From Campylobacterota bacterium (GTDB lineage: Bacteria; Campylobacterota; Campylobacteria; Campylobacterales; Sulfurovaceae), in the NCBI GenBank assembly GCA_003252535.1, contig QKDN01000031.1:1-64000 (forward strand): a DNA stretch of 64,000 nucleotides. The letters are read 5' to 3'. Numbering within the stretch: position 1 is the stretch's first letter; every line of letters starts with the position of its first letter. Below are positions 1 to 64,000 of the stretch, piece by piece. Position numbers and translations under genes: made by a program. The notes beneath the pieces are model-generated. The model ran no database searches and had not been told where the DNA came from. It saw only the letters and a program-made list of their open reading frames with translations.

Positions 1-161
1 AGTGGCATTCCGGTATCGACCACACCGCCTGCATGGATGTAGTTGTGATTGGCATAGATCAGATCACCTTCGGTATCGTAGACACCGACCCCCATTGGAT
101 GGAGTTCGAACAGTTCCGTGAAATAGTTGTCTTCTCTGATATTGTATTGTTTCGCTGCCAT
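1..161 (-). CDS. PAS-domain sensory protein, N-terminal fragment
   Basis: The gene runs off the left edge, so only the first 53 residues are visible. They read as the start of a PAS domain: a short helical lead followed by HPMGVGVYDTEGDLIYAN, the usual first PAS strand and turn. PAS domains sense ligands or redox state in kinases, cyclases and sigma-54 activators. The output domain lies outside the window, so the class is unknown. The ATG sits 6 bases after an AGG-containing ribosome site. The 165 bp upstream are A/T-rich and probably hold its promoter. Confidence 0.6.
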   Translation of the reverse strand, partial: MAAKQYNIREDNYFTELFELHPMGVGVYDTEGDLIYANHNYIHAGGVVDTGMP

Positions 162-326
162 CTTATGCCTGTTACTTCTGTTAACACTTACATTCTGTCA
201 GTGTGCCGATGCTGGTTGAGCTTTTTCCTTATCATAGCTTTTTTTTGATTCGATATTTCTGTTTATATCCAAATAATCTCATAATTGTTATATATTTTGT
301 TACAATTATTTTGCCTGTGATTATCA

Positions 327-1325
327 TCATTTGCTTTTGAAAGCGTTGAGGACATCGAGGAGTGTTACGCTGCTCTCATCGGTGATCAGACCATTCGTCG
401 ACGGCCTGAAGATCGCTTCGAGGATCAGTGACCGATCCGACTGGCTCAGTCCACCGCCCTCCTTGATCAGGGCGAGGTAGGTGACGATCATCGTCTCCTT
501 TTCGTATGCCTCCTCTTTGAGGTGGAGATTGCTGAAGATGATCTTCAGCAGCAGCCGGGCTATCCATATAAAGAGTGAGAGGATCAGGATCGACTGGACG
601 ATATGGAGCCAGAAATGCCTGTTGTTCAGTGTCGATACTATAGTCGTGTTGTTCTCGGCTAGAGTCTGGGCCGGGCCTCCCAGATACTGCGCATCGATGG
701 CGGTGATGTTCTGTAGGGTCAGGACGATCAGGATGATCACCCAGAATACGAAAACACCCGAGAGGACCAGCGAAAGCCTGCGGTGTTTGTTCTTTTTCTG
801 GCTCCAGTACTCCTGGGAGGCATGGAGGCGGTTGCTCTCCTCGATCGACCTCCTGGCATCGTGGAATTCCTTTTTGGACTCTTCGAGGGTGGTCTTGTAA
901 GTCTCTAGCTTCTCCTGGAAATCCTCTAAGTCTTTCCTGGCCTTTTCCCTGATCTTCTTGAGCTCTTTCGAAGTGGCTGTTTTGGCAGATTTGTTGGCCT
1001 TGTTGAAAGAGCGTGTGAAGTCGCGCAGTGTATCGATCGAGTTGTGGAAGTTGCTCTTCTTTGCACTGCTTTGCTGGTAATTGGGATCGTTGTAGAGCTC
1101 CAGGAAAAGCTCTTTGAAATCGTTGAGGAGGTAATAGTTGCGGTTGAAGAGGTCGATATTCTCCATGATGGTAGCATCGTCTACGGCGAGGAAGAACTCG
1201 ATCACTTCGAGTATCTTGAGGTAGTACTCTGCTTCGTTGTCCCGGTAGAAGGTCTCTTTTGTCTCTTTGAAGGCCCTGATGGCGTTGATGAGGGTGATGA
1301 GGTTCTCGTACTGGTTAGTCGACAT
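327..1325 (-). CDS. Coiled-coil membrane protein, unknown function
   Basis: A 332-residue protein with a helical N-terminal region, a strongly charged coiled coil at about residues 110-175, a membrane helix near 186-206, a short external loop with NNT motifs, and a second membrane helix near 240-262. The C-terminal tail (EKETMIVTYLALIKEG, then DRSLILEAIFRP) resembles what I recall of the DUF6161 family, but I cannot confirm this. The start overlaps the end of nadE by 11 bp, so the two are probably co-transcribed and translationally coupled. Nothing shows a catalytic site. A scaffold or membrane-stress role is only a guess. Confidence 0.7.
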   Translation of the reverse strand: MSTNQYENLITLINAIRAFKETKETFYRDNEAEYYLKILEVIEFFLAVDDATIMENIDLFNRNYYLLNDFKELFLELYNDPNYQQSSAKKSNFHNSIDTLRDFTRSFNKANKSAKTATSKELKKIREKARKDLEDFQEKLETYKTTLEESKKEFHDARRSIEESNRLHASQEYWSQKKNKHRRLSLVLSGVFVFWVIILIVLTLQNITAIDAQYLGGPAQTLAENNTTIVSTLNNRHFWLHIVQSILILSLFIWIARLLLKIIFSNLHLKEEAYEKETMIVTYLALIKEGGGLSQSDRSLILEAIFRPSTNGLITDESSVTLLDVLNAFKSK

Positions 1326-3219
1326 CTTCGAGCTCCTTCAGCCATGCGCTCATATCGGCATCGCTGGGCATACGCCAGTCTGCCCGGGGGCTGAGACTGA
1401 TCGAACCGACCTTGGGGCCGTCGGGCATACAGCTGCGTTTGAACTGCTGGGTGAAAAAGCGGCGGATGAAGAACGCAAGCCACTTTTTGATCGTCTGTCT
1501 ATCATATTTGCCATCAAAAGCACGGGAGGCGAGGAAGAGTATCTTCGAAGGTTTCGCACCGTACTTGATAAAGTGGTAGAGGAAGAAGTCATGAAGCTCA
1601 TAGGGCCCTACGATCTCCTCGGTCTGCTGGACGATGCGCTCGTTGTCGTGGGGGAGGAGCTCGGGGGAGATAGGGGTGGCGAGGATGTCGTCGATGATGT
1701 CGTGCAGATGCTCATCCTCTTTGAAGTGTTCGATCACATAGCGGATGAGGGTCTTGGGGATGCCGCCATTGAGGGCATACATGCTCATATGGTCGCCGTT
1801 GTAGGTGCTCCATCCCAGTGCTATTTCGCTGAGGTCTCCCGTCCCGATGACAAGGCCACCCTCTTTGTTGGCCATGTTCATCAGTATGGCCGTTCTTGCC
1901 CGTGCCTGGACGTTCTCATAGGTGACGGTGTGTTCGTCAGGATCGTGCCCTATTGCTTCGAACTTGGCCAGTGAGAGCTCTGTGATATCGACCGTCTTGA
2001 GGGTCACCCCCAGCGCCTCGCAGAGCAGCGTCGCGTTATCTTTGGTGCGTCGGGTAGTGCCGAAGCCCGGCATCGTCACCGCGACGATACCCCTGTGGTC
2101 CCACCCCATGATCTCGAATGCCTTGTGGGTAGATAGGAGGGCGAGGGTGGAGTCGAGCCCCCCGGAGATGCCGATGTGAGCCTTTTTGATCCGGGCTCTT
2201 TGCATCCTGGCTATCAGGCCGTGCGCCTGGATATGGATGATCTCCTCACATCGGTGGGCCTTGAGGGCATCGTCGGCGGGGACGAAGGGGAGGGGATCGA
2301 CAGAACGGCGCAGCTCTTTGATAGCGGGGAGTGTACCCAGTTTGACGACGGTCGTCTTTTTACGTCTGGCATCGGCGAAACTGCTCTCGGCGAGCCTGAG
2401 CCATGTGAGGCGGGAGAGGTCGACATCGGCGGTGATGAGCTCATTGTCCATCGAAAATCGGGGCGTGCGGGCGAGGAGCGAGCCGTACTCGCAGATCATC
2501 GAGTCGCCGCCGAATACCGTATCGGTGGTCGATTCCCCCACGCTTGCCGAGCTGTAGGCATAGGCGCACATCGCCCGTGCGCTCTGGCTTCTCACGAGGG
2601 TTTCGCGGTATGTCGCCTTGCCGATGAGCTCATTGCTCGCCGAGAGGTTGAAGATGAGGTTGGCACCGTTGCTTGCCATATGGTTGCTCGGCGGCGTCAC
2701 CGCCCAGAGATCCTCGCATATCTCCACCCCAAAGAGCATATCCGCCCCGTCGCTGAAGAGGAGATCGACACCGAAAGGTATCTCGGAGCCGAGGTACTCT
2801 GTCACTGTGCGGACGATATCCCTGCCGCTGACGAACTGTCGCTTCTCGTAGAACTCCTTGTTATTGGGGAGGTAGCTTTTGGGGACAATACCGAGGATAT
2901 TTCCCGACTGGATCACAGCTGCGCAGTTGTAGAGACGGTTGGCATCGAGGAGGGCGATACCGATAATGGCGACCGTGTTACTCTTTATCGTCTCACTGAG
3001 GATGGTCCGGAGCGCTTCATTCTGCTTCTCGTAGAGATTGTGCTGAAAGAGCAGGTCGCTTGCCGAATAGCTGACAAGGGTAAGCTCGGGGAATATCACG
3101 ACACTTGCATCCTGTGCTTCTGCCTCACGGATCAGTTCGATCACCTCACCTGCATTGGCCTGTGGGTTTGCTATGGTCGTTTTGTGCACTGCTGCGGCGA
3201 TACGGTAAAATCCATGCAT
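1315..3219 (-). CDS. nadE: Glutamine-dependent NAD+ synthetase
   Basis: Catalyses the last step of NAD synthesis: amidation of nicotinate adenine dinucleotide using ATP and ammonia released from glutamine. The 634-residue protein has an N-terminal nitrilase-type glutaminase domain (residues 1-270) with the Glu45, Lys114 and Cys168 triad (FPEL, VPKSYL, VEICEDLW). The C-terminal synthetase domain carries the PP-loop SGGLDST at 352-358. The length is that of the two-domain glutamine-dependent form, whereas the ammonia-only enzyme is about 250 residues. The start at 3219 is chosen because AAAGGAG lies just upstream; an in-frame ATG at 3261 lacks one. The downstream membrane gene overlaps its end. 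Confidence 0.95.
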   Translation of the reverse strand: MHGFYRIAAAVHKTTIANPQANAGEVIELIREAEAQDASVVIFPELTLVSYSASDLLFQHNLYEKQNEALRTILSETIKSNTVAIIGIALLDANRLYNCAAVIQSGNILGIVPKSYLPNNKEFYEKRQFVSGRDIVRTVTEYLGSEIPFGVDLLFSDGADMLFGVEICEDLWAVTPPSNHMASNGANLIFNLSASNELIGKATYRETLVRSQSARAMCAYAYSSASVGESTTDTVFGGDSMICEYGSLLARTPRFSMDNELITADVDLSRLTWLRLAESSFADARRKKTTVVKLGTLPAIKELRRSVDPLPFVPADDALKAHRCEEIIHIQAHGLIARMQRARIKKAHIGISGGLDSTLALLSTHKAFEIMGWDHRGIVAVTMPGFGTTRRTKDNATLLCEALGVTLKTVDITELSLAKFEAIGHDPDEHTVTYENVQARARTAILMNMANKEGGLVIGTGDLSEIALGWSTYNGDHMSMYALNGGIPKTLIRYVIEHFKEDEHLHDIIDDILATPISPELLPHDNERIVQQTEEIVGPYELHDFFLYHFIKYGAKPSKILFLASRAFDGKYDRQTIKKWLAFFIRRFFTQQFKRSCMPDGPKVGSISLSPRADWRMPSDADMSAWLKELEDVD

Positions 3220-3432
3220 GCGACTCCTTTGGATAGCTGTTGAAAGCCACAATGATACCATAGTGTCACTATAGATCGATTTGTTCCCTACTCATAAATA
3301 TAATAAGAATAATATACAATTATCTATCTTATAAGTTTTAATGTTTAATTTATAGAATTATTAAGCTTAGAGAGGGTATCATCATACTATCTGTTAGATA
3401 AAAAAAATTAATAAAAGTAAGGATGGTGTATT

Positions 3433-3804
3433 ATGGTAGAGCATTTATTGGATGACCTTAAAGGGATCGGTGGATATAAAGCAGCGGCATTGTTGGATGC
3501 TACAGGAGAGGTACTGGTCTCGGATGCCTCCAACCTCAAGGGGGATATCGATATGGCGGTTGCCGTATTCAACGATATCTTTGTCACAGGTCACAAGACG
3601 GTCGAAAAACTCTCTCTTGGCAAGATGAAAACAATGCAGTTCATGACAAACCACGGTATCGTACTGATGGAGTGTTCCGGTGCGGGTGAGCACGCGGCGC
3701 ATCTCCATATGTTTGCCATCCTCAGCCAGGATGGGAACCACGCGCTTGCAAGGATGCAGATGACAAAGGCACTCAACAACGCTATCCAGGAGCTTGGAGT
3801 ATAA
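3433..3804 (+). CDS. Roadblock/LC7-domain protein
   Basis: A 123-residue single-domain protein matching the roadblock/LC7 fold: an N-terminal helix, then GYKAAALLDATGEVLVSD, a long central helix and a strand pattern with GIVLMECSG. Bacterial roadblock proteins usually dimerise and act as GAPs or partners of MglA-type Ras-like GTPases in polarity or motility. No GTPase gene is visible nearby, so the partner is unknown. A ribosome site (AAGGATGG) precedes the ATG. The gene is monocistronic and converges on the HD-domain gene. Its leader of about 200 bp is very A/T-rich, consistent with its own promoter. Confidence 0.75.
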   Translation: MVEHLLDDLKGIGGYKAAALLDATGEVLVSDASNLKGDIDMAVAVFNDIFVTGHKTVEKLSLGKMKTMQFMTNHGIVLMECSGAGEHAAHLHMFAILSQDGNHALARMQMTKALNNAIQELGV

Positions 3805-3849
3805 CTCCACTTCTTCCCCGCACCGTTTCAGTAGATACGGTCGATGGGG

Positions 3850-4359
3850 TCAATATCTTTCATACTCTTTTATTCTCTTTTCCAGTACATTATTGAGATA
3901 TCCTGTGGGGCTTTGAAGCGTCTCGTGGATCGTTCGTGCTTCCTCTCTGTAGGTATCCTTTTTCTCATCGCTCCAGTGTGGCGGAGGCGGGTCGAGATTG
4001 GTGATACGGTCGGCTATCTTGACCATCTGTATATATTTCGGCAATGCCTGCAACCTGCGCAGCGAATCATCCTTGGTCAGGGCTTCCACCCCCTCTATGA
4101 TACGGCTGTCGATCTCCTCCCCATAAAGATCATACTCCGTATCCTCCATCACATCATGCAGCAGCGCACACGCCACGGCGATATCTGCCTCCTCGGTCGT
4201 CAACTCCTCATAAGGGAGCGCAGCGATCACTTCCGTCGCCACACTCATCACATGATAGACATAGGGGAGCCCATGCGGCGTAAGCTGCCCCTCGTGAGCT
4301 CTGAGGGCTATGGCGAGGTGTTTTTTGTAGTTGGCAGTGGTGAAGAGGGGTTGGTTCAT
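3850..4359 (-). CDS. HD-domain phosphohydrolase, SpoT/MESH1-like
   Basis: A 169-residue stand-alone HD-domain protein. The metal ligands of the family are visible: His36, the His68-Asp69 doublet in ALLHDVMED, and Asp117 in VKIADRITNL. The order and spacing match the (p)ppGpp hydrolase half of RelA/SpoT and small alarmone hydrolases, and the IADRITNL stretch is especially like that group. Substrate is not proven; (p)ppGpp or another nucleotide 3'-pyrophosphate is the inference. The ATG has an AAGGAAAG ribosome site. Convergent with the roadblock gene. Confidence 0.8.
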   Translation of the reverse strand: MNQPLFTTANYKKHLAIALRAHEGQLTPHGLPYVYHVMSVATEVIAALPYEELTTEEADIAVACALLHDVMEDTEYDLYGEEIDSRIIEGVEALTKDDSLRRLQALPKYIQMVKIADRITNLDPPPPHWSDEKKDTYREEARTIHETLQSPTGYLNNVLEKRIKEYERY

Positions 4360-4519
4360 GGCGCTTTCCTTTTGAGGTATTTTAGCATGGTATAATACAA
4401 TGCAATATCATAGATAAGTTTTTAAATCATTATAGGCGGTTTTGGTGTGAAGCTTCCATTATCGTTTGGCAGTGACAAAGCTATGGAAAATGTAAAGTAG
4501 ATAATTATCCGTAAGTTCG

Positions 4520-4762
4520 TTAACTTACGGATTGGTCTGGATTGGACTTTGTGTCGGACAAACAACACTCTTCAAGTATCATCCTAATATTTTTTATGGG
4601 ATAATCAAATCCCAGTTGTTGTGCACGATGTAGTTTACAAGAGCGTAAATAGATATGCTTCCAGTTTTTTTCCGGCTTCCATCTATCTCTTGAACCCATC
4701 CCTTTGTGTCGATGGAGATGTTTCTGGTAACGTCTCCAGGCTTCATCTCGTTGATAGTCCAT
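4520..4762 (-). CDS. Small basic hypothetical protein
   Basis: An 80-residue protein rich in Arg, Lys, His and Trp in its first half (WRRYQKHLHRHKGMGSRDRW), suggesting nucleic-acid or ribosome binding, with two adjacent cysteines near the C terminus. The ATG follows an AAAAAGGT ribosome site. I do not recognise the family. Its reality rests on composition and the ribosome site only. It stands alone between the HD-domain gene and the carboxynorspermidine synthase. Confidence 0.45.
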   Translation of the reverse strand: MDYQRDEAWRRYQKHLHRHKGMGSRDRWKPEKNWKHIYLRSCKLHRAQQLGFDYPIKNIRMILEECCLSDTKSNPDQSVS

Positions 4763-4891
4763 TTTTTACCTTTTTATCAATGTGTTCAGCAGCCACGATA
4801 ATACGGTAAGAACTAACAGAAGTATTATAACAGAATTTTATTGTTTTGTTGAATCTCTTTTGGGATTCTTTCTGGTAAAGAGGTATGTTAT

Positions 4892-4914
4892 GTTCCCATC
4901 AGGACGATGGGAAC
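4892..4914 (-). terminator. Hairpin after carboxynorspermidine synthase
   Basis: A perfect 9-bp inverted repeat (GTTCCCATC, 5-nt loop, GATGGGAAC) begins 16 bp downstream of the stop codon of the minus-strand gene ending at 4930. It lacks a good U-run, so it may be a 3'-end stabiliser or a member of the short hairpin repeats common in this genome rather than a classic terminator. Confidence 0.4.
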
Positions 4915-4929
4915 AATCAGAAGGAGGGA

Positions 4930-6147
4930 TTATTTTACAATCCTGTCCTCATCAGCACCCAACTCCATCACTTCCCATGGAAGTCCCTGCTTGTTGAGCT
5001 CTTCCATGAACGGATCGGGATCGAGCTGTTCCATATTGAAGACACCTTTGCCGCTCCATTTCCCCTCGAGCATGAGCTTCGCGCCGATCATCGCAGGGAC
5101 GCCAGTGGTGTAGCTGACACCCTGGCTCATCACCTCTGCGTAGCACTCCTCGTGGTCTTTGATCTGGTAGATGTAGATGGTGCGCTCTTTGCCGTCCTTG
5201 AGACCTTTGGCGAAGATACCGATATTGGTCTTCCCCTTTGTTCTCGGCCCCAGGCTCGCTGGGTCTGGGAGGAGGGTCTTGAGGAATTCGATCGGGATGA
5301 TCTGCATACCTTTGTGCTCGACAGGCTCGATACCGAGCATTCCTACATTCTGAAGTACTTCCATGTGTTTGAGGTAGCTCGCACCGAATGTCATGAAGAA
5401 ACGGATTCTTTTCAATCCCTTGATATGCTTCACAAGGCTCTCCATCTCCTCGTGGTAGAGAAGGTAGCTGTCTTTTGGTCCTACCTGCGGATAGTCCCAC
5501 ACCTGCATGATCTCCATCGGGTCTGTCTCGATCCACTCGCCGTTCTCCCAGTATCTTCCCTTGGCGCTCACTTCGCGGAGGTTGATCTCGGGGTTGAAGT
5601 TGGTAGCGAACGGATAGCCGTGGTCGCCTGCGTTGCAGTCGAGGATATCGATGGTGTGGATCTCGTCGAAGTAGTGTTTCTGTGCATAGGCGCAGAATAC
5701 ATTGGTCGCGCCCGGGTCGAATCCGCTGCCGAGGAGTCCCATGATGTTCGCATCTTTGAACTGCCCGTCTCTCTCCCACTGGAGCTTGTACTCGAACTTC
5801 GCTTCGTCCGGGTGTTCGTAGTTGGCCGTATCGAGATAGTCTACGCCGCATTCCGTACACGCATCCATGATCGTGAGGTCCTGGTAGGGGAGGGCGACAT
5901 TGATCACGATATCGGCTTTGGTCGCCTTGATGAGTTCGACCAGTTCGGGGACGGAGTCGGCATCGACACCCGCAGTGGCGATAGTGACGCCGACCTTCTC
6001 CTGGACATTTTTGGCGATATCGTCACATTTGCTCCTGGTTCTGCTCGCAAGTGTGATATTGCCGAAGGTATCGCTGTTCATAGCACATTTGAAGGCTACG
6101 ACATTGCCTACGCCGCCTGCACCGATGATCAATGTATTTCTTGACAT
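4930..6147 (-). CDS. Carboxynorspermidine/carboxyspermidine synthase
   Basis: A 405-residue saccharopine-dehydrogenase-like (LYS1 family) enzyme. It condenses aspartate semialdehyde with diaminopropane or putrescine and reduces the imine with NADPH, giving carboxynorspermidine or carboxyspermidine in the alternative polyamine route used by Vibrio and Campylobacterota. The Rossmann motif GAGGVGNVVA lies at residues 8-17, and LGSGFDPGATN and VSYTTGVPA are typical of the family. The start at 6147 has AAGGAGC just upstream; an in-frame ATG 33 bp earlier is less likely. The partner decarboxylase gene is not in the window. Which diamine is preferred cannot be told from sequence. Confidence 0.88.
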   Translation of the reverse strand: MSRNTLIIGAGGVGNVVAFKCAMNSDTFGNITLASRTRSKCDDIAKNVQEKVGVTIATAGVDADSVPELVELIKATKADIVINVALPYQDLTIMDACTECGVDYLDTANYEHPDEAKFEYKLQWERDGQFKDANIMGLLGSGFDPGATNVFCAYAQKHYFDEIHTIDILDCNAGDHGYPFATNFNPEINLREVSAKGRYWENGEWIETDPMEIMQVWDYPQVGPKDSYLLYHEEMESLVKHIKGLKRIRFFMTFGASYLKHMEVLQNVGMLGIEPVEHKGMQIIPIEFLKTLLPDPASLGPRTKGKTNIGIFAKGLKDGKERTIYIYQIKDHEECYAEVMSQGVSYTTGVPAMIGAKLMLEGKWSGKGVFNMEQLDPDPFMEELNKQGLPWEVMELGADEDRIVK

Positions 6148-6224
6148 TATAGCTCCTTGAATAAAATCTAATTCTAACATAACTTTCGTAAGAGTGCCGC
6201 AGAGGGATTACAAAACGGTTACTG

Positions 6225-6325
6225 CTAAAGACCCACTCCAAAATCGAGCACTCCTGCGCCAAGCGAACGCAAGCGCCCTTTGCAAGGGTTGAGCGCATGG
6301 CTTGTCGCACTCGATCTTGGAATAC
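6225..6325 (-). repeat. ~100-bp dispersed structured repeat, copy 1
   Basis: Read on the minus strand, this stretch matches 24041-24140 on the plus strand over about 100 bp, with identical blocks GTGCGACAAGCCATG, CGCTTGCGTTCGC and TGGCGCAGGAGTGCT. A small hairpin inside differs between copies by paired changes (CCCTT/AAGGG here, CCCAT/ATGGG there). The element fills the gap between the uracil-DNA glycosylase stop and the carboxynorspermidine synthase start. No ORF is conserved, so it is either a small mobile palindromic element or a structured RNA. Confidence 0.75.
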
Positions 6326-6354
6326 GGCAGAGCTATTTGAAATGCCAAAAAGAG

Positions 6355-7017
6355 CTATTCCAGCAGACTCTTGATGAGCTTCAGGTCGGCAAAGGCCTCT
6401 TTCTTGGCGGACGGATTTCTGAGCAGGTAGCCGGGGTGGTAGGTGGGGATGACGCTGTAGTTCCCCATCTGTTTGATTGTGCCTCGTACTTTGGAGATAT
6501 CGCTCTGTTCGCCCGTGAGGTAGTGGTAGGCGTTCTCACCCAGCGCTACGACGATCCTCGGACGGATGATCTCGATCTCTTTTTTGAGGTAGGCCAGACA
6601 GGTGTGTATCTGTGTGGCAGTGGGGCTTTGTCCGTTCAGTGGATGGCATTTGACAAGGTTGCTGAGATAGACCTCGTCCCGGCGCAGACCTATGACATTG
6701 CCTATCATCGCGTCGAGGAGCTCCCCGGCACGCCCGGCGAATATCTCACCATTGCTGTCCTCAGCGGCACTCGGAGCTTCGCCGACGATGAAGAGCTTGG
6801 CTTTGAGGCTCCCTTTGCCAAAGACTGCGTTATGGCGGCTTTTGCTCAATTCGCAGAGATGGCATGATGCGGCCTGTCTGGCGAGTGCATCGATGGTGTG
6901 CGGCAGTACGAGGTTGGAAATATCGTACTTTGGCAGTGTGATATCGGTGTAGCGGTATCCGAGCTGCCTGAGCCAGTAGAGCTGTTTGAGCAGGAGTGCG
7001 TTGTGGAGATTCTTCAT
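6355..7017 (-). CDS. Uracil-DNA glycosylase, family 4 (iron-sulfur)
   Basis: A 220-residue enzyme that removes uracil from DNA, starting base excision repair. Four cysteines (Cys52, Cys55, Cys124, Cys140) have the C-x2-C ... C-x15-C layout that binds [4Fe-4S] in family 4 enzymes. Motif GEAPSAAED (79-87) is a variant of the usual GEAPGxxED, and the C-terminal motif TYHPGYLL (192-199) carries the active-site His. The start at 7017 (MKNLHN) keeps the family length; the open frame extends 312 bp further upstream into an outer membrane protein gene on the other strand and is not used. No clear Shine-Dalgarno precedes it. Confidence 0.9.
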   Translation of the reverse strand: MKNLHNALLLKQLYWLRQLGYRYTDITLPKYDISNLVLPHTIDALARQAASCHLCELSKSRHNAVFGKGSLKAKLFIVGEAPSAAEDSNGEIFAGRAGELLDAMIGNVIGLRRDEVYLSNLVKCHPLNGQSPTATQIHTCLAYLKKEIEIIRPRIVVALGENAYHYLTGEQSDISKVRGTIKQMGNYSVIPTYHPGYLLRNPSAKKEAFADLKLIKSLLE

Positions 7018-7111
7018 AAGGGAAGTATATCTGAAAAAAATTATTTGAATCCTTTCAGAAAATAATATTTTTATGCTACTATCATCGGCAATAAAAAATC
7101 CAGGAGTAACA

Positions 7112-7846
7112 ATGAATAAAATCGGACTCTCTATCGCAGCTGTTGCGATGATCGGTTCTTCACTTTTCGCAGGTGGCGATATCGCCCCGGTCGATACCAG
7201 GACAGTGGATATCCCTGTGACAGAAGTTGCACCGGAATACGCGCTCGGACTGAAAGTAGGTACACTTGGTATAGGTGTCGACCTCTCCATGCCTGTGGCT
7301 GAGAAGCTTAATGTAAGATTCAATGTCAACGGGCTGACATATTCCGACTCTATAGAAGAAGAGGGGATCGATTATGATGGTGATCTCAAGCTCTTTACAG
7401 CGGGTGTTGTGCTCGATTACTATCCGTTCGAAAGCAGCGAGTTCAGGTTTACAGCAGGTGCATACTATAACGGCAATGAATTTGAAGCCAATGCAAAAGC
7501 TGCAAGCAGTACCGGTACGATCGAAGTTGACGGTGTTGACTATGATGTCAATGATTACCAGATCAAAGCCAATGTGACATTCGACGATTTTGCACCGTAT
7601 GCAGGTATCGGATGGGGCAACAAAGTGGCTGCAAGCGGCTGGAGTTGGTCGCTCGATATCGGAGTCATGTATCACAATACCCCCGTGGTCGATCTCACCC
7701 CGGTCTGCGGTCCAGGGGCTACTGAGTGTGCCGCGTTTACCGACGGTGTGCAACAGGAAGAGAATGATATCAAAGAGAATATCGATGATACGCCCGAAGC
7801 AAAGTTCTATCCTGTCGTTATGGTCGGTGTGACCTATTCGTTCTAA
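7112..7846 (+). CDS. Outer membrane beta-barrel protein
   Basis: A 244-residue secreted protein with a signal peptide (residues 1-21, ending SSLFAG) and alternating hydrophobic/polar strands ending in the C-terminal phenylalanine signature (GVTYSF) used by the BAM complex. The acidic, Gly/Tyr-rich strands and the length suggest a small barrel of 8-10 strands, like OprF/OmpW-type or uncharacterised Campylobacterota OMPs. The start at 7112 has CAGGAG 5 bases upstream. A GC-rich hairpin follows the stop. Function beyond the membrane location cannot be assigned. Confidence 0.75.
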   Translation: MNKIGLSIAAVAMIGSSLFAGGDIAPVDTRTVDIPVTEVAPEYALGLKVGTLGIGVDLSMPVAEKLNVRFNVNGLTYSDSIEEEGIDYDGDLKLFTAGVVLDYYPFESSEFRFTAGAYYNGNEFEANAKAASSTGTIEVDGVDYDVNDYQIKANVTFDDFAPYAGIGWGNKVAASGWSWSLDIGVMYHNTPVVDLTPVCGPGATECAAFTDGVQQEENDIKENIDDTPEAKFYPVVMVGVTYSF

Positions 7847-7849
7847 AAT

Positions 7850-7890
7850 CTCCTCCCATTGCTTCTGCCCTCTCGGGGAGGAGTGACATT
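7850..7890 (+). terminator. Possible Rho-independent terminator
   Basis: CTCCTCCC at 7850-7857 pairs with GGGAGGAG at 7876-7883, followed by TGACATTTTT. It lies 4 bp after the outer membrane protein stop. The loop is long (18 nt) and the T-run is offset by 5 bases, so strength is uncertain. Confidence 0.4.
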
Positions 7891-7938
7891 TTTCTCACAA
7901 AAATGTAAAAATTGTAAAAATTATGATATTCTTCACTT

Positions 7939-8586
7939 ATGGAAATAGAGATTCAGAGCGAAGAAGAGCTCGATAATTATACCATCTGTCACAGGTGTCA
8001 TACGCTGCACCGTAACAAAGTACTGGCCGACGGCACCAAAGCGCTGTGCACCGAGTGCGGGGCGGTCCTTTACCAGAAAAACAGGGCTTTGATCAAAAAC
8101 GGCCTCGCCCTGAGTATCTCCGGGCTCATCTTCTTCGCGCTGGCAAATCTTTTTCCCCTTATCAAGGTCCAACTTGTATCAGAGGAGCAGAGCATAAGCG
8201 TCCTGTCTATGCTTTTCGGGCTTATCGACGGGGGATACTATATCGTAGGGTTCTTTGTGGGATTTCTGGTCTTTGTTTTTCCCCTGATGGTCTTTATGAT
8301 CTACTTTGTACTCTTCCTGGCATTGAGGCTCAGGAAAGGGAGGGAGCTGAGCAGGGACCTGCTCATACTGCTGGCATTCGTTTTGCCGTGGAATATGAGC
8401 GATATTTTCCTGATCAGTATCCTGGTGGCGCTGGTGAAACTCTTCGGAATGCTTGAGGTGCAGATGGGGGTGTCATTCTGGAACTTCATAGCTTTTGTTG
8501 CACTCGATCTTTATATGACACGCAATATCCATATCGGCGAGCTGTGGGAACTGAGGGATGAGGTATACCGAAGGAAACAGCAATGA
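7939..8586 (+). CDS. PqiA-like integral membrane protein, first half-protein
   Basis: A 215-residue protein with two CxxC pairs (Cys17/Cys20 and Cys37/Cys40) forming a zinc-ribbon-like head, then about four membrane helices. This is the architecture of one repeat of PqiA/LetA, the inner membrane partner of MCE-domain lipid transporters. In E. coli PqiA two such repeats are fused in one ~417-residue chain; here this gene encodes only one. Its stop overlaps the start of the second half-protein gene (ATGA), so the pair is translationally coupled and presumably forms a heterodimer. It heads the four-gene operon reaching 11371. Confidence 0.82.
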   Translation: MEIEIQSEEELDNYTICHRCHTLHRNKVLADGTKALCTECGAVLYQKNRALIKNGLALSISGLIFFALANLFPLIKVQLVSEEQSISVLSMLFGLIDGGYYIVGFFVGFLVFVFPLMVFMIYFVLFLALRLRKGRELSRDLLILLAFVLPWNMSDIFLISILVALVKLFGMLEVQMGVSFWNFIAFVALDLYMTRNIHIGELWELRDEVYRRKQQ

Positions 8587-9179
8587 GGGTAGACTCGAAG
8601 GATCTGCTGCGGTGCCCCGTCTGCGAAGCGGTCAATCTCGACAAAGGGAAGCGCAATATCTGCCGCAGATGCGGTAGAAGGATCTATTCGCACCGGAAAT
8701 TCCGCACCGAAAAAAGCTGGGCCTACCTGATCGCGGCGATCATATTCTATATCCCCGCCAACCTCTACCCGATGCTCATCATCGATCAGTTCGGGATCAA
8801 AACATCGAGCACGATACTCGGCGGCGTGATCGAGCTGTGGGAGCATGGCTCCTACCCGATCGCGGTTATTATCCTCGTCGCTTCGATATTTGTGCCGATT
8901 TTTAAATTTTTGATGCTAATATATCTCCTCGTCGAGGTCGAATATTACGGATTTAGAAAAGATAAGAAGATTGACAAGTTCAAGGTATACTATCTGGCGG
9001 AGATCATCGGCCCCTGGTCTATGATCGATGTTTTCGTCGTGGCACTGCTGGTCGGGCTCATCCATCTGAGCAGTGTCGAGATGATCACGGGATTCGCCTC
9101 AACGTCGTTTGCGGTATCGGTACTGTTGACGATACTCGCAGCCAAAACATTTGATATCAGAGTCATAAAAAAGGATTGA
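8583..9179 (+). CDS. PqiA-like integral membrane protein, second half-protein
   Basis: A 198-residue paralogue of the preceding gene: CPVC (Cys11/Cys14) and CRRC (Cys27/Cys30) zinc-ribbon pairs, then four membrane helices, with the PANLYPM stretch matching PANLFPL-type motifs of PqiA. It corresponds to the other PqiA repeat. The ATG overlaps the previous stop, and the MCE-protein gene starts 1 bp after its own stop. Together the two halves would make the inner membrane part of a phospholipid carrier that hands lipid to the MCE tunnel. Confidence 0.82.
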   Translation: MRVDSKDLLRCPVCEAVNLDKGKRNICRRCGRRIYSHRKFRTEKSWAYLIAAIIFYIPANLYPMLIIDQFGIKTSSTILGGVIELWEHGSYPIAVIILVASIFVPIFKFLMLIYLLVEVEYYGFRKDKKIDKFKVYYLAEIIGPWSMIDVFVVALLVGLIHLSSVEMITGFASTSFAVSVLLTILAAKTFDIRVIKKD

Positions 9180-9180
9180 A

Positions 9181-10824
9181 ATGTCTCACGAAGTACCGGA
9201 AGTAGAAGAAGATTCGGGATACAATCTTCTCACTTCCATCTGGATCGTCCCCATCATCGCGGTGATCATCGCTATCTGGCTGGCAGTGCAGTATTTTACG
9301 CAGCTGGGTCCCCGGATCGAAATAGTCTTCGAGAACAACGAAGGGCTCAAAGAGGGGCAAAGCCAGATCAAATACCGCGATATTGCCATCGGGAAGGTCG
9401 AAAAGGTAGTGCTGCGTGAAGACGGCGAGGGTGTCAAGGTGATCGCAAGGATAGACAAGGAGGCAGTGTCGTTCCTCAGTGACGATTCGAAGTTCTGGAT
9501 CGTCAAACCAGAGGTAGGGATAGGGGGTATCACAGGCCTCGATACGATCATCAGCGGTACCTATATCAATATGTACAGCACCAAAGGGTCTCTCAGCAAG
9601 AAAAAATTCATCGGGCTCGAGCAGCCATACCGTCCTTTCGAAGAGGGGAGCTATTTTCATCTCAATGCCCCGAGCTCATACAACATCGTCAAGGGAACCC
9701 CGGTCTACTACAAAAACATCAATGCGGGGAAGGTGGAGCATGTCTCACTGGCGCTTGACGGGACGACGATCGATATCATTGTCTATATCGAGAAACTCTA
9801 TGTCCCTTATATCCATACCGACAGCAATTTCTGGGTGCAGAGCGCGATCGACCTCGAATACTCCAACGGCCGGTTTGATTTCAATGTCGCTCCCGTGAGC
9901 AATCTGATACGCGGGGGTATAGAGTTCTCGTCGTCCGGAGAAGACAGCAAGAGGAAAGTACCCGACCGTTATATCTTCCGTCTTTACAAAAGTCAGACCT
10001 TTGCGCAGGACAAGAGGATAGGGAAAGGGGGGAACTTTGTGCAGAAATATCTCCTGGAGTTCAATACTTCCATAGCCAAACTTTCGAAAGATGCCGTCGT
10101 CCTCTATGACGGTTTTGAAGTGGGGAGGGTCACCGATATCAGGCTCGGCTATGACAAAAAGAGCCATCAGATCAAAAGCAAGGTGTTCATCACGATAGAC
10201 ACTTCGATCTTTTACGATCCTTCCGATACCAATGTCAGTGGTGAGGAGAACCTCGAGCAGGCGGTCACAGAGGGACTCGCCGCTTCGATCGAGTCGCAGG
10301 ACCCTATCAGCGGACTGATGTTCATCAACCTGGTCTTCGATGAGAGCAACCGGACAAAAGCGCTTGTCAAAACCGATCAATACATCCTGTTCCCGAGCAT
10401 AGAAAAAGAGTCTTCCAATATCATGAACGGTATCAGCGGGCTGATCGCATCGATAGAGAAGCTCCCGCTTGACAAACTCGTCAGATCGACCGACAATGCG
10501 GTCAATACCCTCAATGATACGATCAAAGGGAATCAGGAGAACATCAATAAGCTTATCGCCGAGATGAGCGGGATGTTGGCCAATGTCAACAAGCTCGTTG
10601 ACAGCAAGGAGTTCGGACAGATCCCAGAAGAGCTCAACAAGACCATGAGAGAGCTTCAAAAATCGCTCAAGAGTTTCGATCAGCTGGTCAAAGGTGACAA
10701 GAGTTCGCTCCTCTCGAGCCAGCTTACCGAGACGCTGCGTGAGGTCGCCAAGGCATCCCTTGATACCCAGAAGCTCCTCAAAAAGCTCGACCGCAAACCC
10801 AATTCACTGATATTCGGAGATTGA
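9181..10824 (+). CDS. pqiB: PqiB-like MCE-domain intermembrane lipid transport protein
   Basis: A 547-residue protein, almost exactly the length of E. coli PqiB. One N-terminal membrane helix (residues 17-37) anchors it. Three MCE/MlaD domains follow at about 40-140, 155-250 and 285-390; KEGQSQIKYRDIAIGKVEKV and KGTPVYYKNINAGKVEHV show the repeat. A long helical C terminus (420-547) would form the needle-like channel across the periplasm, as in the PqiB hexamer. It presumably moves phospholipids between the inner and outer membranes. The gene is tightly packed between the PqiA halves and the lipoprotein gene. Confidence 0.9.
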   Translation: MSHEVPEVEEDSGYNLLTSIWIVPIIAVIIAIWLAVQYFTQLGPRIEIVFENNEGLKEGQSQIKYRDIAIGKVEKVVLREDGEGVKVIARIDKEAVSFLSDDSKFWIVKPEVGIGGITGLDTIISGTYINMYSTKGSLSKKKFIGLEQPYRPFEEGSYFHLNAPSSYNIVKGTPVYYKNINAGKVEHVSLALDGTTIDIIVYIEKLYVPYIHTDSNFWVQSAIDLEYSNGRFDFNVAPVSNLIRGGIEFSSSGEDSKRKVPDRYIFRLYKSQTFAQDKRIGKGGNFVQKYLLEFNTSIAKLSKDAVVLYDGFEVGRVTDIRLGYDKKSHQIKSKVFITIDTSIFYDPSDTNVSGEENLEQAVTEGLAASIESQDPISGLMFINLVFDESNRTKALVKTDQYILFPSIEKESSNIMNGISGLIASIEKLPLDKLVRSTDNAVNTLNDTIKGNQENINKLIAEMSGMLANVNKLVDSKEFGQIPEELNKTMRELQKSLKSFDQLVKGDKSSLLSSQLTETLREVAKASLDTQKLLKKLDRKPNSLIFGD

Positions 10825-10825
10825 C

Positions 10826-11371
10826 ATGAAACGATTTTTTATACCTCTGGCAGCCTTTATGATGGCCGGGTGCGGCTCATCGACCCAGTACCTTCTGACG
10901 ACCCCGAACCCTTCGGCTCACTACTCCAGGTCATTGCCGGTGATAGGGGTGGAGAAGATCGTCCTTCCGGAATATATGCAAAAAGGGAAGCTTGCCACGC
11001 AGCGTACCTCTACCCAGATCGTCTACTCGGGGAGCTCGCAATGGGCAGGCGAGATGGATGAGTCGCTTACGAAAGAGCTGATCTCCTACATCCAGAAGAG
11101 TTTCAACCATCCGGGAGTCTACGGCTATCCCTGGGATATCTCCCAGAGTGCGGGGATCAAGATCAGGGTCAATATCAGCAGATTTATCGCTTATGGTAGC
11201 AAGGTCTATCTCGATGCGAGTTGGGAGATGGTACGGAGCAGCGGAGGGAGGTCGAGCGGGCTCTTCAGTGTAGCGCTTCCGACCGGGACAGGCGATGCGG
11301 CAGTAGTGGATACGATGAACCAAGCCTATGCCAGACTCTGCGAAGCGGTCGCGGCGAGACTGGCGAAGTAG
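10826..11371 (+). CDS. pqiC: PqiC-like outer membrane lipoprotein
   Basis: A 181-residue lipoprotein with signal peptide and lipobox MAGC (lipidated Cys16). The mature part has the ABC-transport auxiliary fold of PqiC (DUF330), beginning YLLTTPNPSAHYSRSLPVIGVEKI, where the protein runs from the lipid anchor into the VEKIVLPEYM strand. In the Pqi system PqiC sits in the outer membrane and docks the PqiB needle. It starts 1 bp after pqiB ends and closes the operon. The residue after the lipidated Cys is Gly, consistent with outer membrane sorting. Confidence 0.82.
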   Translation: MKRFFIPLAAFMMAGCGSSTQYLLTTPNPSAHYSRSLPVIGVEKIVLPEYMQKGKLATQRTSTQIVYSGSSQWAGEMDESLTKELISYIQKSFNHPGVYGYPWDISQSAGIKIRVNISRFIAYGSKVYLDASWEMVRSSGGRSSGLFSVALPTGTGDAAVVDTMNQAYARLCEAVAARLAK

Positions 11372-11380
11372 AAGCGGCGG

Positions 11381-11815
11381 TTATTTCTTTCGCAGCGCTT
11401 TGATCCTGTTGGCTACCGTTTTGAGAGGGTGTTCCCGGTAGTGCGACATATCGCACCCTTTTTTCTTTGCGAGGGTATAGTGGTCGTTGTAGAAGTCCAG
11501 TGCACCGTCGATATGGCGCTCTTCCCTCGAGCCGTGGTAATTGTAGCCGCGTCTGTAGAATCTGCCGTTGCATACGACGAGCTTGCGGTTGAGCATGATG
11601 GAAAGGAGTTCCATCTGGGCCCCTTTGATATCATTGTGGCGGAAATAGAGTTTTTCGAACTGGTCGGTGATCCGTTTGTGAAATATCGCAGCTTCGGCCT
11701 GATGCTCCGCACATGTGGTCTCTTTGCGAATATGACCTGTTCTCCCCTCACCGGTACAGCCGGAGAGTATCAGGAGAAGAACGGTACCAAGGAGCGGCCT
11801 GAATATCTTACCCAT
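11381..11815 (-). CDS. Putative lipoprotein, unknown function
   Basis: A 144-residue protein with a lipoprotein signal (LILSGC, lipidated Cys20) and a mature part rich in His, Arg and Tyr with three further cysteines. The sequence RRGYNYHGSREERHIDGALDF has no family I recognise. It starts 6 bp after the stop of the thioredoxin-like gene on the same strand, so the two probably form an operon, and it may be a client or partner of that oxidoreductase. It converges on the pqi operon with only 9 bp between stops. Confidence 0.6.
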   Translation of the reverse strand: MGKIFRPLLGTVLLLILSGCTGEGRTGHIRKETTCAEHQAEAAIFHKRITDQFEKLYFRHNDIKGAQMELLSIMLNRKLVVCNGRFYRRGYNYHGSREERHIDGALDFYNDHYTLAKKKGCDMSHYREHPLKTVANRIKALRKK

Positions 11816-11821
11816 CCGGTT

Positions 11822-12199
11822 TTACCGATTCGCAGCGATGACTTCCCGGAGGAGATCCATGAAGTTCTCTTCGCTTTTACCGCCTATCATCGGTTCGGCG
11901 ATCTGTTTGTCGGAGCTGTTGAGGAAGTAGATCGTAGGGGTTCCGTAAGGCTCTTCGAGTCCCTTTGGAAGTTTGTCGATCTCGCTGATATCGAGCTTGG
12001 TGATCGTGAAATGTTTGTCGGTGAGTTCTTTGAACTTTTTGTATCCGAGGTACTCTTCGATCCTCTCGCAGGGATGGCAGCCGGGTTGGGTGATGATGAT
12101 CATATGTATCTTCTGCGGCATAGGCTGTGTCTTCTCATCGGCAACAGCACTGAAAGGGAGGAATGCGAGTAACAGGACGCTCAACAAAAATCTGTACAT
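11822..12199 (-). CDS. Periplasmic thioredoxin-fold protein
   Basis: A 125-residue exported thioredoxin-like protein: signal peptide residues 1-20 (ending SAVA), active-site motif C-H-P-C at 41-44, and the cis-proline loop YGTPTIYF. A CHPC motif suggests a thiol:disulfide role in the periplasm, similar to small SoxW/TlpA-like or DsbD-fed reductases. The substrate is unknown. A strong AGGAGACAC ribosome site precedes the ATG. The downstream lipoprotein contains cysteines and may be its target. Confidence 0.8.
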   Translation of the reverse strand: MYRFLLSVLLLAFLPFSAVADEKTQPMPQKIHMIIITQPGCHPCERIEEYLGYKKFKELTDKHFTITKLDISEIDKLPKGLEEPYGTPTIYFLNSSDKQIAEPMIGGKSEENFMDLLREVIAANR

Positions 12200-12244
12200 T
12201 GTGTCTCCTAGTGGTAATGATCCGACAATTGTACAGAGTATTCT

Positions 12245-13132
12245 TTAATCTTCGTCTATAAAAAACTCTTTTTTGGGTTCTTCTTCCTGCGACTCTTCGG
12301 TATCTGCCTCGATGTCGAGAGGATTTTCCTCGATAGAGAGGATGTCTTCGATCCGGCTCTCGAGATAGACCCTCTCTGCGGGCTCTTTGTATTCTTCATG
12401 CCATCTGCTGTGCTGATCTGTGATCACTTCGAGAGGGAGGTTGTCGAGCGTGACGAGGTCTTCTATCTCACGTCCGCCCGATCCGGTTGCTACAGGCTTG
12501 GTTCTCTCGGGAGATTCCGTATCTGTATCTTGAGGTATGCTATCTTCGGGACTTTCTCCATGGTTTTCGCTCTGAGACTCTTCACCCTCTGCTCCATCCT
12601 GATCATCCGTATCCTGTAGTGTCCCCCTCTCCTCTTCGCCTGCTTCTTCTGCGGTCTGTTCATCCTCGGGGGGCAGTGGCATCTCTTCGGTCTCTTCAAG
12701 TATTTTTTGTTCGTAGAGGCGTTTCTCACCCTCTTTCTGGATGGTCCTGAGGGAACGCTTGATCTCGTTCATACAGCAGATGCCGGCGGGGTGGCGCAGG
12801 TCGCAGCGATCGCCGTAGTAGTCTATGCGGGTCTTGATGAGATCGAGGAGGTTTTTCTCAAAGAGCCGTGCACGCGGGATGTTGAAGCAGTAGCATATCG
12901 CACCCTCGGATGAGGAGTAGTCCTTGAAACCGATCTCTTTGTTGACAGTCCTTATATCGAAGTATTCTTTATCGCCGTTGTAGTAGACGATCCTGCATTC
13001 GGGATTGAAACAATAATAGTATTTCGCATCACCGATCTTGCTGATATCTTTGACATGGTGCAGTATGGTTTCGACGTGTACTCTCTGTCCTTTCTGGAAA
13101 CAATGGGGACACTTGGGTGTAAAGAAAAGAAT
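12245..13132 (-). CDS. CopZ-like zinc/[2Fe-2S] protein with acidic tail, apparent ATT start
   Basis: In one uninterrupted frame from 13132 to 12245 (295 residues) the N-terminal part shows the pattern of the zinc-binding plus BFD-like [2Fe-2S] region of Archaeoglobus-type CopZ copper chaperones: CPHC, then CFNPECRIVYY, CYCFN and HPAGICCMNEI. The C-terminal ~150 residues are extremely acidic and low in complexity. No ATG, GTG or TTG lies between the upstream stop (13163) and the first CPHC. The best start is ATT at 13132, six bases after AAAAGGA. Starting at the first ATG (12772) would discard the whole conserved domain. The heavy-metal domain of true CopZ is absent. Alternatives are a CTG start or a 5' truncation. 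Confidence 0.62.
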   Translation of the reverse strand: MLFFTPKCPHCFQKGQRVHVETILHHVKDISKIGDAKYYYCFNPECRIVYYNGDKEYFDIRTVNKEIGFKDYSSSEGAICYCFNIPRARLFEKNLLDLIKTRIDYYGDRCDLRHPAGICCMNEIKRSLRTIQKEGEKRLYEQKILEETEEMPLPPEDEQTAEEAGEEERGTLQDTDDQDGAEGEESQSENHGESPEDSIPQDTDTESPERTKPVATGSGGREIEDLVTLDNLPLEVITDQHSRWHEEYKEPAERVYLESRIEDILSIEENPLDIEADTEESQEEEPKKEFFIDED

Positions 13133-13220
13133 CAGAAATCCTTTTGTTCGAGATGGCCAAAATTATATCAGGTTTACTTAAATAAATCAGTGTTGAAAAT
13201 ATTAATTTGACTCAATTGTT

Positions 13221-13248
13221 TTGATATTTTTTGATTATTAGGTAGAAT
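13221..13248 (+). promoter_or_regulatory. Predicted sigma-70 promoter
   Basis: TTGATA (13221-13226), 16-bp spacer, TAGAAT (13243-13248), 44 bp before the ATG of the gene at 13292. The surrounding DNA is very A/T-rich. It would drive the periplasmic protein and radical SAM pair. Confidence 0.5.
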
Positions 13249-13291
13249 ACATTCGAATATAACAAAAACTTTTGGATAATGTGAGGTTTGA

Positions 13292-14383
13292 ATGGGGTTT
13301 TCCGGTTTGTATCCTATGCGGTTTGTGATCTTTTTTGTCACTGTGCTTTCGCTCTATGGCGGTGAGCAGTATCGGGAGTATGATGTCAGATCGGCTGTCA
13401 TCAATTACGAGATAAGCGGCAGCGATTTCATGTCCAATCAGTCGCAGCTGAGTATCGAAGGGCAGGCGACACTGCTCTTTGACAAATGGGGTGCAAAATC
13501 GCTCTACAAAGAGAAATATACCCAGACCATGACGGGTATACTGGAGAACAAACAGACCTTCAGCAGTATGATCCTCGATGACAGCGGCAATATCTACGAT
13601 GTCGATTTTGACAAGAGTATCATCAATACGCGTGAAGACTCCAACAAGAAGAAAGCGATCGAGCTCAAAGAGAACCGTTATCTCAAAAGACTCGAAGAGC
13701 TGCCGCTCAAGGGGAAGAATGTCGGCACATCGGTGGTGCTCGGGTATGTCTGCGATGAATGGCAGATCGATGATGTCAAAGAGTGCATCTACAAAGGGAT
13801 CATTCTCAAAGAGGAGTACAACAGGGATATCCTGAGGGTCAAAAGAGCGGTCAAGATACAGTTCGATCTCGATATCCACGATGAGCTGTTCCTCCTTCCT
13901 CCTTTTATGCAGAGCGAATCGGTGGGATTCCTGCTCGATGAAAAAAGCGCTGTGATCTCGAAGAGCAGTGCCGAAGCGGCCAAAAAAGAGGATGAAACAG
14001 CGAAGAACATTCCCAAAAGTGACGAGGTCGAGACCAAGACAAGCACCGACAAAGCGCTCTCGACCGTTATCTTCAACAAACAGAAAGAGCTCCTTCCCCA
14101 GCTTCTTGAAACCCTCAAAGAGGCTCGGGCGTGTATGGAGAATGCCGAGGTCAAGGATGAGGCGAATGCATGCTTCGAGCCGATCGATGACCTCCGCGTG
14201 CTGATCAGCGGGAAGGCATCCAAATCATACAAAGTAGAGTACTGGCTCGAGATCGACAAAGAGAAAAAACGCAACGCACTTGACAAAGAGATACTCCTCC
14301 TCAAGCAGAGTATGCCGTGTATCAGAAGGAGCCGGAACATCGACGATCTCTCGGAGTGTATCGACAGCAAAGAGTATCAGTGA
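13292..14383 (+). CDS. Exported protein of unknown function, coupled to radical SAM gene
   Basis: A 363-residue protein with a signal peptide (about residues 1-23) and a mixed strand/helix mature part. A Lys/Glu/Ser-rich linker spans about 225-255, followed by a helical C-terminal region with cysteine pairs (ACMENAEV...NACFEP, PCIRRSR...SECID) that could form disulfides. I recognise no family. The ATG at 13292 has GAGG upstream; a second ATG at 13316 has none. Its TGA stop overlaps the GTG start of the radical SAM gene, a tight coupling that suggests joint function. Confidence 0.65.
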   Translation: MGFSGLYPMRFVIFFVTVLSLYGGEQYREYDVRSAVINYEISGSDFMSNQSQLSIEGQATLLFDKWGAKSLYKEKYTQTMTGILENKQTFSSMILDDSGNIYDVDFDKSIINTREDSNKKKAIELKENRYLKRLEELPLKGKNVGTSVVLGYVCDEWQIDDVKECIYKGIILKEEYNRDILRVKRAVKIQFDLDIHDELFLLPPFMQSESVGFLLDEKSAVISKSSAEAAKKEDETAKNIPKSDEVETKTSTDKALSTVIFNKQKELLPQLLETLKEARACMENAEVKDEANACFEPIDDLRVLISGKASKSYKVEYWLEIDKEKKRNALDKEILLLKQSMPCIRRSRNIDDLSECIDSKEYQ

Positions 14384-15252
14384 AACTCAAGCGCATCTAT
14401 GTCGAACTGACCAATGTCTGCGGGCTGCAATGTTCGTTCTGCCCTTCGCTGACACTTGCCCCGGGGAAGATGGAGCCTGGGGATTTCGACAAACTGATCG
14501 TGCAGTCAAAAGCGTATACCAGGGAGGTGGCCTGCCACGTCATGGGCGATCCGCTCACACTCCCCAACCTCCCGGAATATCTCGATATCATCGCCCGCCA
14601 CGGCCTCAGGGCTCTCCTGACCACCAGCGGCTATTATCTCAAAAAACACTCTTTCGATACGCTCTTCCATCCTGCGGTCAAGCAGATCAATATCTCCCTC
14701 AACAGCTACAATAAGAACGACTCCGCCATCACGCTCGGACAGTACATGGCTCCCATCGCGGCACTATGCCGTGAGAAGCTTGCACGCGGTTCGGAGATAT
14801 TTGTCAATCTCCGCCTCTGGAATCTGAACGAGAGTTGCAGCGACAGGGACTACAACGAATCGGTCTTCGCCTACCTGTCGGAGCAGTTTGGTACGGTCAT
14901 ATCAAGTGAAGCGATCTATACCCAGAGACCCCGCTCGCTGCGTCTGGAGAACAAGATACTGCTTCATTTCGACGACTACTTCGAATGGCCCTCACTCGCC
15001 AATCCTGTCTACGGAGACGGCACCTGTCATGGGCTTGGTTCGCATATAGGGGTTCTTTCTGACGGTAGGGTCGTGCCCTGCTGTCTGGATGGTCAGGGGG
15101 TGATGGAGCTGGGCAATATCCACGACGCATCTCTCTCGGAGATACTCCATACGCCAAGGGCCGAGGCTATCAGGGAGGGGTTCAAAAAGGGCAAGGCTGT
15201 CGAGGAACTGTGTCAGAGGTGCAGCTACAAGATACGGTTTGGAGAAAGCTGA
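14380..15252 (+). CDS. Radical SAM protein with SPASM-like C terminus
   Basis: A 290-residue radical SAM enzyme. The Cys14-x3-Cys18-x2-Cys21 motif (NVCGLQCSFC) binds the [4Fe-4S] cluster that cleaves SAM. The C-terminal part has GTCHGLG, DGRVVPCCLDGQG, LGNI and ELCQRCSY, the cysteine layout of a SPASM/twitch auxiliary-cluster domain. These enzymes modify peptides, cofactors or tRNA; the substrate here is unknown. I place the start at the GTG overlapping the previous stop (GTGA, after AAAGAG) rather than an ATG 63 bp upstream inside the neighbouring gene. Confidence 0.85.
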   Translation: MKLKRIYVELTNVCGLQCSFCPSLTLAPGKMEPGDFDKLIVQSKAYTREVACHVMGDPLTLPNLPEYLDIIARHGLRALLTTSGYYLKKHSFDTLFHPAVKQINISLNSYNKNDSAITLGQYMAPIAALCREKLARGSEIFVNLRLWNLNESCSDRDYNESVFAYLSEQFGTVISSEAIYTQRPRSLRLENKILLHFDDYFEWPSLANPVYGDGTCHGLGSHIGVLSDGRVVPCCLDGQGVMELGNIHDASLSEILHTPRAEAIREGFKKGKAVEELCQRCSYKIRFGES

Positions 15253-15294
15253 AGCAGTATGCCCGGGTAGTAAACACTTTCGCGATCGAAAGAA

Positions 15295-15501
15295 CTATTC
15301 CTCGAAATACCTGCTGCCTACAATGGGGACGAGTATCAGGACGACGCCGGTGACGATCGTCGGGATGAGTTCCTCTACGAAATAGGGGAAGACCATCAGC
15401 CCGATACCGCTGATCGCGTACAGGATACTCCGCTTCTTCCCCATCGCATAATACCCCATCCCGATGATCCCGAATACGATGCTCCACACAAAGGTCTCCA
15501 T
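15295..15501 (-). CDS. Small two-helix membrane protein
   Basis: A 68-residue hydrophobic protein with two to three membrane segments (FVWSIVFGIIGMGYYAMG; AISGIGLMVFPYFV; IVTGVVLILVPIVG). A GGAGAAGAG ribosome site directly precedes the ATG. Small proteins of this shape are widespread in Proteobacteria with no known role. The gene stands alone between the radical SAM gene and the TcdA-like gene. Confidence 0.65.
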   Translation of the reverse strand: METFVWSIVFGIIGMGYYAMGKKRSILYAISGIGLMVFPYFVEELIPTIVTGVVLILVPIVGSRYFEE

Positions 15502-15557
15502 CTCTTCTCCCTCATAATATTTGGCAAACTATAGCTGAAAAATGTGGGGGAATAGGA

Positions 15558-16196
15558 TTAGCTGTTCAATATCCTCTTGATAGCCTCCGAGCAGATCGTC
15601 AGTCCGAACGCCCCGGTGACGGCGATGCACGATCCCTTCTCGACGCATTTCGCCTCTTCGGGGGAGAATACTACCGTAAAGTTCCGGTCGAATTTTGCCT
15701 TTTTGAGCTCGTTGCGTATCTTGCGTGCGAGGGCGTCGCCGTGGCTTTTCCAGATGGAAGCTACTTCGATCTTCGAGGTGTCGTAGCGTTTGGCGGAGCC
15801 CAGCGACATGATGAGCTTTTTGTAGCATTTTTTGGCCACCTCGATCTTGACCTTGGTGGTGTCGGCGGCGTCGATGACGATGTCGTAGGGGGAGAAGTCG
15901 AAGCTCTCCACCCATGCCATGTCCATCCGCTGGTCGATCGCCCTGATTCCGGGGTAGAGCTCGGTGAGGACGGAGGTCTTGAGCGCGCCTGTATGGTCGC
16001 TGGCTATCTGGCGGTTCTGGTTGGTGATGTCGTAGGTGTCGTAGTCGAGGATGGTGATATCGCTGACACCGCTGCGGTAGAGGCAGTCGAGGGCATGACC
16101 GCCGACTCCGCCGACTCCGAGGATCAGTATCTTCGCCCGCTGGAGTTTGGCGAAATCCTCCTCGCCGAAGAGCATGCGGCAGCGTTCAAATCTCAT
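15558..16196 (-). CDS. tcdA: TcdA-like ThiF-family tRNA t6A dehydratase
   Basis: A 212-residue E1-like adenylyltransferase. It has the nucleotide motif GVGGVGGHAL (about 30-39), an Asn-Arg pair in NQNRQIASDH and the DAADTTKVK stretch. This matches TcdA (CsdL), which cyclises t6A37 to ct6A in tRNAs reading ANN codons, using ATP. It is shorter than E. coli TcdA (268) because the C-terminal extension is missing. The ATG (16196) overlaps the surE stop as ATGA and has GGAG upstream, so I reject an in-frame GTG 6 bp earlier. Confidence 0.82.
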   Translation of the reverse strand: MRFERCRMLFGEEDFAKLQRAKILILGVGGVGGHALDCLYRSGVSDITILDYDTYDITNQNRQIASDHTGALKTSVLTELYPGIRAIDQRMDMAWVESFDFSPYDIVIDAADTTKVKIEVAKKCYKKLIMSLGSAKRYDTSKIEVASIWKSHGDALARKIRNELKKAKFDRNFTVVFSPEEAKCVEKGSCIAVTGAFGLTICSEAIKRILNS

Positions 16197-16978
16197 AGCC
16201 ACTGCTCCATCCGCTCGATATCATCATAGCTGGTCATATCGAGGTGGACGGGAGTGATGGAGACGAAACCTTCGCTCACTGCCTCGAAATCGGTGGCTAT
16301 CTCGTGTGTATTGGGGTGCCAGTCGAGTCGCGGGAGCCCTATCCAGTAGTATTCGTTGCCGCGCGGGTTGCGGTGTACCTGCGCGTCGTTGCCGTAGCCG
16401 CGGTTGCCCGCTCTGGTGACCCTGTACCCTTTGCACTCTTCAGGGCGGATCGGCGGGATATTGATATTGAGGAATTTCCTCGGGGGGAGAGGGAAGGAGC
16501 CGCCAAGTATCTTCTCCACGATATCCCTGATCGTGTTCTGGGCGAGCTCGTAGCCGATATCGGCGATATCGTGGCAGTTGCTCGTGCAGACCTGCGAGAC
16601 GGCGATGGAGGGTATCCCCTGCAAGACCCCCTCCATCGCAGCCGAGGCGGTGCCGGAGTAGGTGATGTCCTCCCCCATATTCGCCCCCTTGTTGATCCCA
16701 GAGATGATGAGATCGGGCTGGTGGTCGTCATCGAAGAGCTTGTGGAGCGCGAGGAAGATACAATCCGAGGGGGTACCGTCGTCGAGCTTGTAGAAGTCGT
16801 CATCGACGCTGATGAAGCGGAGCGGTTTGGTGAGGGTCAGCGAATGGCCGCAGGCGGATTTCTCCAGTGTGGGGGCGACGATAGTGAGATTGGCGACCGG
16901 GCGCAGAGCCTCGATGAGGGCGATGAGGGCAGGCGAGTCGTAGCCGTCGTCGTTGGTTATTAATATGGTTTTTTTCAT
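16193..16978 (-). CDS. surE: 5'/3'-nucleotidase SurE
   Basis: A 261-residue SurE, a metal-dependent survival phosphatase that removes phosphate from nucleoside 5'- and 3'-monophosphates and short polyphosphates. The metal-site motif TNDDGYDSPAL lies at the N terminus; SGINKGANMGEDITYSGT and AVSQV are signature stretches. Start at 16978, with AAGAG upstream; the open frame continues 117 bp further but crosses a GTAG hairpin repeat. The downstream tcdA overlaps by 4 bp. Confidence 0.94.
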   Translation of the reverse strand: MKKTILITNDDGYDSPALIALIEALRPVANLTIVAPTLEKSACGHSLTLTKPLRFISVDDDFYKLDDGTPSDCIFLALHKLFDDDHQPDLIISGINKGANMGEDITYSGTASAAMEGVLQGIPSIAVSQVCTSNCHDIADIGYELAQNTIRDIVEKILGGSFPLPPRKFLNINIPPIRPEECKGYRVTRAGNRGYGNDAQVHRNPRGNEYYWIGLPRLDWHPNTHEIATDFEAVSEGFVSITPVHLDMTSYDDIERMEQWL

Positions 16979-16993
16979 TTTGTTCTCTTTTTT

Positions 16994-17100
16994 GTAGGGT
17001 GGGTTTCCCAACCCACCGTCAACATAGCACAATAATAAATACCCAGATCGTAGGATTGCCATTTTATGTAGCAAATGGTGGGCTGGCAAGCCCACCCTAC
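16994..17100. repeat. GTAG hairpin pair (REPIN-like), locus 1
   Basis: Two hairpins begin with GTAGGGTGGG and face each other: 16994-17017 on the plus strand and 17077-17100 on the minus strand. The second core (GTAGGGTGGGCTTGCCAGCC read on minus) is identical to 49318-49341. A 5' GTAG followed by an imperfect palindrome, arranged in inverted pairs, is the organisation of REP doublets mobilised by RAYT transposases. It lies between surE and the RHH-PIN module. Confidence 0.75.
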
Positions 17101-17170
17101 GCGACAGGGATGTTTATGTGTCATTGTTGTTTTGGTTTTTGATAGCAAATCATAGCATAGTTGTACTATA

Positions 17171-17212
17171 TTGTCATTTTGTCTCCTATTATGCTATAAT
17201 CGTTACATAATG
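17171..17212 (+). promoter_or_regulatory. Promoter and likely operator of the RHH-PIN module
   Basis: TTGTCA (17171-17176), 18-bp spacer, extended -10 TGCTATAAT (17192-17200). An inverted repeat ATTATG (17189-17194) / CATAAT (17207-17212) brackets the -10, the usual position of an autoregulatory operator bound by a ribbon-helix-helix antitoxin. Confidence 0.6.
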
Positions 17213-17236
17213 ATCTATACATAAAAAGGATTACTC

Positions 17237-17476
17237 ATGGGAGCAACAGTACGCAAGAACTTTGTCTTCGACGCAGAGGTCGCAGAACATCTCGAAGAGA
17301 TCGCGAGGAACAGCGAGCAGTCGATGACATCGGTAGTTCAGGAGTTGATAGAGAAACGCCACAGAGAGCTCATGGTACAGAAACGGATCAAAGCCTATGA
17401 GCGGATGGTAGGGAGTGCAAACGGTCTTTTGACCGATTTCAGCGTGCAGTCTGTCAAGGCGCAGATGGATGTTTAA
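17237..17476 (+). CDS. Ribbon-helix-helix antitoxin
   Basis: A 79-residue protein with an N-terminal ribbon-helix-helix pattern: strand TVRKNFVF, then two helices (AEVAEHLEEIA and SMTSVVQELIEKRH). It should bind its own operator and neutralise the PIN protein encoded next, with a C-terminal extension embracing the toxin. An AAAAAGGA ribosome site precedes the ATG, and the ORF overlaps the toxin gene by 8 bp. Confidence 0.78.
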   Translation: MGATVRKNFVFDAEVAEHLEEIARNSEQSMTSVVQELIEKRHRELMVQKRIKAYERMVGSANGLLTDFSVQSVKAQMDV

Positions 17477-17897
17477 GCATATCTTTTTGGATACCAATGT
17501 CATCGCCGACATTTACGATAGTTCCAGACCATCGCACGCCCACAGCAGGAAGGTCATCTCTTCGCTGATAGGTGATGAGAATGTTACTCTGTACACTTCA
17601 TGCGATATCATCACCACACTCTATTACATTCTGTCAAAAAGGGGTAAGAGAGAAGCTCTCAATGCAATACTTGATATCAATGACTTCTGCAATGTCATCG
17701 AATTCGGTAACAAAGAGGTGCTACAGAGCTGTACACTGATGCTCGACAACGACCGATACTGCGACCTCGAGGACACCATCCAGCACATCATGGCAAAGAA
17801 AAGCTCCTGCGATCTCATCCTCTCCAACGATGCGCGCTTCGCATCGGAAGATATTGAGCTTCTCACTACGGCGGAGTTTGTGGAGAGGTATTTGTAG
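17469..17897 (+). CDS. PIN-domain ribonuclease toxin (VapC-like)
   Basis: A 142-residue PIN-domain protein. The acidic metal ligands fit Asp8 (FLDTNVIADIYD), the central DLEDTIQH region and the C-terminal DLILSNDARF with its Asp. PIN toxins cut tRNA or rRNA when free of antitoxin. The start overlaps the antitoxin stop by 8 bp, as in many VapBC operons, but the antitoxin is of RHH rather than AbrB type. The target is not predictable. Confidence 0.82.
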   Translation: MFKHIFLDTNVIADIYDSSRPSHAHSRKVISSLIGDENVTLYTSCDIITTLYYILSKRGKREALNAILDINDFCNVIEFGNKEVLQSCTLMLDNDRYCDLEDTIQHIMAKKSSCDLILSNDARFASEDIELLTTAEFVERYL

Positions 17898-17979
17898 GGT
17901 TTTTTGAAAGTTTTGGAAAAGGCTTTGTGTTTTGATTTTTTTGTGGTAGAGTTGTTTTTAATTTAATCGGAGATGAAAA

Positions 17980-18519
17980 ATGACAAAAATAATGAGTATT
18001 CTAATGATGATTGTATCTATTATCGGAGCATCAGAAAATATTGAATTAACAGAAATTTATTCTGAATTTACTGAAACGGTTACAGTGCAATATAGTAAAA
18101 CTATTAGAGTGAAACAAACACAAGTAAATATTAAACAAGACTCATCACTTAACGATATCGTTTATTACTGGAATAATGTAGTGAACTCCAGAGATACGGT
18201 TGCATTATTTAATTTGTACGCACCGTATGTATTGTATTACGGGAAAGAAATGAGTGATAAATCGTGTATACAAGATAAGAGAAATTTTTATAGAAAATAT
18301 CCATTTTTTAGTCAATCTGTAGACAACCTTGAAACAGTAAAGATTGATGAGAATCTTTATAAAGTATATTTTGATAAATTCGTTAAGATGAAAGAGGGAA
18401 GTGAAGCTAAGAACTATCCTAGCTATCTGCTCATTGGGTATTATGAGGGAACGGCATATATTTTTGTTGAAGGTGACAGTATCACTGACAAAAATTTACT
18501 AAAAAAACGATTTAGATAA
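17980..18519 (+). CDS. A/T-rich exported protein of unknown function
   Basis: A 179-residue protein with a signal peptide (about 1-17). The mature part has a helix followed by curved-sheet-like strands (VYYWNNVVNSRDTVALFNLY ... YPSYLLIGYYEGTAYIFVEG) reminiscent of an NTF2-like fold, but this is weak. Its base composition is much richer in A/T than the flanking genes, hinting at horizontal acquisition. It follows a toxin-antitoxin pair and precedes hairpin repeats. I cannot assign a function. Confidence 0.6.
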   Translation: MTKIMSILMMIVSIIGASENIELTEIYSEFTETVTVQYSKTIRVKQTQVNIKQDSSLNDIVYYWNNVVNSRDTVALFNLYAPYVLYYGKEMSDKSCIQDKRNFYRKYPFFSQSVDNLETVKIDENLYKVYFDKFVKMKEGSEAKNYPSYLLIGYYEGTAYIFVEGDSITDKNLLKKRFR

Positions 18520-18530
18520 TTTACTTATTA

Positions 18531-18547
18531 CCGCAATTAAATTGCGG
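18531..18547. repeat. Short perfect hairpin
   Basis: CCGCAATT and AATTGCGG form a near-perfect palindrome 12 bp after the stop at 18519. It could end transcription of the upstream gene. It opens a 217-bp gene-free stretch that otherwise shows nothing recognisable. Confidence 0.5.
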
Positions 18548-18736
18548 AATACATCCGGACTGAGCTGCGTAGTTCCCGTATACACTACAAAACACAGTTT
18601 TGTATCGAGTTAAAAACTGTAATATTTCAATCAGATAGCGAAAATCCAACAAACACCTTAACTCCCATCACTAAACATTCCACTGAAGCTCTATAGAGAA
18701 GCGACAATGTTACACTTCAAAAAAAAGGAGTCACAA

Positions 18737-18940
18737 ATGTTTGGTTATCATGATGGATTTGGAATGATGGGATTTGGTTGGTTCTTTTTGATCTTGATAG
18801 TGTTCTTATTGTTCTACTTTCTCAATAATAACAATACGACGAACAAAAAATCTGCACGGGATATCCTGGATGAGAGATATGCAAAAGGAGAGATCGACTC
18901 GGAAGAGTATAATGAGAAAAAGAAGAATTTAGACGATTAG
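18737..18940 (+). CDS. SHOCT-domain small membrane protein
   Basis: A 67-residue protein: a short aromatic N terminus, one membrane helix (GWFFLILIVFLLFYFL) and a C-terminal SHOCT motif (ARDILDERYAKGEIDSEEY). SHOCT is a short oligomerisation-type domain found at protein termini; stand-alone membrane versions are common and of unknown role. The start at 18737 has AAAAAGGAG upstream, and an in-frame ATG 30 bp earlier is less likely. Confidence 0.8.
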   Translation: MFGYHDGFGMMGFGWFFLILIVFLLFYFLNNNNTTNKKSARDILDERYAKGEIDSEEYNEKKKNLDD

Positions 18941-18990
18941 TGCCTGAGATCGCAACGATCGACTATACTATGAAATACATCTTTAGTTGG

Positions 18991-19068
18991 TTCCCACGAT
19001 TTTCGTGGGAATCCAGACTTGAGCTACAATTGAAAGCGCCGTATGCATGCCCACGAATATCGTGGGCA
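18991..19068. repeat. Two related short hairpins
   Basis: TTCCCACGA/TCGTGGGAA (18991-19011) and TGCCCACGA/TCGTGGGCA (19048-19068) share the core CCCACGA-n3-TCGTGGG. The outer base pair pattern differs by compensated changes (TTCCC/GGGAA, TGCCC/GGGCA). They lie in the 212-bp gap between the SHOCT gene and the exporter operon. Confidence 0.6.
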
Positions 19069-19113
19069 CGAAAGTAAAAGACCCTCCATTTCCAAAATCA
19101 AACATACTTGTAC

Positions 19114-19119
19114 TATAAT
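19114..19119 (+). promoter_or_regulatory. Putative -10 box of the exporter operon
   Basis: TATAAT at 19114-19119, 34 bp before the first ATG of the four-gene exporter operon. A -35 box is not clear, as is common in Campylobacterota promoters. Confidence 0.4.
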
Positions 19120-19152
19120 ACTCCCATCTTACCGCTATCAAAAGGATACTTT

Positions 19153-20121
19153 ATGATACGACCGCTTCTTCTGCTCGCTTCCCTCCTGCTGCTTTCGGGC
19201 TGCTCCGTCAATGAGAAAAAAGAGAACAAGTTCTACGGCAATATCGATGTGTGTACCGTTTCGCTGGCGTTCCGGGTGTCGGGGCGTATCGAGAGCATCG
19301 GCTTCGACGAGGGGCAGAGGGTCAGGAAGGGGGATGTCATCGCCAGACTCGACAACGCCCTCTACCTCCAGGCACTCAACCAGATCGACTCGCAGATCAA
19401 GATGCAGCAGGCGACGGTGGAGAAGCTCGAACGCGGCTACAGACCCGAAGAGATCGACAAGGCCGCCTCCAAGCTCCGCCAGAGTGAGATCAACAGGAAC
19501 CGCCTCAAAAAAGAGTACGAGAGGATAGAGAAGCTCTACTCCACCAGCTCCGTCACCCCGCAGCAGTATGATGATGCCAAAGCAGCCTACGAAGCGGCGG
19601 AAGCGGAGCAGAGCTACGCCAAAAGCTCCTATGATATGCTGCGCAACGGCTATGACAAAGAGGATATCCTCGCCGCCAAAGCGAGCCTCGAAGCGCTCCA
19701 AGCACAGAAAGAACTGGCGAAGATCAACCTAGCCGATACCAGCCTCGTCTCCCCCACCGACGGGACGGTGATCACCCGCATTTACGAGGCGGGCTCCATC
19801 GTCAGCCCGTCGCAGAGCGTCGTGGAGATCGCCATGGACGGCGAGTACTGGGTGCGCAGCTACATGAGCGAGCGCTACCTCGGGGTCATCAAAACGGGGC
19901 TCAAAGCCCTCGTCCACACCGACAACGGCAAGACCTACGAGGGGACGGTGAGCTTCATCTCCCCCATAGCCGAGTTCACCCCCAAGACGGTGCAGACCGA
20001 GGAGCTCCGCACCGACCTGGTCTATAGATTCCGCATCGTCCTCAAGGAATTCGACGACAGCGTCAGGCAGGGGATGCCCGTGACCGTGACCTTCCCCGAT
20101 GTCAAGTTCGATACCCCATGA
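19153..20121 (+). CDS. HlyD-family membrane fusion lipoprotein
   Basis: A 322-residue periplasmic adaptor for the adjacent ABC exporter. It begins with a lipoprotein signal (LLLLSGCS). A biotinyl-lipoyl half-motif follows (GRIESIGFDEGQRVRKGDVIARLDN, spanning about 38-62), then a long alpha-helical hairpin (about 75-190), the second lipoyl half (TSLVSPTDGTVI) and a beta-barrel domain (GLKALVHTDNGKTYEGTV). The organisation resembles YbhG/YhiI. The start at 19153 has AAGGA upstream. Its stop overlaps the ATPase gene start (ATGA). Confidence 0.88.
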   Translation: MIRPLLLLASLLLLSGCSVNEKKENKFYGNIDVCTVSLAFRVSGRIESIGFDEGQRVRKGDVIARLDNALYLQALNQIDSQIKMQQATVEKLERGYRPEEIDKAASKLRQSEINRNRLKKEYERIEKLYSTSSVTPQQYDDAKAAYEAAEAEQSYAKSSYDMLRNGYDKEDILAAKASLEALQAQKELAKINLADTSLVSPTDGTVITRIYEAGSIVSPSQSVVEIAMDGEYWVRSYMSERYLGVIKTGLKALVHTDNGKTYEGTVSFISPIAEFTPKTVQTEELRTDLVYRFRIVLKEFDDSVRQGMPVTVTFPDVKFDTP

Positions 20122-21815
20122 TCATCACGGCAAAGAGCCTCAGCAAGTCGTTCGGCAAAAACCCTGCTCTTAAAAACATCTCTTTCGGGATCAAGCCCGA
20201 CAAGATCACCGGGGTAGTGGGAGCCGACGGGGCTGGGAAGACGACGCTGCTGCGCATCCTTGCGGGGCTTTTCGAGGTCGAAGCGGAGGAGCTGAACATC
20301 CTCGGGTACGATATGCGTACGGACTCGGGCGAAGTGCAGGAGCTCATCGGCTATATGCCGCAGAAGTTCGGACTCTACGAAGACCTGAGCGTCATGGAGA
20401 ACCTCACTCTTTATGCCAACCTCCAGTCGATCCCCAAAGAGCGTATCAAAGGGCGGATCGAAGAGCTGCTGGAGTTTACCAACCTTTCGGATTTTCGTGA
20501 CTTCCTCGCCTCCAACCTCTCGGGCGGCATGAAGCAGAAGCTCGGTCTCGCCTGCTCGCTCATCAAAAAGCCCAGGCTACTCCTCCTCGACGAGCCCGGC
20601 GTCGGCGTCGATCCCATCTCCCGCAAGGAGCTCTGGGCGATGGTGCAGAATCTCACCTCCGAGGGGGTGAGTATCGTCTGGAGTACGGCGTACCTCGACG
20701 AGGCGGAGCTCTGCGACGAGGTGATACTGCTCGGGGAGGGGGAGATACTCTTCCACGGTGATCCGGCTGATCTGCGCTCTACGATGCGCGGGAGGACATT
20801 CCGTATCAGCGGCGCGATACCTGACAAACGGGCATCGCTGATGCTCGCACTCTCCTACCCCTCGATCAAGGACGGCCTGATCCAGGGGGAGAGCATCAAG
20901 CTCGTCACCGACGAGAGCAGGGCGCTTCCGAGTCTCGACGAGATCGGGGCGGCGGGGGCGGCGCTGAGCGAGATCGAGCCCACTTTCGAGGATGGGTTCA
21001 TGCATATCCTCGGCGTCGATTTCGATGGCTCTTCGCCGCTGGAGGAGTTCATCCGTCCCATCGAGCTGGAGCAGAAGACGGTGATCGAGGTGGAGAAGCT
21101 CACCAAAAAGTTCGGTTCCTTCACTGCGGCGAGCGATATCTCGTTTCGGATAGGGCAGGGGGAGATATTCGGGCTCCTCGGCCCCAACGGCGCGGGGAAA
21201 TCGACCACCTTCAAGATGCTCTGCGGACTGCTGAAGCCGACAAGCGGGAGGGCGGAGGTACTCGGGTATCGCTTCGAGGATTCGCCCCTCGAAGCGCGGG
21301 CGAGGATAGGGTATATGTCGCAGAAGTTCTCCCTCTACGGCGACCTGAGCGTACTGGAGAATCTCCGATTTTTCGCAGGGGTCTATGAGCTCATAGGGGA
21401 GGAGAAACGGCGGACGATCGAGCGGATGGCCGATATCTTCGACCTCTCGCGCTACCTCCACACCCCCTCCAAAGACCTGCCTCTGGGGTACAAGCAGCGG
21501 CTCTCTCTGGCGTGCGCCATCATGCACAACCCCGCCATCCTCTTCCTCGACGAGCCCACCAGCGGCGTCGACCCGCTGACACGGCGGGAGTTCTGGAACC
21601 ATATCTATGCGATGGTGCGCAAGGGGGTGACGGTGATGGTGACGACCCACTTCATGGACGAGGCGGAGTACTGCGACAATATTGCCCTCATCTATGCCTC
21701 CAGAGCCATCGCCATCGATACGCCGCACAACCTCACGGCGCGGATATCCCCCGACGCCACGATGCAGGAGGCGTTCATAGAGCTCATCAAAAGGAGCGAG
21801 AGTGAAGCTTCATAG
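20118..21815 (+). CDS. ABC exporter ATPase with two nucleotide-binding domains (YbhF-like)
   Basis: A 565-residue protein with two fused ABC domains. Domain 1: Walker A GADGAGKTT, signature LSGGMKQ, Walker B LLLLDEP. Domain 2: Walker A GPNGAGKST, signature LPLGYKQR, Walker B ILFLDEP followed by TSGVDPLTRREFW. The altered second signature (LPLGx in place of LSGGQ) is typical of YbhF/RbbA-type proteins. It powers the two ABC-2 permeases encoded next; with the HlyD lipoprotein this makes a drug or hydrophobic-compound exporter. The permease GTG start lies 14 bp inside its end. Confidence 0.92.
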   Translation: MIITAKSLSKSFGKNPALKNISFGIKPDKITGVVGADGAGKTTLLRILAGLFEVEAEELNILGYDMRTDSGEVQELIGYMPQKFGLYEDLSVMENLTLYANLQSIPKERIKGRIEELLEFTNLSDFRDFLASNLSGGMKQKLGLACSLIKKPRLLLLDEPGVGVDPISRKELWAMVQNLTSEGVSIVWSTAYLDEAELCDEVILLGEGEILFHGDPADLRSTMRGRTFRISGAIPDKRASLMLALSYPSIKDGLIQGESIKLVTDESRALPSLDEIGAAGAALSEIEPTFEDGFMHILGVDFDGSSPLEEFIRPIELEQKTVIEVEKLTKKFGSFTAASDISFRIGQGEIFGLLGPNGAGKSTTFKMLCGLLKPTSGRAEVLGYRFEDSPLEARARIGYMSQKFSLYGDLSVLENLRFFAGVYELIGEEKRRTIERMADIFDLSRYLHTPSKDLPLGYKQRLSLACAIMHNPAILFLDEPTSGVDPLTRREFWNHIYAMVRKGVTVMVTTHFMDEAEYCDNIALIYASRAIAIDTPHNLTARISPDATMQEAFIELIKRSESEAS

Positions 21816-22911
21816 ATTCAATGCGCTCTTCGTCAAGGAGAGCCTGCAGATCATCCGCGACCCGAGTGCGATCCTCATTGCCGTGGTGTTGCCGCTGATC
21901 CTCCTCTTTATGATGGGGTATGCTATTTCGCTCGATTCACGCAATATTCCGGTGGGGGTGGTGATAGAGCAGCACTCGAAGTATTCCGCCTCGCTCCTGA
22001 GCTCTTTCCAGAACTCCAAAAGCTTCAGCGTCGAGGTGGGGAACGACAAACGCTCCTTCGAGACAGAGATCAAGGAGGGGAAGATCAGGGCGATCATCAT
22101 CATCCCCGCCACCTTCGCCCGGGATATCGCCCGGGGCGAGCCCACCATCCAGATACTCGCCGACGGCACCGAGCCCAATATCGCGGGCTTCGTCCAAAAG
22201 TACGCCAATGGTCTCTGGCAGAACTGGCTCTCGCAGGAGGGGCTCGATAAGCATATGAAACAGGTGCAGATCGATTTCGAGAGCCGCTACTGGTTCAATG
22301 CGCCGCTGCTGAGCAGCTACTTCCTGCTGCCCGGCTCCATCGCCATCGTCCTGACCCTCATCGGTACGCTGCTGACCGCCCTTGTCGTAGCGCGGGAGTG
22401 GGAGCGGAGCACGATGGAGGCGATCATGTCGACCCCCATCACGATCGGCGAACTGGTGCTGGGGAAGATCATGCCGTACTTCGTCCTGGGACTCGTCTCG
22501 GCGACCCTGAGCGTCGCTATCGCGATAGGGTGGTTCGGTATCCCGTTCCGCGGATCGTTCATCCTCCTGATCCTCACCGCCTCGATCTACCTCTTCCCCG
22601 CGCTGAGCCTCGGGCTGCTGATATCGACCATCGCCAAGAACCAGTTCGTCGCCGCGCAGGCAGCCCTGATCGTGGGGTTCCTCCCCGCGTTCCTCCTCTC
22701 GGGGTTCATCTTCCAGATCAGCTCGATGCCGCAGTGGCTCCAGACGATCACCTATATCCTCCCCGCAAGGTACTTCGTCGAGATACTCCAGACCCTCTTC
22801 CTCGGCGGCAATATCTATGAGGTGATCCTCCCCAATACGCTGGCGATGATCGCGGTGGGGGGTGTGATCTTCACCGTGATCCTCAGGATCACCAAAAAGA
22901 GGCTCGAATGA
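21802..22911 (+). CDS. ABC-2 type permease (YbhS-like)
   Basis: A 369-residue permease: one N-terminal membrane helix (residues 24-42), a large periplasmic domain (about 45-175) and five membrane helices in the C-terminal half, the standard ABC-2 exporter layout. GTG start with AAGGAGCGAG just upstream, inside the ATPase gene. Paired with the next permease, with which it likely forms a heterodimer. Confidence 0.88.
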   Translation: MKLHRFNALFVKESLQIIRDPSAILIAVVLPLILLFMMGYAISLDSRNIPVGVVIEQHSKYSASLLSSFQNSKSFSVEVGNDKRSFETEIKEGKIRAIIIIPATFARDIARGEPTIQILADGTEPNIAGFVQKYANGLWQNWLSQEGLDKHMKQVQIDFESRYWFNAPLLSSYFLLPGSIAIVLTLIGTLLTALVVAREWERSTMEAIMSTPITIGELVLGKIMPYFVLGLVSATLSVAIAIGWFGIPFRGSFILLILTASIYLFPALSLGLLISTIAKNQFVAAQAALIVGFLPAFLLSGFIFQISSMPQWLQTITYILPARYFVEILQTLFLGGNIYEVILPNTLAMIAVGGVIFTVILRITKKRLE

Positions 22912-24008
22912 AAATATGGTTTTATCAGCTATTAGCATTGATGAAGAAGGAGTTCCTGGCTATCTGGAGCGACAAGAAGTCCCGGGTGATCATCATTATC
23001 CCCCCGCTTCTCCAGCTCTTCGTCTTCTCCTACGCGGTGACGCTGGAGGTGAAGAATATCAGCATCGGCGTCCTCGACCGCGACAATAGTGTCCAGAGTC
23101 AGGAGCTCATCCGCGCGCTCGGGTACAGCAGCAGCTTCGTCAATATCTACCGTCTGGAGAGCCAGAAGGAGCTTCAGAAGGTGATCGACACCCAGACGGT
23201 GATCGCGGTGGTCACTATCCCGCAGGATTTCGCCCGGGATATCGCGAGCAGCCGCAGGGCGACGATCCAGATCATCGCCGACGGGCGCAAGTCCAATACG
23301 GCGCAGATCACCGAAGGGTATATGCAAAACGCCATTATGCGGGTCTTCGGGGATATCGAGGTGGAGCAGAAGATCATCGCCGGACGCAATCTCTACAACC
23401 CGAACCTCGAGAACTTCTGGTGGATACTCCCCAATCTCATCGGCACCATCTCGATGCTCGTAGCGCTCCTCCTCACCGCCCTTTCGGTGGCGAGGGAGCG
23501 GGAGCTGGGGACCTTCGAGCAGATACTCGTCACGCCCCTCTCCTCGACGACACTGATGATAGGCAAGACCCTCCCGCCACTCATGATCAGTATCGTCGAT
23601 GCGAGCGTTATCTTCACGATCGCCCATTTCGGGTTCGGCGTCCCCTTCACCGGATCGCTGCTGATCCTGGTGGCGGGGATCATCTCGTTCCTCTTCTCCA
23701 TCGTGGGGCTCGGGCTCTTCATCTCCTCCATCGTCTCGACCCAGCAGCAGGGGATACTCGGGGCGTTCGTCCTGATGGTGCCGTATATTCTGATGTCGGG
23801 ATTTGCAACCCCCGTGGAGAATATGCCCTCATGGCTCATCCCCTTCACCGATATCGTGTCGCTGAAGTACTTCCTCATCCTCCTCAAAGGGGTCTTCCTC
23901 AAGGATATCGGCTGGGATATCGCTCTGACCCTTATCGTCCCGATGCTCATCCTCGGATTCATCTCCCTGAGCGGGGCTACATGGATGTTCCGTAAGAAGG
24001 TTGGCTGA
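22908..24008 (+). CDS. ABC-2 type permease (YbhR-like)
   Basis: A 366-residue second permease of the same exporter, with the same topology: an N-terminal helix, a periplasmic domain with IPQDFARDIASS, and five C-terminal helices including RERELGTFEQILVTPLSS, the coupling-helix region typical of ABC-2 permeases. The ATG overlaps the previous stop. It ends the operon; the ~100-bp structured repeat lies just downstream. Confidence 0.88.
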   Translation: MKIWFYQLLALMKKEFLAIWSDKKSRVIIIIPPLLQLFVFSYAVTLEVKNISIGVLDRDNSVQSQELIRALGYSSSFVNIYRLESQKELQKVIDTQTVIAVVTIPQDFARDIASSRRATIQIIADGRKSNTAQITEGYMQNAIMRVFGDIEVEQKIIAGRNLYNPNLENFWWILPNLIGTISMLVALLLTALSVARERELGTFEQILVTPLSSTTLMIGKTLPPLMISIVDASVIFTIAHFGFGVPFTGSLLILVAGIISFLFSIVGLGLFISSIVSTQQQGILGAFVLMVPYILMSGFATPVENMPSWLIPFTDIVSLKYFLILLKGVFLKDIGWDIALTLIVPMLILGFISLSGATWMFRKKVG

Positions 24009-24040
24009 AAAGGAGAGGATGGGTATCTCTGAAGGCAATC

Positions 24041-24140
24041 CAATACTCAAAAGCAAGTGCGACAAGCCATGTGTCAAACCCATGAAATGGGCGCTTGCGT
24101 TCGCATGGCGCAGGAGTGCTTATTTTTGAGTGGGTTTTAG
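24041..24140 (+). repeat. ~100-bp dispersed structured repeat, copy 2
   Basis: Plus-strand partner of the minus-strand copy at 6225-6325. The internal hairpin is CCCAT-GAA-ATGGG here versus CCCTT-GCA-AAGGG in copy 1, and flanking GCCA/TGGC blocks could close a larger stem. It lies between the exporter operon and the phosphate permease gene. Confidence 0.75.
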
Positions 24141-24208
24141 AGATACTCGGATGATAATTTCGGAGATGAAAATGTCTGAGATTTACCGACCTCAAACAAG
24201 CAACTTAG

Positions 24209-24214
24209 TATAAT
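24209..24214 (+). promoter_or_regulatory. Putative -10 box of the phosphate permease gene
   Basis: TATAAT at 24209-24214, 33 bp upstream of the chosen ATG (24248). No convincing -35 element. Confidence 0.4.
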
Positions 24215-24247
24215 GATGCACAATTTTTGAGCTACAAAGAAGGGTCT

Positions 24248-25879
24248 ATGGAAATCAAAACGATAAAAAAGATGGAAAAAGAGGCGTATAAGAGCAGTAG
24301 TTTCGACTTTTTGAGGTTGGGGCTGGCGATGCTCTTTATGATCATGGTATTGATCTACAGTTTTGCGACTTCAGGAGGGATACCCAATAATCTCTTCCTG
24401 GCGATAGCCGCACTGTTTGGCGCCTATATGGCGATGAACATCGGTGCGAACGATGTCGCGAACAATGTTGGACCGGCAGTAGGCTCGAAAGCACTGACGA
24501 TGACCGGGGCGATCATCATCGCTATGGTCTTCGAAGCTTCCGGTGCGTTCATCGCCGGGGGTGAAGTGGTCAAGACCATCAAAGACGGTATCATCGACAT
24601 CTCCGGCTTCGAGGGGCATGCTGATACCTTTATCTGGGTAATGATGGCTGCGCTCCTCGCTGCGGCGCTCTGGCTGAACTTCGCTACCTATGTGAAGGCT
24701 CCTGTCTCTACGACCCACTCGATCGTCGGGGGTGTCATGGGTGCTGGTATCGCGGCGGCAGGCTTTTCTGTCGTGGCATGGGATACGATGGGCAAGATCG
24801 TCGCGTCATGGGTCATCTCACCGCTCCTTGGTGGGATCATCGCGGCAGCGTTCCTGATGGCGATCAAAAAGACGATCATCTACAAAGAGAACAAGGTGGA
24901 AGCGGCAGCCAGGTGGGTTCCTGTCTTTGTAGCTGTCATGTCATGGGCGTTTGTCACCTACCTGACCCTCAAAGGTCTCAAGAATGTCTGGCCGAGCATC
25001 GTGCATATGCTCAGTTTCCTTCCGCAAGATAAAAAGCCGTCATTTGCAGTAGCTTCGGTGATAGGGCTTGTCGTGAGTGTCGGTGTCTACTTCTTTGTCG
25101 TGTCCCATGTCAAAAAGAGCGCTCATAAGCTTCACAACAACCGTGATGGGATCAATGCGCTCTTTACCATGCCGCTTATCTTCGCTGCGGCGCTCCTCAG
25201 CTTCGCTCACGGTGCGAACGATGTTGCCAACGCCATCGGGCCGCTCGCTGCTATCAACGATGCGATCGTCCATGGCGGCGTATCGGGCAAGGCGAGCATC
25301 CCTCTGTGGGTCATGGCAGTAGGTGCATTCGGTATCGCTATCGGTCTGGCTCTCTACGGGCCGAAGCTCATCCGTACTGTCGGTAGCGAGATCACAGAGC
25401 TTGACCAGATGCGTGCGTTCTCGGTTGCCATGGCAGCAGCGGTGACGGTGATCGTCGCTTCGCAGCTTGGGCTTCCTGTCAGCTCGACCCATATCGCTGT
25501 GGGCGGGGTCTTCGGCGTAGGTTTCCTCAGAGAGTTCCTCAACTCGAGCAAAGAGAGAGGTGAGATCGAGCACGACAGAGTGACTATCGATGATGAGAAA
25601 AAGCTCCTCCGCGCTTTCAGCGCCGAGCTCAAAACCCTCGAAGAGAAGAGCGGCAAGACACAGGAAGACTATGAGCGTATCGTAGAGCTCTATAAAGCCA
25701 TTGATGAGGAAGAGCGCCAGCTCAAAGAGGTTAAGAAACAGCTCAAGTCTGCCCAGAAGACCCACTATGTCAAAAGAGACGCGGTCAAGAAGATCGTAGC
25801 GGCATGGATCATCACCGTACCTGCCGCAGCGTTCCTGGCTGCGCTTGTATTCTTTATGATCAAAGGGATGGTTCTTTGA
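24248..25879 (+). CDS. pit: Pit-family inorganic phosphate transporter
   Basis: A 543-residue inner membrane permease for phosphate (probably as metal phosphate, driven by H+ or Na+). The two inverted halves carry the family signatures GANDVANNVGPAVGSKAL and GANDVANAIGPLAA. A long charged coiled coil of about 85 residues is inserted between the last two membrane helices (IDDEKKLLRAFSAELKTLEE ... KKQLKSAQK), which E. coli PitA lacks. The start at 24248 follows AAGAAGGG; an upstream TTG in frame is less likely. Confidence 0.9.
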   Translation: MEIKTIKKMEKEAYKSSSFDFLRLGLAMLFMIMVLIYSFATSGGIPNNLFLAIAALFGAYMAMNIGANDVANNVGPAVGSKALTMTGAIIIAMVFEASGAFIAGGEVVKTIKDGIIDISGFEGHADTFIWVMMAALLAAALWLNFATYVKAPVSTTHSIVGGVMGAGIAAAGFSVVAWDTMGKIVASWVISPLLGGIIAAAFLMAIKKTIIYKENKVEAAARWVPVFVAVMSWAFVTYLTLKGLKNVWPSIVHMLSFLPQDKKPSFAVASVIGLVVSVGVYFFVVSHVKKSAHKLHNNRDGINALFTMPLIFAAALLSFAHGANDVANAIGPLAAINDAIVHGGVSGKASIPLWVMAVGAFGIAIGLALYGPKLIRTVGSEITELDQMRAFSVAMAAAVTVIVASQLGLPVSSTHIAVGGVFGVGFLREFLNSSKERGEIEHDRVTIDDEKKLLRAFSAELKTLEEKSGKTQEDYERIVELYKAIDEEERQLKEVKKQLKSAQKTHYVKRDAVKKIVAAWIITVPAAAFLAALVFFMIKGMVL

Positions 25880-25886
25880 TCATCTT

Positions 25887-27107
25887 CTAAAACTTAAAGA
25901 TACTCAGTTCACTTTTATGGGTATCTTTTTTATTCTCAGGCAGGTCAAAATTCATTTTGACCGGGCGAGAATTCTTATTCGATACTTCAGCAATATCTAT
26001 ATTCCCAAAATTCACCGGATCATCCATAATATCGAGATATATCGGTTCGTTCTTCTTTTTGCTGTCTGAGCCTTTTTTGGCATCGATCTCGGCAAGCTTC
26101 TGGCGTTTGAGCACTTCACGTCTCTCTTTCGAAGTGAGCTTGACACCCTTCCTGTAGTTTTTGATATTTTTTCTGTGCTCTTTGAGCGTTACGGCAAAAT
26201 CGTGGTGGCCACGGCGATTCTTCATAAAGTAAAGGTAGTCGCTTTCCCTCGGGAAGGTAGCGGCATAGAGCGAATCGATCGTGACGGCGCACAACGGGTA
26301 TGGAGGGAGTCCGCGATACTTGTAGGTGTTGAATCTGCTTGTATCACTCCTGATCCTCTCCGGTGTGATGACCTGGTGGGAGTATTTGCCGTAGTTGAGT
26401 GTACCGTCCATCTGGAGCTTCATCCCCCTTTTGAGACGGTTATGGATGACAGAGGCTATCGTACCCATCTCTTCAGGTTTGTAGGTCTCTTTGTGGATGA
26501 TCGATGCGGTGATGATCGCTTCGTGGAGCTGTTTTCTGGTATAGGCGCTGCCAAACTGCTCTTTGGCAAAGAAATCGAGTTGCTTGCGGCTTTTCATGAG
26601 AAGGTACCTGATCAGTTCATACTCTCCTGCATTTTGCGCTACGGTATATCTGCCTGCGAGGATCTCACCTTCCAGGAACCTGGAATATTTCCTATAATAC
26701 TGCTGAAACTTCTCTTTGTCCAGTTTCATATCGTTCGCAAGTTTTTCAAAAAGCTCATCATTGTTATCGCCGCCATAGACGACGATGTTCATTGTCTTTG
26801 AGCGGTGGGCATTGAAGTCAAGGAAAAAATCAAGCCTTTCATGTTTTTTGGCATCGAGATCATACCATCCGCCCGGGGGAGGGGCGATAAAATAGAGCAG
26901 GGCTCTGTCTGCCAGGTTGAGTTTGATGTTCGAGCTTTTCAAACTCTTCATGAAGCTTTTGGGATCACCGCCGCTCGAGGCGATATAGATAGTGTTCTGA
27001 TCGTGTTCCAGTGGCAGATCATTATAGTAATCGAGCAGCGTATATCCCATAAAGATTACAAGTAAAAAGGTGACGGTACTACAGTATAGGCTGTTTTTTG
27101 ATTGCAT
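25887..27107 (-). CDS. mltG: Endolytic murein transglycosylase MltG
   Basis: A 406-residue membrane-anchored lytic transglycosylase that cuts nascent glycan strands. One N-terminal membrane helix (10-26), a LysM-like region, then the YceG catalytic domain: EGEILAGRYTV, ASIIHKET, VIHNRLKRGMKLQMDGTLNYG, RFNTYKYRGLPPYPLC. The active-site motif of E. coli is ASIIEKET; here the first Glu is His while the second is kept. A Lys-rich C-terminal extension of about 85 residues follows the domain and is unusual. Convergent with pit. Confidence 0.88.
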   Translation of the reverse strand: MQSKNSLYCSTVTFLLVIFMGYTLLDYYNDLPLEHDQNTIYIASSGGDPKSFMKSLKSSNIKLNLADRALLYFIAPPPGGWYDLDAKKHERLDFFLDFNAHRSKTMNIVVYGGDNNDELFEKLANDMKLDKEKFQQYYRKYSRFLEGEILAGRYTVAQNAGEYELIRYLLMKSRKQLDFFAKEQFGSAYTRKQLHEAIITASIIHKETYKPEEMGTIASVIHNRLKRGMKLQMDGTLNYGKYSHQVITPERIRSDTSRFNTYKYRGLPPYPLCAVTIDSLYAATFPRESDYLYFMKNRRGHHDFAVTLKEHRKNIKNYRKGVKLTSKERREVLKRQKLAEIDAKKGSDSKKKNEPIYLDIMDDPVNFGNIDIAEVSNKNSRPVKMNFDLPENKKDTHKSELSIFKF

Positions 27108-27483
27108 TTGGCTCTCATTATATCATTATTTTGTCAATTTTGATTATTTTATTTCAAAAAGTGTCACATAGTTACTTTTGGGAAAACTTTCTGAAATTCC
27201 GGCAATGAAAAATGTCCGCTACCTTTTTGGTATAAGATACTTTTGCATGACGATTTCTGTTATATAACACATATCGAAGCAAGAAATATACAGTATCGTT
27301 TTGTAACATTTTTGAATTGGTGTGATATTGCGTACTGATTGGATTTTGTTTCTTATCTTATGGTTTCTATTATTTTTATTGAAAAAATAATACTATTTTC
27401 CTATTGGAGACTCTTTTTGATCACTAAAGTGTGTAGTAATGAAACAAATAAATAATATAACTTTTTGGAAATAAGTGTTTTTA
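27108..27483. other. Gene-free A/T-rich intergenic region
   Basis: No ORF with a ribosome site, no RNA gene and no clear palindrome was found here. It separates the divergent mltG and icd genes and is unusually long and A/T-rich for this window, so it may hold distal regulatory sites for icd. Confidence 0.5.
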
Positions 27484-27512
27484 TTTACAAGTGAGAGCAC
27501 AGGTGATAGAAT
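27484..27512 (+). promoter_or_regulatory. Predicted sigma-70 promoter of icd
   Basis: TTTACA (27484-27489), 17-bp spacer, extended -10 TGATAGAAT (-10 hexamer 27507-27512). It is 35 bp before the ATG, leaving a short leader with TAAGGA as ribosome site. Confidence 0.6.
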
Positions 27513-27547
27513 GCTAGATACATAACAACTTTTCTAAGGAATAATCC

Positions 27548-29722
27548 ATGGCAAAAATCATTTGGTCAAAAATTGATGAAGCTCCGGCTTTGGCAACATA
27601 TTCATTTTTCCCGATCGCAGCAAAATTCTGTGCTGCCGGCGGTGTAGAGCTTGAGCAAAGCGACATTTCACTCGCAGGTCGTGTACTCGCTGCTATGGGT
27701 CTTGCTGAGGATGAACTTTCAAAACTTGGCGAGCTTTGTGTCAAGCCTGAAGGTAACATCATCAAGCTTCCGAACATCTCTGCTTCAGTAGGTCAGCTCA
27801 AAGACTGTATCGCTGAACTTCAGGGACAGGGTTACGATATCCCTAACTACCCTGAGAATCCTCAGACAGATGCTGAAAAAGAGCTTCAGGCTAAATACTC
27901 TACCTGCCTCGGTTCAGCGGTCAACCCTGTTCTTAGAGAAGGTAACTCAGACAGACGTGCTGCAAAAGCGGTCAAGAACTTCGCACAGAAGAACCCGCAC
28001 AAGCTCAGAGCATACTCTGAGAACTCAAAAGCAGCTGTAATGCACATGGGCGGCAAAGGTGACTTCTACGGCAACGAGCAGTCTGTCACTATGGACAAAG
28101 CGCAAAAAGTAACGATCGCACTGAACGGTAAAGAGCTCAAGACGATCGATGCGATGGAAGGTGAAGTACTCGACGGTACATTCATGTCTGTCAAAGCACT
28201 TCGTGAGTTCTACAAAGCTTCGATCGAAGAGGCAAAAGCTAAAGATGTAATCTGGTCGCTTCACCTCAAAGCAACGATGATGAAGATATCTGACCCTATC
28301 ATGTTCGGTCACGCGTTCGAGATCTTCTTCGAAGGTGTATTCGCTAAATACGCTGATCTTTTCAAAGAGCTCGGTGTCAACCCGAACCTCGGTATGTCAG
28401 ACCTCGAGAAAAAGATCAAAGGTCATGCTCAGGAAGCTGAGATCAAAGCAGCGTTCCAGGCAGTCGTCGATGCAGACGCTCCGAAGATCGCAATGGTAGA
28501 CTCTGACAAAGGTCAGACAAACTTCAACGCTTCGAACGACGTTATCATCGATGCTTCTATGCCGGTCGTAGTAAGAGAGGGCGGTAAGCAGTGGGACAGA
28601 ACAGGTGCAGCGCTTGAGACACTTGCTGTTATTCCTGACTCAACTTATGGTCAGTTCCACGCTGAAATGGTTGCTGACTGTGTCAAGAACGGCCAGTACG
28701 ATGTAACAACAATGGGTACGATGCAGAATATCGGTCTTATGGCTCAAAAGGCAGAAGAGTACGGCTCACACCCGACTACGTTCGAACTCAAAGAAGCAGG
28801 CAAAGTAACAGTGACTGCTGAAGACGGTACTGAGCTTATGAGCTTTGACTGTGAAGCGGGCGATATCTGGAGAATGAGTAGAGCCAAAGATATCCCGATC
28901 AAAGACTGGATCAGACTAGCATTCGAGCGTGGTCAGATCGAGCAGATCCCTGTTGTCTTCTGGTTGGATGAGAACAGAGCTCACGATGCGCAAATGATCG
29001 CAAAAGTGAAGAAGTATATGCCTGAGTTCAATACTGAAGGTCTCGAGATCCACTTCCTTGACATCGCTGCTGCGACAAGATTCACGAACGAGAGAATCAG
29101 AAGAGGTGAGAACACGATCGCCGTCACAGGTAACGTCCTCAGAGACCACCTCACTGATATGTACCCGATCCTTGAGCTCGGTACTTCAGCGAAAATGCTC
29201 TCTATTGTTCCTCTTCTTGCTGGCGGAGGTCTTTTCGAGACAGGTGCGGGCGGTTCGGCTCCTAAGCATGTAGACCAGTTCCTTGAAGAGGGTCACCTCA
29301 GATGGGATTCACTCGGTGAGTTCCTTGCACTTGCAGAGTCACTCAGAATGATCGAGCAGAAACACCCGAATGCGAACCTCGCTGCTGTAACGGCTGCACT
29401 TGATGTCGCGAACCAGGGTTACCTTGACAACAACAAAGCGCCGGGTAGAAAAGCTGGAGAGCCTGACAACAAAGCGTCTCACTTCTATGTAGCGCAGTAC
29501 TGGGCAAAAGCATTGGCTGAGTCTGACAATGCAGAGCTTGCAGCTAAATTCGCTCCTGTCGCTGAAGCGCTCGTAGCAAACGAAGCGAAGATCATGGAAG
29601 AGCTTATGGCTGTAGAAGGTAAAGCTCAGGATATCGGTGGTTACTTCCATCCGAACGATGAGTTGGCAGAAAAGGCAATGAGACCGTCTGCTACGCTCAA
29701 TGCAATCATCGATAACATATAA
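27548..29722 (+). CDS. icd: Monomeric NADP-dependent isocitrate dehydrogenase
   Basis: A 724-residue enzyme interconverting isocitrate and 2-oxoglutarate plus CO2 with NADP(H). The length and motifs (MAKIIWSKIDEAP, NPVLREGNSDRRA, MDKAQKVTIA, GTSAKMLSIVPLLAGGG) identify the monomeric ~80 kDa IDH type, unrelated in length to the common ~45 kDa homodimer. Campylobacterota use this form; in autotrophic members it can run in the carboxylating direction of the reductive TCA cycle. Very strong codon bias towards a highly expressed gene (CTC/CTT, AGA, GGT). A hairpin follows, then the malate dehydrogenase pair. Confidence 0.96.
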   Translation: MAKIIWSKIDEAPALATYSFFPIAAKFCAAGGVELEQSDISLAGRVLAAMGLAEDELSKLGELCVKPEGNIIKLPNISASVGQLKDCIAELQGQGYDIPNYPENPQTDAEKELQAKYSTCLGSAVNPVLREGNSDRRAAKAVKNFAQKNPHKLRAYSENSKAAVMHMGGKGDFYGNEQSVTMDKAQKVTIALNGKELKTIDAMEGEVLDGTFMSVKALREFYKASIEEAKAKDVIWSLHLKATMMKISDPIMFGHAFEIFFEGVFAKYADLFKELGVNPNLGMSDLEKKIKGHAQEAEIKAAFQAVVDADAPKIAMVDSDKGQTNFNASNDVIIDASMPVVVREGGKQWDRTGAALETLAVIPDSTYGQFHAEMVADCVKNGQYDVTTMGTMQNIGLMAQKAEEYGSHPTTFELKEAGKVTVTAEDGTELMSFDCEAGDIWRMSRAKDIPIKDWIRLAFERGQIEQIPVVFWLDENRAHDAQMIAKVKKYMPEFNTEGLEIHFLDIAAATRFTNERIRRGENTIAVTGNVLRDHLTDMYPILELGTSAKMLSIVPLLAGGGLFETGAGGSAPKHVDQFLEEGHLRWDSLGEFLALAESLRMIEQKHPNANLAAVTAALDVANQGYLDNNKAPGRKAGEPDNKASHFYVAQYWAKALAESDNAELAAKFAPVAEALVANEAKIMEELMAVEGKAQDIGGYFHPNDELAEKAMRPSATLNAIIDNI

Positions 29723-29736
29723 GTAACACTTGAGAC

Positions 29737-29758
29737 GACCGCATCACCTGATGCGGTC
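29737..29758 (+). terminator. Hairpin terminator after icd
   Basis: GACCGCATC - ACCT - GATGCGGTC, a perfect 9-bp stem, begins 15 bp after the icd stop. It is followed by A/T-rich sequence (ATAATAATAATATT) but no pure T-run. Confidence 0.6.
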
Positions 29759-29787
29759 ATAATAATAATATTCTTACATTTTTGGTA

Positions 29788-29793
29788 TATAAT
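29788..29793 (+). promoter_or_regulatory. Putative -10 box for the mdh pair
   Basis: TATAAT at 29788-29793 in a T-rich context, downstream of the icd hairpin. The first mdh ATG is about 150 bp further on, so a long leader is implied; nothing recognisable was found in that leader. Confidence 0.4.
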
Positions 29794-29944
29794 ATGCCGC
29801 TCAGAGTTTTCTGAACACATAGGGGAGTCGACTTTTCAAAGCAGTACAAAATATTATTGATCACCTTATGGACGCTGTGTCCAAGTGATGAATTGTGTTT
29901 TGTTGAAGCGTCACCCTATGAATCTCAATTTAACAAGGATTCTA

Positions 29945-30910
29945 ATGCAGACAAAAGGGAAAAAGGTCACTGTCATCGGCACGGGCAATATCGGTTCAAC
30001 AGTAGCGTTCATCCTGGCGATGAACGGTGCATGCCACAACGTCGTTTTTCGTGGGCGCAATGTCAATATCGCCAAAGGGAAAGCTCTTGATATGTCCCAG
30101 GCGGCCAACGCAGCCAGACAGCACACCATCGTCAAGGCAGCCGATGGTCCGGAAGATATCGCAGGGAGCGATATCGTCGTCATTACTGCCGGAGCCCCGA
30201 GAACTCCGGGTATGAGCCGTGACGATCTATTGATAAAAAACACCAATATCGTCAGACACTATGCAAGAGAGATCAAGGAGTACGCACCCGATGCGATCGT
30301 CATCGTCATCTCCAACCCGCTTGACATCATGACCTATGTCGTCCTCGATGAGACAGGCTTCCCAAGAGAGAGAGTGCTCGGTATGGCGGGTATCCTCGAC
30401 AGTGCGAGAATGGCACACTTTATCTTTGAAAAACTCCAGTATGGCGCTGGTCAGATCAGGGCTACGGTCATGGGTGGACACGGCGATACGATGGTACCGC
30501 TTCCCAAGTTCACTACCGTTGCGGGTGTCCCCATCCAGGACCTCCTCACACAGGAGGAGATCAACGAAGTGATCGAAAAGACCAAGAACGGCGGTGCTGA
30601 GATCGTCAACCTCCTCGGTGACGGTTCTGCATACTATGCTCCGGCGAAATCCGCTGCGATCATGGTAGAATCGATCCTCAGGGATACCAACCAGATCCAT
30701 TCCTGTGCAGTGAAGCTCGAAGGTGAGTATGGATACAGCGATCTCGTGGCCGGTGTACCCGTCATGATCGGCGCGAACGGTGCCGAGAAGATCATCGAGA
30801 TGACTCTCAACGAAGATCAGGCTTCACGATTCGATAAATCGGTCCAGTCGGTCAAAGCTATGCTCGATACGCTCCTTGCGATCGAAGCAAGTGAGGCAGA
30901 GCAGCTGTAA
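29945..30910 (+). CDS. mdh: Malate dehydrogenase, first tandem copy
   Basis: A 321-residue NAD-dependent LDH/MDH-family enzyme. The Rossmann motif is GTGNIGSTVA. The specificity loop GAPRTPGMSRDDLL carries Arg (malate/oxaloacetate) where lactate dehydrogenases have Gln. Catalytic Asp-Arg are in LDSARM, and His is in GGHGDTMVP. Oxaloacetate reduction to malate feeds the TCA cycle in either direction. The start at 29945 has AAGGA; an upstream in-frame ATG at 29885 is weaker. Its stop overlaps the next ATG by one base (TAATG). Confidence 0.93.
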   Translation: MQTKGKKVTVIGTGNIGSTVAFILAMNGACHNVVFRGRNVNIAKGKALDMSQAANAARQHTIVKAADGPEDIAGSDIVVITAGAPRTPGMSRDDLLIKNTNIVRHYAREIKEYAPDAIVIVISNPLDIMTYVVLDETGFPRERVLGMAGILDSARMAHFIFEKLQYGAGQIRATVMGGHGDTMVPLPKFTTVAGVPIQDLLTQEEINEVIEKTKNGGAEIVNLLGDGSAYYAPAKSAAIMVESILRDTNQIHSCAVKLEGEYGYSDLVAGVPVMIGANGAEKIIEMTLNEDQASRFDKSVQSVKAMLDTLLAIEASEAEQL

Positions 30911-31854
30911 TGGTAGGAAGAAGAGTAGGAATAGTTGGAGCCGGACTGGTAGGTGCTACGGCAGCATATTCACTGGCGATGCTCGGTACGTGTCATGAGG
31001 TGATCCTGTACGATATCGTTCCCGAAGTCGCGTTCGGCAAGGCGATCGATATCGGACAGTCGGCGAGTTATTCGAAAAAAGGTACGATCATCTCCGCCGT
31101 GGAAGAACCGAGCGGTCTGAAAGACTGCGACATCGTCGTCATCACTGCCGGGGTCCCCAGGAAGGGGGATATGACACGTGAAGACCTTTTGCTGATCAAT
31201 GCCAAGATCATGAAAGACGTTGTCGGCAATATCAAAGTGCACTCTCCCAACGCCGTCATCATCTGTGTATCCAACCCGCTTGATGTCATGACGTATGTCA
31301 TCCACAGGATGACAGGATGGGAAAAGAACAGGATTCTGGGGATGGCAGGGACGCTTGACAGTGCCAGAATGGCCTACCAGATACAGAAGAAGATCGGGTT
31401 CGGCTCCAGCCAGATCAAATCGATGGTTATCGGAGATCACGGTCAGAACATGATCCCGCTCCCGGAGCTCTCATCTGTGGGCGGTGTCCCTCTCTCCCAG
31501 CTGGTCTCTGCTGATGCGATGGAGGAGATCACCAGAAAAACCAAGGAAGGTGGTGCCGAGATCGTCAAGTATCTGGGGACTTCCGCCTATTATGCACCCG
31601 GCCGTTCGATAGCTGTCATGGTCGAGGCGATCCTGGATGACAGTCGTATCGTGATGCCTTCATCTGTTCTTCTCGAGGGTGAATACGGCTACAGTGATGT
31701 GACGGCAGGCGTTCCTGTCGTACTGGGAGCAAAAGGGGTCGAAAAGATCATCGAACTCGATTTCGACGCTGCAAGAAAAGCGGACTTCGAGAAGTCCGTC
31801 GCTTCGATCCGCGACGGGATCAGGATACTCGAAGAGAATAACTTCTTCGCCTAG
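30910..31854 (+). CDS. Malate dehydrogenase paralogue, second tandem copy
   Basis: A 314-residue second LDH/MDH-family protein. Rossmann motif GAGLVGATAA; Arg in the specificity loop (GVPRKGDMTREDLL) again points to malate. LDSARM keeps the Asp-Arg pair and His is present, but the active-site strand reads GDHGQNMIP instead of GGHGDTMVP. The copies are too different for a recent duplication. The second may prefer another cofactor or 2-oxoacid, or form a hetero-oligomer with the first. It is translated from an ATG overlapping the first copy's stop. Confidence 0.88.
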   Translation: MVGRRVGIVGAGLVGATAAYSLAMLGTCHEVILYDIVPEVAFGKAIDIGQSASYSKKGTIISAVEEPSGLKDCDIVVITAGVPRKGDMTREDLLLINAKIMKDVVGNIKVHSPNAVIICVSNPLDVMTYVIHRMTGWEKNRILGMAGTLDSARMAYQIQKKIGFGSSQIKSMVIGDHGQNMIPLPELSSVGGVPLSQLVSADAMEEITRKTKEGGAEIVKYLGTSAYYAPGRSIAVMVEAILDDSRIVMPSSVLLEGEYGYSDVTAGVPVVLGAKGVEKIIELDFDAARKADFEKSVASIRDGIRILEENNFFA

Positions 31855-31857
31855 AGC

Positions 31858-32283
31858 CTAGGCGCTCGCCTTGGTGTGGCTGGTATCGATACACACTTTG
31901 CAGAGACCGTAAAGGTTGATCTGCGAACTTGCAAATCTGAAATCTTTCCTCTCTTTAAGCAGTTTAAGATCATCACTGTCGATCATTTCATCGTTGACAC
32001 TGCCGCATGACTGGCAGATGAGATGGATATGCTCGGCTTTTTTGAGCTCATACTGTGGCTTGGAACCCATAATGGCTACTTCTACAATGACCCCTTTTTC
32101 GACCATCGTGATGATATTCTTGTAGACAGTGGCGAGGGAGAGGGTGGCATGGCTGCGGATTATGGTCTGGTAGAGCTGTTCGATCCCGATATGTCCATAC
32201 TGATCAATGATTTCAAGGATAGCCGTTCTTTGTAAAGTTGCTTTGAGGTCGGCTTTTTTTAATATATCGACATAATTTTTCAT
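31858..32283 (-). CDS. Fur-family regulator, probably PerR-like
   Basis: A 141-residue metalloregulator. The N-terminal winged helix (LKATLQRTAILEIIDQYGHI ... SLATVYKNI) binds DNA; the C-terminal domain has EHIHLICQSCG and GLCKVCID, the two CxxC pairs of the structural zinc site. Position directly downstream of ahpC and the large operator-like palindrome between them suggest peroxide control (PerR) rather than iron control. The start at 32283 has GAGG 6 bases upstream; an in-frame ATG 12 bp earlier lies closer to the palindrome. Its stop is 3 bp from that of the converging mdh paralogue. Confidence 0.85.
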   Translation of the reverse strand: MKNYVDILKKADLKATLQRTAILEIIDQYGHIGIEQLYQTIIRSHATLSLATVYKNIITMVEKGVIVEVAIMGSKPQYELKKAEHIHLICQSCGSVNDEMIDSDDLKLLKERKDFRFASSQINLYGLCKVCIDTSHTKASA

Positions 32284-32304
32284 AGTAAGCCTCATAGTAT
32301 AAAA

Positions 32305-32351
32305 ATGGAATAAACGAAATCTATACTGAATATAGATTTGAGTTATTCCAT
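32305..32351. promoter_or_regulatory. Large palindrome between ahpC and perR-like gene
   Basis: A 47-bp dyad: ATGGAATAA-3-AAATCTATA-5-TATAGATTT-3-TTATTCCAT. All 18 paired positions match on each side of a 3-nt internal mismatch. It may be a tandem operator for the Fur-family protein or a processed hairpin between the two cistrons. A second hairpin, TTCTCCC/GGGAGAA, lies at 32351-32374 near the ahpC stop. Confidence 0.6.
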
Positions 32352-32385
32352 TCTCCCCCTGGAGGTAGGGAGAACAGAAAGTATC

Positions 32386-32985
32386 TTAGAGCTCTTCAGC
32401 GTGTTTTGCAAGGTACTCTGCAACACCTTCAGTGCTTGCTTTCATACCTTCGTCACCTTTTTGCCATCCTGCAGGACATACTTCGCCGTGCTCGTTTGTG
32501 AAGAGCATTGTGTCTACCATTCTGATCATCTCGTCGATGTTTCTGCCGAGCGGAAGGTCATTGATGACTGCGTGTCTTACTGTTCCGTCAGCATCGAGAA
32601 GGAATGAACCTCTGAGGGCTACAGACTCGCCGAAAAGTACATCGAAGTCTCTTGAGATCTGCTTGTTAAGGTCTGCTACGAGCGGGTATTTGATCCTGCC
32701 GATACCACCTTGCTCTACTGGAGTCTCTCTCCATGCGAAGTGTGAGAACTGAGAGTCGACAGACACGCCGATGACGTTTACGCCTCTTGAAGTGAAGTCT
32801 TCGATTCTGTGTGAGAACGCGATGATCTCAGAAGGACATACGAATGTGAAGTCAAGTGGATAGAAGAATACGACTGCACCTTTTTCACCGATATTGTTGT
32901 AGAGGTTGAAGTCTTCAACGATAGAACCGTTGGCAAGAACGGCAGTAGCTGTAAAGTCAGGGGCTTTTTTAGTAACTAGCATCAT
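32386..32985 (-). CDS. ahpC: AhpC-type 2-Cys peroxiredoxin
   Basis: A 199-residue peroxiredoxin reducing H2O2 and organic peroxides. Peroxidatic Cys50 lies in FYPLDFTFVCPSE and the resolving Cys in GEVCPAGW. The C-terminal helix is the length of typical 2-Cys (Prx1/AhpC) enzymes. Codon use is that of a highly expressed gene. No AhpF is nearby; in Campylobacterota thioredoxin usually recycles AhpC. Its ribosome site lies in one arm of a perfect 9-bp inverted repeat. Confidence 0.94.
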   Translation of the reverse strand: MMLVTKKAPDFTATAVLANGSIVEDFNLYNNIGEKGAVVFFYPLDFTFVCPSEIIAFSHRIEDFTSRGVNVIGVSVDSQFSHFAWRETPVEQGGIGRIKYPLVADLNKQISRDFDVLFGESVALRGSFLLDADGTVRHAVINDLPLGRNIDEMIRMVDTMLFTNEHGEVCPAGWQKGDEGMKASTEGVAEYLAKHAEEL

Positions 32986-32986
32986 G

Positions 32987-33019
32987 TTTCCTTGTGGATA
33001 ATTTTTATTAACAAGGAAA
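32987..33019 (-). promoter_or_regulatory. Hairpin masking the ahpC ribosome binding site
   Basis: On the minus strand mRNA, TTTCCTTGT and ACAAGGAAA pair perfectly over 9 bp with a 15-nt loop. The 3' arm contains the AAGGAAA ribosome site, which ends 2 bases before the ATG. Confidence 0.6.
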
Positions 33020-33047
33020 TAATATCGTACTTTTCTTTAATCGGAGA

Positions 33048-33845
33048 TTAATTATCCGATTTAGCGATCTCTTTTTGTATCGCTTCGAGGAATACGGCTC
33101 TGTAGCCTCTCTCCGGGAGATTTTCGCCCATGGTATCGAGATAGGAGTAGTAGTCCTCGAGGGTGATCTGCCCTTTGAGGAGTTCGTACTTGAGGTAGAG
33201 CCAGTAGGTGTTGAGGACATCGGACTGGCAGTATTCGTTGATCTTCTCCTGCTCGCCGCGGTAGTAGAGCTCCGTCACCTGGTCGCCTCTGACATCGTAC
33301 TTGCCGGGGATGCCGCTCATGGTGCAGAGGGTGTCGAGCCTGAGGTTGCGCACCGCGCCGAAGCTGCCGAGCGAGTCGAGGAGGTCGGTATGGAAATGCT
33401 CGGCGTATCGCTGGCGGTAGTTCTCCCATTTGGATTTGTTGAGGCTGGGGTCGTTCTGGTCGAAGTAGGCGGCAAAGGAGATATTGTACTTCATCGCCCT
33501 GATGAGGAGCATTGGCATATCGAAGCCCCTGCCGTTGAACGAGACGAGCCGGGGGTTCTTCCGCTCGACGAACTCGAAGAAGTGGCGGATGATATCCTCC
33601 TCTTCATTGCTGCCGTTGCCGAAATCCCCCACCTTGATGAATCTCCCGTACTCATCGGCGATCACCGCGGAGAGCGCCACGAGCCTGTGGTAGGGGAGGG
33701 GAAGGAAGGTGGTGCCGTTCTCCGCCTGATAGTGTTCCAGTGCCTTGAGCGTAGCCTCATGGTCATCCAGCCCCTCCATCCCCTCGAAGGTCTGACGGAT
33801 CAGCTCGATATCGGGGATGGTCTCACAGTCGAATACGCAGATCAT
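33048..33845 (-). CDS. PolB-like predicted 3'-5' exonuclease
   Basis: A 265-residue DEDDy exonuclease of the family related to the proofreading domain of B-family DNA polymerases. Exo I is FDCETIPD (residues 4-11), Exo II is VSFNGRGFDMPML, and Exo III is EYCQSDVLNTY with the Tyr and Asp. It has no polymerase domain. Role in DNA processing is inferred from the family. It is a single gene, upstream of ahpC on the same strand with about 60 bp between. Confidence 0.88.
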   Translation of the reverse strand: MICVFDCETIPDIELIRQTFEGMEGLDDHEATLKALEHYQAENGTTFLPLPYHRLVALSAVIADEYGRFIKVGDFGNGSNEEEDIIRHFFEFVERKNPRLVSFNGRGFDMPMLLIRAMKYNISFAAYFDQNDPSLNKSKWENYRQRYAEHFHTDLLDSLGSFGAVRNLRLDTLCTMSGIPGKYDVRGDQVTELYYRGEQEKINEYCQSDVLNTYWLYLKYELLKGQITLEDYYSYLDTMGENLPERGYRAVFLEAIQKEIAKSDN

Positions 33846-33965
33846 GGGGTGCCTTTTTGGGTGGATTATAGCATAGTTTGTAGCATCTTTAAAAATTCTG
33901 TGGGTTTAAGGTAATAGTGTCAGGAATTGGAATAATATAGTGACTGTTATTATTAAAGTGTTCCC

Positions 33966-33992
33966 TTGTTCCAAACTCCCGATATGGAACAA
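33966..33992. repeat. Short hairpin upstream of membrane protein gene
   Basis: TTGTTCC (33966-33972) and GGAACAA (33986-33992) form a 7-bp stem 25 bp before the ATG at 34018. It may be a regulatory leader hairpin or one of the genome's short palindromes. Confidence 0.4.
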
Positions 33993-34017
33993 GATGAAAT
34001 AACGATAGGAAAACAAA

Positions 34018-34365
34018 ATGGATGAGAATATATCAAAAGAATTGCCGGGTGTTGAAACGCTTGTACAATCTATAGCTGACCTGCCAGACCATAATTTCAC
34101 TGCAATCGTTATCGGGGTTTTACTGTGGTTAGTAGGCGGCAATATTGTCGGTTACTTAAGTTTGAAGCGAAGAGGTATACCTTTCTGGCAGGTCATGGTC
34201 CCTGATCTGAACGCTTTTAAAGCAGTATTTGGTATGAATATCATTGAATGGTTGATCATAATAGCTTTAGCCGTAATATCTCTTTCATTGATATATTGGG
34301 GTTGTACGGGTGATCTTCCTCCCCTTTTAGTTGAAAACTCAATCAGAGGACTGCAATACAAGTAG
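34018..34365 (+). CDS. Small membrane protein, unknown
   Basis: A 115-residue protein with two membrane helices (about 28-48 and 77-98) joined by a charged loop containing KRRGIPFWQVMVPDLNAF. An AGGAAAACAAA ribosome site precedes the ATG. A/T-richer than the flanking housekeeping genes. It may be co-transcribed with the next gene, which starts 31 bp later. No family recognised. Confidence 0.55.
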   Translation: MDENISKELPGVETLVQSIADLPDHNFTAIVIGVLLWLVGGNIVGYLSLKRRGIPFWQVMVPDLNAFKAVFGMNIIEWLIIIALAVISLSLIYWGCTGDLPPLLVENSIRGLQYK

Positions 34366-34396
34366 TGTCAGTTGAATCTTAAAATATGGAGTGGTT

Positions 34397-34972
34397 ATGA
34401 ATGAAGCAGAAGAAAGATTAGGCACTTTTCCCTATATCATCGGTGGAGCATCGTTTATCCCGGGTATTGGAATACTCTTTGGTATTGTTGCTATTATCTG
34501 GGGTCTGGTCACAAACAAGCTTGGCGGTAAGAAGCTGGCTGTGATAGGAGCCAGCGGAATTGCTCTGAGTGTTATCCTATATAGTTCACTTTTCTACTTT
34601 GGTTTTGTGCAAAGAGGCGGTGTATATGATGACCTGCGGACACAGTTGAGCAAGAACACGATCACTTCCCTGGTGCAATCTATCGAGTTTTATAAAGTGC
34701 AAAACGGCAAGTATCCAGATTCATTGGAAATATTGCAAAAATCTCTTCCTGAAAACTCGATGGTGTTCGTTTATGATCCGACAGATGTTCAAATGGGTCG
34801 TCAACCCCGTTATTTTCACTACGAATTGATAGATGATGGACATTACTATCTATTAGGTGTGGGGGCTGATGCAAAGCCATACACAAGTGACGATATCTTG
34901 CCAAATATTGAAGCAAAGTCTGACAGTAATATCGGTTTCAAGGTCAATGGAGGTAGTAAGAAAGCTTTATAG
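34397..34972 (+). CDS. Membrane protein with pseudopilin-core-like C terminus
   Basis: A 191-residue protein. Two membrane helices occupy residues 10-75 (GIGILFGIVAIIWGLVTNKL and GASGIALSVILYSSLFYFG). The soluble part resembles the GspG major pseudopilin core: a helix LVQSIEFYKVQNGKYPDSLE, then strands with DPTD, FHYELIDDGHYYLLGVGADA and a SDDI calcium-site-like end. It lacks the prepilin cleavage motif at the N terminus, so it is not itself a pseudopilin. The ATG at 34397 has GGAG upstream. Function unknown. Confidence 0.6.
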   Translation: MNEAEERLGTFPYIIGGASFIPGIGILFGIVAIIWGLVTNKLGGKKLAVIGASGIALSVILYSSLFYFGFVQRGGVYDDLRTQLSKNTITSLVQSIEFYKVQNGKYPDSLEILQKSLPENSMVFVYDPTDVQMGRQPRYFHYELIDDGHYYLLGVGADAKPYTSDDILPNIEAKSDSNIGFKVNGGSKKAL

Positions 34973-34990
34973 TTTGTTACTTTACTTGTC

Positions 34991-35087
34991 ACGAAGAGCT
35001 TCAGCTTCGTCAATGCTATATTGGCATTATGTAGTTCAATTGAAGTCTTGAAGTCCAATAGGACATACCACAGCTGGAGCTGTGGTA
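34991..35087. repeat. Two short hairpins in a gene gap
   Basis: ACGAAG/CTTCGT (34991-35010) and TACCACAGC/GCTGTGGTA (35066-35087, followed by CGAGC). The second matches in style 58329-58351 (TTCCAAAGC/GCTTTGGAA followed by CGAGT): a palindrome, GGAGCT in the loop side, then a CGAG tail. Confidence 0.5.
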
Positions 35088-35122
35088 CGAGCTGAATAAC
35101 GACGACAGAAATAAGGAAATGT

Positions 35123-35434
35123 ATGACAAACTTAACAAGTGAATGGTTAAACAATGCATCACCATACATATCTACATGGATTTATGATATTGACTCCAGA
35201 AAAATAATACTTGAATGTGTTGATACGCCCGAAAAAATGAACCCAACAAAGCGAATTACATTAACTGATGTCATTGAGTATAGGGAAGAAACAATTGATG
35301 ATGAGTATGATGACCAGTGTCTTGATAGTGTGATCGGTATTCATTGGATTTCTGATAATGTGTTGTGTATTCATACTGAAAAGAAAGAAATTATTGTCAA
35401 GATTGGGAATGAACCAACTATTGTGGAATTGTAA
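35123..35434 (+). CDS. Small acidic hypothetical protein
   Basis: A 103-residue soluble protein, acidic (about 22% Asp+Glu), with predicted strands TWIYDIDSRKIILECVD and NVLCIHTEKKEIIVKIG. An AAGGAAATG ribosome site precedes the ATG. It resembles small immunity-type proteins in size and charge but I recognise no family. It is A/T-rich and sits among hairpin repeats just before a toxin-antitoxin pair, consistent with accessory DNA. Confidence 0.5.
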   Translation: MTNLTSEWLNNASPYISTWIYDIDSRKIILECVDTPEKMNPTKRITLTDVIEYREETIDDEYDDQCLDSVIGIHWISDNVLCIHTEKKEIIVKIGNEPTIVEL

Positions 35435-35543
35435 AGAGAGCAGACTGTGGGCTGAAGCCCCGATTCCGAGTAATATCAACAGACTTACATGGTTTTAAGA
35501 TGAATAGTGTTATAAAATATAAAAATATTCCAAAGGATGAAAT

Positions 35544-35753
35544 ATGGTCGTTGATCCCCTGACTCTGCCGATCCAAGAGAGAATACGCCTTGTTGAGGAT
35601 ATCTGGGACAGCATCGAGGCTGATCAGACTGCATTGCCTGTCAACGATGAACAAAAACAGGAACTCGATAAACGGTTGGACTCCTATGCTCTCGATGGGA
35701 ACAAAGGCCGTGAGATCAAGGATGTGATCTCGGATATCAGACAAAGACTCTGA
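35544..35753 (+). CDS. Addiction-module antitoxin (CHP02574-like)
   Basis: A 69-residue protein of the putative addiction-module component type: LPIQERIRLVEDIWDSIEAD near the N terminus, then LPVNDEQKQELDKRLDSY. This family pairs with ParE/RelE toxins, as here. It has an AAAGGATG ribosome site. The toxin gene begins 2 bp after its stop. Confidence 0.78.
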   Translation: MVVDPLTLPIQERIRLVEDIWDSIEADQTALPVNDEQKQELDKRLDSYALDGNKGREIKDVISDIRQRL

Positions 35754-35755
35754 TC

Positions 35756-36046
35756 TTGAAAGTCCATTTCCGACCTGAAGCTGAAGCAGATATCGAAGTA
35801 GCAGCAAAATGGTATGAAAAACAGTGCAAAGGTCTCGGAGAAGATTTTCTGGATGAGATCGTGAGTACAGCAGAAAGAATATCAGACAATCCGCATATCT
35901 ATCAACCCGTCTACAAAAACATACGGCGAGCCATCATCCACCGTTTCCCTTTCGGGATATTTTACCAGATCGAGGACGAAGCCATTGTAGTATTTGCAGT
36001 CATGCATGGCAGTCGTCATCCGAAACATTGGAAAAAAAGAGCATAA
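35756..36046 (+). CDS. RelE/ParE-family toxin
   Basis: A 96-residue toxin-fold protein: FRPEAEADIEVAAKWYEKQ, GEDFLDEIVSTAERI, then FPFGIFYQIEDEAIVVFAVMH and a basic C terminus (SRHPKHWKKR). This is the ParE/RelE superfamily; the pairing with a CHP02574-type antitoxin points to a ParE-like member, but gyrase poisoning versus mRNA cleavage cannot be decided. It starts with TTG at 35756; no other start fits. Confidence 0.82.
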   Translation: MKVHFRPEAEADIEVAAKWYEKQCKGLGEDFLDEIVSTAERISDNPHIYQPVYKNIRRAIIHRFPFGIFYQIEDEAIVVFAVMHGSRHPKHWKKRA

Positions 36047-36185
36047 CGGATAGAACCTGGATGGCTTATCCATGAGATGACCACATTGCAGGTCATTTAA
36101 AATACATCTCCATATTGACTCTACAATGAACGAAATACACCACATCACTCTAGTGAACAAGTGAACATGACATAAATAGTGTATA

Positions 36186-37241
36186 ATGCCCGAAACACGA
36201 ACAATGACAGAGAACACAATGCTGAAAGAACTGATAGATGAATTTGAAAAGAAGTACGGTTATAGGGTAGTCTATGTGACGCAATACGGCTCGAAGCTTT
36301 TCGGTACCGACAACCCCAACTCCGATACCGACTATAAAGGGATATTTATCCCAAACAAACGGGATGTGCTCCTCAAAAAGGATATCGACCACTACACCTT
36401 CAACACCGGCGATACACATACCAAGAACGAAAAAGACGATATAGACCTCCAGCTATACAGTATCTATAAATGGTTCGGTCTGCTCAGAAAAGGCGAAACC
36501 GGTGCGATCGATCTGCTCTTCTCGCTGTACAGGGAGGAGACGCAGATGTTTGGCAACCGGGAATTTATCGAATTTATGAAAAAGCACCAACATCGTTTTT
36601 ACAATCGTGACCTGCACTCCTTCATAGGCTACTGTGTCGGACAGAGCAAAATGTACAATATCAAAGGGGAGCGATACGGAGAGCTCCTTGATTTCGTACA
36701 GCAGGTCAGGGTGTTGTCCTCGGGAGCTGGCGATCTGAAACTGGAAAGTATCTATCCCGGTATCCAGAGTGTCTTCGATACTATGCACTACAAGTATATC
36801 CGCTTCGTCACCGCCGCGATCGCCAGAGGCAGCGAAGGGCAGAAAGAGGGAGTCTATGTCGAAGTGTTGGGCAAACGCTTTCTCGGAACGGTCACGGCAG
36901 AGTATTTCCTGCAAAAGGTGATCGCGATGGAAGAGCAGTTCGGGGAGCGATCCAAAGCCAGTATCAAAGGGGTCGACTACAAGGCGCTTTCCCATGCAGT
37001 GCGGGTGATCGATGAAGTGGAGGAGCTGATCGACGGTGGATTCATCTCGTTCCCGCTGCGAAGCAGAGCATATATCCGCTCGATCAAGGAGGGGCATGAG
37101 AGTCTGGAGTCAGTCATGAACTACATCGACCTGAAGCTTGACCTGGTACGCCAAAAGCTGGAGACGAGCGATCTCCCCGAGAAGTCGGATGAGGCTTTCA
37201 TCGAAGAGAGTATCCTGGATATGCTCGAATGGAAAATATAG
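36186..37241 (+). CDS. Predicted nucleotidyltransferase (RlaP-like)
   Basis: A 351-residue protein with the Pol-beta nucleotidyltransferase motif YGSKLFGTDNPNSDTDYKG (GS ... SDxD, residues 33-51). The remaining length and FVQQVRVLSSGAG region match the predicted nucleotidyltransferase family sometimes linked to RNA repair (RlaP). Substrate unknown. The start is uncertain: ATG at 36186 overlaps a TATAAT, so translation may begin at 36204 or 36219, which keeps all of the motif. Confidence 0.75.
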   Translation: MPETRTMTENTMLKELIDEFEKKYGYRVVYVTQYGSKLFGTDNPNSDTDYKGIFIPNKRDVLLKKDIDHYTFNTGDTHTKNEKDDIDLQLYSIYKWFGLLRKGETGAIDLLFSLYREETQMFGNREFIEFMKKHQHRFYNRDLHSFIGYCVGQSKMYNIKGERYGELLDFVQQVRVLSSGAGDLKLESIYPGIQSVFDTMHYKYIRFVTAAIARGSEGQKEGVYVEVLGKRFLGTVTAEYFLQKVIAMEEQFGERSKASIKGVDYKALSHAVRVIDEVEELIDGGFISFPLRSRAYIRSIKEGHESLESVMNYIDLKLDLVRQKLETSDLPEKSDEAFIEESILDMLEWKI

Positions 37242-37267
37242 ATATTTCTATATAATCTGAAGAAAAA

Positions 37268-39328
37268 TCAGAGATCGGAACTGTTCGCATCCTTTTCATG
37301 GATGAATTTTTCGATAGCGCCTTTTGAGTTGTGATACCGGATGTAGCGCGTCGACTCATAGATACCCATCAGGACATCCTCCATTTTTTTCGCCTCTTCG
37401 GGGGACTTGGCGATGAGGTTCTCCGGCTTCCCCTTGAAGGAGTACTCGTAGAGAGCTTTCTCCTTGCCGTCCACACGCATCGTAAAGAGATATTTTTCAC
37501 CTGCGAGGCTGATCTGTGGGTTGGTGTCATAGTTCATGAAGAACGCGTAGTGCTGTTGGCTGCCGAAATCCTTGTCGAGGATATCCCTGCCGTAGGTGGT
37601 ATTGAGGTATTCCGTTCCCGTGAGCCCTGCGATCGTCGCCATGATATCGACCTCGCTGACCGGGTAGTCGATCTCTTTGTGTTTGATGAGCTTGGGCGCA
37701 TAGATGACCAGCGGGGTATGGACGGCGGCCAGTTCGAGAGACTCTTCGCTCTTCTCCATATGATCCGCCCTTCGCGGGAGTCCGTGATCGCCGACGAATA
37801 TGAAGATAGTGTTGTCGAAGTACTTCTCTTTCTTTGCCAGCTCGATGAACCTCTTGAGGCTGTGATCCTGAAAAGTCTGACCTAGAAGCTCATTTTCCTT
37901 ACCGTCGAAACTGTACTTGAGCAGCGTCTCTTTGGAGTGTTTTTCGGGTCTGACATAGCCGAAGTTCTCTTCGGGGATGGTATTGGGCGAATGGTTGCTC
38001 GCGAACTGTACATAGGCGAAGAACGGCTGGGTCTGCTGTCTCAGCACATCGTTGACCTCGCCGACGAGGTGGGCGTCGCTGATCCCCCAGACATCGTTTC
38101 TGGGACTCTTGTAGGATGCTTCCTCGCGGGTGACGATCCCGTCGATATTCCCCAATACACCCCGCACATTCCCCCAGCTCAGGCTCCCCCCGATGAAGTA
38201 GAACTTCTTGTAGTCCTTGAGCGAGTTGAGGATCATGTTCTGCTGTACGATCATGGGGTTCCTCGAGCTGGTCTTCATCCTCTCGATATCGGCAAGACCC
38301 GTCACCGAAGCCCAGACGCTCCTAGCCGTCCCGATATGGGGCGTGTAGTACCTGGAGTAGGTGAGACCGTTATCGCTCATGTATTTGAGGTAGGGGGTCG
38401 GGTCGAGAGGGTTGCCCGAGATGCTCGAGCGCGAATAGGAGGTCGACTCTCCCAGAATAAAGACGATATTGGGTTTGTCGAAGCTGTATTCGGGCGCATG
38501 ATCGGGTTTGATCACCCTCACCAGGTCGGATGAATTGTGATCCTTCGGATCGATCCCGACATACTCGGCTACATATGGGTAGTATTTTTTGACCTTCTCC
38601 ATTTCGTACCGGACATCATTGTTCTTGAGGGTATTGATGAAATAGGTGACCGGGTTGGAGGAGAGGTAGGAGATGAAATTGTTCGAAGAGAAGAAAGCTT
38701 CGCTCCATCTCCACGGGTAGAGCTCGAGCTTGCCGTAGCCGCCGAACAGGTAGAGGACGCTGAAGAGGGTATAGATCGTGACCTTCTGCCTGAGGGTGTA
38801 GCGCTCTTCGCCGCGGTCGATCCTTTTGACCAGTGACAGCAGGAGCCTGAATATGATCCCAAGTGAAATGAGCGTGATCAGTGTGACGCTGAAGATCGGA
38901 TAGTCGTCCTTGACCATCTTGAACGCTTCGCCGAAATCGTAGAAGTACCTGATGATGCTGTTGTCGACGGGCTTTTTGAAAAAGTCATAGTAGGCAAAGT
39001 TGATCACATAGAGTGCGATGATGAGGAAATTGGTCAGGATGAGATAGGAGAGCCAGAAGTATTTGGCGATCTGCGATCTGAAGATGCCGATATGTTTGAT
39101 CCCGCCTGTGAGATAGATCGGGAGGAGCAGGAGGACGGCAAGCTGCAGGTCGAACCTAAACCCTACCCAGAGTCCGTATAGAAGATCGCCGACGGTGTGG
39201 TCGAGATCGAGATGTTTGAAAGCAAAGAGGAATCCCAGCCTGAAAAGTGTGAAGAGAATGAGCTCCGCGGCCAGGAGAACGAGGAGGAATCGGATGATCC
39301 TGGGGAGTCTGGACAACATCAGGATCAC
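37268..39328 (-). CDS. LTA synthase/EptA-like sulfatase-family transferase
   Basis: A 686-residue inner membrane enzyme. Five membrane helices occupy residues 1-195, then an extracytoplasmic alkaline-phosphatase-like domain (about 285-640) with FILGESTSYSRSSISG (nucleophile region), VGDHGLPRR (metal site) and HTPLVIYAP. Related enzymes transfer phosphoglycerol or phosphoethanolamine from phospholipids to cell-surface glycans or lipid A. Which group it uses is not evident. It begins at a GTG overlapping the phosphatase stop (GTGA); an ATG 9 bp later is an alternative. Lies next to the LPS core genes. Confidence 0.85.
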   Translation of the reverse strand: MILMLSRLPRIIRFLLVLLAAELILFTLFRLGFLFAFKHLDLDHTVGDLLYGLWVGFRFDLQLAVLLLLPIYLTGGIKHIGIFRSQIAKYFWLSYLILTNFLIIALYVINFAYYDFFKKPVDNSIIRYFYDFGEAFKMVKDDYPIFSVTLITLISLGIIFRLLLSLVKRIDRGEERYTLRQKVTIYTLFSVLYLFGGYGKLELYPWRWSEAFFSSNNFISYLSSNPVTYFINTLKNNDVRYEMEKVKKYYPYVAEYVGIDPKDHNSSDLVRVIKPDHAPEYSFDKPNIVFILGESTSYSRSSISGNPLDPTPYLKYMSDNGLTYSRYYTPHIGTARSVWASVTGLADIERMKTSSRNPMIVQQNMILNSLKDYKKFYFIGGSLSWGNVRGVLGNIDGIVTREEASYKSPRNDVWGISDAHLVGEVNDVLRQQTQPFFAYVQFASNHSPNTIPEENFGYVRPEKHSKETLLKYSFDGKENELLGQTFQDHSLKRFIELAKKEKYFDNTIFIFVGDHGLPRRADHMEKSEESLELAAVHTPLVIYAPKLIKHKEIDYPVSEVDIMATIAGLTGTEYLNTTYGRDILDKDFGSQQHYAFFMNYDTNPQISLAGEKYLFTMRVDGKEKALYEYSFKGKPENLIAKSPEEAKKMEDVLMGIYESTRYIRYHNSKGAIEKFIHEKDANSSDL

Positions 39329-39945
39329 TTGTCGAGGGTATTGACCGTCGCGTCTGCGCCGTCGCGCCTCGGTCTGTAGTGCATCAGGAAGTCCCCTTTC
39401 TGTTTGCCGTCTGCAAAGGCGCTTTTGTATCCGAGCCCCTGTACGATCAGTCTAGTTTTTTCCCTTGCGTCCTTGTTGCTCCAGTTCTCATACTCGATGC
39501 GGTAGATCGCGCTGTATATCTGGGCTCTGCCCGTACCGTGGTAGCAGTGGATCAGTACCGGATAGTTCTTGGGGTCGTCGAGTACCTCGTAGAACCTGGT
39601 GAGCGTCTCTTTGGTCGGTATCTGGGCTGACTGGATATTGACATGCTTGATAGTGAGGTTGTGCTTTTTGTTGATGTCATTGACCGCTTTATCTTCTCTG
39701 TCGATCTCGACCTGGGTTTCTGGATCGAGTTCGTCATGGATATTCGGGTGCAGAAGGTCTATCACGGTATTGATCTTGTTGTCGACCAGGTAGGTTTCGA
39801 GCTTGTCGGGCGGCATGAGGGCGGATTTGTAGACCTTCCCTTCACTGATCGTCTCAAATCTATAATTGAAATTGACATGCCATACATAGTAGGCTGCGGC
39901 GACTGCTGTCAGCAGCCCGATAGTCAGAAATATTTTTTTCTTCAC
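39325..39945 (-). CDS. Membrane-anchored dual-specificity/tyrosine phosphatase-like protein
   Basis: A 206-residue protein with an N-terminal membrane anchor or uncleaved signal (residues 5-25) and a phosphatase domain carrying the CX5R loop HCYHGTGRA (Cys134, Arg140) and a general-acid candidate in the DLLHPN/SAQIP segments. The active site would face the periplasm. Such periplasmic PTP-fold enzymes can act on phospho-lipids or phospho-glycans as well as proteins. Coupling by GTGA to the sulfatase-type transferase suggests a shared cell-envelope substrate. GTG start after AGGATAAG. Confidence 0.8.
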   Translation of the reverse strand: MKKKIFLTIGLLTAVAAAYYVWHVNFNYRFETISEGKVYKSALMPPDKLETYLVDNKINTVIDLLHPNIHDELDPETQVEIDREDKAVNDINKKHNLTIKHVNIQSAQIPTKETLTRFYEVLDDPKNYPVLIHCYHGTGRAQIYSAIYRIEYENWSNKDAREKTRLIVQGLGYKSAFADGKQKGDFLMHYRPRRDGADATVNTLDK

Positions 39946-40031
39946 TGCACTTATCCTCGTTTTTGGCGCATTTTATCCAAACCTTAGTAAAACAATCGTG
40001 AATGCCCTCCCGCACGCCCTGTTGGTATAAA

Positions 40032-40047
40032 TATAATATAGTATAAT
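40032..40047 (+). promoter_or_regulatory. Putative promoter -10 region of the LPS operon
   Basis: Two overlapping-type -10 boxes, TATAAT at 40032-40037 and 40042-40047, lie 26-36 bp before the waaC GTG. No clear -35. Confidence 0.45.
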
Positions 40048-40073
40048 TTTCGAAATAATTTCGGGAGGTTGGG

Positions 40074-41060
40074 GTGAAGATAGCGATAGTCAAACTCTCG
40101 GCGATGGGCGATATCGTCCATGCGATGGTCGCGTTGCAGTTCATCAAAAAACGATATCCCGACAGTCAAATCGACTGGATCGTCGAGGAGGGATTCCGCG
40201 GCGTCCTCGAGAGTAATCCCGACATCGATACCATCCTCACGGTCAACCTCAAATCGATCAAAAAGAAAAAAAGCGCGATCTTCACCCAGGCAGCCCTGCT
40301 GCGGGAATATGCCAAAAACGACTACGATATCATCATCGATGCGCAGGGGCTCATCAAGTCGGCGATCGTAAGTCGGCTGCTGAGACGCAAAAAAGGGTGT
40401 ATTATCGCCGGGTTCGACAGGGAGAGCATCCGGGAGCGGGTCGCGGCGCGGCTCTATGACAGGACGGTGCATATCCCCTATGATCAGAACACCATCGACA
40501 GGAATGTCAAAGTGCTCACCGAGCCGCTGGGGATCGAGGCAGGGAGTGCTGATATCCTTGCGAAAGAGCCGTTCCTTTTCACCAAAAGCTCGTTTGAGCG
40601 GAAGGGCTACATTGTCTTAGTGGTCGGCTCGACATGGGAGAGCCGCAACTATCCCAGGGAGAAGTTCCTCGAGATAGCCGCTGCGCTGGGCAGGGAAACC
40701 ATCGTGGTCTGGGGCAGTGAAGAGGAGCACGGCAAAGCCCTCTGGCTCTCGGAGCGGAGCGGAGTGATCGAAGCTGCTCCCAAAGGGAACCTCGAACTGC
40801 TTAAGGCGATCATCGCCAACGCCTCCCTGGTGATAGGCAACGACACGGGTCCCACCCACATGGCATGGGGGATGAACATCCCGTCGATCACGATATTCGG
40901 CCCCACGCCGGTCAACCGCATCTATATCACCGACATCAATAAGGCTGTCAAGTCTCCAAGCAAGGTCGACCACTACAGGCTCGACCGGAACGACTTCAGT
41001 ATCCGGGATATCGATCCGGCTGAGATCATTACACTTGCACGCGGGCTGATTGATGGTTGA
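40074..41060 (+). CDS. waaC: LPS heptosyltransferase I
   Basis: A 328-residue GT9 glycosyltransferase that adds the first L-glycero-D-manno-heptose to Kdo of lipid A. The N-terminal KLSAMGDIVHAM motif, IDAQGLIKSA and the C-terminal GNDTGPTHMAWGM (donor site) are diagnostic of WaaC. GTG start, with GGGAGG upstream. The next gene (lpxL) starts inside its last codons. In Campylobacter waaC and the acyltransferase gene are also adjacent at one end of the LOS locus. Confidence 0.93.
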   Translation: MKIAIVKLSAMGDIVHAMVALQFIKKRYPDSQIDWIVEEGFRGVLESNPDIDTILTVNLKSIKKKKSAIFTQAALLREYAKNDYDIIIDAQGLIKSAIVSRLLRRKKGCIIAGFDRESIRERVAARLYDRTVHIPYDQNTIDRNVKVLTEPLGIEAGSADILAKEPFLFTKSSFERKGYIVLVVGSTWESRNYPREKFLEIAAALGRETIVVWGSEEEHGKALWLSERSGVIEAAPKGNLELLKAIIANASLVIGNDTGPTHMAWGMNIPSITIFGPTPVNRIYITDINKAVKSPSKVDHYRLDRNDFSIRDIDPAEIITLARGLIDG

Positions 41061-41958
41061 TCATCTCTATCTGGGAGCCTACCGTCTTCTGGGGGTACTC
41101 TTTCGTCTGCTCCCACGCAGGGGACTGATCTGGTTTATGAGGGGCCTTGCGCGGTTTGCCTACCTCCTCGATACAAAACACCGCCGCATAATCGATGCCA
41201 ACCTGACCCTTGCATTTGACGATGACATTGGCAAAGAGGAGCGCAAAGCGATCGCATTGGGCTCCTATATCAACCTTTTCGATACGTTTTTCGGGATCAT
41301 CGCCCGTGAAAATATGGAAAAAGCCAAAGTGATCGAAAATATTGTTTTCGAAGGGGAAGAGATCGTCAGGAGGGTCAGGGAATCCGGGAAGAAGCTGATC
41401 TTTGTCACCGGGCATTACGGCAACTGGGAGCTTATCTCACAGGCATTGGCGATCAAATTCGATCTGACGCTTGTCGGTGTCGGCAGGGAGCTGGACAGCA
41501 AGCTTATGGACGAGAGGCTCAAAAGGAACAGGGAACGCTTCAATGTCGAGATGGTCTACAAGAGAGGAGCGATGAAGGGGTGTATACAGGCCCTCAATGC
41601 AGATAAAGCGGTTGGGATCCTTGTCGATCAGAGTTTGCCTCTTTCACAGGGGATCGAGATCGATTTTTTCTCCCATAAGGCGACCCATACGACACTTGCG
41701 TCCATTCTGGCACGCAGATACGAGAGTGATATCATCCCGGTTTTTATCCACACTGAGGACTATCTTACTTACAAAGCGACGATCCATGAACCGATACCTT
41801 ACCAAAAAAGCGACGAACAGGAGGCGGATATCCTCGCGATGACACAGGCACAGGCCGATATCATGGAGAGGGTCATCAGGCAGGACCCGAGGCAGTGGTT
41901 CTGGCAGCACAAGAGATGGAAGGTCTTTTACAGCGGGATATATCGTCAATACCGTTAA
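41053..41958 (+). CDS. lpxL: Lipid A late acyltransferase
   Basis: A 301-residue LpxL/HtrB (WaaM)-family inner membrane acyltransferase adding a secondary acyl chain to Kdo2-lipid A precursor. The HX4E catalytic motif is HYGNWE (His121, Glu126), an N-terminal membrane segment is present, and GILVDQS and QWFWQHKRWK are conserved blocks. The start is at the ATG 41053, overlapping waaC by 8 bp; a TTG 3 bp earlier is possible. Confidence 0.92.
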   Translation: MVDHLYLGAYRLLGVLFRLLPRRGLIWFMRGLARFAYLLDTKHRRIIDANLTLAFDDDIGKEERKAIALGSYINLFDTFFGIIARENMEKAKVIENIVFEGEEIVRRVRESGKKLIFVTGHYGNWELISQALAIKFDLTLVGVGRELDSKLMDERLKRNRERFNVEMVYKRGAMKGCIQALNADKAVGILVDQSLPLSQGIEIDFFSHKATHTTLASILARRYESDIIPVFIHTEDYLTYKATIHEPIPYQKSDEQEADILAMTQAQADIMERVIRQDPRQWFWQHKRWKVFYSGIYRQYR

Positions 41959-42013
41959 ATATTATTAGATATAATAGTCAAATCAATGAATCGCTTAGGA
42001 CAATGACTCGCAG

Positions 42014-43729
42014 ATGAAACAACTACTCAGATACTTCCTCCCCTATATGACCGGATACAAAAAGGAGTTCTTCCTCTCCGTGCTCGGGATGATCGCGGTA
42101 GCTGTCGGGACAGCGGGAAGCGCCCATATCCTCAAACCCATGCTCGATGAGCTCTTCATCAACAAAGACAAAGCGATGCTCCAGATGATCCCCTTCATGA
42201 TCGTCGGGGTCTTTATGCTCAAGTCTGTCGGTCGTTATATCCAGACCTACTACACCGTCTATATCGGCGAGGATATCATCAGAAGATTGCGTAACAAGCT
42301 CTCACTCCACCTGATGCATCAGGATATGAGCTATCTCAACAGTATGAGGAACGGTGAGATACTCAGCCGTATCACCAATGATCTGGGGCGTATCCAGATG
42401 GTCGTTTCGACGATGATCCCCAAGATGCTGGTCAGTGCGATGATGATAGCTGCGCTGAGCGGCTATGTCGTCTACCAGAGTCCTGTACTGGCGTTCTATT
42501 TCCTGGTGATCATGCCCCTTGCGCTCCTGCCGCTCCAGATGCTTGCACGCAGGATGAAACGCTATGCAAAGCGTTCGCAGGAGAGCAATTCCGATCTCAC
42601 CTCCCGTCTCACCGAGACCTTCAACAATATCGAAGTGATCAAGGCCAACTCTTCCCAGGAGTTCGAGCATGAGCGTTTTTCGGCCGAGAGTATGAGATTC
42701 TTCGTACTCAATATCAAGAAGAGCATTATCAATGCGCTCGTAGGGCCTACCCTCGAGGTGTTCGGCTCTGTCGCCATCGCTGCGGCCATCTATGTGGGAG
42801 CGTTGCAGGTGATGGACGGGGAGATCACCGTGGGGACCTTCTTCGCGTTCGTTACGGCACTCTTCATGCTCTACGATCCCATACGCACCCTCTCCAACAT
42901 CCACAACCAGATACAGGAGGCTGTAGCGGCGACAGAGAGGATGAACGAGCTTTTTGCCGTGAACCCCGCGATCGTGCCGGGACAATACGAGCTTGGGGAG
43001 ATCGACACTATTGGATTCCGGTCCGTCAGTCTGGACTACGGTGACAAAAAAGCGCTCGAAGGTATCGACCTGGAGGCCAGAAAAGGGGAGATATACGCCC
43101 TTGTCGGCGACAGCGGTGCAGGGAAGAGCAGTTTTGTCAATCTTATCGTCCGTTTCTATGATGCTTCCGGCGGCGATATCATCATCGGCGGCCGTTCCAT
43201 CCGCGACTACACCCTCACTTCGCTCCACCACAGGATTGCCTATGTGACACAGCGTATCTATATCTTCCAGGATACTATCCAGGCCAATGTCGCATACGGG
43301 AGCGAGGCCGACCGGGAGAGGGTGATCGAAGCGCTCAAAAAAGCGCAGGCATGGGAGTTTGTCAATGCGCTGCCCGAAGGTGTCGATACGATGCTCGATG
43401 AGTTCGGGGTCAATCTCAGCGGTGGTCAGAGGCAGCGCATAGCCCTCGCCAGAGCGCTCTACAAGTCCCCCGACGTGCTGATACTCGACGAGGCGACCTC
43501 GGCCCTAGACAACAAGAGCGAGCTTGCCATCAAAGAGGCGATCGAGAGCCTGAAAAAGGATATGATCATCTTCGTCGTAGCCCATAGGCTCTCGACGATC
43601 GAGAATGCCGATACCATCCTCCTCTTTGAAGGTGGAAAGATCGTGGCAAGGGGCAGCTACAGTGAACTCCTGGAGAATGCTCCGAAGTTTCAGGTACTGG
43701 TCAATCAGGGTAAAGAACATACTCCATAA
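42014..43729 (+). CDS. msbA: Lipid A-core flippase, ABC transporter MsbA
   Basis: A 571-residue half-transporter: six membrane helices (residues 1-315) and an ABC domain with Walker A GDSGAGKSS, signature LSGGQRQRIALARAL, Walker B VLILDEATSALD. Flips lipid A-core across the inner membrane for later transport by Lpt. Position between lpxL and a WaaL-like ligase supports this over a drug exporter. A 55-bp gap separates it from lpxL; the ribosome site is weak. Confidence 0.9.
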   Translation: MKQLLRYFLPYMTGYKKEFFLSVLGMIAVAVGTAGSAHILKPMLDELFINKDKAMLQMIPFMIVGVFMLKSVGRYIQTYYTVYIGEDIIRRLRNKLSLHLMHQDMSYLNSMRNGEILSRITNDLGRIQMVVSTMIPKMLVSAMMIAALSGYVVYQSPVLAFYFLVIMPLALLPLQMLARRMKRYAKRSQESNSDLTSRLTETFNNIEVIKANSSQEFEHERFSAESMRFFVLNIKKSIINALVGPTLEVFGSVAIAAAIYVGALQVMDGEITVGTFFAFVTALFMLYDPIRTLSNIHNQIQEAVAATERMNELFAVNPAIVPGQYELGEIDTIGFRSVSLDYGDKKALEGIDLEARKGEIYALVGDSGAGKSSFVNLIVRFYDASGGDIIIGGRSIRDYTLTSLHHRIAYVTQRIYIFQDTIQANVAYGSEADRERVIEALKKAQAWEFVNALPEGVDTMLDEFGVNLSGGQRQRIALARALYKSPDVLILDEATSALDNKSELAIKEAIESLKKDMIIFVVAHRLSTIENADTILLFEGGKIVARGSYSELLENAPKFQVLVNQGKEHTP

Positions 43730-43746
43730 AGCCATCAAAGGAGCAA

Positions 43747-44958
43747 ATGATGCCTGAGAGAGATACTATCACTTCCATCTATACGAAAACGATTTATTAT
43801 ATGACACTCCTTCTGGCTTTTGTCACGCCCCTCTCGTGGCAAGGCTCCAGGGCACTGATAGTACTTATCATCATTATTTGGATTGCAGGATTAGATTATA
43901 AGGGATTTTTCGAACGGATAAAGAACTCATTGGTTCTTATTTTCCTGCTTCTCTTTGTCCTCTATGAGATCAGTGCGATATTCTGGACACAGACCTCTTT
44001 GATGGGAGAAGAGACCTATTTTACGAACTATTTCCTGTGGTTTGCCATCCCGATCCTGGTAACAACCCTCAAAAGAGAGCAGGCAGGTTCGGTCATCATG
44101 GCATTCCTGGCAGGGATGCTGGTAAGTGAGATAGCAGCATACGGTATGTTCTTCGAGCTCTGGACGATCAACGGACACAGCAAGGAGTATCCGAGCCCCT
44201 TTATCTACCATGCACACTACAGTCTCTTGATGGCTTTCGCTGCACTTCTACTGCTGAACCGAATCTTTTCCAGGGGATATTCGCTGACGGAGAAACTTTT
44301 GATGGGAATGTTCTTTGTAGCGATCAGTGGTAATCTTTTCATTTTACAGGAGAATATCGGTCAGCTGGCTTTCATTGTGGGGATCATAGTTGCAGGGATC
44401 GTTCATATCAGGCTCCGTCCTATGGCACTCTTCACATCGGTGTTTTTCGTCGTATCGGTATTACTGATCACCTATTATACCACTCCTATGTTTGCCAAAA
44501 GAGTTGATACAGCTATAGCAGATATCAAGAAAATGGAACAGGGGAATCTGAACTCACCATGGGGAATCCGTATGGTACACCTGAAAGCTGGATGGGAAAC
44601 TGTCAAGAATGCATCGCTGTTCAGGACAGGTGAAGTCAAACAGGTAGTAACAGAAAATATAGGCATGACGGTTAAGAAGTCAAACCTATCGAATCAAAAA
44701 CACACGATCGAACACCATATTCATAATCAGTACCTTATGATAGCGATCCAGAGCGGCCTGGTGGGGCTCGGGCTCTTTCTGACAGTGCTTCTTGGGCTTT
44801 TGTGGCTTCCAGTCAGGGATGTTGAGCTCAGGCAGGTGGCGGTGGTATTCTATACGATCATTGCAGTCTCTCTGTTTGCCGATACTTTCCTCTCAACAGG
44901 CCCCGTGCTCCCACTTTTTATCCTCTTTACGTCACTTTTTACCCTGGCTGCAATTTAG
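43747..44958 (+). CDS. O-antigen ligase-like protein (WaaL family), plus strand
   Basis: A 403-residue polytopic protein with 10-12 membrane helices and a large periplasmic loop (about 250-335) carrying HHIHNQYLMIAIQSG, the His-containing block of WaaL/O-antigen polymerases. WaaL moves O-antigen or a capsule-type glycan from undecaprenyl pyrophosphate to lipid A-core. Two ATGs stand in tandem; AAAGGAG suits the second (43750). It ends the waaC-lpxL-msbA operon. Confidence 0.8.
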   Translation: MMPERDTITSIYTKTIYYMTLLLAFVTPLSWQGSRALIVLIIIIWIAGLDYKGFFERIKNSLVLIFLLLFVLYEISAIFWTQTSLMGEETYFTNYFLWFAIPILVTTLKREQAGSVIMAFLAGMLVSEIAAYGMFFELWTINGHSKEYPSPFIYHAHYSLLMAFAALLLLNRIFSRGYSLTEKLLMGMFFVAISGNLFILQENIGQLAFIVGIIVAGIVHIRLRPMALFTSVFFVVSVLLITYYTTPMFAKRVDTAIADIKKMEQGNLNSPWGIRMVHLKAGWETVKNASLFRTGEVKQVVTENIGMTVKKSNLSNQKHTIEHHIHNQYLMIAIQSGLVGLGLFLTVLLGLLWLPVRDVELRQVAVVFYTIIAVSLFADTFLSTGPVLPLFILFTSLFTLAAI

Positions 44959-45041
44959 ACTCCAATAAGACACTGAGGATCAGGCACTCTCCCGGAGGGA
45001 GAAGTCTACAGCAGCATTATCGTTGCCTTGACAGAGAAGAG

Positions 45042-46283
45042 CTATGGTAGAGGTTTTGGATCTCTCAAACTGTTTTCTATGATATATTGGGCATTGAGCA
45101 GTCCAAAGAAGAGGACGAACATTGCCATAGGGAATATCTTGAAGAGGAAGAAGGGATCGGCAATAAATCCCACCAGATATTCGGTAAGGAAGATGATCTT
45201 GATCATCGTGAACTCTTTGTTCCGGAATTTCAGCCTGTAGAGTTGATAGAAAATTGCCAAAAAGAGAACCAGCCCCACGACCCCAAGCTGGGAAAGCACC
45301 TCGAGATACTGGTTGTGATAGTGCATATACCATCGCAGACATTTCATCTGTGGGTATTTCGTGTCGATCATCTCTTTGAGTTTGTCGAGGTGGTCTTCAG
45401 CACCGACACCCAGGAGCGGGTCTTCTTTCAATATATCTTTTGTAATAATTATCGCACCCAGTCGATTTCCCCAGGATGAACAATAGTTTTGCTTTTCAAC
45501 TATCCCGTTGACATCGTTGATACCCTGCTCGACCCTGTTATGAAAAGTATTACTGAAGTTATACGCAAGTGTGAATATCGTGCTCAGCAGTATTAAAGTG
45601 AGGAAAAAAGCTTTGATCTTGTGCTCGAATATATTCAAAAAGAGCAGCAACATTGCGATGATCAGTGTCAATTGGCCGATCCGCCCCTGACCTATGAAAA
45701 GATTCGCTGTGATCGTGATATAGAAGAAAATAAAAAGGATCTTGTATTTCAACTCTTTTTCGTAAATAAGCCTGGTCAGGATGATCAGGGATGCCAGCGA
45801 AAGGAACAGCGCATAGTCGAGATGGTTCATGAATGGCGTTGGATAATCGTGCGTAGCATGCATAAAGGTAAAGAGTTTGAAAAAAGCGCCGTAGGAGATG
45901 ATCTCGCTGATGAAAAGGGCGAACAGGAACGCCGATATCGCTTTGTAGATCGTCTCCTGACGGATATAGACCGACATGGCGATAATTGGGATAAAATACC
46001 AGAACTTGATAAGATCCTGTGTTGCAACATAGAGATTGTGCCACTCGACCCATGCAAGCGCGATCGCACTGAAGAGGATATAGACCAGGAGCGCCTGGAT
46101 GGGTTTGGTACTGAGCGCGGTGAGGAAATCGTTCTTCCTGTTGGGATTGGTGATCCAGACGATCAGTATCAAAAAGCTGAAGAGTACGATACCCGCACGA
46201 GAGAGGGGGATGATGAATGCATAGGCGATAAAGAGCTTATTGAGCAGCTCCTCTCTGGAAATATTCTTGATCCTATCCAACAT
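45042..46283 (-). CDS. O-antigen ligase-like protein (WaaL family), minus strand
   Basis: A 413-residue polytopic homologue of the preceding protein, also with 10-12 helices and the periplasmic motif MHYHNQYLEVLSQLGVVGL. It is read in the opposite direction, converging on the first ligase gene, and overlaps the heptosyltransferase gene upstream by 11 bp. It could be the true ligase with the other a polymerase, or each may serve a different glycan. It also contains GNRLGAIIITKDILKEDPLL, matching GIRMVHLKAGWETVKNASLF of the first. Confidence 0.8.
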   Translation of the reverse strand: MLDRIKNISREELLNKLFIAYAFIIPLSRAGIVLFSFLILIVWITNPNRKNDFLTALSTKPIQALLVYILFSAIALAWVEWHNLYVATQDLIKFWYFIPIIAMSVYIRQETIYKAISAFLFALFISEIISYGAFFKLFTFMHATHDYPTPFMNHLDYALFLSLASLIILTRLIYEKELKYKILFIFFYITITANLFIGQGRIGQLTLIIAMLLLFLNIFEHKIKAFFLTLILLSTIFTLAYNFSNTFHNRVEQGINDVNGIVEKQNYCSSWGNRLGAIIITKDILKEDPLLGVGAEDHLDKLKEMIDTKYPQMKCLRWYMHYHNQYLEVLSQLGVVGLVLFLAIFYQLYRLKFRNKEFTMIKIIFLTEYLVGFIADPFFLFKIFPMAMFVLFFGLLNAQYIIENSLRDPKPLP

Positions 46284-47256
46284 GAAGCACCTTGTTGATC
46301 TTGTCTGCTATCTCTTCGGGGGTGATATTCTCGATCGAACGGCTCTCGTCGATATCGAGCGCATCCCGGCGGAGGTAATGACCGAAGTCTACTTTTGGCC
46401 TGACGGTCTCAAAGACACTCGTCCCCTTGCCGATAAGGGCTATGAAGGGGGTATCTGTCGCCGCGGCGATATGCATGGCGGAGGTATCGATGGTCACCAG
46501 CAGATCGAGGGCGGCGATAGTGTCGATGAACTCCCCCACGCTTGTTTTGCCCGAGAGGTTCTGTGCATTGATGTACTCAGTTGAGAGAAACTCTTCGTAC
46601 TTGGCGTTATTGGGCGAATCCTCTTTGTCCCCCAGCAGGATGATATCGATGGGGGCTGTTTTGAGAAGTTCAAAGAGCCTGAGGCTGAGCTGTGGAGGGT
46701 AGGTGCGGCTTTTTTTGTTCTCGCCGCCGAGGACGAAACCGACCCTGGGGCGTGAGCTTTCAGCGATCAGGGTGCTCTTCTCGGCAAGCAGTCTGATGGG
46801 CGGGAGCTTTTGGTAGCAGTTCTGCAGGTAGGAGTTGACCAAAAAAGCATAGTGGTTGATATAGTGTCGATTGCGATCTATTTTCAGTGAAAAGTCAAGG
46901 AGGAATTTCCTCGACTCCTTGTCGTAGCCGATGACCGTATTGATCTTCGCGAGTCTGAAGAGGAGGGCGTCGACGAAAGTATTGTGAAAGAGGAATCCGA
47001 GGTCATACCTCTCTCTCCTCAGCGCCCCGAGCAGCCTGAGCATTTTCGAGAGTCGTCCCTTGTTGCCGCCCTTGGTATCGTCGACGATGATATCGACACC
47101 CATACCCCTGAAGATATCGACGCAGGCAGGGGGTGTCACTACCGTGAATTTCGCATCACCGTAGTGAGCCCTGAGGAGTTCGAATGCACTGAGCATCATG
47201 ATGGTATCACCGATGAAACGGGGGGTCTTGATAATGATCTTCTGAGTATCTGCCAA
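46273..47256 (-). CDS. GT9-family heptosyltransferase
   Basis: A 327-residue ADP-heptose:LPS heptosyltransferase (WaaF/WaaQ type): KTPRFIGDTIMMLSAFELLR at the N terminus, GFVLGGENKKSRTYPP in the linker, and TIDTSAMHIAAATDTPFIAL at the donor site. Probably adds the second or a later heptose. I place the start at TTG 47256, six bases after AAAAGG; an in-frame TTG 39 bp upstream has none. Its end overlaps the ligase gene. Confidence 0.85.
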   Translation of the reverse strand: MADTQKIIIKTPRFIGDTIMMLSAFELLRAHYGDAKFTVVTPPACVDIFRGMGVDIIVDDTKGGNKGRLSKMLRLLGALRRERYDLGFLFHNTFVDALLFRLAKINTVIGYDKESRKFLLDFSLKIDRNRHYINHYAFLVNSYLQNCYQKLPPIRLLAEKSTLIAESSRPRVGFVLGGENKKSRTYPPQLSLRLFELLKTAPIDIILLGDKEDSPNNAKYEEFLSTEYINAQNLSGKTSVGEFIDTIAALDLLVTIDTSAMHIAAATDTPFIALIGKGTSVFETVRPKVDFGHYLRRDALDIDESRSIENITPEEIADKINKVLHVG

Positions 47257-47361
47257 ACTGAGCCTTTTGGATAATTCGAAAAAAATTATATCCAAATAGA
47301 GTAAATAGTTTAAGTTGGAATTATAGTATTGAGAAGCTATTTAATAATTTTTCACTACAAT

Positions 47362-48144
47362 ATGGAACTTTTTGGCAAGGATAGTGCAGTGGGGATCAGG
47401 TTTGAGGCAATTGGCGGGTTTGAGGCGTTCGTCGCGGATATCAAAGATCATTTCGACAGCGCCGGGAGCGAGACGATCTTCAAAAAGCGCAACGAGGTGA
47501 AAATCGTCCCCTACAACGGTCGAAAATATGTCGTCAAATCCTTCAAAATACCCCACATGATCAACAAGATCGTCTACCGTTTCTTCCGCGACTCCAAGGC
47601 GAAACGCTCCTATGAGAACTCGCGCACGCTCCAGAAGCTTGGGATCAGCACCCCCGCACCGATCGGCTATGTCGAGTACACCACGCCGCTTTTTTTGATG
47701 CAGAGCTACTATATCAGTGAGCTCTTCGAATATGACTTCGAGATCAGGGCAGTATTCAAGGACAAGGCTTTCGAGGAGAGGGAGAGGATACTGCGGGAGT
47801 TCATCGAGTTCACCTGCGAGCTCCACAGGAAGGGGGTCTTCCATGTCGACTACTCGCCGGGGAATATCCTGGTCAAACGGGTCGATGACGGGTATCTCTT
47901 TTCGATCATCGATGTCAACCGGATGCGATTTGGCGAACTCGATACCGATATGAAGATGCAAAACCTCTCGAAGCTCTCGTTCGACGAGGAGGACAATGCG
48001 CTGATGCTCTCCCGATACTCCGAGATCACTGGGATAGACAAAGTGGTGCTGGAGGAGAAGTTCTCCCGTGCGCTCGAAAAACAGCGCAGCTATCTGCAAA
48101 GAAAACAAAAGCTCAAAGATATCCGCAAAACAAATACAAAATAA
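47362..48144 (+). CDS. LPS core kinase (WaaP/KdkA-like)
   Basis: A 260-residue small kinase-fold protein. The catalytic loop HVDYSPGNILV (HxDxxxxN) and the following IIDVNRMRFG (DFG equivalent) mark a lipopolysaccharide kinase that phosphorylates heptose or Kdo in the inner core from ATP. The Lys in GRKYVVKSF is the probable ATP-binding Lys. Start at ATG 47362, with a weak ribosome site; a TTG 33 bp upstream is possible. Divergent from the heptosyltransferase, with 105 bp between starts. Confidence 0.82.
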   Translation: MELFGKDSAVGIRFEAIGGFEAFVADIKDHFDSAGSETIFKKRNEVKIVPYNGRKYVVKSFKIPHMINKIVYRFFRDSKAKRSYENSRTLQKLGISTPAPIGYVEYTTPLFLMQSYYISELFEYDFEIRAVFKDKAFEERERILREFIEFTCELHRKGVFHVDYSPGNILVKRVDDGYLFSIIDVNRMRFGELDTDMKMQNLSKLSFDEEDNALMLSRYSEITGIDKVVLEEKFSRALEKQRSYLQRKQKLKDIRKTNTK

Positions 48145-48153
48145 AGAGTCGCT

Positions 48154-49188
48154 ATGAAACGGTTTTTGATCTATATTTCTCAGTCCTACGGCGTCCCCAT
48201 CGGGATGCCGCTGCAGGAGGAGATAGCGCGACGGGGCTTCGGGGTGAAATGGTTCTGCGACGAGGAGAGCGTCGCGCAGGGGCTTGAGGGGAAGATCGAC
48301 CTGCTCAGGAGTGTCTCCGAGGTGATGGAATTCCACCCCGATGTCGTCCTCACCGCGACCAACCTCGTCCCAGATTTCTTCCCCGGCATCAAGGTGCAGA
48401 TATTCCACGGCTTCAGTGTAGGGAAGCGGAGCGAGAGCAAGGGGCACTTCAATATCCGCGGATTCTTCGATCTCTACTGCACACAGGGGCCTTCGACGAC
48501 CAGGCCATTCGAGGAGCTGCAAAAGAAGCACAGATATTTCAAAGTGGTAGAGACGGGATGGTCGAAGGTTGATCCGCTTTTTCCTATAGAAGTTCGCAAA
48601 GATGCGGATGCTCTACCGACTGTGATGATCAGCTCCACCTTCACCACCCGTCTGAGCCTCGCCAAAAACCCTGTGGTGATACGGGAACTGGAGAGACTCT
48701 CAAAAAGCGGCAAGTACAGGTTCATCGCCGTGCTCCACCCGATGATGGAGCGCGAAGTGGTCGAGCAGTTCCGATCGATGCAAAACGACCATTTTACCTT
48801 TTACGATACGGTCGACCTGATACCGCTCTTCAGGGAGGCCGATGTGATGCTCTCCGACACCACCTCCGCCATCACCGAGTTCGTCCTCCAGAAAAAGCCC
48901 GTCGTCACGATCAACAACAACAGACCCCAGCCATACATGATCAATATCACGGAGCCGGAGAAGATAGAGGAGGCGTTGGAGTATGCCCTGGAGAGACCAG
49001 CCGAAGTGATGGAACATATCGAAGAGTTCGTCGCCCAGACCCACCCCTACAGCGACAGCAGGTCGAGTGCGAGGGTGATCGACGCGTGTCTTGATTTTCT
49101 GGAGCATGAGAAAGTAAGGAGAAAACCCCTCAACCTCATCAGGAGATACAAGATACGCAAAAAGCTGGGGTATTGGAAGATTTGGTAG
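48154..49188 (+). CDS. CDP-glycerol glycerophosphotransferase-like protein
   Basis: A 344-residue GT-B-fold protein resembling TagB/TagF-type polymerases: VQIFHGFSVGKR, VVETGWSKVDPLF, FIAVLHPMMERE, ADVMLSDTTSAITEFVLQKKPVVT. In Gram-negatives such proteins add glycerol phosphate or another phosphopolyol to a surface glycan. No CDP-glycerol synthesis gene is visible, so the donor is uncertain. Starts 9 bp after the kinase; the stop codon lies within a GTAG repeat. Confidence 0.8.
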   Translation: MKRFLIYISQSYGVPIGMPLQEEIARRGFGVKWFCDEESVAQGLEGKIDLLRSVSEVMEFHPDVVLTATNLVPDFFPGIKVQIFHGFSVGKRSESKGHFNIRGFFDLYCTQGPSTTRPFEELQKKHRYFKVVETGWSKVDPLFPIEVRKDADALPTVMISSTFTTRLSLAKNPVVIRELERLSKSGKYRFIAVLHPMMEREVVEQFRSMQNDHFTFYDTVDLIPLFREADVMLSDTTSAITEFVLQKKPVVTINNNRPQPYMINITEPEKIEEALEYALERPAEVMEHIEEFVAQTHPYSDSRSSARVIDACLDFLEHEKVRRKPLNLIRRYKIRKKLGYWKIW

Positions 49189-49341
49189 GGTGGATGCAAT
49201 CCATCCTAATCATAAAGAAATACTACAATCGTTCGTAGGGTGCGCTTGCTAGCGCACCAAAAATAACGCACAAAAAGTTATCTCCAAATTGAACGGCTCT
49301 CTCCAATCGCAACAAATGGTGGGCTGGCAAGCCCACCCTAC
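49185..49341. repeat. GTAG hairpin cluster (REPIN-like), locus 2
   Basis: Three hairpins: GTAGGGTGGATGCAATCCATCC (49185-49206), GTAGGGTGCGCTTGCTAGCG onward (49235-49258) and, on the minus strand, a core identical to that at 17077-17100 (49318-49341). Middle and last face each other as an inverted pair. The first supplies the TAG stop of the glycerophosphotransferase-like gene. It fills the gap before the UDP-glucuronate epimerase gene. Confidence 0.75.
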
Positions 49342-49358
49342 CAAATGATAGGTGAAGT

Positions 49359-50411
49359 TTAGATAGAGTAGAACTCCCTGTACCACTTCACGAAGTTCTC
49401 AACCCCCTGACGAAGAGGGGTGAAGGGTTTGTAGTCGAAATCTTGCATCAGCGCCGAGGTGTCGGCGTAGGTAGATTCTACATCCCCGGGCTGCATCTCC
49501 ATGAAGTTCTTCTGCGCCTCCGTCCCAAGCGCCCTCTCGATCTCGCCGATGAACTCCATGAGGTTCACCGGGGCGTTGTTGCCGATATTGTAGATGCGGT
49601 AGGGAGCTGACGAGCTGTTTGGCATCGGGTCGCTCGGGTTCCAGTCGGGGTCACTCTTTGCGGGATTGTCGATCACCCTGATGCATCCGTCGACGATGTC
49701 GTCGATATAGGTAAAGTCGCGGCTCATCTTCCCGTGGTTGAAGACCTTGATGGGGCGATCCTCGAGGATCGCGGAGGTGAAGAGGAACGGCGCCATATCG
49801 GGTCTCCCCCAGGGGCCGTAGACGGTGAAGAAGCGCAGACCCGTGGCCGAGATACCGTAGAGGTGGCTGTAGGTGTGCGCCATCATCTCGTTGGATTTCT
49901 TGGTCGCAGCATAGAGGCTGACGGGGTGATCGGTGTGGTCGGTCGTTTTGAACGGCTGCGATTTGTTGAGGCCGTAGACGGAGGAGCTGGAGGCGAACGA
50001 GAGGTTTTTGACGCCGTGATGGCGGCACCCCTCCAGGATATTCATGAAGCCCACCACATTCGAGTCGATATAGGCGTGGGGATTCTCCAGCGAGTAGCGC
50101 ACCCCCGCCTGTGCCCCGAGGTTGCAGACCGCATCGAACTTCTCTGTAGCAAAGAGCTTTTCTATTCCGCTGCGATCGGAGAGATCGAGTTTTACAAAGC
50201 GGTGCTTTTCATAGACCGAAGAGGGAGCCGCTTCGCTCTCACGGATAGCCGATCGATCGATCCCGAGCTCTTTCAGCCTGCCGTATTTGAGGTTGACATC
50301 GTAGTAGTCGTTGATATTGTCGATCCCCACGACCTCGTCACCCCTCTCGAGCAGTTTTTTGCTCAGGTGATAACCGATGAATCCGGCGCTTCCTGTTACG
50401 AGTATCTTCAT
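49359..50411 (-). CDS. UDP-glucuronate 4-epimerase
   Basis: A 350-residue extended SDR epimerase: NAD motif TGSAGFIGYHL, catalytic Ser-Tyr-Lys (SSSSVYG and YAATKKSNE), and the family-specific C-terminal stretch MEMQPGDVESTYAD. It converts UDP-glucuronate to UDP-galacturonate for capsule or LPS. The UDP-glucose dehydrogenase gene ends immediately before its ATG (TGAATG), so substrate maker and user are coupled. AGGAGAACTG is the ribosome site. Confidence 0.92.
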   Translation of the reverse strand: MKILVTGSAGFIGYHLSKKLLERGDEVVGIDNINDYYDVNLKYGRLKELGIDRSAIRESEAAPSSVYEKHRFVKLDLSDRSGIEKLFATEKFDAVCNLGAQAGVRYSLENPHAYIDSNVVGFMNILEGCRHHGVKNLSFASSSSVYGLNKSQPFKTTDHTDHPVSLYAATKKSNEMMAHTYSHLYGISATGLRFFTVYGPWGRPDMAPFLFTSAILEDRPIKVFNHGKMSRDFTYIDDIVDGCIRVIDNPAKSDPDWNPSDPMPNSSSAPYRIYNIGNNAPVNLMEFIGEIERALGTEAQKNFMEMQPGDVESTYADTSALMQDFDYKPFTPLRQGVENFVKWYREFYSI

Positions 50412-51578
50412 TCAGTTCTCCTCAAATAGATCACGGGTATAGACCTTCTCTCTGACATCTTTGATCTCGTCGGAGAGTCTGTTGGCGATGATGACATCCG
50501 ACTGCCGCTTGAACTCATCGAGGTCTTTGTATACTTTGGAGTGGAAGAACTCATCCTCTTCCAGTACCGGTTCATAGACGATCACTTCGATCCCTTTGGC
50601 CTTGATCCGTTTCATGACCCCCTGGATAGCGGAGGCGCGGAAGTTATCCGATCCCGATTTCATCACCAGCCTGTAGATACCTACCACTTTGGGATTCATC
50701 CTGATGACGGAGTCGGCGATGAAGTCCTTTCGCGTAGCATTGGCATCCACGACCGCCCTGATGAGGTTGCTCGGGACATCACTGTAGTTCGCGAGGAGCT
50801 GTTTGGTATCTTTGGGGAGGCAGTAGCCGCCGTAGCCGAAAGAGGGGTTGTTGTAGTGGGTACCGATACGAGGGTCGAGTCCGACCCCTTCGATGATCTG
50901 CCTGGTATCGAGCCCGTGAGTCTGTGCGTAGGAGTCGAGCTCGTTGAAGTAGGCGACCCGCATGGCGAGGTAGGTGTTGGAGAAGAGCTTGACCGCCTCG
51001 GCCTCCGTAGAATTGGTGAAGAGGAGCGGGATATCTTTTTTGATCGCACCTTCGGTCAGGAGCGCGGCAAACTCTCTCGCCCTTTCACTCTTTTCGCCGA
51101 TGATGATGCGTGAGGGGTAGAGATTGTCGTAGAGCGCTTTGCCTTCCCGGAGGAACTCCGGTGAGAAGATGATATTGGATGTGCCGAGTTCCTGTGAGAT
51201 ACGCTCGGTATAGCCGACGGGAACGGTCGATTTGATCACCATGACCGCTTTCGGGTTGATCTCCATTACATCTTTGATGACGCTTTCTACAGAACTTGTA
51301 TTGAAATAGTTGGTGTCGGGGTCATAATCGGTAGGGGTTGCGATAATGACATATCTTGCACCTTTGTAAGCTTCATGTTTATCAAGCGTCGCACAAAAGT
51401 CGAGTTCTTTGCGCCCAAGATATTCCTCGATCTCCCTGTCCTCGATAGGGGATATCCCGTTATTGAGCATTTCGACCTTTTGGGGGATGATATCCAGGGC
51501 GATCACTTCATTGTGTTGAGCCAGCAGTATACCGTTGGAGAGTCCTACATATCCGGTTCCTGCGATCGCGATTTTCAT
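50412..51578 (-). CDS. ugd: UDP-glucose 6-dehydrogenase
   Basis: A 388-residue enzyme that oxidises UDP-glucose twice to UDP-glucuronate with NAD. N-terminal Rossmann motif [11 protein letters not shown], catalytic Cys in [14 protein letters not shown], and the C-terminal domain with [14 protein letters not shown]. Start at 51578, with AGGATAGCC upstream; an in-frame start 30 bp earlier is less likely. First gene of a two-gene operon with the epimerase. Confidence 0.95.
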
Positions 51579-51779
51579 AGTTTGGCTATCCTGTATGCGT
51601 TTGGGCAATTATACTTCAAAAGTACTTGGAAGTATACGCGAAGGGTAGAGAATAAGTGTTTGAATGGATTAAACAGAGTCGATGGGAAAGGTGTTTCAGT
51701 ATGGTTTTTAACAGCTTTTCATTAAAGTTACTATAAAATCGGGGCCTATTAACATGAAGGAAATCTTATAAAAACGAGC

Positions 51780-53189
51780 ATGAATATATTAATCATAGGC
51801 GACTTGATGATCGATCACTATCTTTGGGGAGCAGCGAACCGTATCTCGCCTGAAGCACCGATACAGATCATAGATATCCAAAAAGAGACCAATGTACTCG
51901 GCGGGGCTGGAAATGTGGTCAACAACCTCACGGCGCTGGGTGCCAGGGTCATGGTGGTATCGGTCGTTGGTGACGATGAGAATGCTCAGCAGCTCAAAGA
52001 GATGCTCAAAGATATCGATGTCGAGTACCGCCTTGTGATCGATCCGGCACGCCGGACAACAAAAAAGAGCCGTATCATTGCCGCCCACCAGCAGGTGGTG
52101 CGATATGACCAGGAATCGAGGGTGGAGATATCACCGGAGCAGCAAGAAGAGATGATCCAGGTGATCGGCGAGTCGATAAAGGAGTGCGATCTTGTCATTC
52201 TCTCCGACTATGGCAAGGGGGTACTGGCCGATGAGGTGATCGCCTATACATTGGATCAGGCCAAAATCTACGGCAAAAAAGTCCTCATAGACCCCAAAGG
52301 GAAAGACTACAGCAGGTATAGAGGGGCGACGATGCTCACCCCGAACAAAAAGGAGGCGATGGAGGCGACAGGGATCGATATCACCGACAACGAATCGCTC
52401 GGTGCCGCATTGCAAAAGCTCTCCGAGATAGCCTCGCTCGAGATCCCGCTCATCACCCTCAGCGAAGACGGCATCGCCAGGCTCGAGGAGGGGAGGGTGA
52501 TCGTAGAGCCTACCGTCGCCAGAGAGGTCTATGATGTGACGGGTGCGGGAGATACCGTGATCGCTGCGCTCGGTTATTCACTTGCCAGGGGTGAGAGCAT
52601 AGAAAAGGCCGTCAGGTTCGCCAACCTTGCTGCGGGCGTCGTCGTAGGGAAGCTCGGCAGCGCTACAGCCACCCTCGACGAGATAGAGGCGTACAAGAGT
52701 TCGCTTCATAAGAGCTCCATCGAGTCCCACATCAAGAGTTTCGACGAGATCGAAAGGGTCGTGGAGAGGCTGCGGGCACAGAAGAAAAAGATCGTCTTCA
52801 CCAACGGCTGTTTCGATATCCTCCACCGAGGTCATGTCAGCTATCTCGATATCGCCAAATCGTTCGGCGATGTACTGATCCTGGGGCTCAACAGCGATGC
52901 GAGCGTGCGGCGGCTCAAGGGGGAGGACCGTCCTATCAACAGCGAAGATGACCGTGCCTATATCCTCGCAGCCCTCGAGAGCGTCGACTATGTGGTCAAG
53001 TTCGCTGAGGATACCCCCTATGAGCTGATCCGGATCGTCCGACCCGATGTCCTCGTCAAAGGGGGCGACTACGAGGGGAAAGAGGTGGTCGGCAGCGATA
53101 TCGCCGGCGAAGTAAAGCTGGTGAATTTCGTCGACGGCAAGAGTACCACCGGCACGATATCCAAGATACAGAACCTCTGCGGCATATGA
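51780..53189 (+). CDS. hldE: Bifunctional heptose 7-phosphate kinase/heptose 1-phosphate adenylyltransferase
   Basis: A 469-residue fusion enzyme for ADP-heptose synthesis. The N-terminal ribokinase-like domain (1-310) has GGAGNVVNNL, LLTPNKKE-type TPNKKEA and DVTGAGDTVIA. The C-terminal cytidylyltransferase-fold domain (about 330-469) has TNGCFDILHRGHVSYL (HxGH) and DVLVKGGDYEG. It supplies the precursor for the heptosyltransferases encoded upstream. GmhA, GmhB and HldD are not in the window. Divergent from ugd, with 201 bp between starts. Confidence 0.96.
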   Translation: MNILIIGDLMIDHYLWGAANRISPEAPIQIIDIQKETNVLGGAGNVVNNLTALGARVMVVSVVGDDENAQQLKEMLKDIDVEYRLVIDPARRTTKKSRIIAAHQQVVRYDQESRVEISPEQQEEMIQVIGESIKECDLVILSDYGKGVLADEVIAYTLDQAKIYGKKVLIDPKGKDYSRYRGATMLTPNKKEAMEATGIDITDNESLGAALQKLSEIASLEIPLITLSEDGIARLEEGRVIVEPTVAREVYDVTGAGDTVIAALGYSLARGESIEKAVRFANLAAGVVVGKLGSATATLDEIEAYKSSLHKSSIESHIKSFDEIERVVERLRAQKKKIVFTNGCFDILHRGHVSYLDIAKSFGDVLILGLNSDASVRRLKGEDRPINSEDDRAYILAALESVDYVVKFAEDTPYELIRIVRPDVLVKGGDYEGKEVVGSDIAGEVKLVNFVDGKSTTGTISKIQNLCGI

Positions 53190-53285
53190 AAAGAACAGCA
53201 GAGACACCATTGCGGTCCGGTAAAAGAATATGAAGAGCATCACATATACCGATGTACTGCAAAGTCTCATAAAGGAGGGATACAG

Positions 53286-54359
53286 ATGAGAGAGCTCAAA
53301 TCGCCTTTCCGATGGGACAGTTATTCGGATCAGCCCTATCCGCTCAAGGACAAAGCATACAAGCGGAAGAAAAGGATAGCCAACCTCTGGGATACGACAG
53401 TAATGGTACTGACCAATATCTTCTTCTACCCCCTCTCTATCCTGCTGATGAAACTCTGGAGGGGAGGGCCGGTCCACGGGAGCGATTTCATCGGTATGGG
53501 GGTAGATATCACCAAAGGGAGTGAGCAGGTCGCCCTCATCGAGGAGCTCGGGATCAGGCACCTGCTGATCCGGATGCCACTCTGGGAGATGTCGAGGGTC
53601 GACGAGTATGTTGCATTTGCCAAAAGTTTCGGGAAAGAGAAGAAAATATTGATCAATATACTCCAGGACAGGGAGCATATCGAAGACCATGCATTGCTTG
53701 TCGAGGACATCACGCTGCTCTTTAACGTATTCAAGGATGTGGCGGACGAGTTCCAGGTGGGCAACGCGATCAACCGTACCAAGTGGGGATTCTTCTCGGT
53801 AGGGGAGTATCTGAGATTCTACAGTACGGTCGAGAGGATACGCGACCAGCATCATCCGGACATCAGGCTCGTGGGGCCGTCAGTGATAGACTTCGAGTAC
53901 CATTATACCGTCCGCGCCCTCTTCAATCTCTATCCGGTGAGGTATGACAAACTCTCTGCACTGCTCTATGTAGACCGCCGCGGTTCGCCGTACAGTACGC
54001 AGATGGGGATTTTCGACACCCGAAACAAGATCGATATGCTCTATTCCCTGGCCAAACTCTCTCCAAAGACAGGTCATGATATCTATATCACCGAGGTCAA
54101 CTGGCCGATCAGCCATACAGCCCCTTATGCGCCGACATCCGAGGCAGAGTGTATCAGTGAAGAGCTCTATGCCGAGTATATGAGAGAGTACCTCCATATC
54201 GCCAGGGAGAGCGGCAAGATCAGGAGGGTATACTGGCACCAGCTCATCGCTCCAGGATACGGCCTGGTAGACAATCGCGGAACCCGACTGCGCAAAATGC
54301 CTGCATTCAGACTGCTCAAAGCACTTGTGACCGAATACGGTAACCGGAGTGAAGTGTAG
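53286..54359 (+). CDS. TIM-barrel glycoside-hydrolase-like protein
   Basis: A 357-residue protein with a short basic N terminus, one hydrophobic segment (38-56) that may anchor it to the membrane, and a barrel-like domain: GMGVDITKGSEQVALIEELG, VDEFQVGN-type EFQVGNAINRTKWG, IRLVGPSVIDFEYHY, IYITEVNWPI and VYWHQLIAPGYGLVD. The order resembles clan A glycoside hydrolases; ITEVNW would hold the nucleophile Glu, but the usual Asn-Glu acid/base pair is not evident. AAAGGAGGGATAC ribosome site. Its position after hldE suggests a role in envelope glycan trimming. Confidence 0.6.
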   Translation: MRELKSPFRWDSYSDQPYPLKDKAYKRKKRIANLWDTTVMVLTNIFFYPLSILLMKLWRGGPVHGSDFIGMGVDITKGSEQVALIEELGIRHLLIRMPLWEMSRVDEYVAFAKSFGKEKKILINILQDREHIEDHALLVEDITLLFNVFKDVADEFQVGNAINRTKWGFFSVGEYLRFYSTVERIRDQHHPDIRLVGPSVIDFEYHYTVRALFNLYPVRYDKLSALLYVDRRGSPYSTQMGIFDTRNKIDMLYSLAKLSPKTGHDIYITEVNWPISHTAPYAPTSEAECISEELYAEYMREYLHIARESGKIRRVYWHQLIAPGYGLVDNRGTRLRKMPAFRLLKALVTEYGNRSEV

Positions 54360-54470
54360 AGGAACGATCCTGAAAACAATTTGATAACATTTTTTTATTG
54401 AAAAACTATGATTTTGAATTTATTTATGCTATGATCATCATGATTTCTTATCATTTATAAAGGAGAAGAT

Positions 54471-55541
54471 ATGAAAGTAATTATGATAATACTGGCATTC
54501 ATCTTTTCGTTGGATGCAGCCGAAAAAGAGCTATACGTTTACAACTGGTCAGAATATATGCCTGAGTCCGTTCTCAAAGATTTTACCAAAGAGACCGGGA
54601 TCAAGGTGCATTACACCACCTATGACTCCAACGAAGAGATGTACGAAAAGGTCAAGAGCGGCGGCTATGATATCATCGTCCCTTCGACCTATTTTATCAA
54701 CAGGATGGGGCGTGAAGGGCTCCTCATGAAGCTTGACAAGAACAAACTGTCGAATTTCCCCAATCTCGATCAGAAGCTGCTCTACAGGCAGTTCGATCCC
54801 CAAAACGACTACTCCGTACCCTATCTCTGGGGTACCACCGGGCTGAGCTACAACTCCGCGCTGGTCGAAAGCGATGTCAACTCATGGTCTGATCTCTGGG
54901 ACAGCCGCTACAAGAACAGTATCCTGGTCAACGATGATGTCAGGGACGTGTTCGGCATGGCGCTGAAAGTACTTGGGCACTCCTCCAACTCTACCGATCC
55001 CAAAGAGATCGAAGAGGCTTACAAAAAGCTCCTGGAGCTCAAACCCAATATCAAACTGTACTATTCGGGTTCCCAGAAAGAGATATACCTCAAAGAGAAG
55101 GTCAAACTCGGGATCAGTTTCAACGGCGAAGGGTTCATGGCAAAAGAGGATAACCAGGAGGCGAAGATCACCAAACTCCTCTTCGAACCGGAGGAGTTGA
55201 CGGAAAAAGAGGAGAAAAAAGAGATCATGTACGTCTATCCGAAGGAGGGCGCGCTGGTCTGGATGGACTCACTTGCGATCCCGCAGGGGGCGAAGAACGT
55301 AGAGAATGCACACGCATTCATCAATTATCTCCTCAAACCGGAGGTATCCAAGACGATCAGCCAGACGATAGGGTATGCTTCTCCGAATCTCAAAACATTG
55401 GAACTGCTCGATAAAGCGACACGTACCAACCGGATCATCTATCCTACCAAGGCTGATCTCAACAATGCCGAGTTCCAGATCGATGTGGGCGATGCATTGA
55501 GTATCTATGAAAAATACTGGAAAATGCTCAAGGCAGAGTAG
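54471..55541 (+). CDS. potD: PotD-like spermidine/putrescine-binding protein
   Basis: A 356-residue periplasmic solute-binding protein with a signal peptide (about 1-16) and the PotD/PotF pattern: LYVYNWSEYMPESVLKDF, GGYDIIVPSTYFINRM, VPYLWGTTGLSYN, WMDSLAIPQGAKN. The acidic polyamine-site residues fall in these blocks. No PotABC genes are next to it, so it must either serve a distant permease or act as a sensor. AAAGGAGAAG ribosome site; extended -10 TGCTATGAT at 54427-54435. Confidence 0.85.
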   Translation: MKVIMIILAFIFSLDAAEKELYVYNWSEYMPESVLKDFTKETGIKVHYTTYDSNEEMYEKVKSGGYDIIVPSTYFINRMGREGLLMKLDKNKLSNFPNLDQKLLYRQFDPQNDYSVPYLWGTTGLSYNSALVESDVNSWSDLWDSRYKNSILVNDDVRDVFGMALKVLGHSSNSTDPKEIEEAYKKLLELKPNIKLYYSGSQKEIYLKEKVKLGISFNGEGFMAKEDNQEAKITKLLFEPEELTEKEEKKEIMYVYPKEGALVWMDSLAIPQGAKNVENAHAFINYLLKPEVSKTISQTIGYASPNLKTLELLDKATRTNRIIYPTKADLNNAEFQIDVGDALSIYEKYWKMLKAE

Positions 55542-55705
55542 CTTTGATACGATAAAACCTCCTTTGAAAGCAGGGCTCAGAGTCCTGCCTCCATCGATTC
55601 TCCCTCCTTTTCTTTCGTCATCTTGGTCCTGTCATCAATCTATCTTCATAAACTTTTCATAAATATATTTTATACTCCACAATGAATAACTATGAAGGAG
55701 TTCTA

Positions 55706-57457
55706 ATGAAAAAGTTTCTGATCATCTTGATGCTGCTGTGGCTTCCATTTGTTGTGGGATGCAGCAGTACTTCAGGTACAACATCAAGCAGTGAATACGA
55801 GAGCAACAGCGATACAGAGTCATCGGACAGTACGGGTAGCACATCAGGCACTACTACGACGACATCCGACGGTACGACCTCCAGTACTACTACCGGCACC
55901 ACTGTCTCACAGGCAAGCAGCAAATATGTCCTCACTGCATGGAACGACCTGGGAATGCACTGTATGGACGGAAACGACTACTCGGTCTTCTCGATCCTCC
56001 CTCCCTATAACAACCTCCATGCACAGGTCAAGAACAAGAACGGCGATCTCGTCACCTCCGGTATCACCCTTACCTATGAATCGAGCATGGGTGTCGACGG
56101 CAAATGGAACACGAGCAGCGCCGACAAGACCAACTTCTGGAACTATGTCCTCGATCTCTTCGGCGCCAATCCTGCCGATGATGTAGGACTCACCGGCAAT
56201 ACCACCCCTACCAAGACCCCTGCGGCGATGACATTCAACTCCACACACCAGTGGTGGGAGGCTGAAGGCATTCCCATTACCCCGTACAATGACGACGGCA
56301 CTAAGAACTACTACCCCCTTGTCAAGGTCAAGGCCAAGGACAGTGCAGGTACAGTCCTCGCCGAGGTCGAAACGGTACTCCCCGTCAGCGACGAGATGGA
56401 CTGTAGACGCTGCCATGCGAGTACCAGCGGCGATGCAGCGAAACCTTCCAAAGGATGGGTCAACGATCCCGACAGCGAGAAGGACTACAAGCTCAATATC
56501 CTGAGACTCCACGACCAGGAGCACCCGACTGCCGTGAGCGACAACGCCGCTGCACTGCTTAACAAAGGGTACACTTATGACAGCAACGGCCTTGAAGCGA
56601 CCGCGAACGGTGGCGTCCCCGTCCTCTGTGTCGCCTGCCACAAGTCCAATGCACTGCCCAATGTCGGTATCAAGCTCAAGCCGCTCACACAGGCGATCCA
56701 TACCCTCCATGCTGCGGTCACAGACCCCGATACCAATCTCAAGCTCGGCGACAGTACCAACAGAACATCGTGCTATGCCTGTCACCCCGGCTCCAAGACA
56801 GAGTGTCTGCGCGGCGCGATGGGTGATGCCAAGAATCCAGACGGCAGCTCCAAGATGCAGTGCCAGAGCTGCCACGGGACGATGCATGCCGTAGGCAACA
56901 GCAACAGGGAGGGTTGGCTCGCACAGCCGAACTGCCAGGCATGTCACCACGACGGCGTCCAGGAGACTACGGCTATCGATCCGGCAACGGGAACATTGAG
57001 ACAGGTCGTAGACAACAAGTTCGCGACCAATGTCAATACACCGGCCACAGGCTTCAGCCTCTACCGGTTCAGCAAGGGGCACGGCAATCTCCAGTGTGAA
57101 GCTTGCCACGGATCGACCCATGCGATCTACCCTGCCCATACGGCTGACAACAAAGTGAGTATCGCTATCCAGGGTCACACCGGCACGATAGCCGAGTGTA
57201 CTGCCTGCCACGACACCGTCCCCAAAACAACTACAGGCGGACCGCACGGTATGCATCCCGTCGGCTCATCATGGGTCAACGACCATAAAAATGTAGCAGA
57301 AAGCAATCCTACGCAGTGTAAAGTATGCCACGGCAGCGACTACAAGGGCTCGGTACTCTCCAAAACATTTGCCGACAGAACGCTCGCCAACAAGTCGTTC
57401 CCCAAAGGGACGCAGATCGGCTGCTACAGCTGTCACAACGGCCCGGGAGGGGATTGA
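55706..57457 (+). CDS. Nine-haem c-type cytochrome lipoprotein
   Basis: A 583-residue exported protein with lipobox VVGC (lipidated Cys19), a Ser/Thr-only linker (20-65), a non-haem N-terminal domain opening YVLTAWNDLGMHCMDGNDYS, then nine CXXCH haem sites (CRRCH, CVACH, CYACH, CQSCH, CQACH, CEACH, CTACH, CKVCH, CYSCH) in the C-terminal two thirds. Likely carries electrons in the periplasm or at the outer membrane; the acceptor is unknown. The start at 55706 has AAGGAG; an ATG 24 bp upstream is less likely. No cytochrome or oxidoreductase partner is adjacent. Confidence 0.88.
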   Translation: MKKFLIILMLLWLPFVVGCSSTSGTTSSSEYESNSDTESSDSTGSTSGTTTTTSDGTTSSTTTGTTVSQASSKYVLTAWNDLGMHCMDGNDYSVFSILPPYNNLHAQVKNKNGDLVTSGITLTYESSMGVDGKWNTSSADKTNFWNYVLDLFGANPADDVGLTGNTTPTKTPAAMTFNSTHQWWEAEGIPITPYNDDGTKNYYPLVKVKAKDSAGTVLAEVETVLPVSDEMDCRRCHASTSGDAAKPSKGWVNDPDSEKDYKLNILRLHDQEHPTAVSDNAAALLNKGYTYDSNGLEATANGGVPVLCVACHKSNALPNVGIKLKPLTQAIHTLHAAVTDPDTNLKLGDSTNRTSCYACHPGSKTECLRGAMGDAKNPDGSSKMQCQSCHGTMHAVGNSNREGWLAQPNCQACHHDGVQETTAIDPATGTLRQVVDNKFATNVNTPATGFSLYRFSKGHGNLQCEACHGSTHAIYPAHTADNKVSIAIQGHTGTIAECTACHDTVPKTTTGGPHGMHPVGSSWVNDHKNVAESNPTQCKVCHGSDYKGSVLSKTFADRTLANKSFPKGTQIGCYSCHNGPGGD

Positions 57458-57515
57458 TCCTCTCCGGTTTGCGTACGCCATGTGATATGTGGGGTGTGCG
57501 GTGATCTTTTTATTG

Positions 57516-57521
57516 TATAAT
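57516..57521 (+). promoter_or_regulatory. Putative -10 box before the DUF502 gene
   Basis: TATAAT at 57516-57521, 29 bp before the GTG start. No -35 is obvious. Confidence 0.4.
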
Positions 57522-57550
57522 GTGCTCATTTGCAGCAAAGGTAGATCACC

Positions 57551-58207
57551 GTGAAAGACAGCATCCTCAAACACTTCACCCAGACCATCCTCCAGGGGCT
57601 CTTCGGGCTCCTCCCCGTAACCATCACCGTCGTCGTCATCCTCTGGCTCTACGGCAAGATCGACCTGCTGGTCGAAAAGCTCTTCCACCTCGTCGGCTTT
57701 ACGCCGCAGCACCATGAGTTCCTCTGGTTCCTCGCTGCGATCACGCTCTTCTTCGTCCTCCTCTATGTGATGGGGCACCTGATGCAGACGAGACTTGTCA
57801 AGTTCTTCGAGGGGATGCTCGCGAGGATACCCGGCTACAAGACCATCAAGGATATCATCAATATCTTCAACTCATCCAAAGAGGGCGAGAACCGCGTCCT
57901 CGTCGTCGCCATCAAGGGCTTCGCGAGCGAGGGGTACAACATCGGCCTGATGTACTCCCAGAAGGAGAGCATCATCAAAGACCACTACACCGTCACCCTC
58001 TCTATGTCCCCCATCCCCAACGGCGGCTATATGTTCGAGGTCCACAAGAGCAATATCTACGTCATCGAAGAAGCCACCTTCGATCACAACCTCCAGTACC
58101 TCCTCTCGATGGGTGTCAAAAGCTTCGCCGAGGTGGTCAAGAGCGAACCGAAAGAACTCGAAGAGTTGACAGTATTGAGCGAGTGGCTGGAGAAGTATAA
58201 GGGGTAG
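57551..58207 (+). CDS. DUF502-family membrane protein
   Basis: A 218-residue protein with two N-terminal membrane helices (about 13-38 and 55-77) and a C-terminal soluble domain: GMLARIPGYKTIKDIINIF, VLVVAIKGFASEGYNIGLM, TVTLSMSPIPNGGYMFEVHK. These blocks match DUF502, conserved in bacteria and plants (COV-like proteins) without a settled function. GTG start, single gene. Confidence 0.85.
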   Translation: MKDSILKHFTQTILQGLFGLLPVTITVVVILWLYGKIDLLVEKLFHLVGFTPQHHEFLWFLAAITLFFVLLYVMGHLMQTRLVKFFEGMLARIPGYKTIKDIINIFNSSKEGENRVLVVAIKGFASEGYNIGLMYSQKESIIKDHYTVTLSMSPIPNGGYMFEVHKSNIYVIEEATFDHNLQYLLSMGVKSFAEVVKSEPKELEELTVLSEWLEKYKG

Positions 58208-58328
58208 TTGACACGATATAGGAATCGGTGCTTTAGCTCCGCCCGTAGCACACGTTGTGAAGCTCTGGATTCGCAATGCCTTATTGGTGATGCAGAGTTT
58301 CATAATAGGTAGTCAATACAATAGGGTA

Positions 58329-58351
58329 TTCCAAAGCAGGGAGCTTTGGAA
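58329..58351. repeat. Short hairpin with CGAG tail
   Basis: TTCCAAAGC and GCTTTGGAA form a 9-bp stem followed by CGAGT, resembling 35066-35087. It lies in the 193-bp gap between the DUF502 and SUKH genes. Confidence 0.5.
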
Positions 58352-58400
58352 CGAGTATAAAATATGATAAGTTAAAGTAGTACACTATATAAGGAAAAAT

Positions 58401-59024
58401 ATGCTGGAAAAAATTAAAAACTTACTTCAGGAAAAAGCGCCTAAAATATTAGATGCTTTACAAGGCCCTGCAACAGATGTTTCAATTCAAAGTTTAGAAA
58501 ATCTAGTTGGAAAGCAATTGCCTAATGGTTTTATACAACTATACAAAGAACATAATGGAACAAAGCCGGATCAGTATGCGAATTTTGCATATGGAGTTCC
58601 ATTTATTCCCATAGAACAAAGTATAGCTCAAATTGAAAGTTATATTCAAAATACACACAATACACATTTAATGTACGCTGATGTAGGAATTAAAATTGAC
58701 TATCTTTTTGGGCCTTTGAGAATTCCAATTGGTGATGATTGTGGTACTTCATTGATCTGTGTTGATCTGGACCCTGCTGAAGAAGGTATTTATGGACAAG
58801 TTATATTGATTGACTATGAGTTTGACATAGCACTTCGATTAAATGATTCAGTAGAACTGTATTTAATAAAATTTGAAGAGGATTTGGAAGCCGGTAACTA
58901 TTCTTTACAAGAAGATGCTCTTGAGGATGGTGTTCATTGGTTAGAACCTATCAGAGAAATTGATCCTGTTAACTGGTTTAACTCGCCAACTTGGAGTTAT
59001 GTTAATAAAGAAATGAATGCTTAG
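58401..59024 (+). CDS. SMI1/KNR4 (SUKH) family protein
   Basis: A 207-residue protein of the SUKH fold: IQSLENLVGKQLPNGFIQLY, then YKEHNG, YGVPFIPIEQ and IPIGDDCGTSLICVDLDPAE. Many SUKH proteins are immunity proteins against polymorphic or contact-dependent nuclease toxins, but no toxin gene is next to it, so it may be an orphan immunity gene. The gene is much richer in A/T than its neighbours. An AAGGAAAAAT ribosome site precedes the ATG. Confidence 0.82.
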   Translation: MLEKIKNLLQEKAPKILDALQGPATDVSIQSLENLVGKQLPNGFIQLYKEHNGTKPDQYANFAYGVPFIPIEQSIAQIESYIQNTHNTHLMYADVGIKIDYLFGPLRIPIGDDCGTSLICVDLDPAEEGIYGQVILIDYEFDIALRLNDSVELYLIKFEEDLEAGNYSLQEDALEDGVHWLEPIREIDPVNWFNSPTWSYVNKEMNA

Positions 59025-59028
59025 TGCT

Positions 59029-59067
59029 CTCGTGCCGCATCTCCTGATACGGCACATCATCTCTCAG
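59029..59067 (+). repeat. 39-bp hairpin repeat, copy 1
   Basis: Begins CTCGTGCCGCATCTCCTGAT and folds through GTGCCG/CGGCAC. Matches 59793-59831 at about 33 of 39 positions. The pair brackets the REPIN-like hairpins and the Phd-YoeB module in direct orientation. Confidence 0.7.
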
Positions 59068-59083
59068 AGTACATCATTTCATC

Positions 59084-59175
59084 GTAGGTCGGGGTGCTTG
59101 ACCCCGACACTCACTTCTCAAACCGAACATTTACTATATCCGAAATATGCGTCGGGGTCAAGCACCCCGACCTAC
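59084..59175. repeat. GTAG hairpin pair (REPIN-like), locus 3
   Basis: GTAGGTCGGGGTGCTTGACC onward (59084-59108) and its reverse complement copy (59151-59175) face each other across 42 bp. The core differs from loci 1 and 2 but the 5' GTAGG plus palindrome and the inverted pairing are the same. Confidence 0.75.
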
Positions 59176-59204
59176 AGTACTCAGAAAACAAAATAAAACC
59201 TCCC

Positions 59205-59235
59205 TTGACAAAGCGTACGACTATTGGTACAATAG
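59205..59235 (+). promoter_or_regulatory. Promoter and likely operator of the Phd-YoeB module
   Basis: TTGACA (59205-59210), 17-bp spacer, TACAAT (59228-59233), the best consensus promoter in the window. The palindrome CTATTG-GTA-CAATAG (59221-59235) covers the -10, a natural site for antitoxin-toxin autorepression. Confidence 0.65.
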
Positions 59236-59258
59236 ATAAATTTTCAAAAAGGCAGATC

Positions 59259-59507
59259 ATGACCAAAAAGATAATACCCGTCAGTCAGGCGAGGGCGAAT
59301 ATCTACTCCCTGATGGACGAGACGGCACAGACCCATGAGCCCATACTCATCACAGGGAAGAGAAACAATGTCGTGATGCTCTCGCAGGAGGACTGGGACG
59401 CTATAGAGGAGACACTTTATCTGAGTTCCATCCCCGGTATGGTCTCCTCGGTACGGGAAGCGATGGAAGCACCAGACAGCGAATATAGTGAAGATATCGA
59501 ATGGTAG
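59259..59507 (+). CDS. Phd/YefM-family antitoxin
   Basis: An 82-residue antitoxin: the N-terminal DNA-binding part VSQARANIYSLMDETAQTHEPILITGKRNNVVMLS shows the Phd/YefM pattern across about residues 8-42, then SQEDWDAIEETLYL and an acidic C-terminal tail that covers the toxin. Start at 59259, after AAAAAGG; the open frame upstream runs through the REPIN-like repeat and is not used. Overlaps the toxin gene by 7 bp. Confidence 0.88.
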   Translation: MTKKIIPVSQARANIYSLMDETAQTHEPILITGKRNNVVMLSQEDWDAIEETLYLSSIPGMVSSVREAMEAPDSEYSEDIEW

Positions 59508-59770
59508 AGTACAGGATACTCTATAGCAAAGAAGCCCTCAAAGATGCGAAAAAGCTCACAAGCGCCAACCTGTCAGAGAAAGCCAAAGAGCTGATAGAGA
59601 TCATCAGGAAAGACCCGTACCAAAATCCGCCGCCTTATAAAAAACTGGTCGGCAATCTACAGGGTGCATTCTCAAGAAGGATCAATATCCAGCACAGGCT
59701 GGTCTATGAAGTACGGGAAAGCGACAGGGTCGTGAGAGTATTGCGTATGTGGTCACATTACGGTGAGTGA
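59501..59770 (+). CDS. YoeB/Txe-family mRNA interferase toxin
   Basis: An 89-residue RelE-superfamily toxin of the YoeB/Txe type: ILYSKEALKDAKKL, KELIEIIRKDPYQNPPPYKKL, then SRRINIQHRLVYEV and RMWSHYGE at the C terminus, which hold the catalytic Arg/His/Tyr set. It cuts mRNA at ribosomes. Toxin and antitoxin order and overlap are as in YefM-YoeB. Confidence 0.88.
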   Translation: MVEYRILYSKEALKDAKKLTSANLSEKAKELIEIIRKDPYQNPPPYKKLVGNLQGAFSRRINIQHRLVYEVRESDRVVRVLRMWSHYGE

Positions 59771-59792
59771 TAGCAGTCGACTCAAACTCTGC

Positions 59793-59831
59793 CTCGTGCC
59801 GTATCTCCTGACACGGCACACTAGCTCTTAG
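59793..59831 (+). repeat. 39-bp hairpin repeat, copy 2
   Basis: Begins CTCGTGCCGTATCTCCTGAC; direct repeat of 59029-59067. In this copy the extra T-A pair extends the stem by one base compared with copy 1. Confidence 0.7.
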
Positions 59832-59875
59832 GTACCTACTGTACTAAAATATACCGAACTTGATCATCTCATCCT

Positions 59876-60226
59876 CTACGACAGCTCAGCCTGCTGTTTT
59901 TTGGTCAGACCGCTGACGATCAGGGCGTAGGATTCGTCGATCATCTCGCAGAGCACTTCATCCTCCAGGCATCCGTCGAGGACCACGGTGTTCCAGTGCT
60001 TTTTGTTCATGTGGTATCCGGGCACTACGCAGGGGTAGAGATCGCGGTAGACGAGACAGTCTTCGGGAGTCGCTTTGAGATTGATCCTCAGCGGGTTCTC
60101 CTCGATGGAGATGATCGCGAAGAGCTTGCCCATCACTTTGAAAACTGCGTGTTCTTTGCCGAACGGGAACTCCTTGATCGCACCGTTTTTGGAGAGGCAG
60201 TAGGATTCGAGTGTTTCTGGTCTCAT
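59876..60226 (-). CDS. MmcQ/YjbR-family protein
   Basis: A 116-residue protein of the CyaY-like MmcQ/YjbR fold: MRPETLESYCLSKNGAIKEF, KVMGKLFAIIS, NLKATPEDC, VPGYHMNKKHWNTVVLDG. Family members are often called DNA-binding on structural grounds, with no proven role. GGGAGATATCC ribosome site. It follows the methyltransferase gene on the same strand with 28 bp between and may be co-transcribed. Confidence 0.85.
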   Translation of the reverse strand: MRPETLESYCLSKNGAIKEFPFGKEHAVFKVMGKLFAIISIEENPLRINLKATPEDCLVYRDLYPCVVPGYHMNKKHWNTVVLDGCLEDEVLCEMIDESYALIVSGLTKKQQAELS

Positions 60227-60254
60227 CGGATATCTCCCGCTTTCAATTTATTGC

Positions 60255-60938
60255 CTATCGGCTGATCCGCAGCATATATCCTGCCCCTGGCTGGAATTCG
60301 AAACCGACCTTGACGACCTTGCATTCGTACCCTTCCAGATCGTTCATCAGACGATAGAGATGGGGTGAGAAGTTTTCCGCTTCGTTTTCCCTGGAGTTCT
60401 TGTAATCAACCAGAGGAAAGATACATACCTCTCGCGCAACACGGAGCATCTCAAGCACGGATGCTTTGTGGAACTCATAGTCGAACCTGTCATCGTAGAC
60501 GAAGAGCAGATGGCTGGAGAGCAGTATATCGAAACTGTCGTCATCATAGGCTAAAGAGGGGAGGGTATTGCAGTGATAGTGCTCCGGGTCGTAATCTGTA
60601 CAAAACTCCCTCAGCGCTCTTTCCCTGTATCCCCTGTGCCCATCGATGGAGTGGTAAAAATCGAAGTTGCATCCCTCCATCCAGCTCGTATCTTCGTATA
60701 TTTTGGCGATAGTCTCTTCACCATTCTTGCAGATATCCTCTATATTGAACCGGTAGATGATATCTGTACTGGCTGCCTCGATACCGTTGGCCCGTGCCAT
60801 CGCTCCAAATGAACTTGCCCCGCCGGGACAGTCCAAAACTCTCTTGCCTCTGAGCATCCCGATATCGAGACCAAAGAACGCCATATACTCCTCGAAAGTA
60901 CGACCTGTAACGAGGATATCGTCCAGTTGTAAAGACAT
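60255..60938 (-). CDS. SAM-dependent methyltransferase (class I)
   Basis: A 227-residue protein with a methyltransferase-like core: RVLDCPGGASSFGAMARANG in the motif I position, with CPGG replacing the more usual GxG, ASTDII as motif II, and FDILLSSHLLFVYDD as motif IV. The substrate is unknown. AAAGGATAAAG ribosome site. A 25-codon ORF with a strong ribosome site lies upstream on the same strand and might act as a leader. Confidence 0.78.
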   Translation of the reverse strand: MSLQLDDILVTGRTFEEYMAFFGLDIGMLRGKRVLDCPGGASSFGAMARANGIEAASTDIIYRFNIEDICKNGEETIAKIYEDTSWMEGCNFDFYHSIDGHRGYRERALREFCTDYDPEHYHCNTLPSLAYDDDSFDILLSSHLLFVYDDRFDYEFHKASVLEMLRVAREVCIFPLVDYKNSRENEAENFSPHLYRLMNDLEGYECKVVKVGFEFQPGAGYMLRISR

Positions 60939-60999
60939 GCTTTATCCTTTGTGGTAAATAATATGTGTTTTAAATGAAAGTTGTATGAGGTATAGAGGC

Positions 61000-61077
61000 T
61001 CAGCGCCAGAGTGAGAATAGAGAAAGGGTGGACTGGAATGCATTGAGCGATGGGATGAGTGTATATCGATACTGCAT
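61000..61077 (-). CDS. Possible 25-residue leader peptide
   Basis: A 25-codon ORF (MQYRYTLIPSLNAFQSTLSL and five more residues) preceded by AAAAAAGGAGAAACT, one of the best ribosome sites in the region. It ends 62 bp before the methyltransferase start on the same strand. It is hydrophobic and rich in Leu and Ser. Could be a leader peptide, a small membrane peptide or chance. Confidence 0.3.
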   Translation of the reverse strand: MQYRYTLIPSLNAFQSTLSLFSLWR

Positions 61078-61186
61078 AGTTTCTCCTTTTTTGTTGCCAC
61101 AATAGTAGCATGAATTGTTTAAGATATACAGTTTGGGAATTGATAAATTTGTGGTAGACTAAACTATCATGAATGAAGGAGTGAAT

Positions 61187-61576
61187 GTGACACCAATCAA
61201 GACTTTTAACATTTTTATGATAATGAGCCTCGTTACGATTCAGATAGTATTTGCAAATGTGCCGATCGTGAAGCAATATAGCTATAAATTCTATGGCGTG
61301 GTTTTTGGTATAGTGATTGATAAAAATGGTGATTTGCATAACCTGAGAATTGTCAAGGTTTTAGACCCTGCATGCAAAGGGTGCGATCTGTCGGATATGA
61401 AAGTTTCACAAGAGTTTTTTGATAATGTGCAACAGCATGTCAGAACAAAAGGGTATAAGCCAGAGATTGAAAACGGTATAGCAAAAGAGTTCTATACCTA
61501 TTTTATTTACGACCCAATGAGACCTGAAAGGATCGATCTTGATCCCAATAATGAGTCAAATACAACAAAAAAATAA
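61187..61576 (+). CDS. Exported hypothetical protein
   Basis: A 129-residue protein with a signal peptide (residues 1-23, ending VFAN) and a mature domain containing FGIVIDKNGDLHNLRIVKVL, ACKGCDLS (a CxxC pair) and a long helix. The strand-helix order with a C-terminal YKPEIENGIAKEFYTYF recalls TonB-C-like periplasmic domains, though weakly. GTG at 61187 follows AAGGAG with ideal spacing; an upstream ATG at 61169 has none. The next gene starts 3 bp after its stop. Confidence 0.6.
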   Translation: MTPIKTFNIFMIMSLVTIQIVFANVPIVKQYSYKFYGVVFGIVIDKNGDLHNLRIVKVLDPACKGCDLSDMKVSQEFFDNVQQHVRTKGYKPEIENGIAKEFYTYFIYDPMRPERIDLDPNNESNTTKK

Positions 61577-61579
61577 AGT

Positions 61580-61981
61580 ATGAAGTATTATATACTTGCA
61601 GCTATAGTGATTGTTTTTGTTGTGATCCTATTTGACTTACCAAGCAAAAGTCAGAAGTATGTAGAAGAAGCCAGCAAACAGTTCGATCCTGCTCGTTCAG
61701 AATTGCAACAAGGATTTAACAGCTATGTAAAAATGGCATGGACAAAGGAAGGTGTTGAATTTGGCTATATCTATCTGACCAATGGTGACAAGGTCAAGTA
61801 CTGGTTTCTCTCTCATCATCTCTCAGGCGATCTTGGGAGTACGCTGTTCGAGTTCTCTGATGGGGAACGTGTATATATGGATGGCGGTTTTTGTTGTGAA
61901 GTGCAGCTTCCTGAAAAACAGCTCAGGGACAGACAAGAGTTGGAGGAAGTCATTAAAGCGTATGATGATACGACACCATAG
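61580..61981 (+). CDS. Membrane-anchored hypothetical protein
   Basis: A 133-residue protein with an N-terminal membrane anchor (residues 3-19) and a soluble domain with EFGYIYLTNGDKVKYWFLSH and a CC pair in GGFCCEVQLP. Closely follows the preceding exported protein, so the two are probably one operon. No family recognised. A/T-rich relative to sucD. Confidence 0.55.
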   Translation: MKYYILAAIVIVFVVILFDLPSKSQKYVEEASKQFDPARSELQQGFNSYVKMAWTKEGVEFGYIYLTNGDKVKYWFLSHHLSGDLGSTLFEFSDGERVYMDGGFCCEVQLPEKQLRDRQELEEVIKAYDDTTP

Positions 61982-62009
61982 TATCATGACTTAAAAGCAG
62001 GAGGGAGCA

Positions 62010-62564
62010 TTGAAGATACGATCCAAAAAGGAGCTCCAGGAGTATGTCAACAGAGGTAAGAGCGCCAAATATATGTTCTTCTGGGGGCACCGTAGCAAGG
62101 GTACGGATGTCACAAAAGCATCCCTGAGCCAGTGGTATGGCATGCACTTCAGTAACAATGGTATCAGCTACATGAGCGCAGAGCACTATATGATGGCTGA
62201 GAAGGCCAGGCTCTTCGGTGACAGGGATGCATATCAGAAGATCATCAACGCATCAAACCCCGGTGCGGCAAAAGCATTCGGTCGTGAGGTGAGGGGCTTT
62301 GACGAAGAGATATGGGCACGAGAGAGATTTGGTATCGTTGTGGCTGATAATCTGCTGAAATTCAGCCAAAACAAGGAGCTTGCAGAGTTCCTTATCGGCA
62401 CGGGTCAGAGAGTACTGGTCGAGGCGAGCCCGGTGGATAGGATATGGGGCATAGGTCTGGCAGCAGATGACCACCGGGTAGAAAATCCGAATCTGTGGCG
62501 GGGAGAGAACCTGCTGGGATTTGCATTGATGGAAGTCAGGGATATGTTGGAAAAATCGGAATAA
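62010..62564 (+). CDS. NADAR-family N-glycosidase (YbiA-like)
   Basis: A 184-residue NADAR/YbiA domain protein: MFFWGHRSKG, LSQWYGMHFSNNGISYMSAEHYMMAEKA across about 39-66, NPGAAKAFGREVRGF, DRIWGIGLAADD, GENLLGFALMEVR. YbiA hydrolyses N-glycosidic bonds of early riboflavin intermediates; other NADAR proteins act on ADP-ribosyl adducts. Starts with TTG after AGGAGGGAG. Convergent with sucD. Confidence 0.88.
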   Translation: MKIRSKKELQEYVNRGKSAKYMFFWGHRSKGTDVTKASLSQWYGMHFSNNGISYMSAEHYMMAEKARLFGDRDAYQKIINASNPGAAKAFGREVRGFDEEIWARERFGIVVADNLLKFSQNKELAEFLIGTGQRVLVEASPVDRIWGIGLAADDHRVENPNLWRGENLLGFALMEVRDMLEKSE

Positions 62565-62577
62565 ACGGAGAGAAAAA

Positions 62578-62614
62578 CTTCCGTTCCTCTCTCCAAAGCG
62601 GAAGAGGAGGGAAG
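62578..62614. terminator. Possible bidirectional terminator
   Basis: An imperfect inverted repeat (CTTCC...CCTCT / AGAGG...GGAAG) lies between the converging NADAR and sucD stops. Confidence 0.4.
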
Positions 62615-62627
62615 TGTAAAGAAGAGA

Positions 62628-63500
62628 TTACTTCGAAAGTACTTCTTTGATCGCTTTGCCGATCTCTGCCGGAGAGACGACGACTTTTACACCTGCTGCT
62701 TCGAGGGCTGCCATCTTCTCGGCAGCCGTACCGGCCGATCCGGAGATGATCGCACCTGCGTGACCCATTCTCTTGCCTGCCGGAGCAGTCTGGCCTGCGA
62801 TGAACGCTACGACCGGCTTGGTGATGTGCTCTTTGATATAGGCTGCCGCCTGGATCTCGAGATCGCCGCCGATCTCACCGATCATGACGATCGCTTCTGT
62901 CTCAGGGTCAGCTTCGAACAGTGGAAGAAGCTGCTTGTAGCTAAGACCGATGATCGGGTCACCGCCGATACCTACAGCTGTAGTGATACCGAAACCTTCT
63001 CTTACTACCTGATTCGCACCTTCGTATGTAAGCGTACCTGACTTGGAGATAAGGCCTACGTTACCTTTTTTGAAGATCATGCCGGGCATGATACCGATCT
63101 TGCACTCTTCAGCTGTGATGATACCGGGGCAGTTTGGCCCGATGGTTTTCATACCATGCTTCGTAGCGTAGGCTTTTGCCGCCTGCATATCGCGCACAGG
63201 CGCACCCTCGGTGATGATGACCGCGAGCTCGATACCGGCATCAGCAGCTTCCATGACCGCATCGGCTACGAACGCGGGTGGAACGAATACCATAGAGACA
63301 GTAGCGCCTGTAGTAGCTACTGCTTCTTTGACCGTGTTGAACACAGGCTTGCCGAGGTGCTCCTGACCCCCTTTGTTCGGTGTGACACCGCCGACGATAT
63401 TTGTGCCGTATGCGATACACTGCTCAGCGTGGAATGTCCCCTCGCTACCTGTAAAACCCTGTACGATTACTTTTGTGTCTTTGTTTACCAGAATACTCAT
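62628..63500 (-). CDS. sucD: Succinyl-CoA ligase, alpha subunit
   Basis: A 290-residue subunit with the CoA-binding domain at the N terminus ([20 protein letters not shown] around 13-32), GPNCPGIIT, and [14 protein letters not shown] containing the phosphorylated His. With SucC it interconverts succinyl-CoA and succinate with ATP/ADP in the TCA cycle, running forward or reductively. AAAGGAGAA ribosome site. The sucC end lies upstream on the same strand but is separated by a four-helix-bundle gene. Confidence 0.95.
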
Positions 63501-63532
63501 TTTATTTTCTCCTTTCAGTCGAAAAATAGCAT

Positions 63533-63927
63533 AGAGCTGAGAGCTTTGGGCTCAGAGCTTGTTGATAAGAGTATGTAACATACTCTGAATCTCAACTATT
63601 TTTTCTTTTAAATCTTTATCGCTATTGATATAACCCAATCTTCTAGCCAGTTCCAATTGAGTCCTGAGCTCAAAAAGCGAACCTCTTGCAATATACAAAA
63701 ACTGTTTGAACTCTTTATCAGAGTTCCGCCCCTTCCCTTCAGCTATATTGCTGGGGATAGAAACAGCCGAGCGATTGATTTGTGATACAAGATCATAGAT
63801 TTCACTCTTTGGAAAAGTTTGAGTCAGTCGATAGACCGACTCTACCAGTTCCATAGAACTTTGCCAAACCTTTAATTGTGTGAACACGAGATCAGCTCTA
63901 AGCTCTGTGCCTTATGCTCTTAGCTCT
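63533..63927 (-). mobile_element. IVS-like element: four-helix-bundle gene with 28-bp terminal inverted repeats
   Basis: The ends AGAGCTGAGAGCTTTGGGCT onward (63533-63560, plus strand) and AGAGCTAAGAGCATAAGGCA onward (63927-63900, minus strand) match at 23 of 28 positions as inverted repeats. The left end contains the stop codon of the enclosed gene; the right end contains the sucC stop codon. The gene-plus-palindromic-ends design recalls intervening sequences in 23S rRNA genes, which carry the same protein family. Confidence 0.7.
63552..63887 (-). CDS. Four-helix-bundle protein (S23/IVP family)
   Basis: A 111-residue protein of the S23 ribosomal-IVS family: LKVWQSSMELVESVYRLTQ, then QINRSAVSIPSNIAEGKGR (the hallmark) and FLYIARGSLFELRTQLELA. 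Related four-helix bundles occur in rRNA intervening sequences and as Avd in diversity-generating retroelements; the native role is unknown. GTG start without a Shine-Dalgarno site. It occupies the sucC-sucD gap and lies inside a pair of inverted repeats. Confidence 0.85.
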   Translation of the reverse strand: MFTQLKVWQSSMELVESVYRLTQTFPKSEIYDLVSQINRSAVSIPSNIAEGKGRNSDKEFKQFLYIARGSLFELRTQLELARRLGYINSDKDLKEKIVEIQSMLHTLINKL

Positions 63928-64000
63928 GCTTTGCAGCTGCTACTGCTTTTGCCGCACCGTCTGCGAGGTCGGTCGCTGCGATTACGTTTGCGATATTTGC
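63920..64000 (-). CDS. sucC: Succinyl-CoA ligase, beta subunit, C-terminal end
   Basis: Only the last 26 residues are visible, ending NVIAATDLADGAAKAVAAAK then Gln-Ser. The pattern fits the C terminus of SucC, as expected upstream of sucD. The final codons and TAA stop (63920-63922) lie within the terminal repeat of the inserted four-helix-bundle element, so the natural C terminus may have been changed. Confidence 0.7.
   Translation of the reverse strand, partial: ANIANVIAATDLADGAAKAVAAAKQS

Follow-up and report, generated by a model that had tools for sequence, protein, structure and literature searches.

Heptad arrays bound a four-helix-bundle gene between sucC and sucD and recur across the S23/IVP family

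What is a small four-helix-bundle gene, flanked by inverted repeats, doing between two genes of central metabolism? The locus lies at the end of the 64,000-nucleotide stretch of Campylobacterota DNA analysed here (the window), in which the minus strand reads sucC, the inserted gene and sucD (Table 1). A profile search places the inserted gene in the S23/IVP family (PF05635, E = 1e-41), and it is the single PF05635 gene found in the window's 2.92-Mb genome. An initial annotation had described 28-bp inverted repeats with 23 matches around this gene, and these are present: the best ungapped inverted repeat pairs positions 63900–63927 with 63533–63560 (23/28 matches), and none of 2,000 shuffles equalled it (best shuffle 13 versus 18). 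The annotation was also right that the repeats hold stop codons, that of sucC in one arm and that of the IVP gene in the other. What it had missed is their internal structure, because each arm consists of five degenerate heptads with the unit AGAGCNN. The resulting period-7 signal was matched in 1/2,000 shuffles for the 5' arm and in 0/2,000 for the 3' arm. The hairpin at the right junction has an 8-bp stem at locus L005 and is weaker in the window.

Table 1. Features of the sucC–sucD locus in the window (5' and 3' refer to the gene strand).
Feature	Coordinates	Strand	Description
3' end of sucC (host gene)	63920–64000	−	Runs past the window to contig position 65134; stop TAA at 63920–63922
5' arm, five heptads, unit AGAGCNN	63893–63927	−	AGAGCTA AGAGCAT AAGGCAC AGAGCTT AGAGCTG; contains the sucC stop codon; assigned from sequence and period-7 signal
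IVP gene, PF05635 / TIGR02436 four helix bundle protein	63552–63887	−	111 aa, GTG start, TGA stop
3' arm, five inverted heptads	63526–63560	−	Plus strand: ATAGCAT AGAGCTG AGAGCTT TGGGCTC AGAGCTT; contains the IVP stop codon
Right junction, TATTTTTC...GAAAATA	63503–63528	−	Imperfect hairpin over the sucD ribosome-binding site; common to sucCD elements in other genomes
sucD (host gene)	62628–63500	−	ORF

The structure model of the window's IVP is a confident four-helix fold that matches 2gsc, a protein described in PMC4990558 (citing Lin 2006) as a homopentameric toroid. It has the same fold as Avd of diversity-generating retroelements (4dwl, TM 0.81) and matches it weakly in sequence (E = 3e-6), with scores below the Avd cut-offs (NF033474, 27.4 bits versus 80; PF22296, 28.1 versus 40). 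A profile search of the window's genome found no PF00078 match, that is, no reverse transcriptase. Dependence on a reverse transcriptase was rejected more broadly, as about 16 of the 24 genomes with an above-cut-off IVP lack such a match. The IVP gene is under purifying selection: dN/dS was 0.05–0.12 in well-aligned pairs with unsaturated dS and 0.22 in one partial sucCD pair, the L048/L062 pair being left out because its value was at odds with the alignment and probably reflected a wrong gene pick.

To see how general the heptad arms are, we surveyed 101 non-identical PF05635 loci, drawn from genome contigs of many phyla and from relatives. Across the 101 loci, the flanks showed excess autocorrelation only at lags 7, 14 and 21, whereas control stretches about 1 kb away carried the period-3 coding signal alone. 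The 5' (upstream) array was significant in 91/101 loci and both arms in 88/101, most of the remaining loci having one weak arm or two arms that both repeat at period 8 or 9. Period-7 arms are thus the rule for the PF05635 family (about 90% of roughly 100 non-identical loci), and looking for end repeats at other S23 genes, as the initial annotation had suggested, returned an equivalent design at nearly all of them. Named plasmid copies, here mostly cyanobacterial, had arrays in 10 of 10 cases, with period 7 in eight and period 8 in two, in both arms each; phage records gave no match for IVP elements. Because a few elements keep period 8 or 9, with the two arms agreeing, the spacing is not strictly fixed. 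Two Avd homologues with an adjoining retroelement variable region (L107 and L110) had no heptad arrays.

The repeat unit itself varies widely between loci (TAGGTNN, GTCGTTG, GAAGGNN, GTAGCTG, GTGAAGA and others), and unit agreement was 0.75 between the arms of one locus versus 0.47 between loci. Common to the units is an NRG core on the gene strand (110.8 versus 83.8 ± 3.5 for permuted units), oriented 55:6. The modal count was five copies per arm and the usual array extent 30–33 nt, fitting five short cores; because simulations showed that the copy counter reads n or n + 1, true copy numbers are mainly four and five, and many arms may have four. Unit similarity climbs with protein identity: it is about 0.44 for proteins less than 30% identical and exceeds 0.7 once identity passes 60%. 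This bears on a host origin of the repeats, which native sucC genes might suggest by often ending in GAGAGCTATAA, a sequence that resembles the unit. Yet the unit tracks protein relatedness, even across different sites, so copying of the target is not the main source of the repeats.

Are the paired ends the two sides of an RNA stem? The initial annotation had read them so, likening them strictly to 23S rRNA intervening sequences (IVSs), and had suggested that the RNA may be cut at the stem. On such an rRNA-type reading, the ends of the transcript would pair, RNase III would cut and the insert would leave the sucCD mRNA. RNase III does excise the S23 IVS of Coxiella (PMC4990558), the window RNA folds with its ends paired (z = −6.7), and the predicted fold pairs 60% or more of the 5' arm with the 3' arm in 86/120 elements. 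The pairing, however, resides in the units. Shuffling heptad order in one arm changed it only from 19.4 to 18.8, whereas an exact-complement arm would drop from 34.5 to 24.5, and for the window's own arms 168/500 such shuffles paired equally well. The arms are therefore complementary unit by unit, with no register-specific stem, and a fixed RNA stem is not favoured. The window element sits at a sucC/sucD junction, not in a 23S rRNA helix, and no 23S motif was found in or near the IVP loci examined. In 51/88 loci the downstream gene's reading frame runs through the 3' arm without a stop, and a cut stem would be harmful at these many sites; because 184/315 arm frames are open by themselves, openness alone is no evidence of selection. 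Excision of the rRNA type is also hard to square with plasmid copies that lie antisense to their neighbours (see below), and we consider it very unlikely. Neither the strict likeness to 23S rRNA IVSs nor the cut at the stem was supported.

Comparison of copies instead points to DNA mobility. Two elements from different genera, at the ispG site (L097) and the murD site (L100), align over the whole element, both arms included out to their outermost heptads, and their flanks are unrelated. Near-identity between L048 and L062 extends to where the 3' arm ends; on its left, L048 meets the end of its contig. Between a gene ending in HPFCKKV and a following gene with KIWHF, one conserved junction is occupied by three or more unrelated IVP lineages with different units, or is empty, and the hldD/hldE, emrB, ispG and murD junctions behave similarly, with unrelated copies or none. 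At sucCD, where 52 of the 60 family genomes were matched and 30 junction regions retrieved, most readable junctions are empty, the sucC stop overlapping or lying near the sucD start. The seven occupied junctions, taken with loci from the wider set of genome contigs, form one clade (SH-aLRT 99) with a common right junction. Judged from these alignments, a mobile element ends at the arms, and the initial proposal that such an element, with inverted repeats at its termini, has inserted at the sucC–sucD junction appears sound, as does its expectation of empty sites in relatives. Among these genomes, one per species, no transposition was observed; close copies at different sites were few, most shared one site, and many recent transpositions were not seen.

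No clear target-site duplication was found at the junctions read by eye, some of which carry host-sequence hairpins instead. Hairpins adjoining the arms (score 9 or more) occurred at 15/260 junctions versus 0/520 controls. Those at L097, L104, L248, L254, L100 and L278 consist partly of host codons plus an inverted copy, and are absent from the empty sites that were read. Such hairpins may have been left behind by the insertion reaction.

The genomic setting raises a different possibility, that the element acts on mRNA. In the AT-rich set, all clear cases lie inside operons and are co-directional with both neighbours (45/45 and 44/44), and the stop codon of the upstream gene falls at the 5' arm's edge (median +1 nt). 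Some sucCD IVP pairs are saturated at synonymous sites, and both members retain the arrays. Together with the purifying selection on the gene, this is what would be expected if the IVP bound NRG heptads on the transcript and regulated translation of its own gene or its neighbours, the element being perhaps mobile and kept for that use. One array would be enough for an RNA binder, yet there are about five mirror-oriented copies at both ends. Arrays are also found without a gene and within genes, and the IVP gene of Nostoc and Calothrix plasmids (L346 and L347) runs antisense to the genes on either side. These plasmids likewise break the co-directionality that is absolute in the AT-rich set. A module working on mRNA therefore seems improbable to us. 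Other cyanobacterial plasmid elements (L349, L350 and L352) lie within CRISPR operons, between cas6 and cas4 or between cas10 and cmr3.

Arrays without an IVP gene were followed in whole genomes. In that of the window (G000), the AGAGC pattern had 53 matches with one mismatch allowed, and the control had 0. Read singly, they include a single clean mini-element, L300, built from two arrays in inverted orientation, alongside several arrays that are solo or degenerate. At five further places (L291, L295, L299, L303 and L304), inverted AGAGC pairs lie inside a MITE whose ends are CACGGTA...TACCGTG, and these pairs may have been spread by another transposase. Not all AGAGC arrays of this genome, then, are independent mini-elements. 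At L307, a solo AGAGC array stands directly before an RNase P RNA-like sequence.

Among 61 genomes, exact AGAGC arrays were frequent only in G000 and G029. At least 14 GAAGG arrays occurred only in G010, G029 and G030, exactly the three genomes with a GAAGG-unit IVP, and G014 and G024, which have a related unit, held five GAAGG arrays each. The corresponding prediction for GTCGTT arrays held in G073, G108 and G111; G027 and G066 have GTCGTT arrays without a known IVP of matching unit, solo in the stretches read. In G029, 57 AGAGC array matches (L326–L330) were accompanied by no AGAGC-unit IVP that we could find, and their driver may be lost or unassembled. Because of G029, G027 and G066, the unit match between IVP and gene-less arrays is strong and not universal; to judge by their units, gene-less mini-elements often carry the repeat of the resident element. 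In G029 and G010 the mini-elements are two inverted arrays around a short loop, and the AGAGC family of G029 has an inner sequence in common, ends at the arms and has unrelated flanks. Gene-less heptad pairs are thus dispersed within one genome in the manner of REPINs. A GAAGG mini-element and a solo array (L317 and L321) lie within an aminotransferase-like reading frame.

Could the heptads be mere slippage repeats, or parts of unrelated MITEs, with the IVP gene as a passenger? Polymerase slippage has been proposed for heptanucleotide repeats generally, in work cited in PMC4679880, and the CACGGTA-ended MITE does carry heptad pairs in the window's genome. Slippage, however, does not yield two inverted arrays of the same unit around one gene family, nor a modal count of five, an oriented NRG core and a unit that correlates with protein identity. 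We regard this explanation as scarcely credible.

We therefore favour, with a probability of about 0.75, the reading that the window's insert is a resident copy of a mobile DNA element that is widespread and composed of about five heptads, the IVP gene and about five inverted heptads. That a mobile element is bounded by the heptads is, in our judgement, highly probable. The heptad sequence belongs to the element lineage and travels with its protein. On this model, the protein would be the specificity factor and is probably needed for the element's movement. Like its homologue 2gsc, the IVP would form a five-subunit ring. We infer that this ring binds NRG-cored heptads at each end, about one per subunit, a stoichiometry that we offer tentatively, at somewhat less than even odds. 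Binding would bring the element's ends together for movement, and the IVP would also mobilise gene-less copies in trans. The IVP is the sole encoded protein, and the element has no linked nuclease, transposase or reverse transcriptase, which suggests that cutting and joining are probably left to host replication or repair enzymes. Copies are seen where they do little harm, at a stop codon between operon genes and usually co-directional. The sucCD element entered once, in an ancestor or a donor, and was then kept under purifying selection. Taken to its furthest extent, the model would define a new class of transposable element, in which a pentameric ring protein without nuclease homology counts end heptads, one per subunit, leaving the heptad sequence free and copy number and core conserved, drives its own spread and, in trans, that of gene-less copies, and accounts for many of the heptanucleotide repeats reported across bacteria; in this complete form we think it rather unlikely.

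S23/IVP genes were reportedly recognised by the early 1990s and have lacked a function ever since. Our reading joins them to orphan heptanucleotide repeats in a single mobile element made of a protein and its end repeats, and would give a common family so far without function a testable role. It also poses an unusual recognition problem, as repeat number and spacing are conserved and repeat sequence drifts with the protein. TRAP is a ring protein that acts on NAG repeats, and if the IVP does form a ring, both would be oligomeric rings reading evenly spaced short cores; we know of no relation of sequence or fold between them. Rickettsia palindromic elements are short, palindromic and tolerated in frame inside genes, similar to the in-gene placement at L317 and L321. 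To our knowledge, they are not heptad based and have no associated protein. The Avd of diversity-generating retroelements is closer, as a pentamer with the same fold and weakly matching sequence, but the window's genome has no reverse transcriptase match and the Avd homologues at L107 and L110 are without heptad arms.

The 23S rRNA IVSs that encode S23p in Coxiella and Leptospira share the protein family, a length of about 430 nt and inverted repeats of about 28 bp at the termini. According to PMC4990558, a 1993 proposal already gave S23-encoding rRNA IVSs a mobile origin and made the ORF necessary for their mobility. By contrast, the elements described here lie in protein-coding operons; their ends are arrays of about five heptads that are complementary by unit only, and gene-less derivatives occur. 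REPINs are hairpin-forming paired inverted repeats, spread in trans by a protein (RAYT) that has its own repeat class and diverse among genomes, with singlets as remnants (PMC3116915). IVP elements would work in a like manner, with paired inverted repeats and gene-less copies, but they have tandem heptad arrays instead of REP palindromes and a four-helix bundle instead of a Y1 transposase. Our literature search, restricted to open-licence papers, found none that joins heptanucleotide arrays with S23/IVP. The heptanucleotide repeats of Geobacter metallireducens, Beggiatoaceae and cyanobacteria are alike in form, with four or five tandem heptamers that come in pairs or singly and often stand where genes begin (PMC2700814, PMC4679880). 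In those reports they were read as regulator-binding sites or left unexplained, without a link to S23/IVP: the Geobacter metallireducens arrays were taken as possible regulatory sites (PMC2700814), and for Beggiatoaceae a repeat-binding protein was floated as a possible mobile part (PMC4679880). The link to IVP may explain such heptanucleotide repeats, which have been described in bacteria for many years with no cause assigned.
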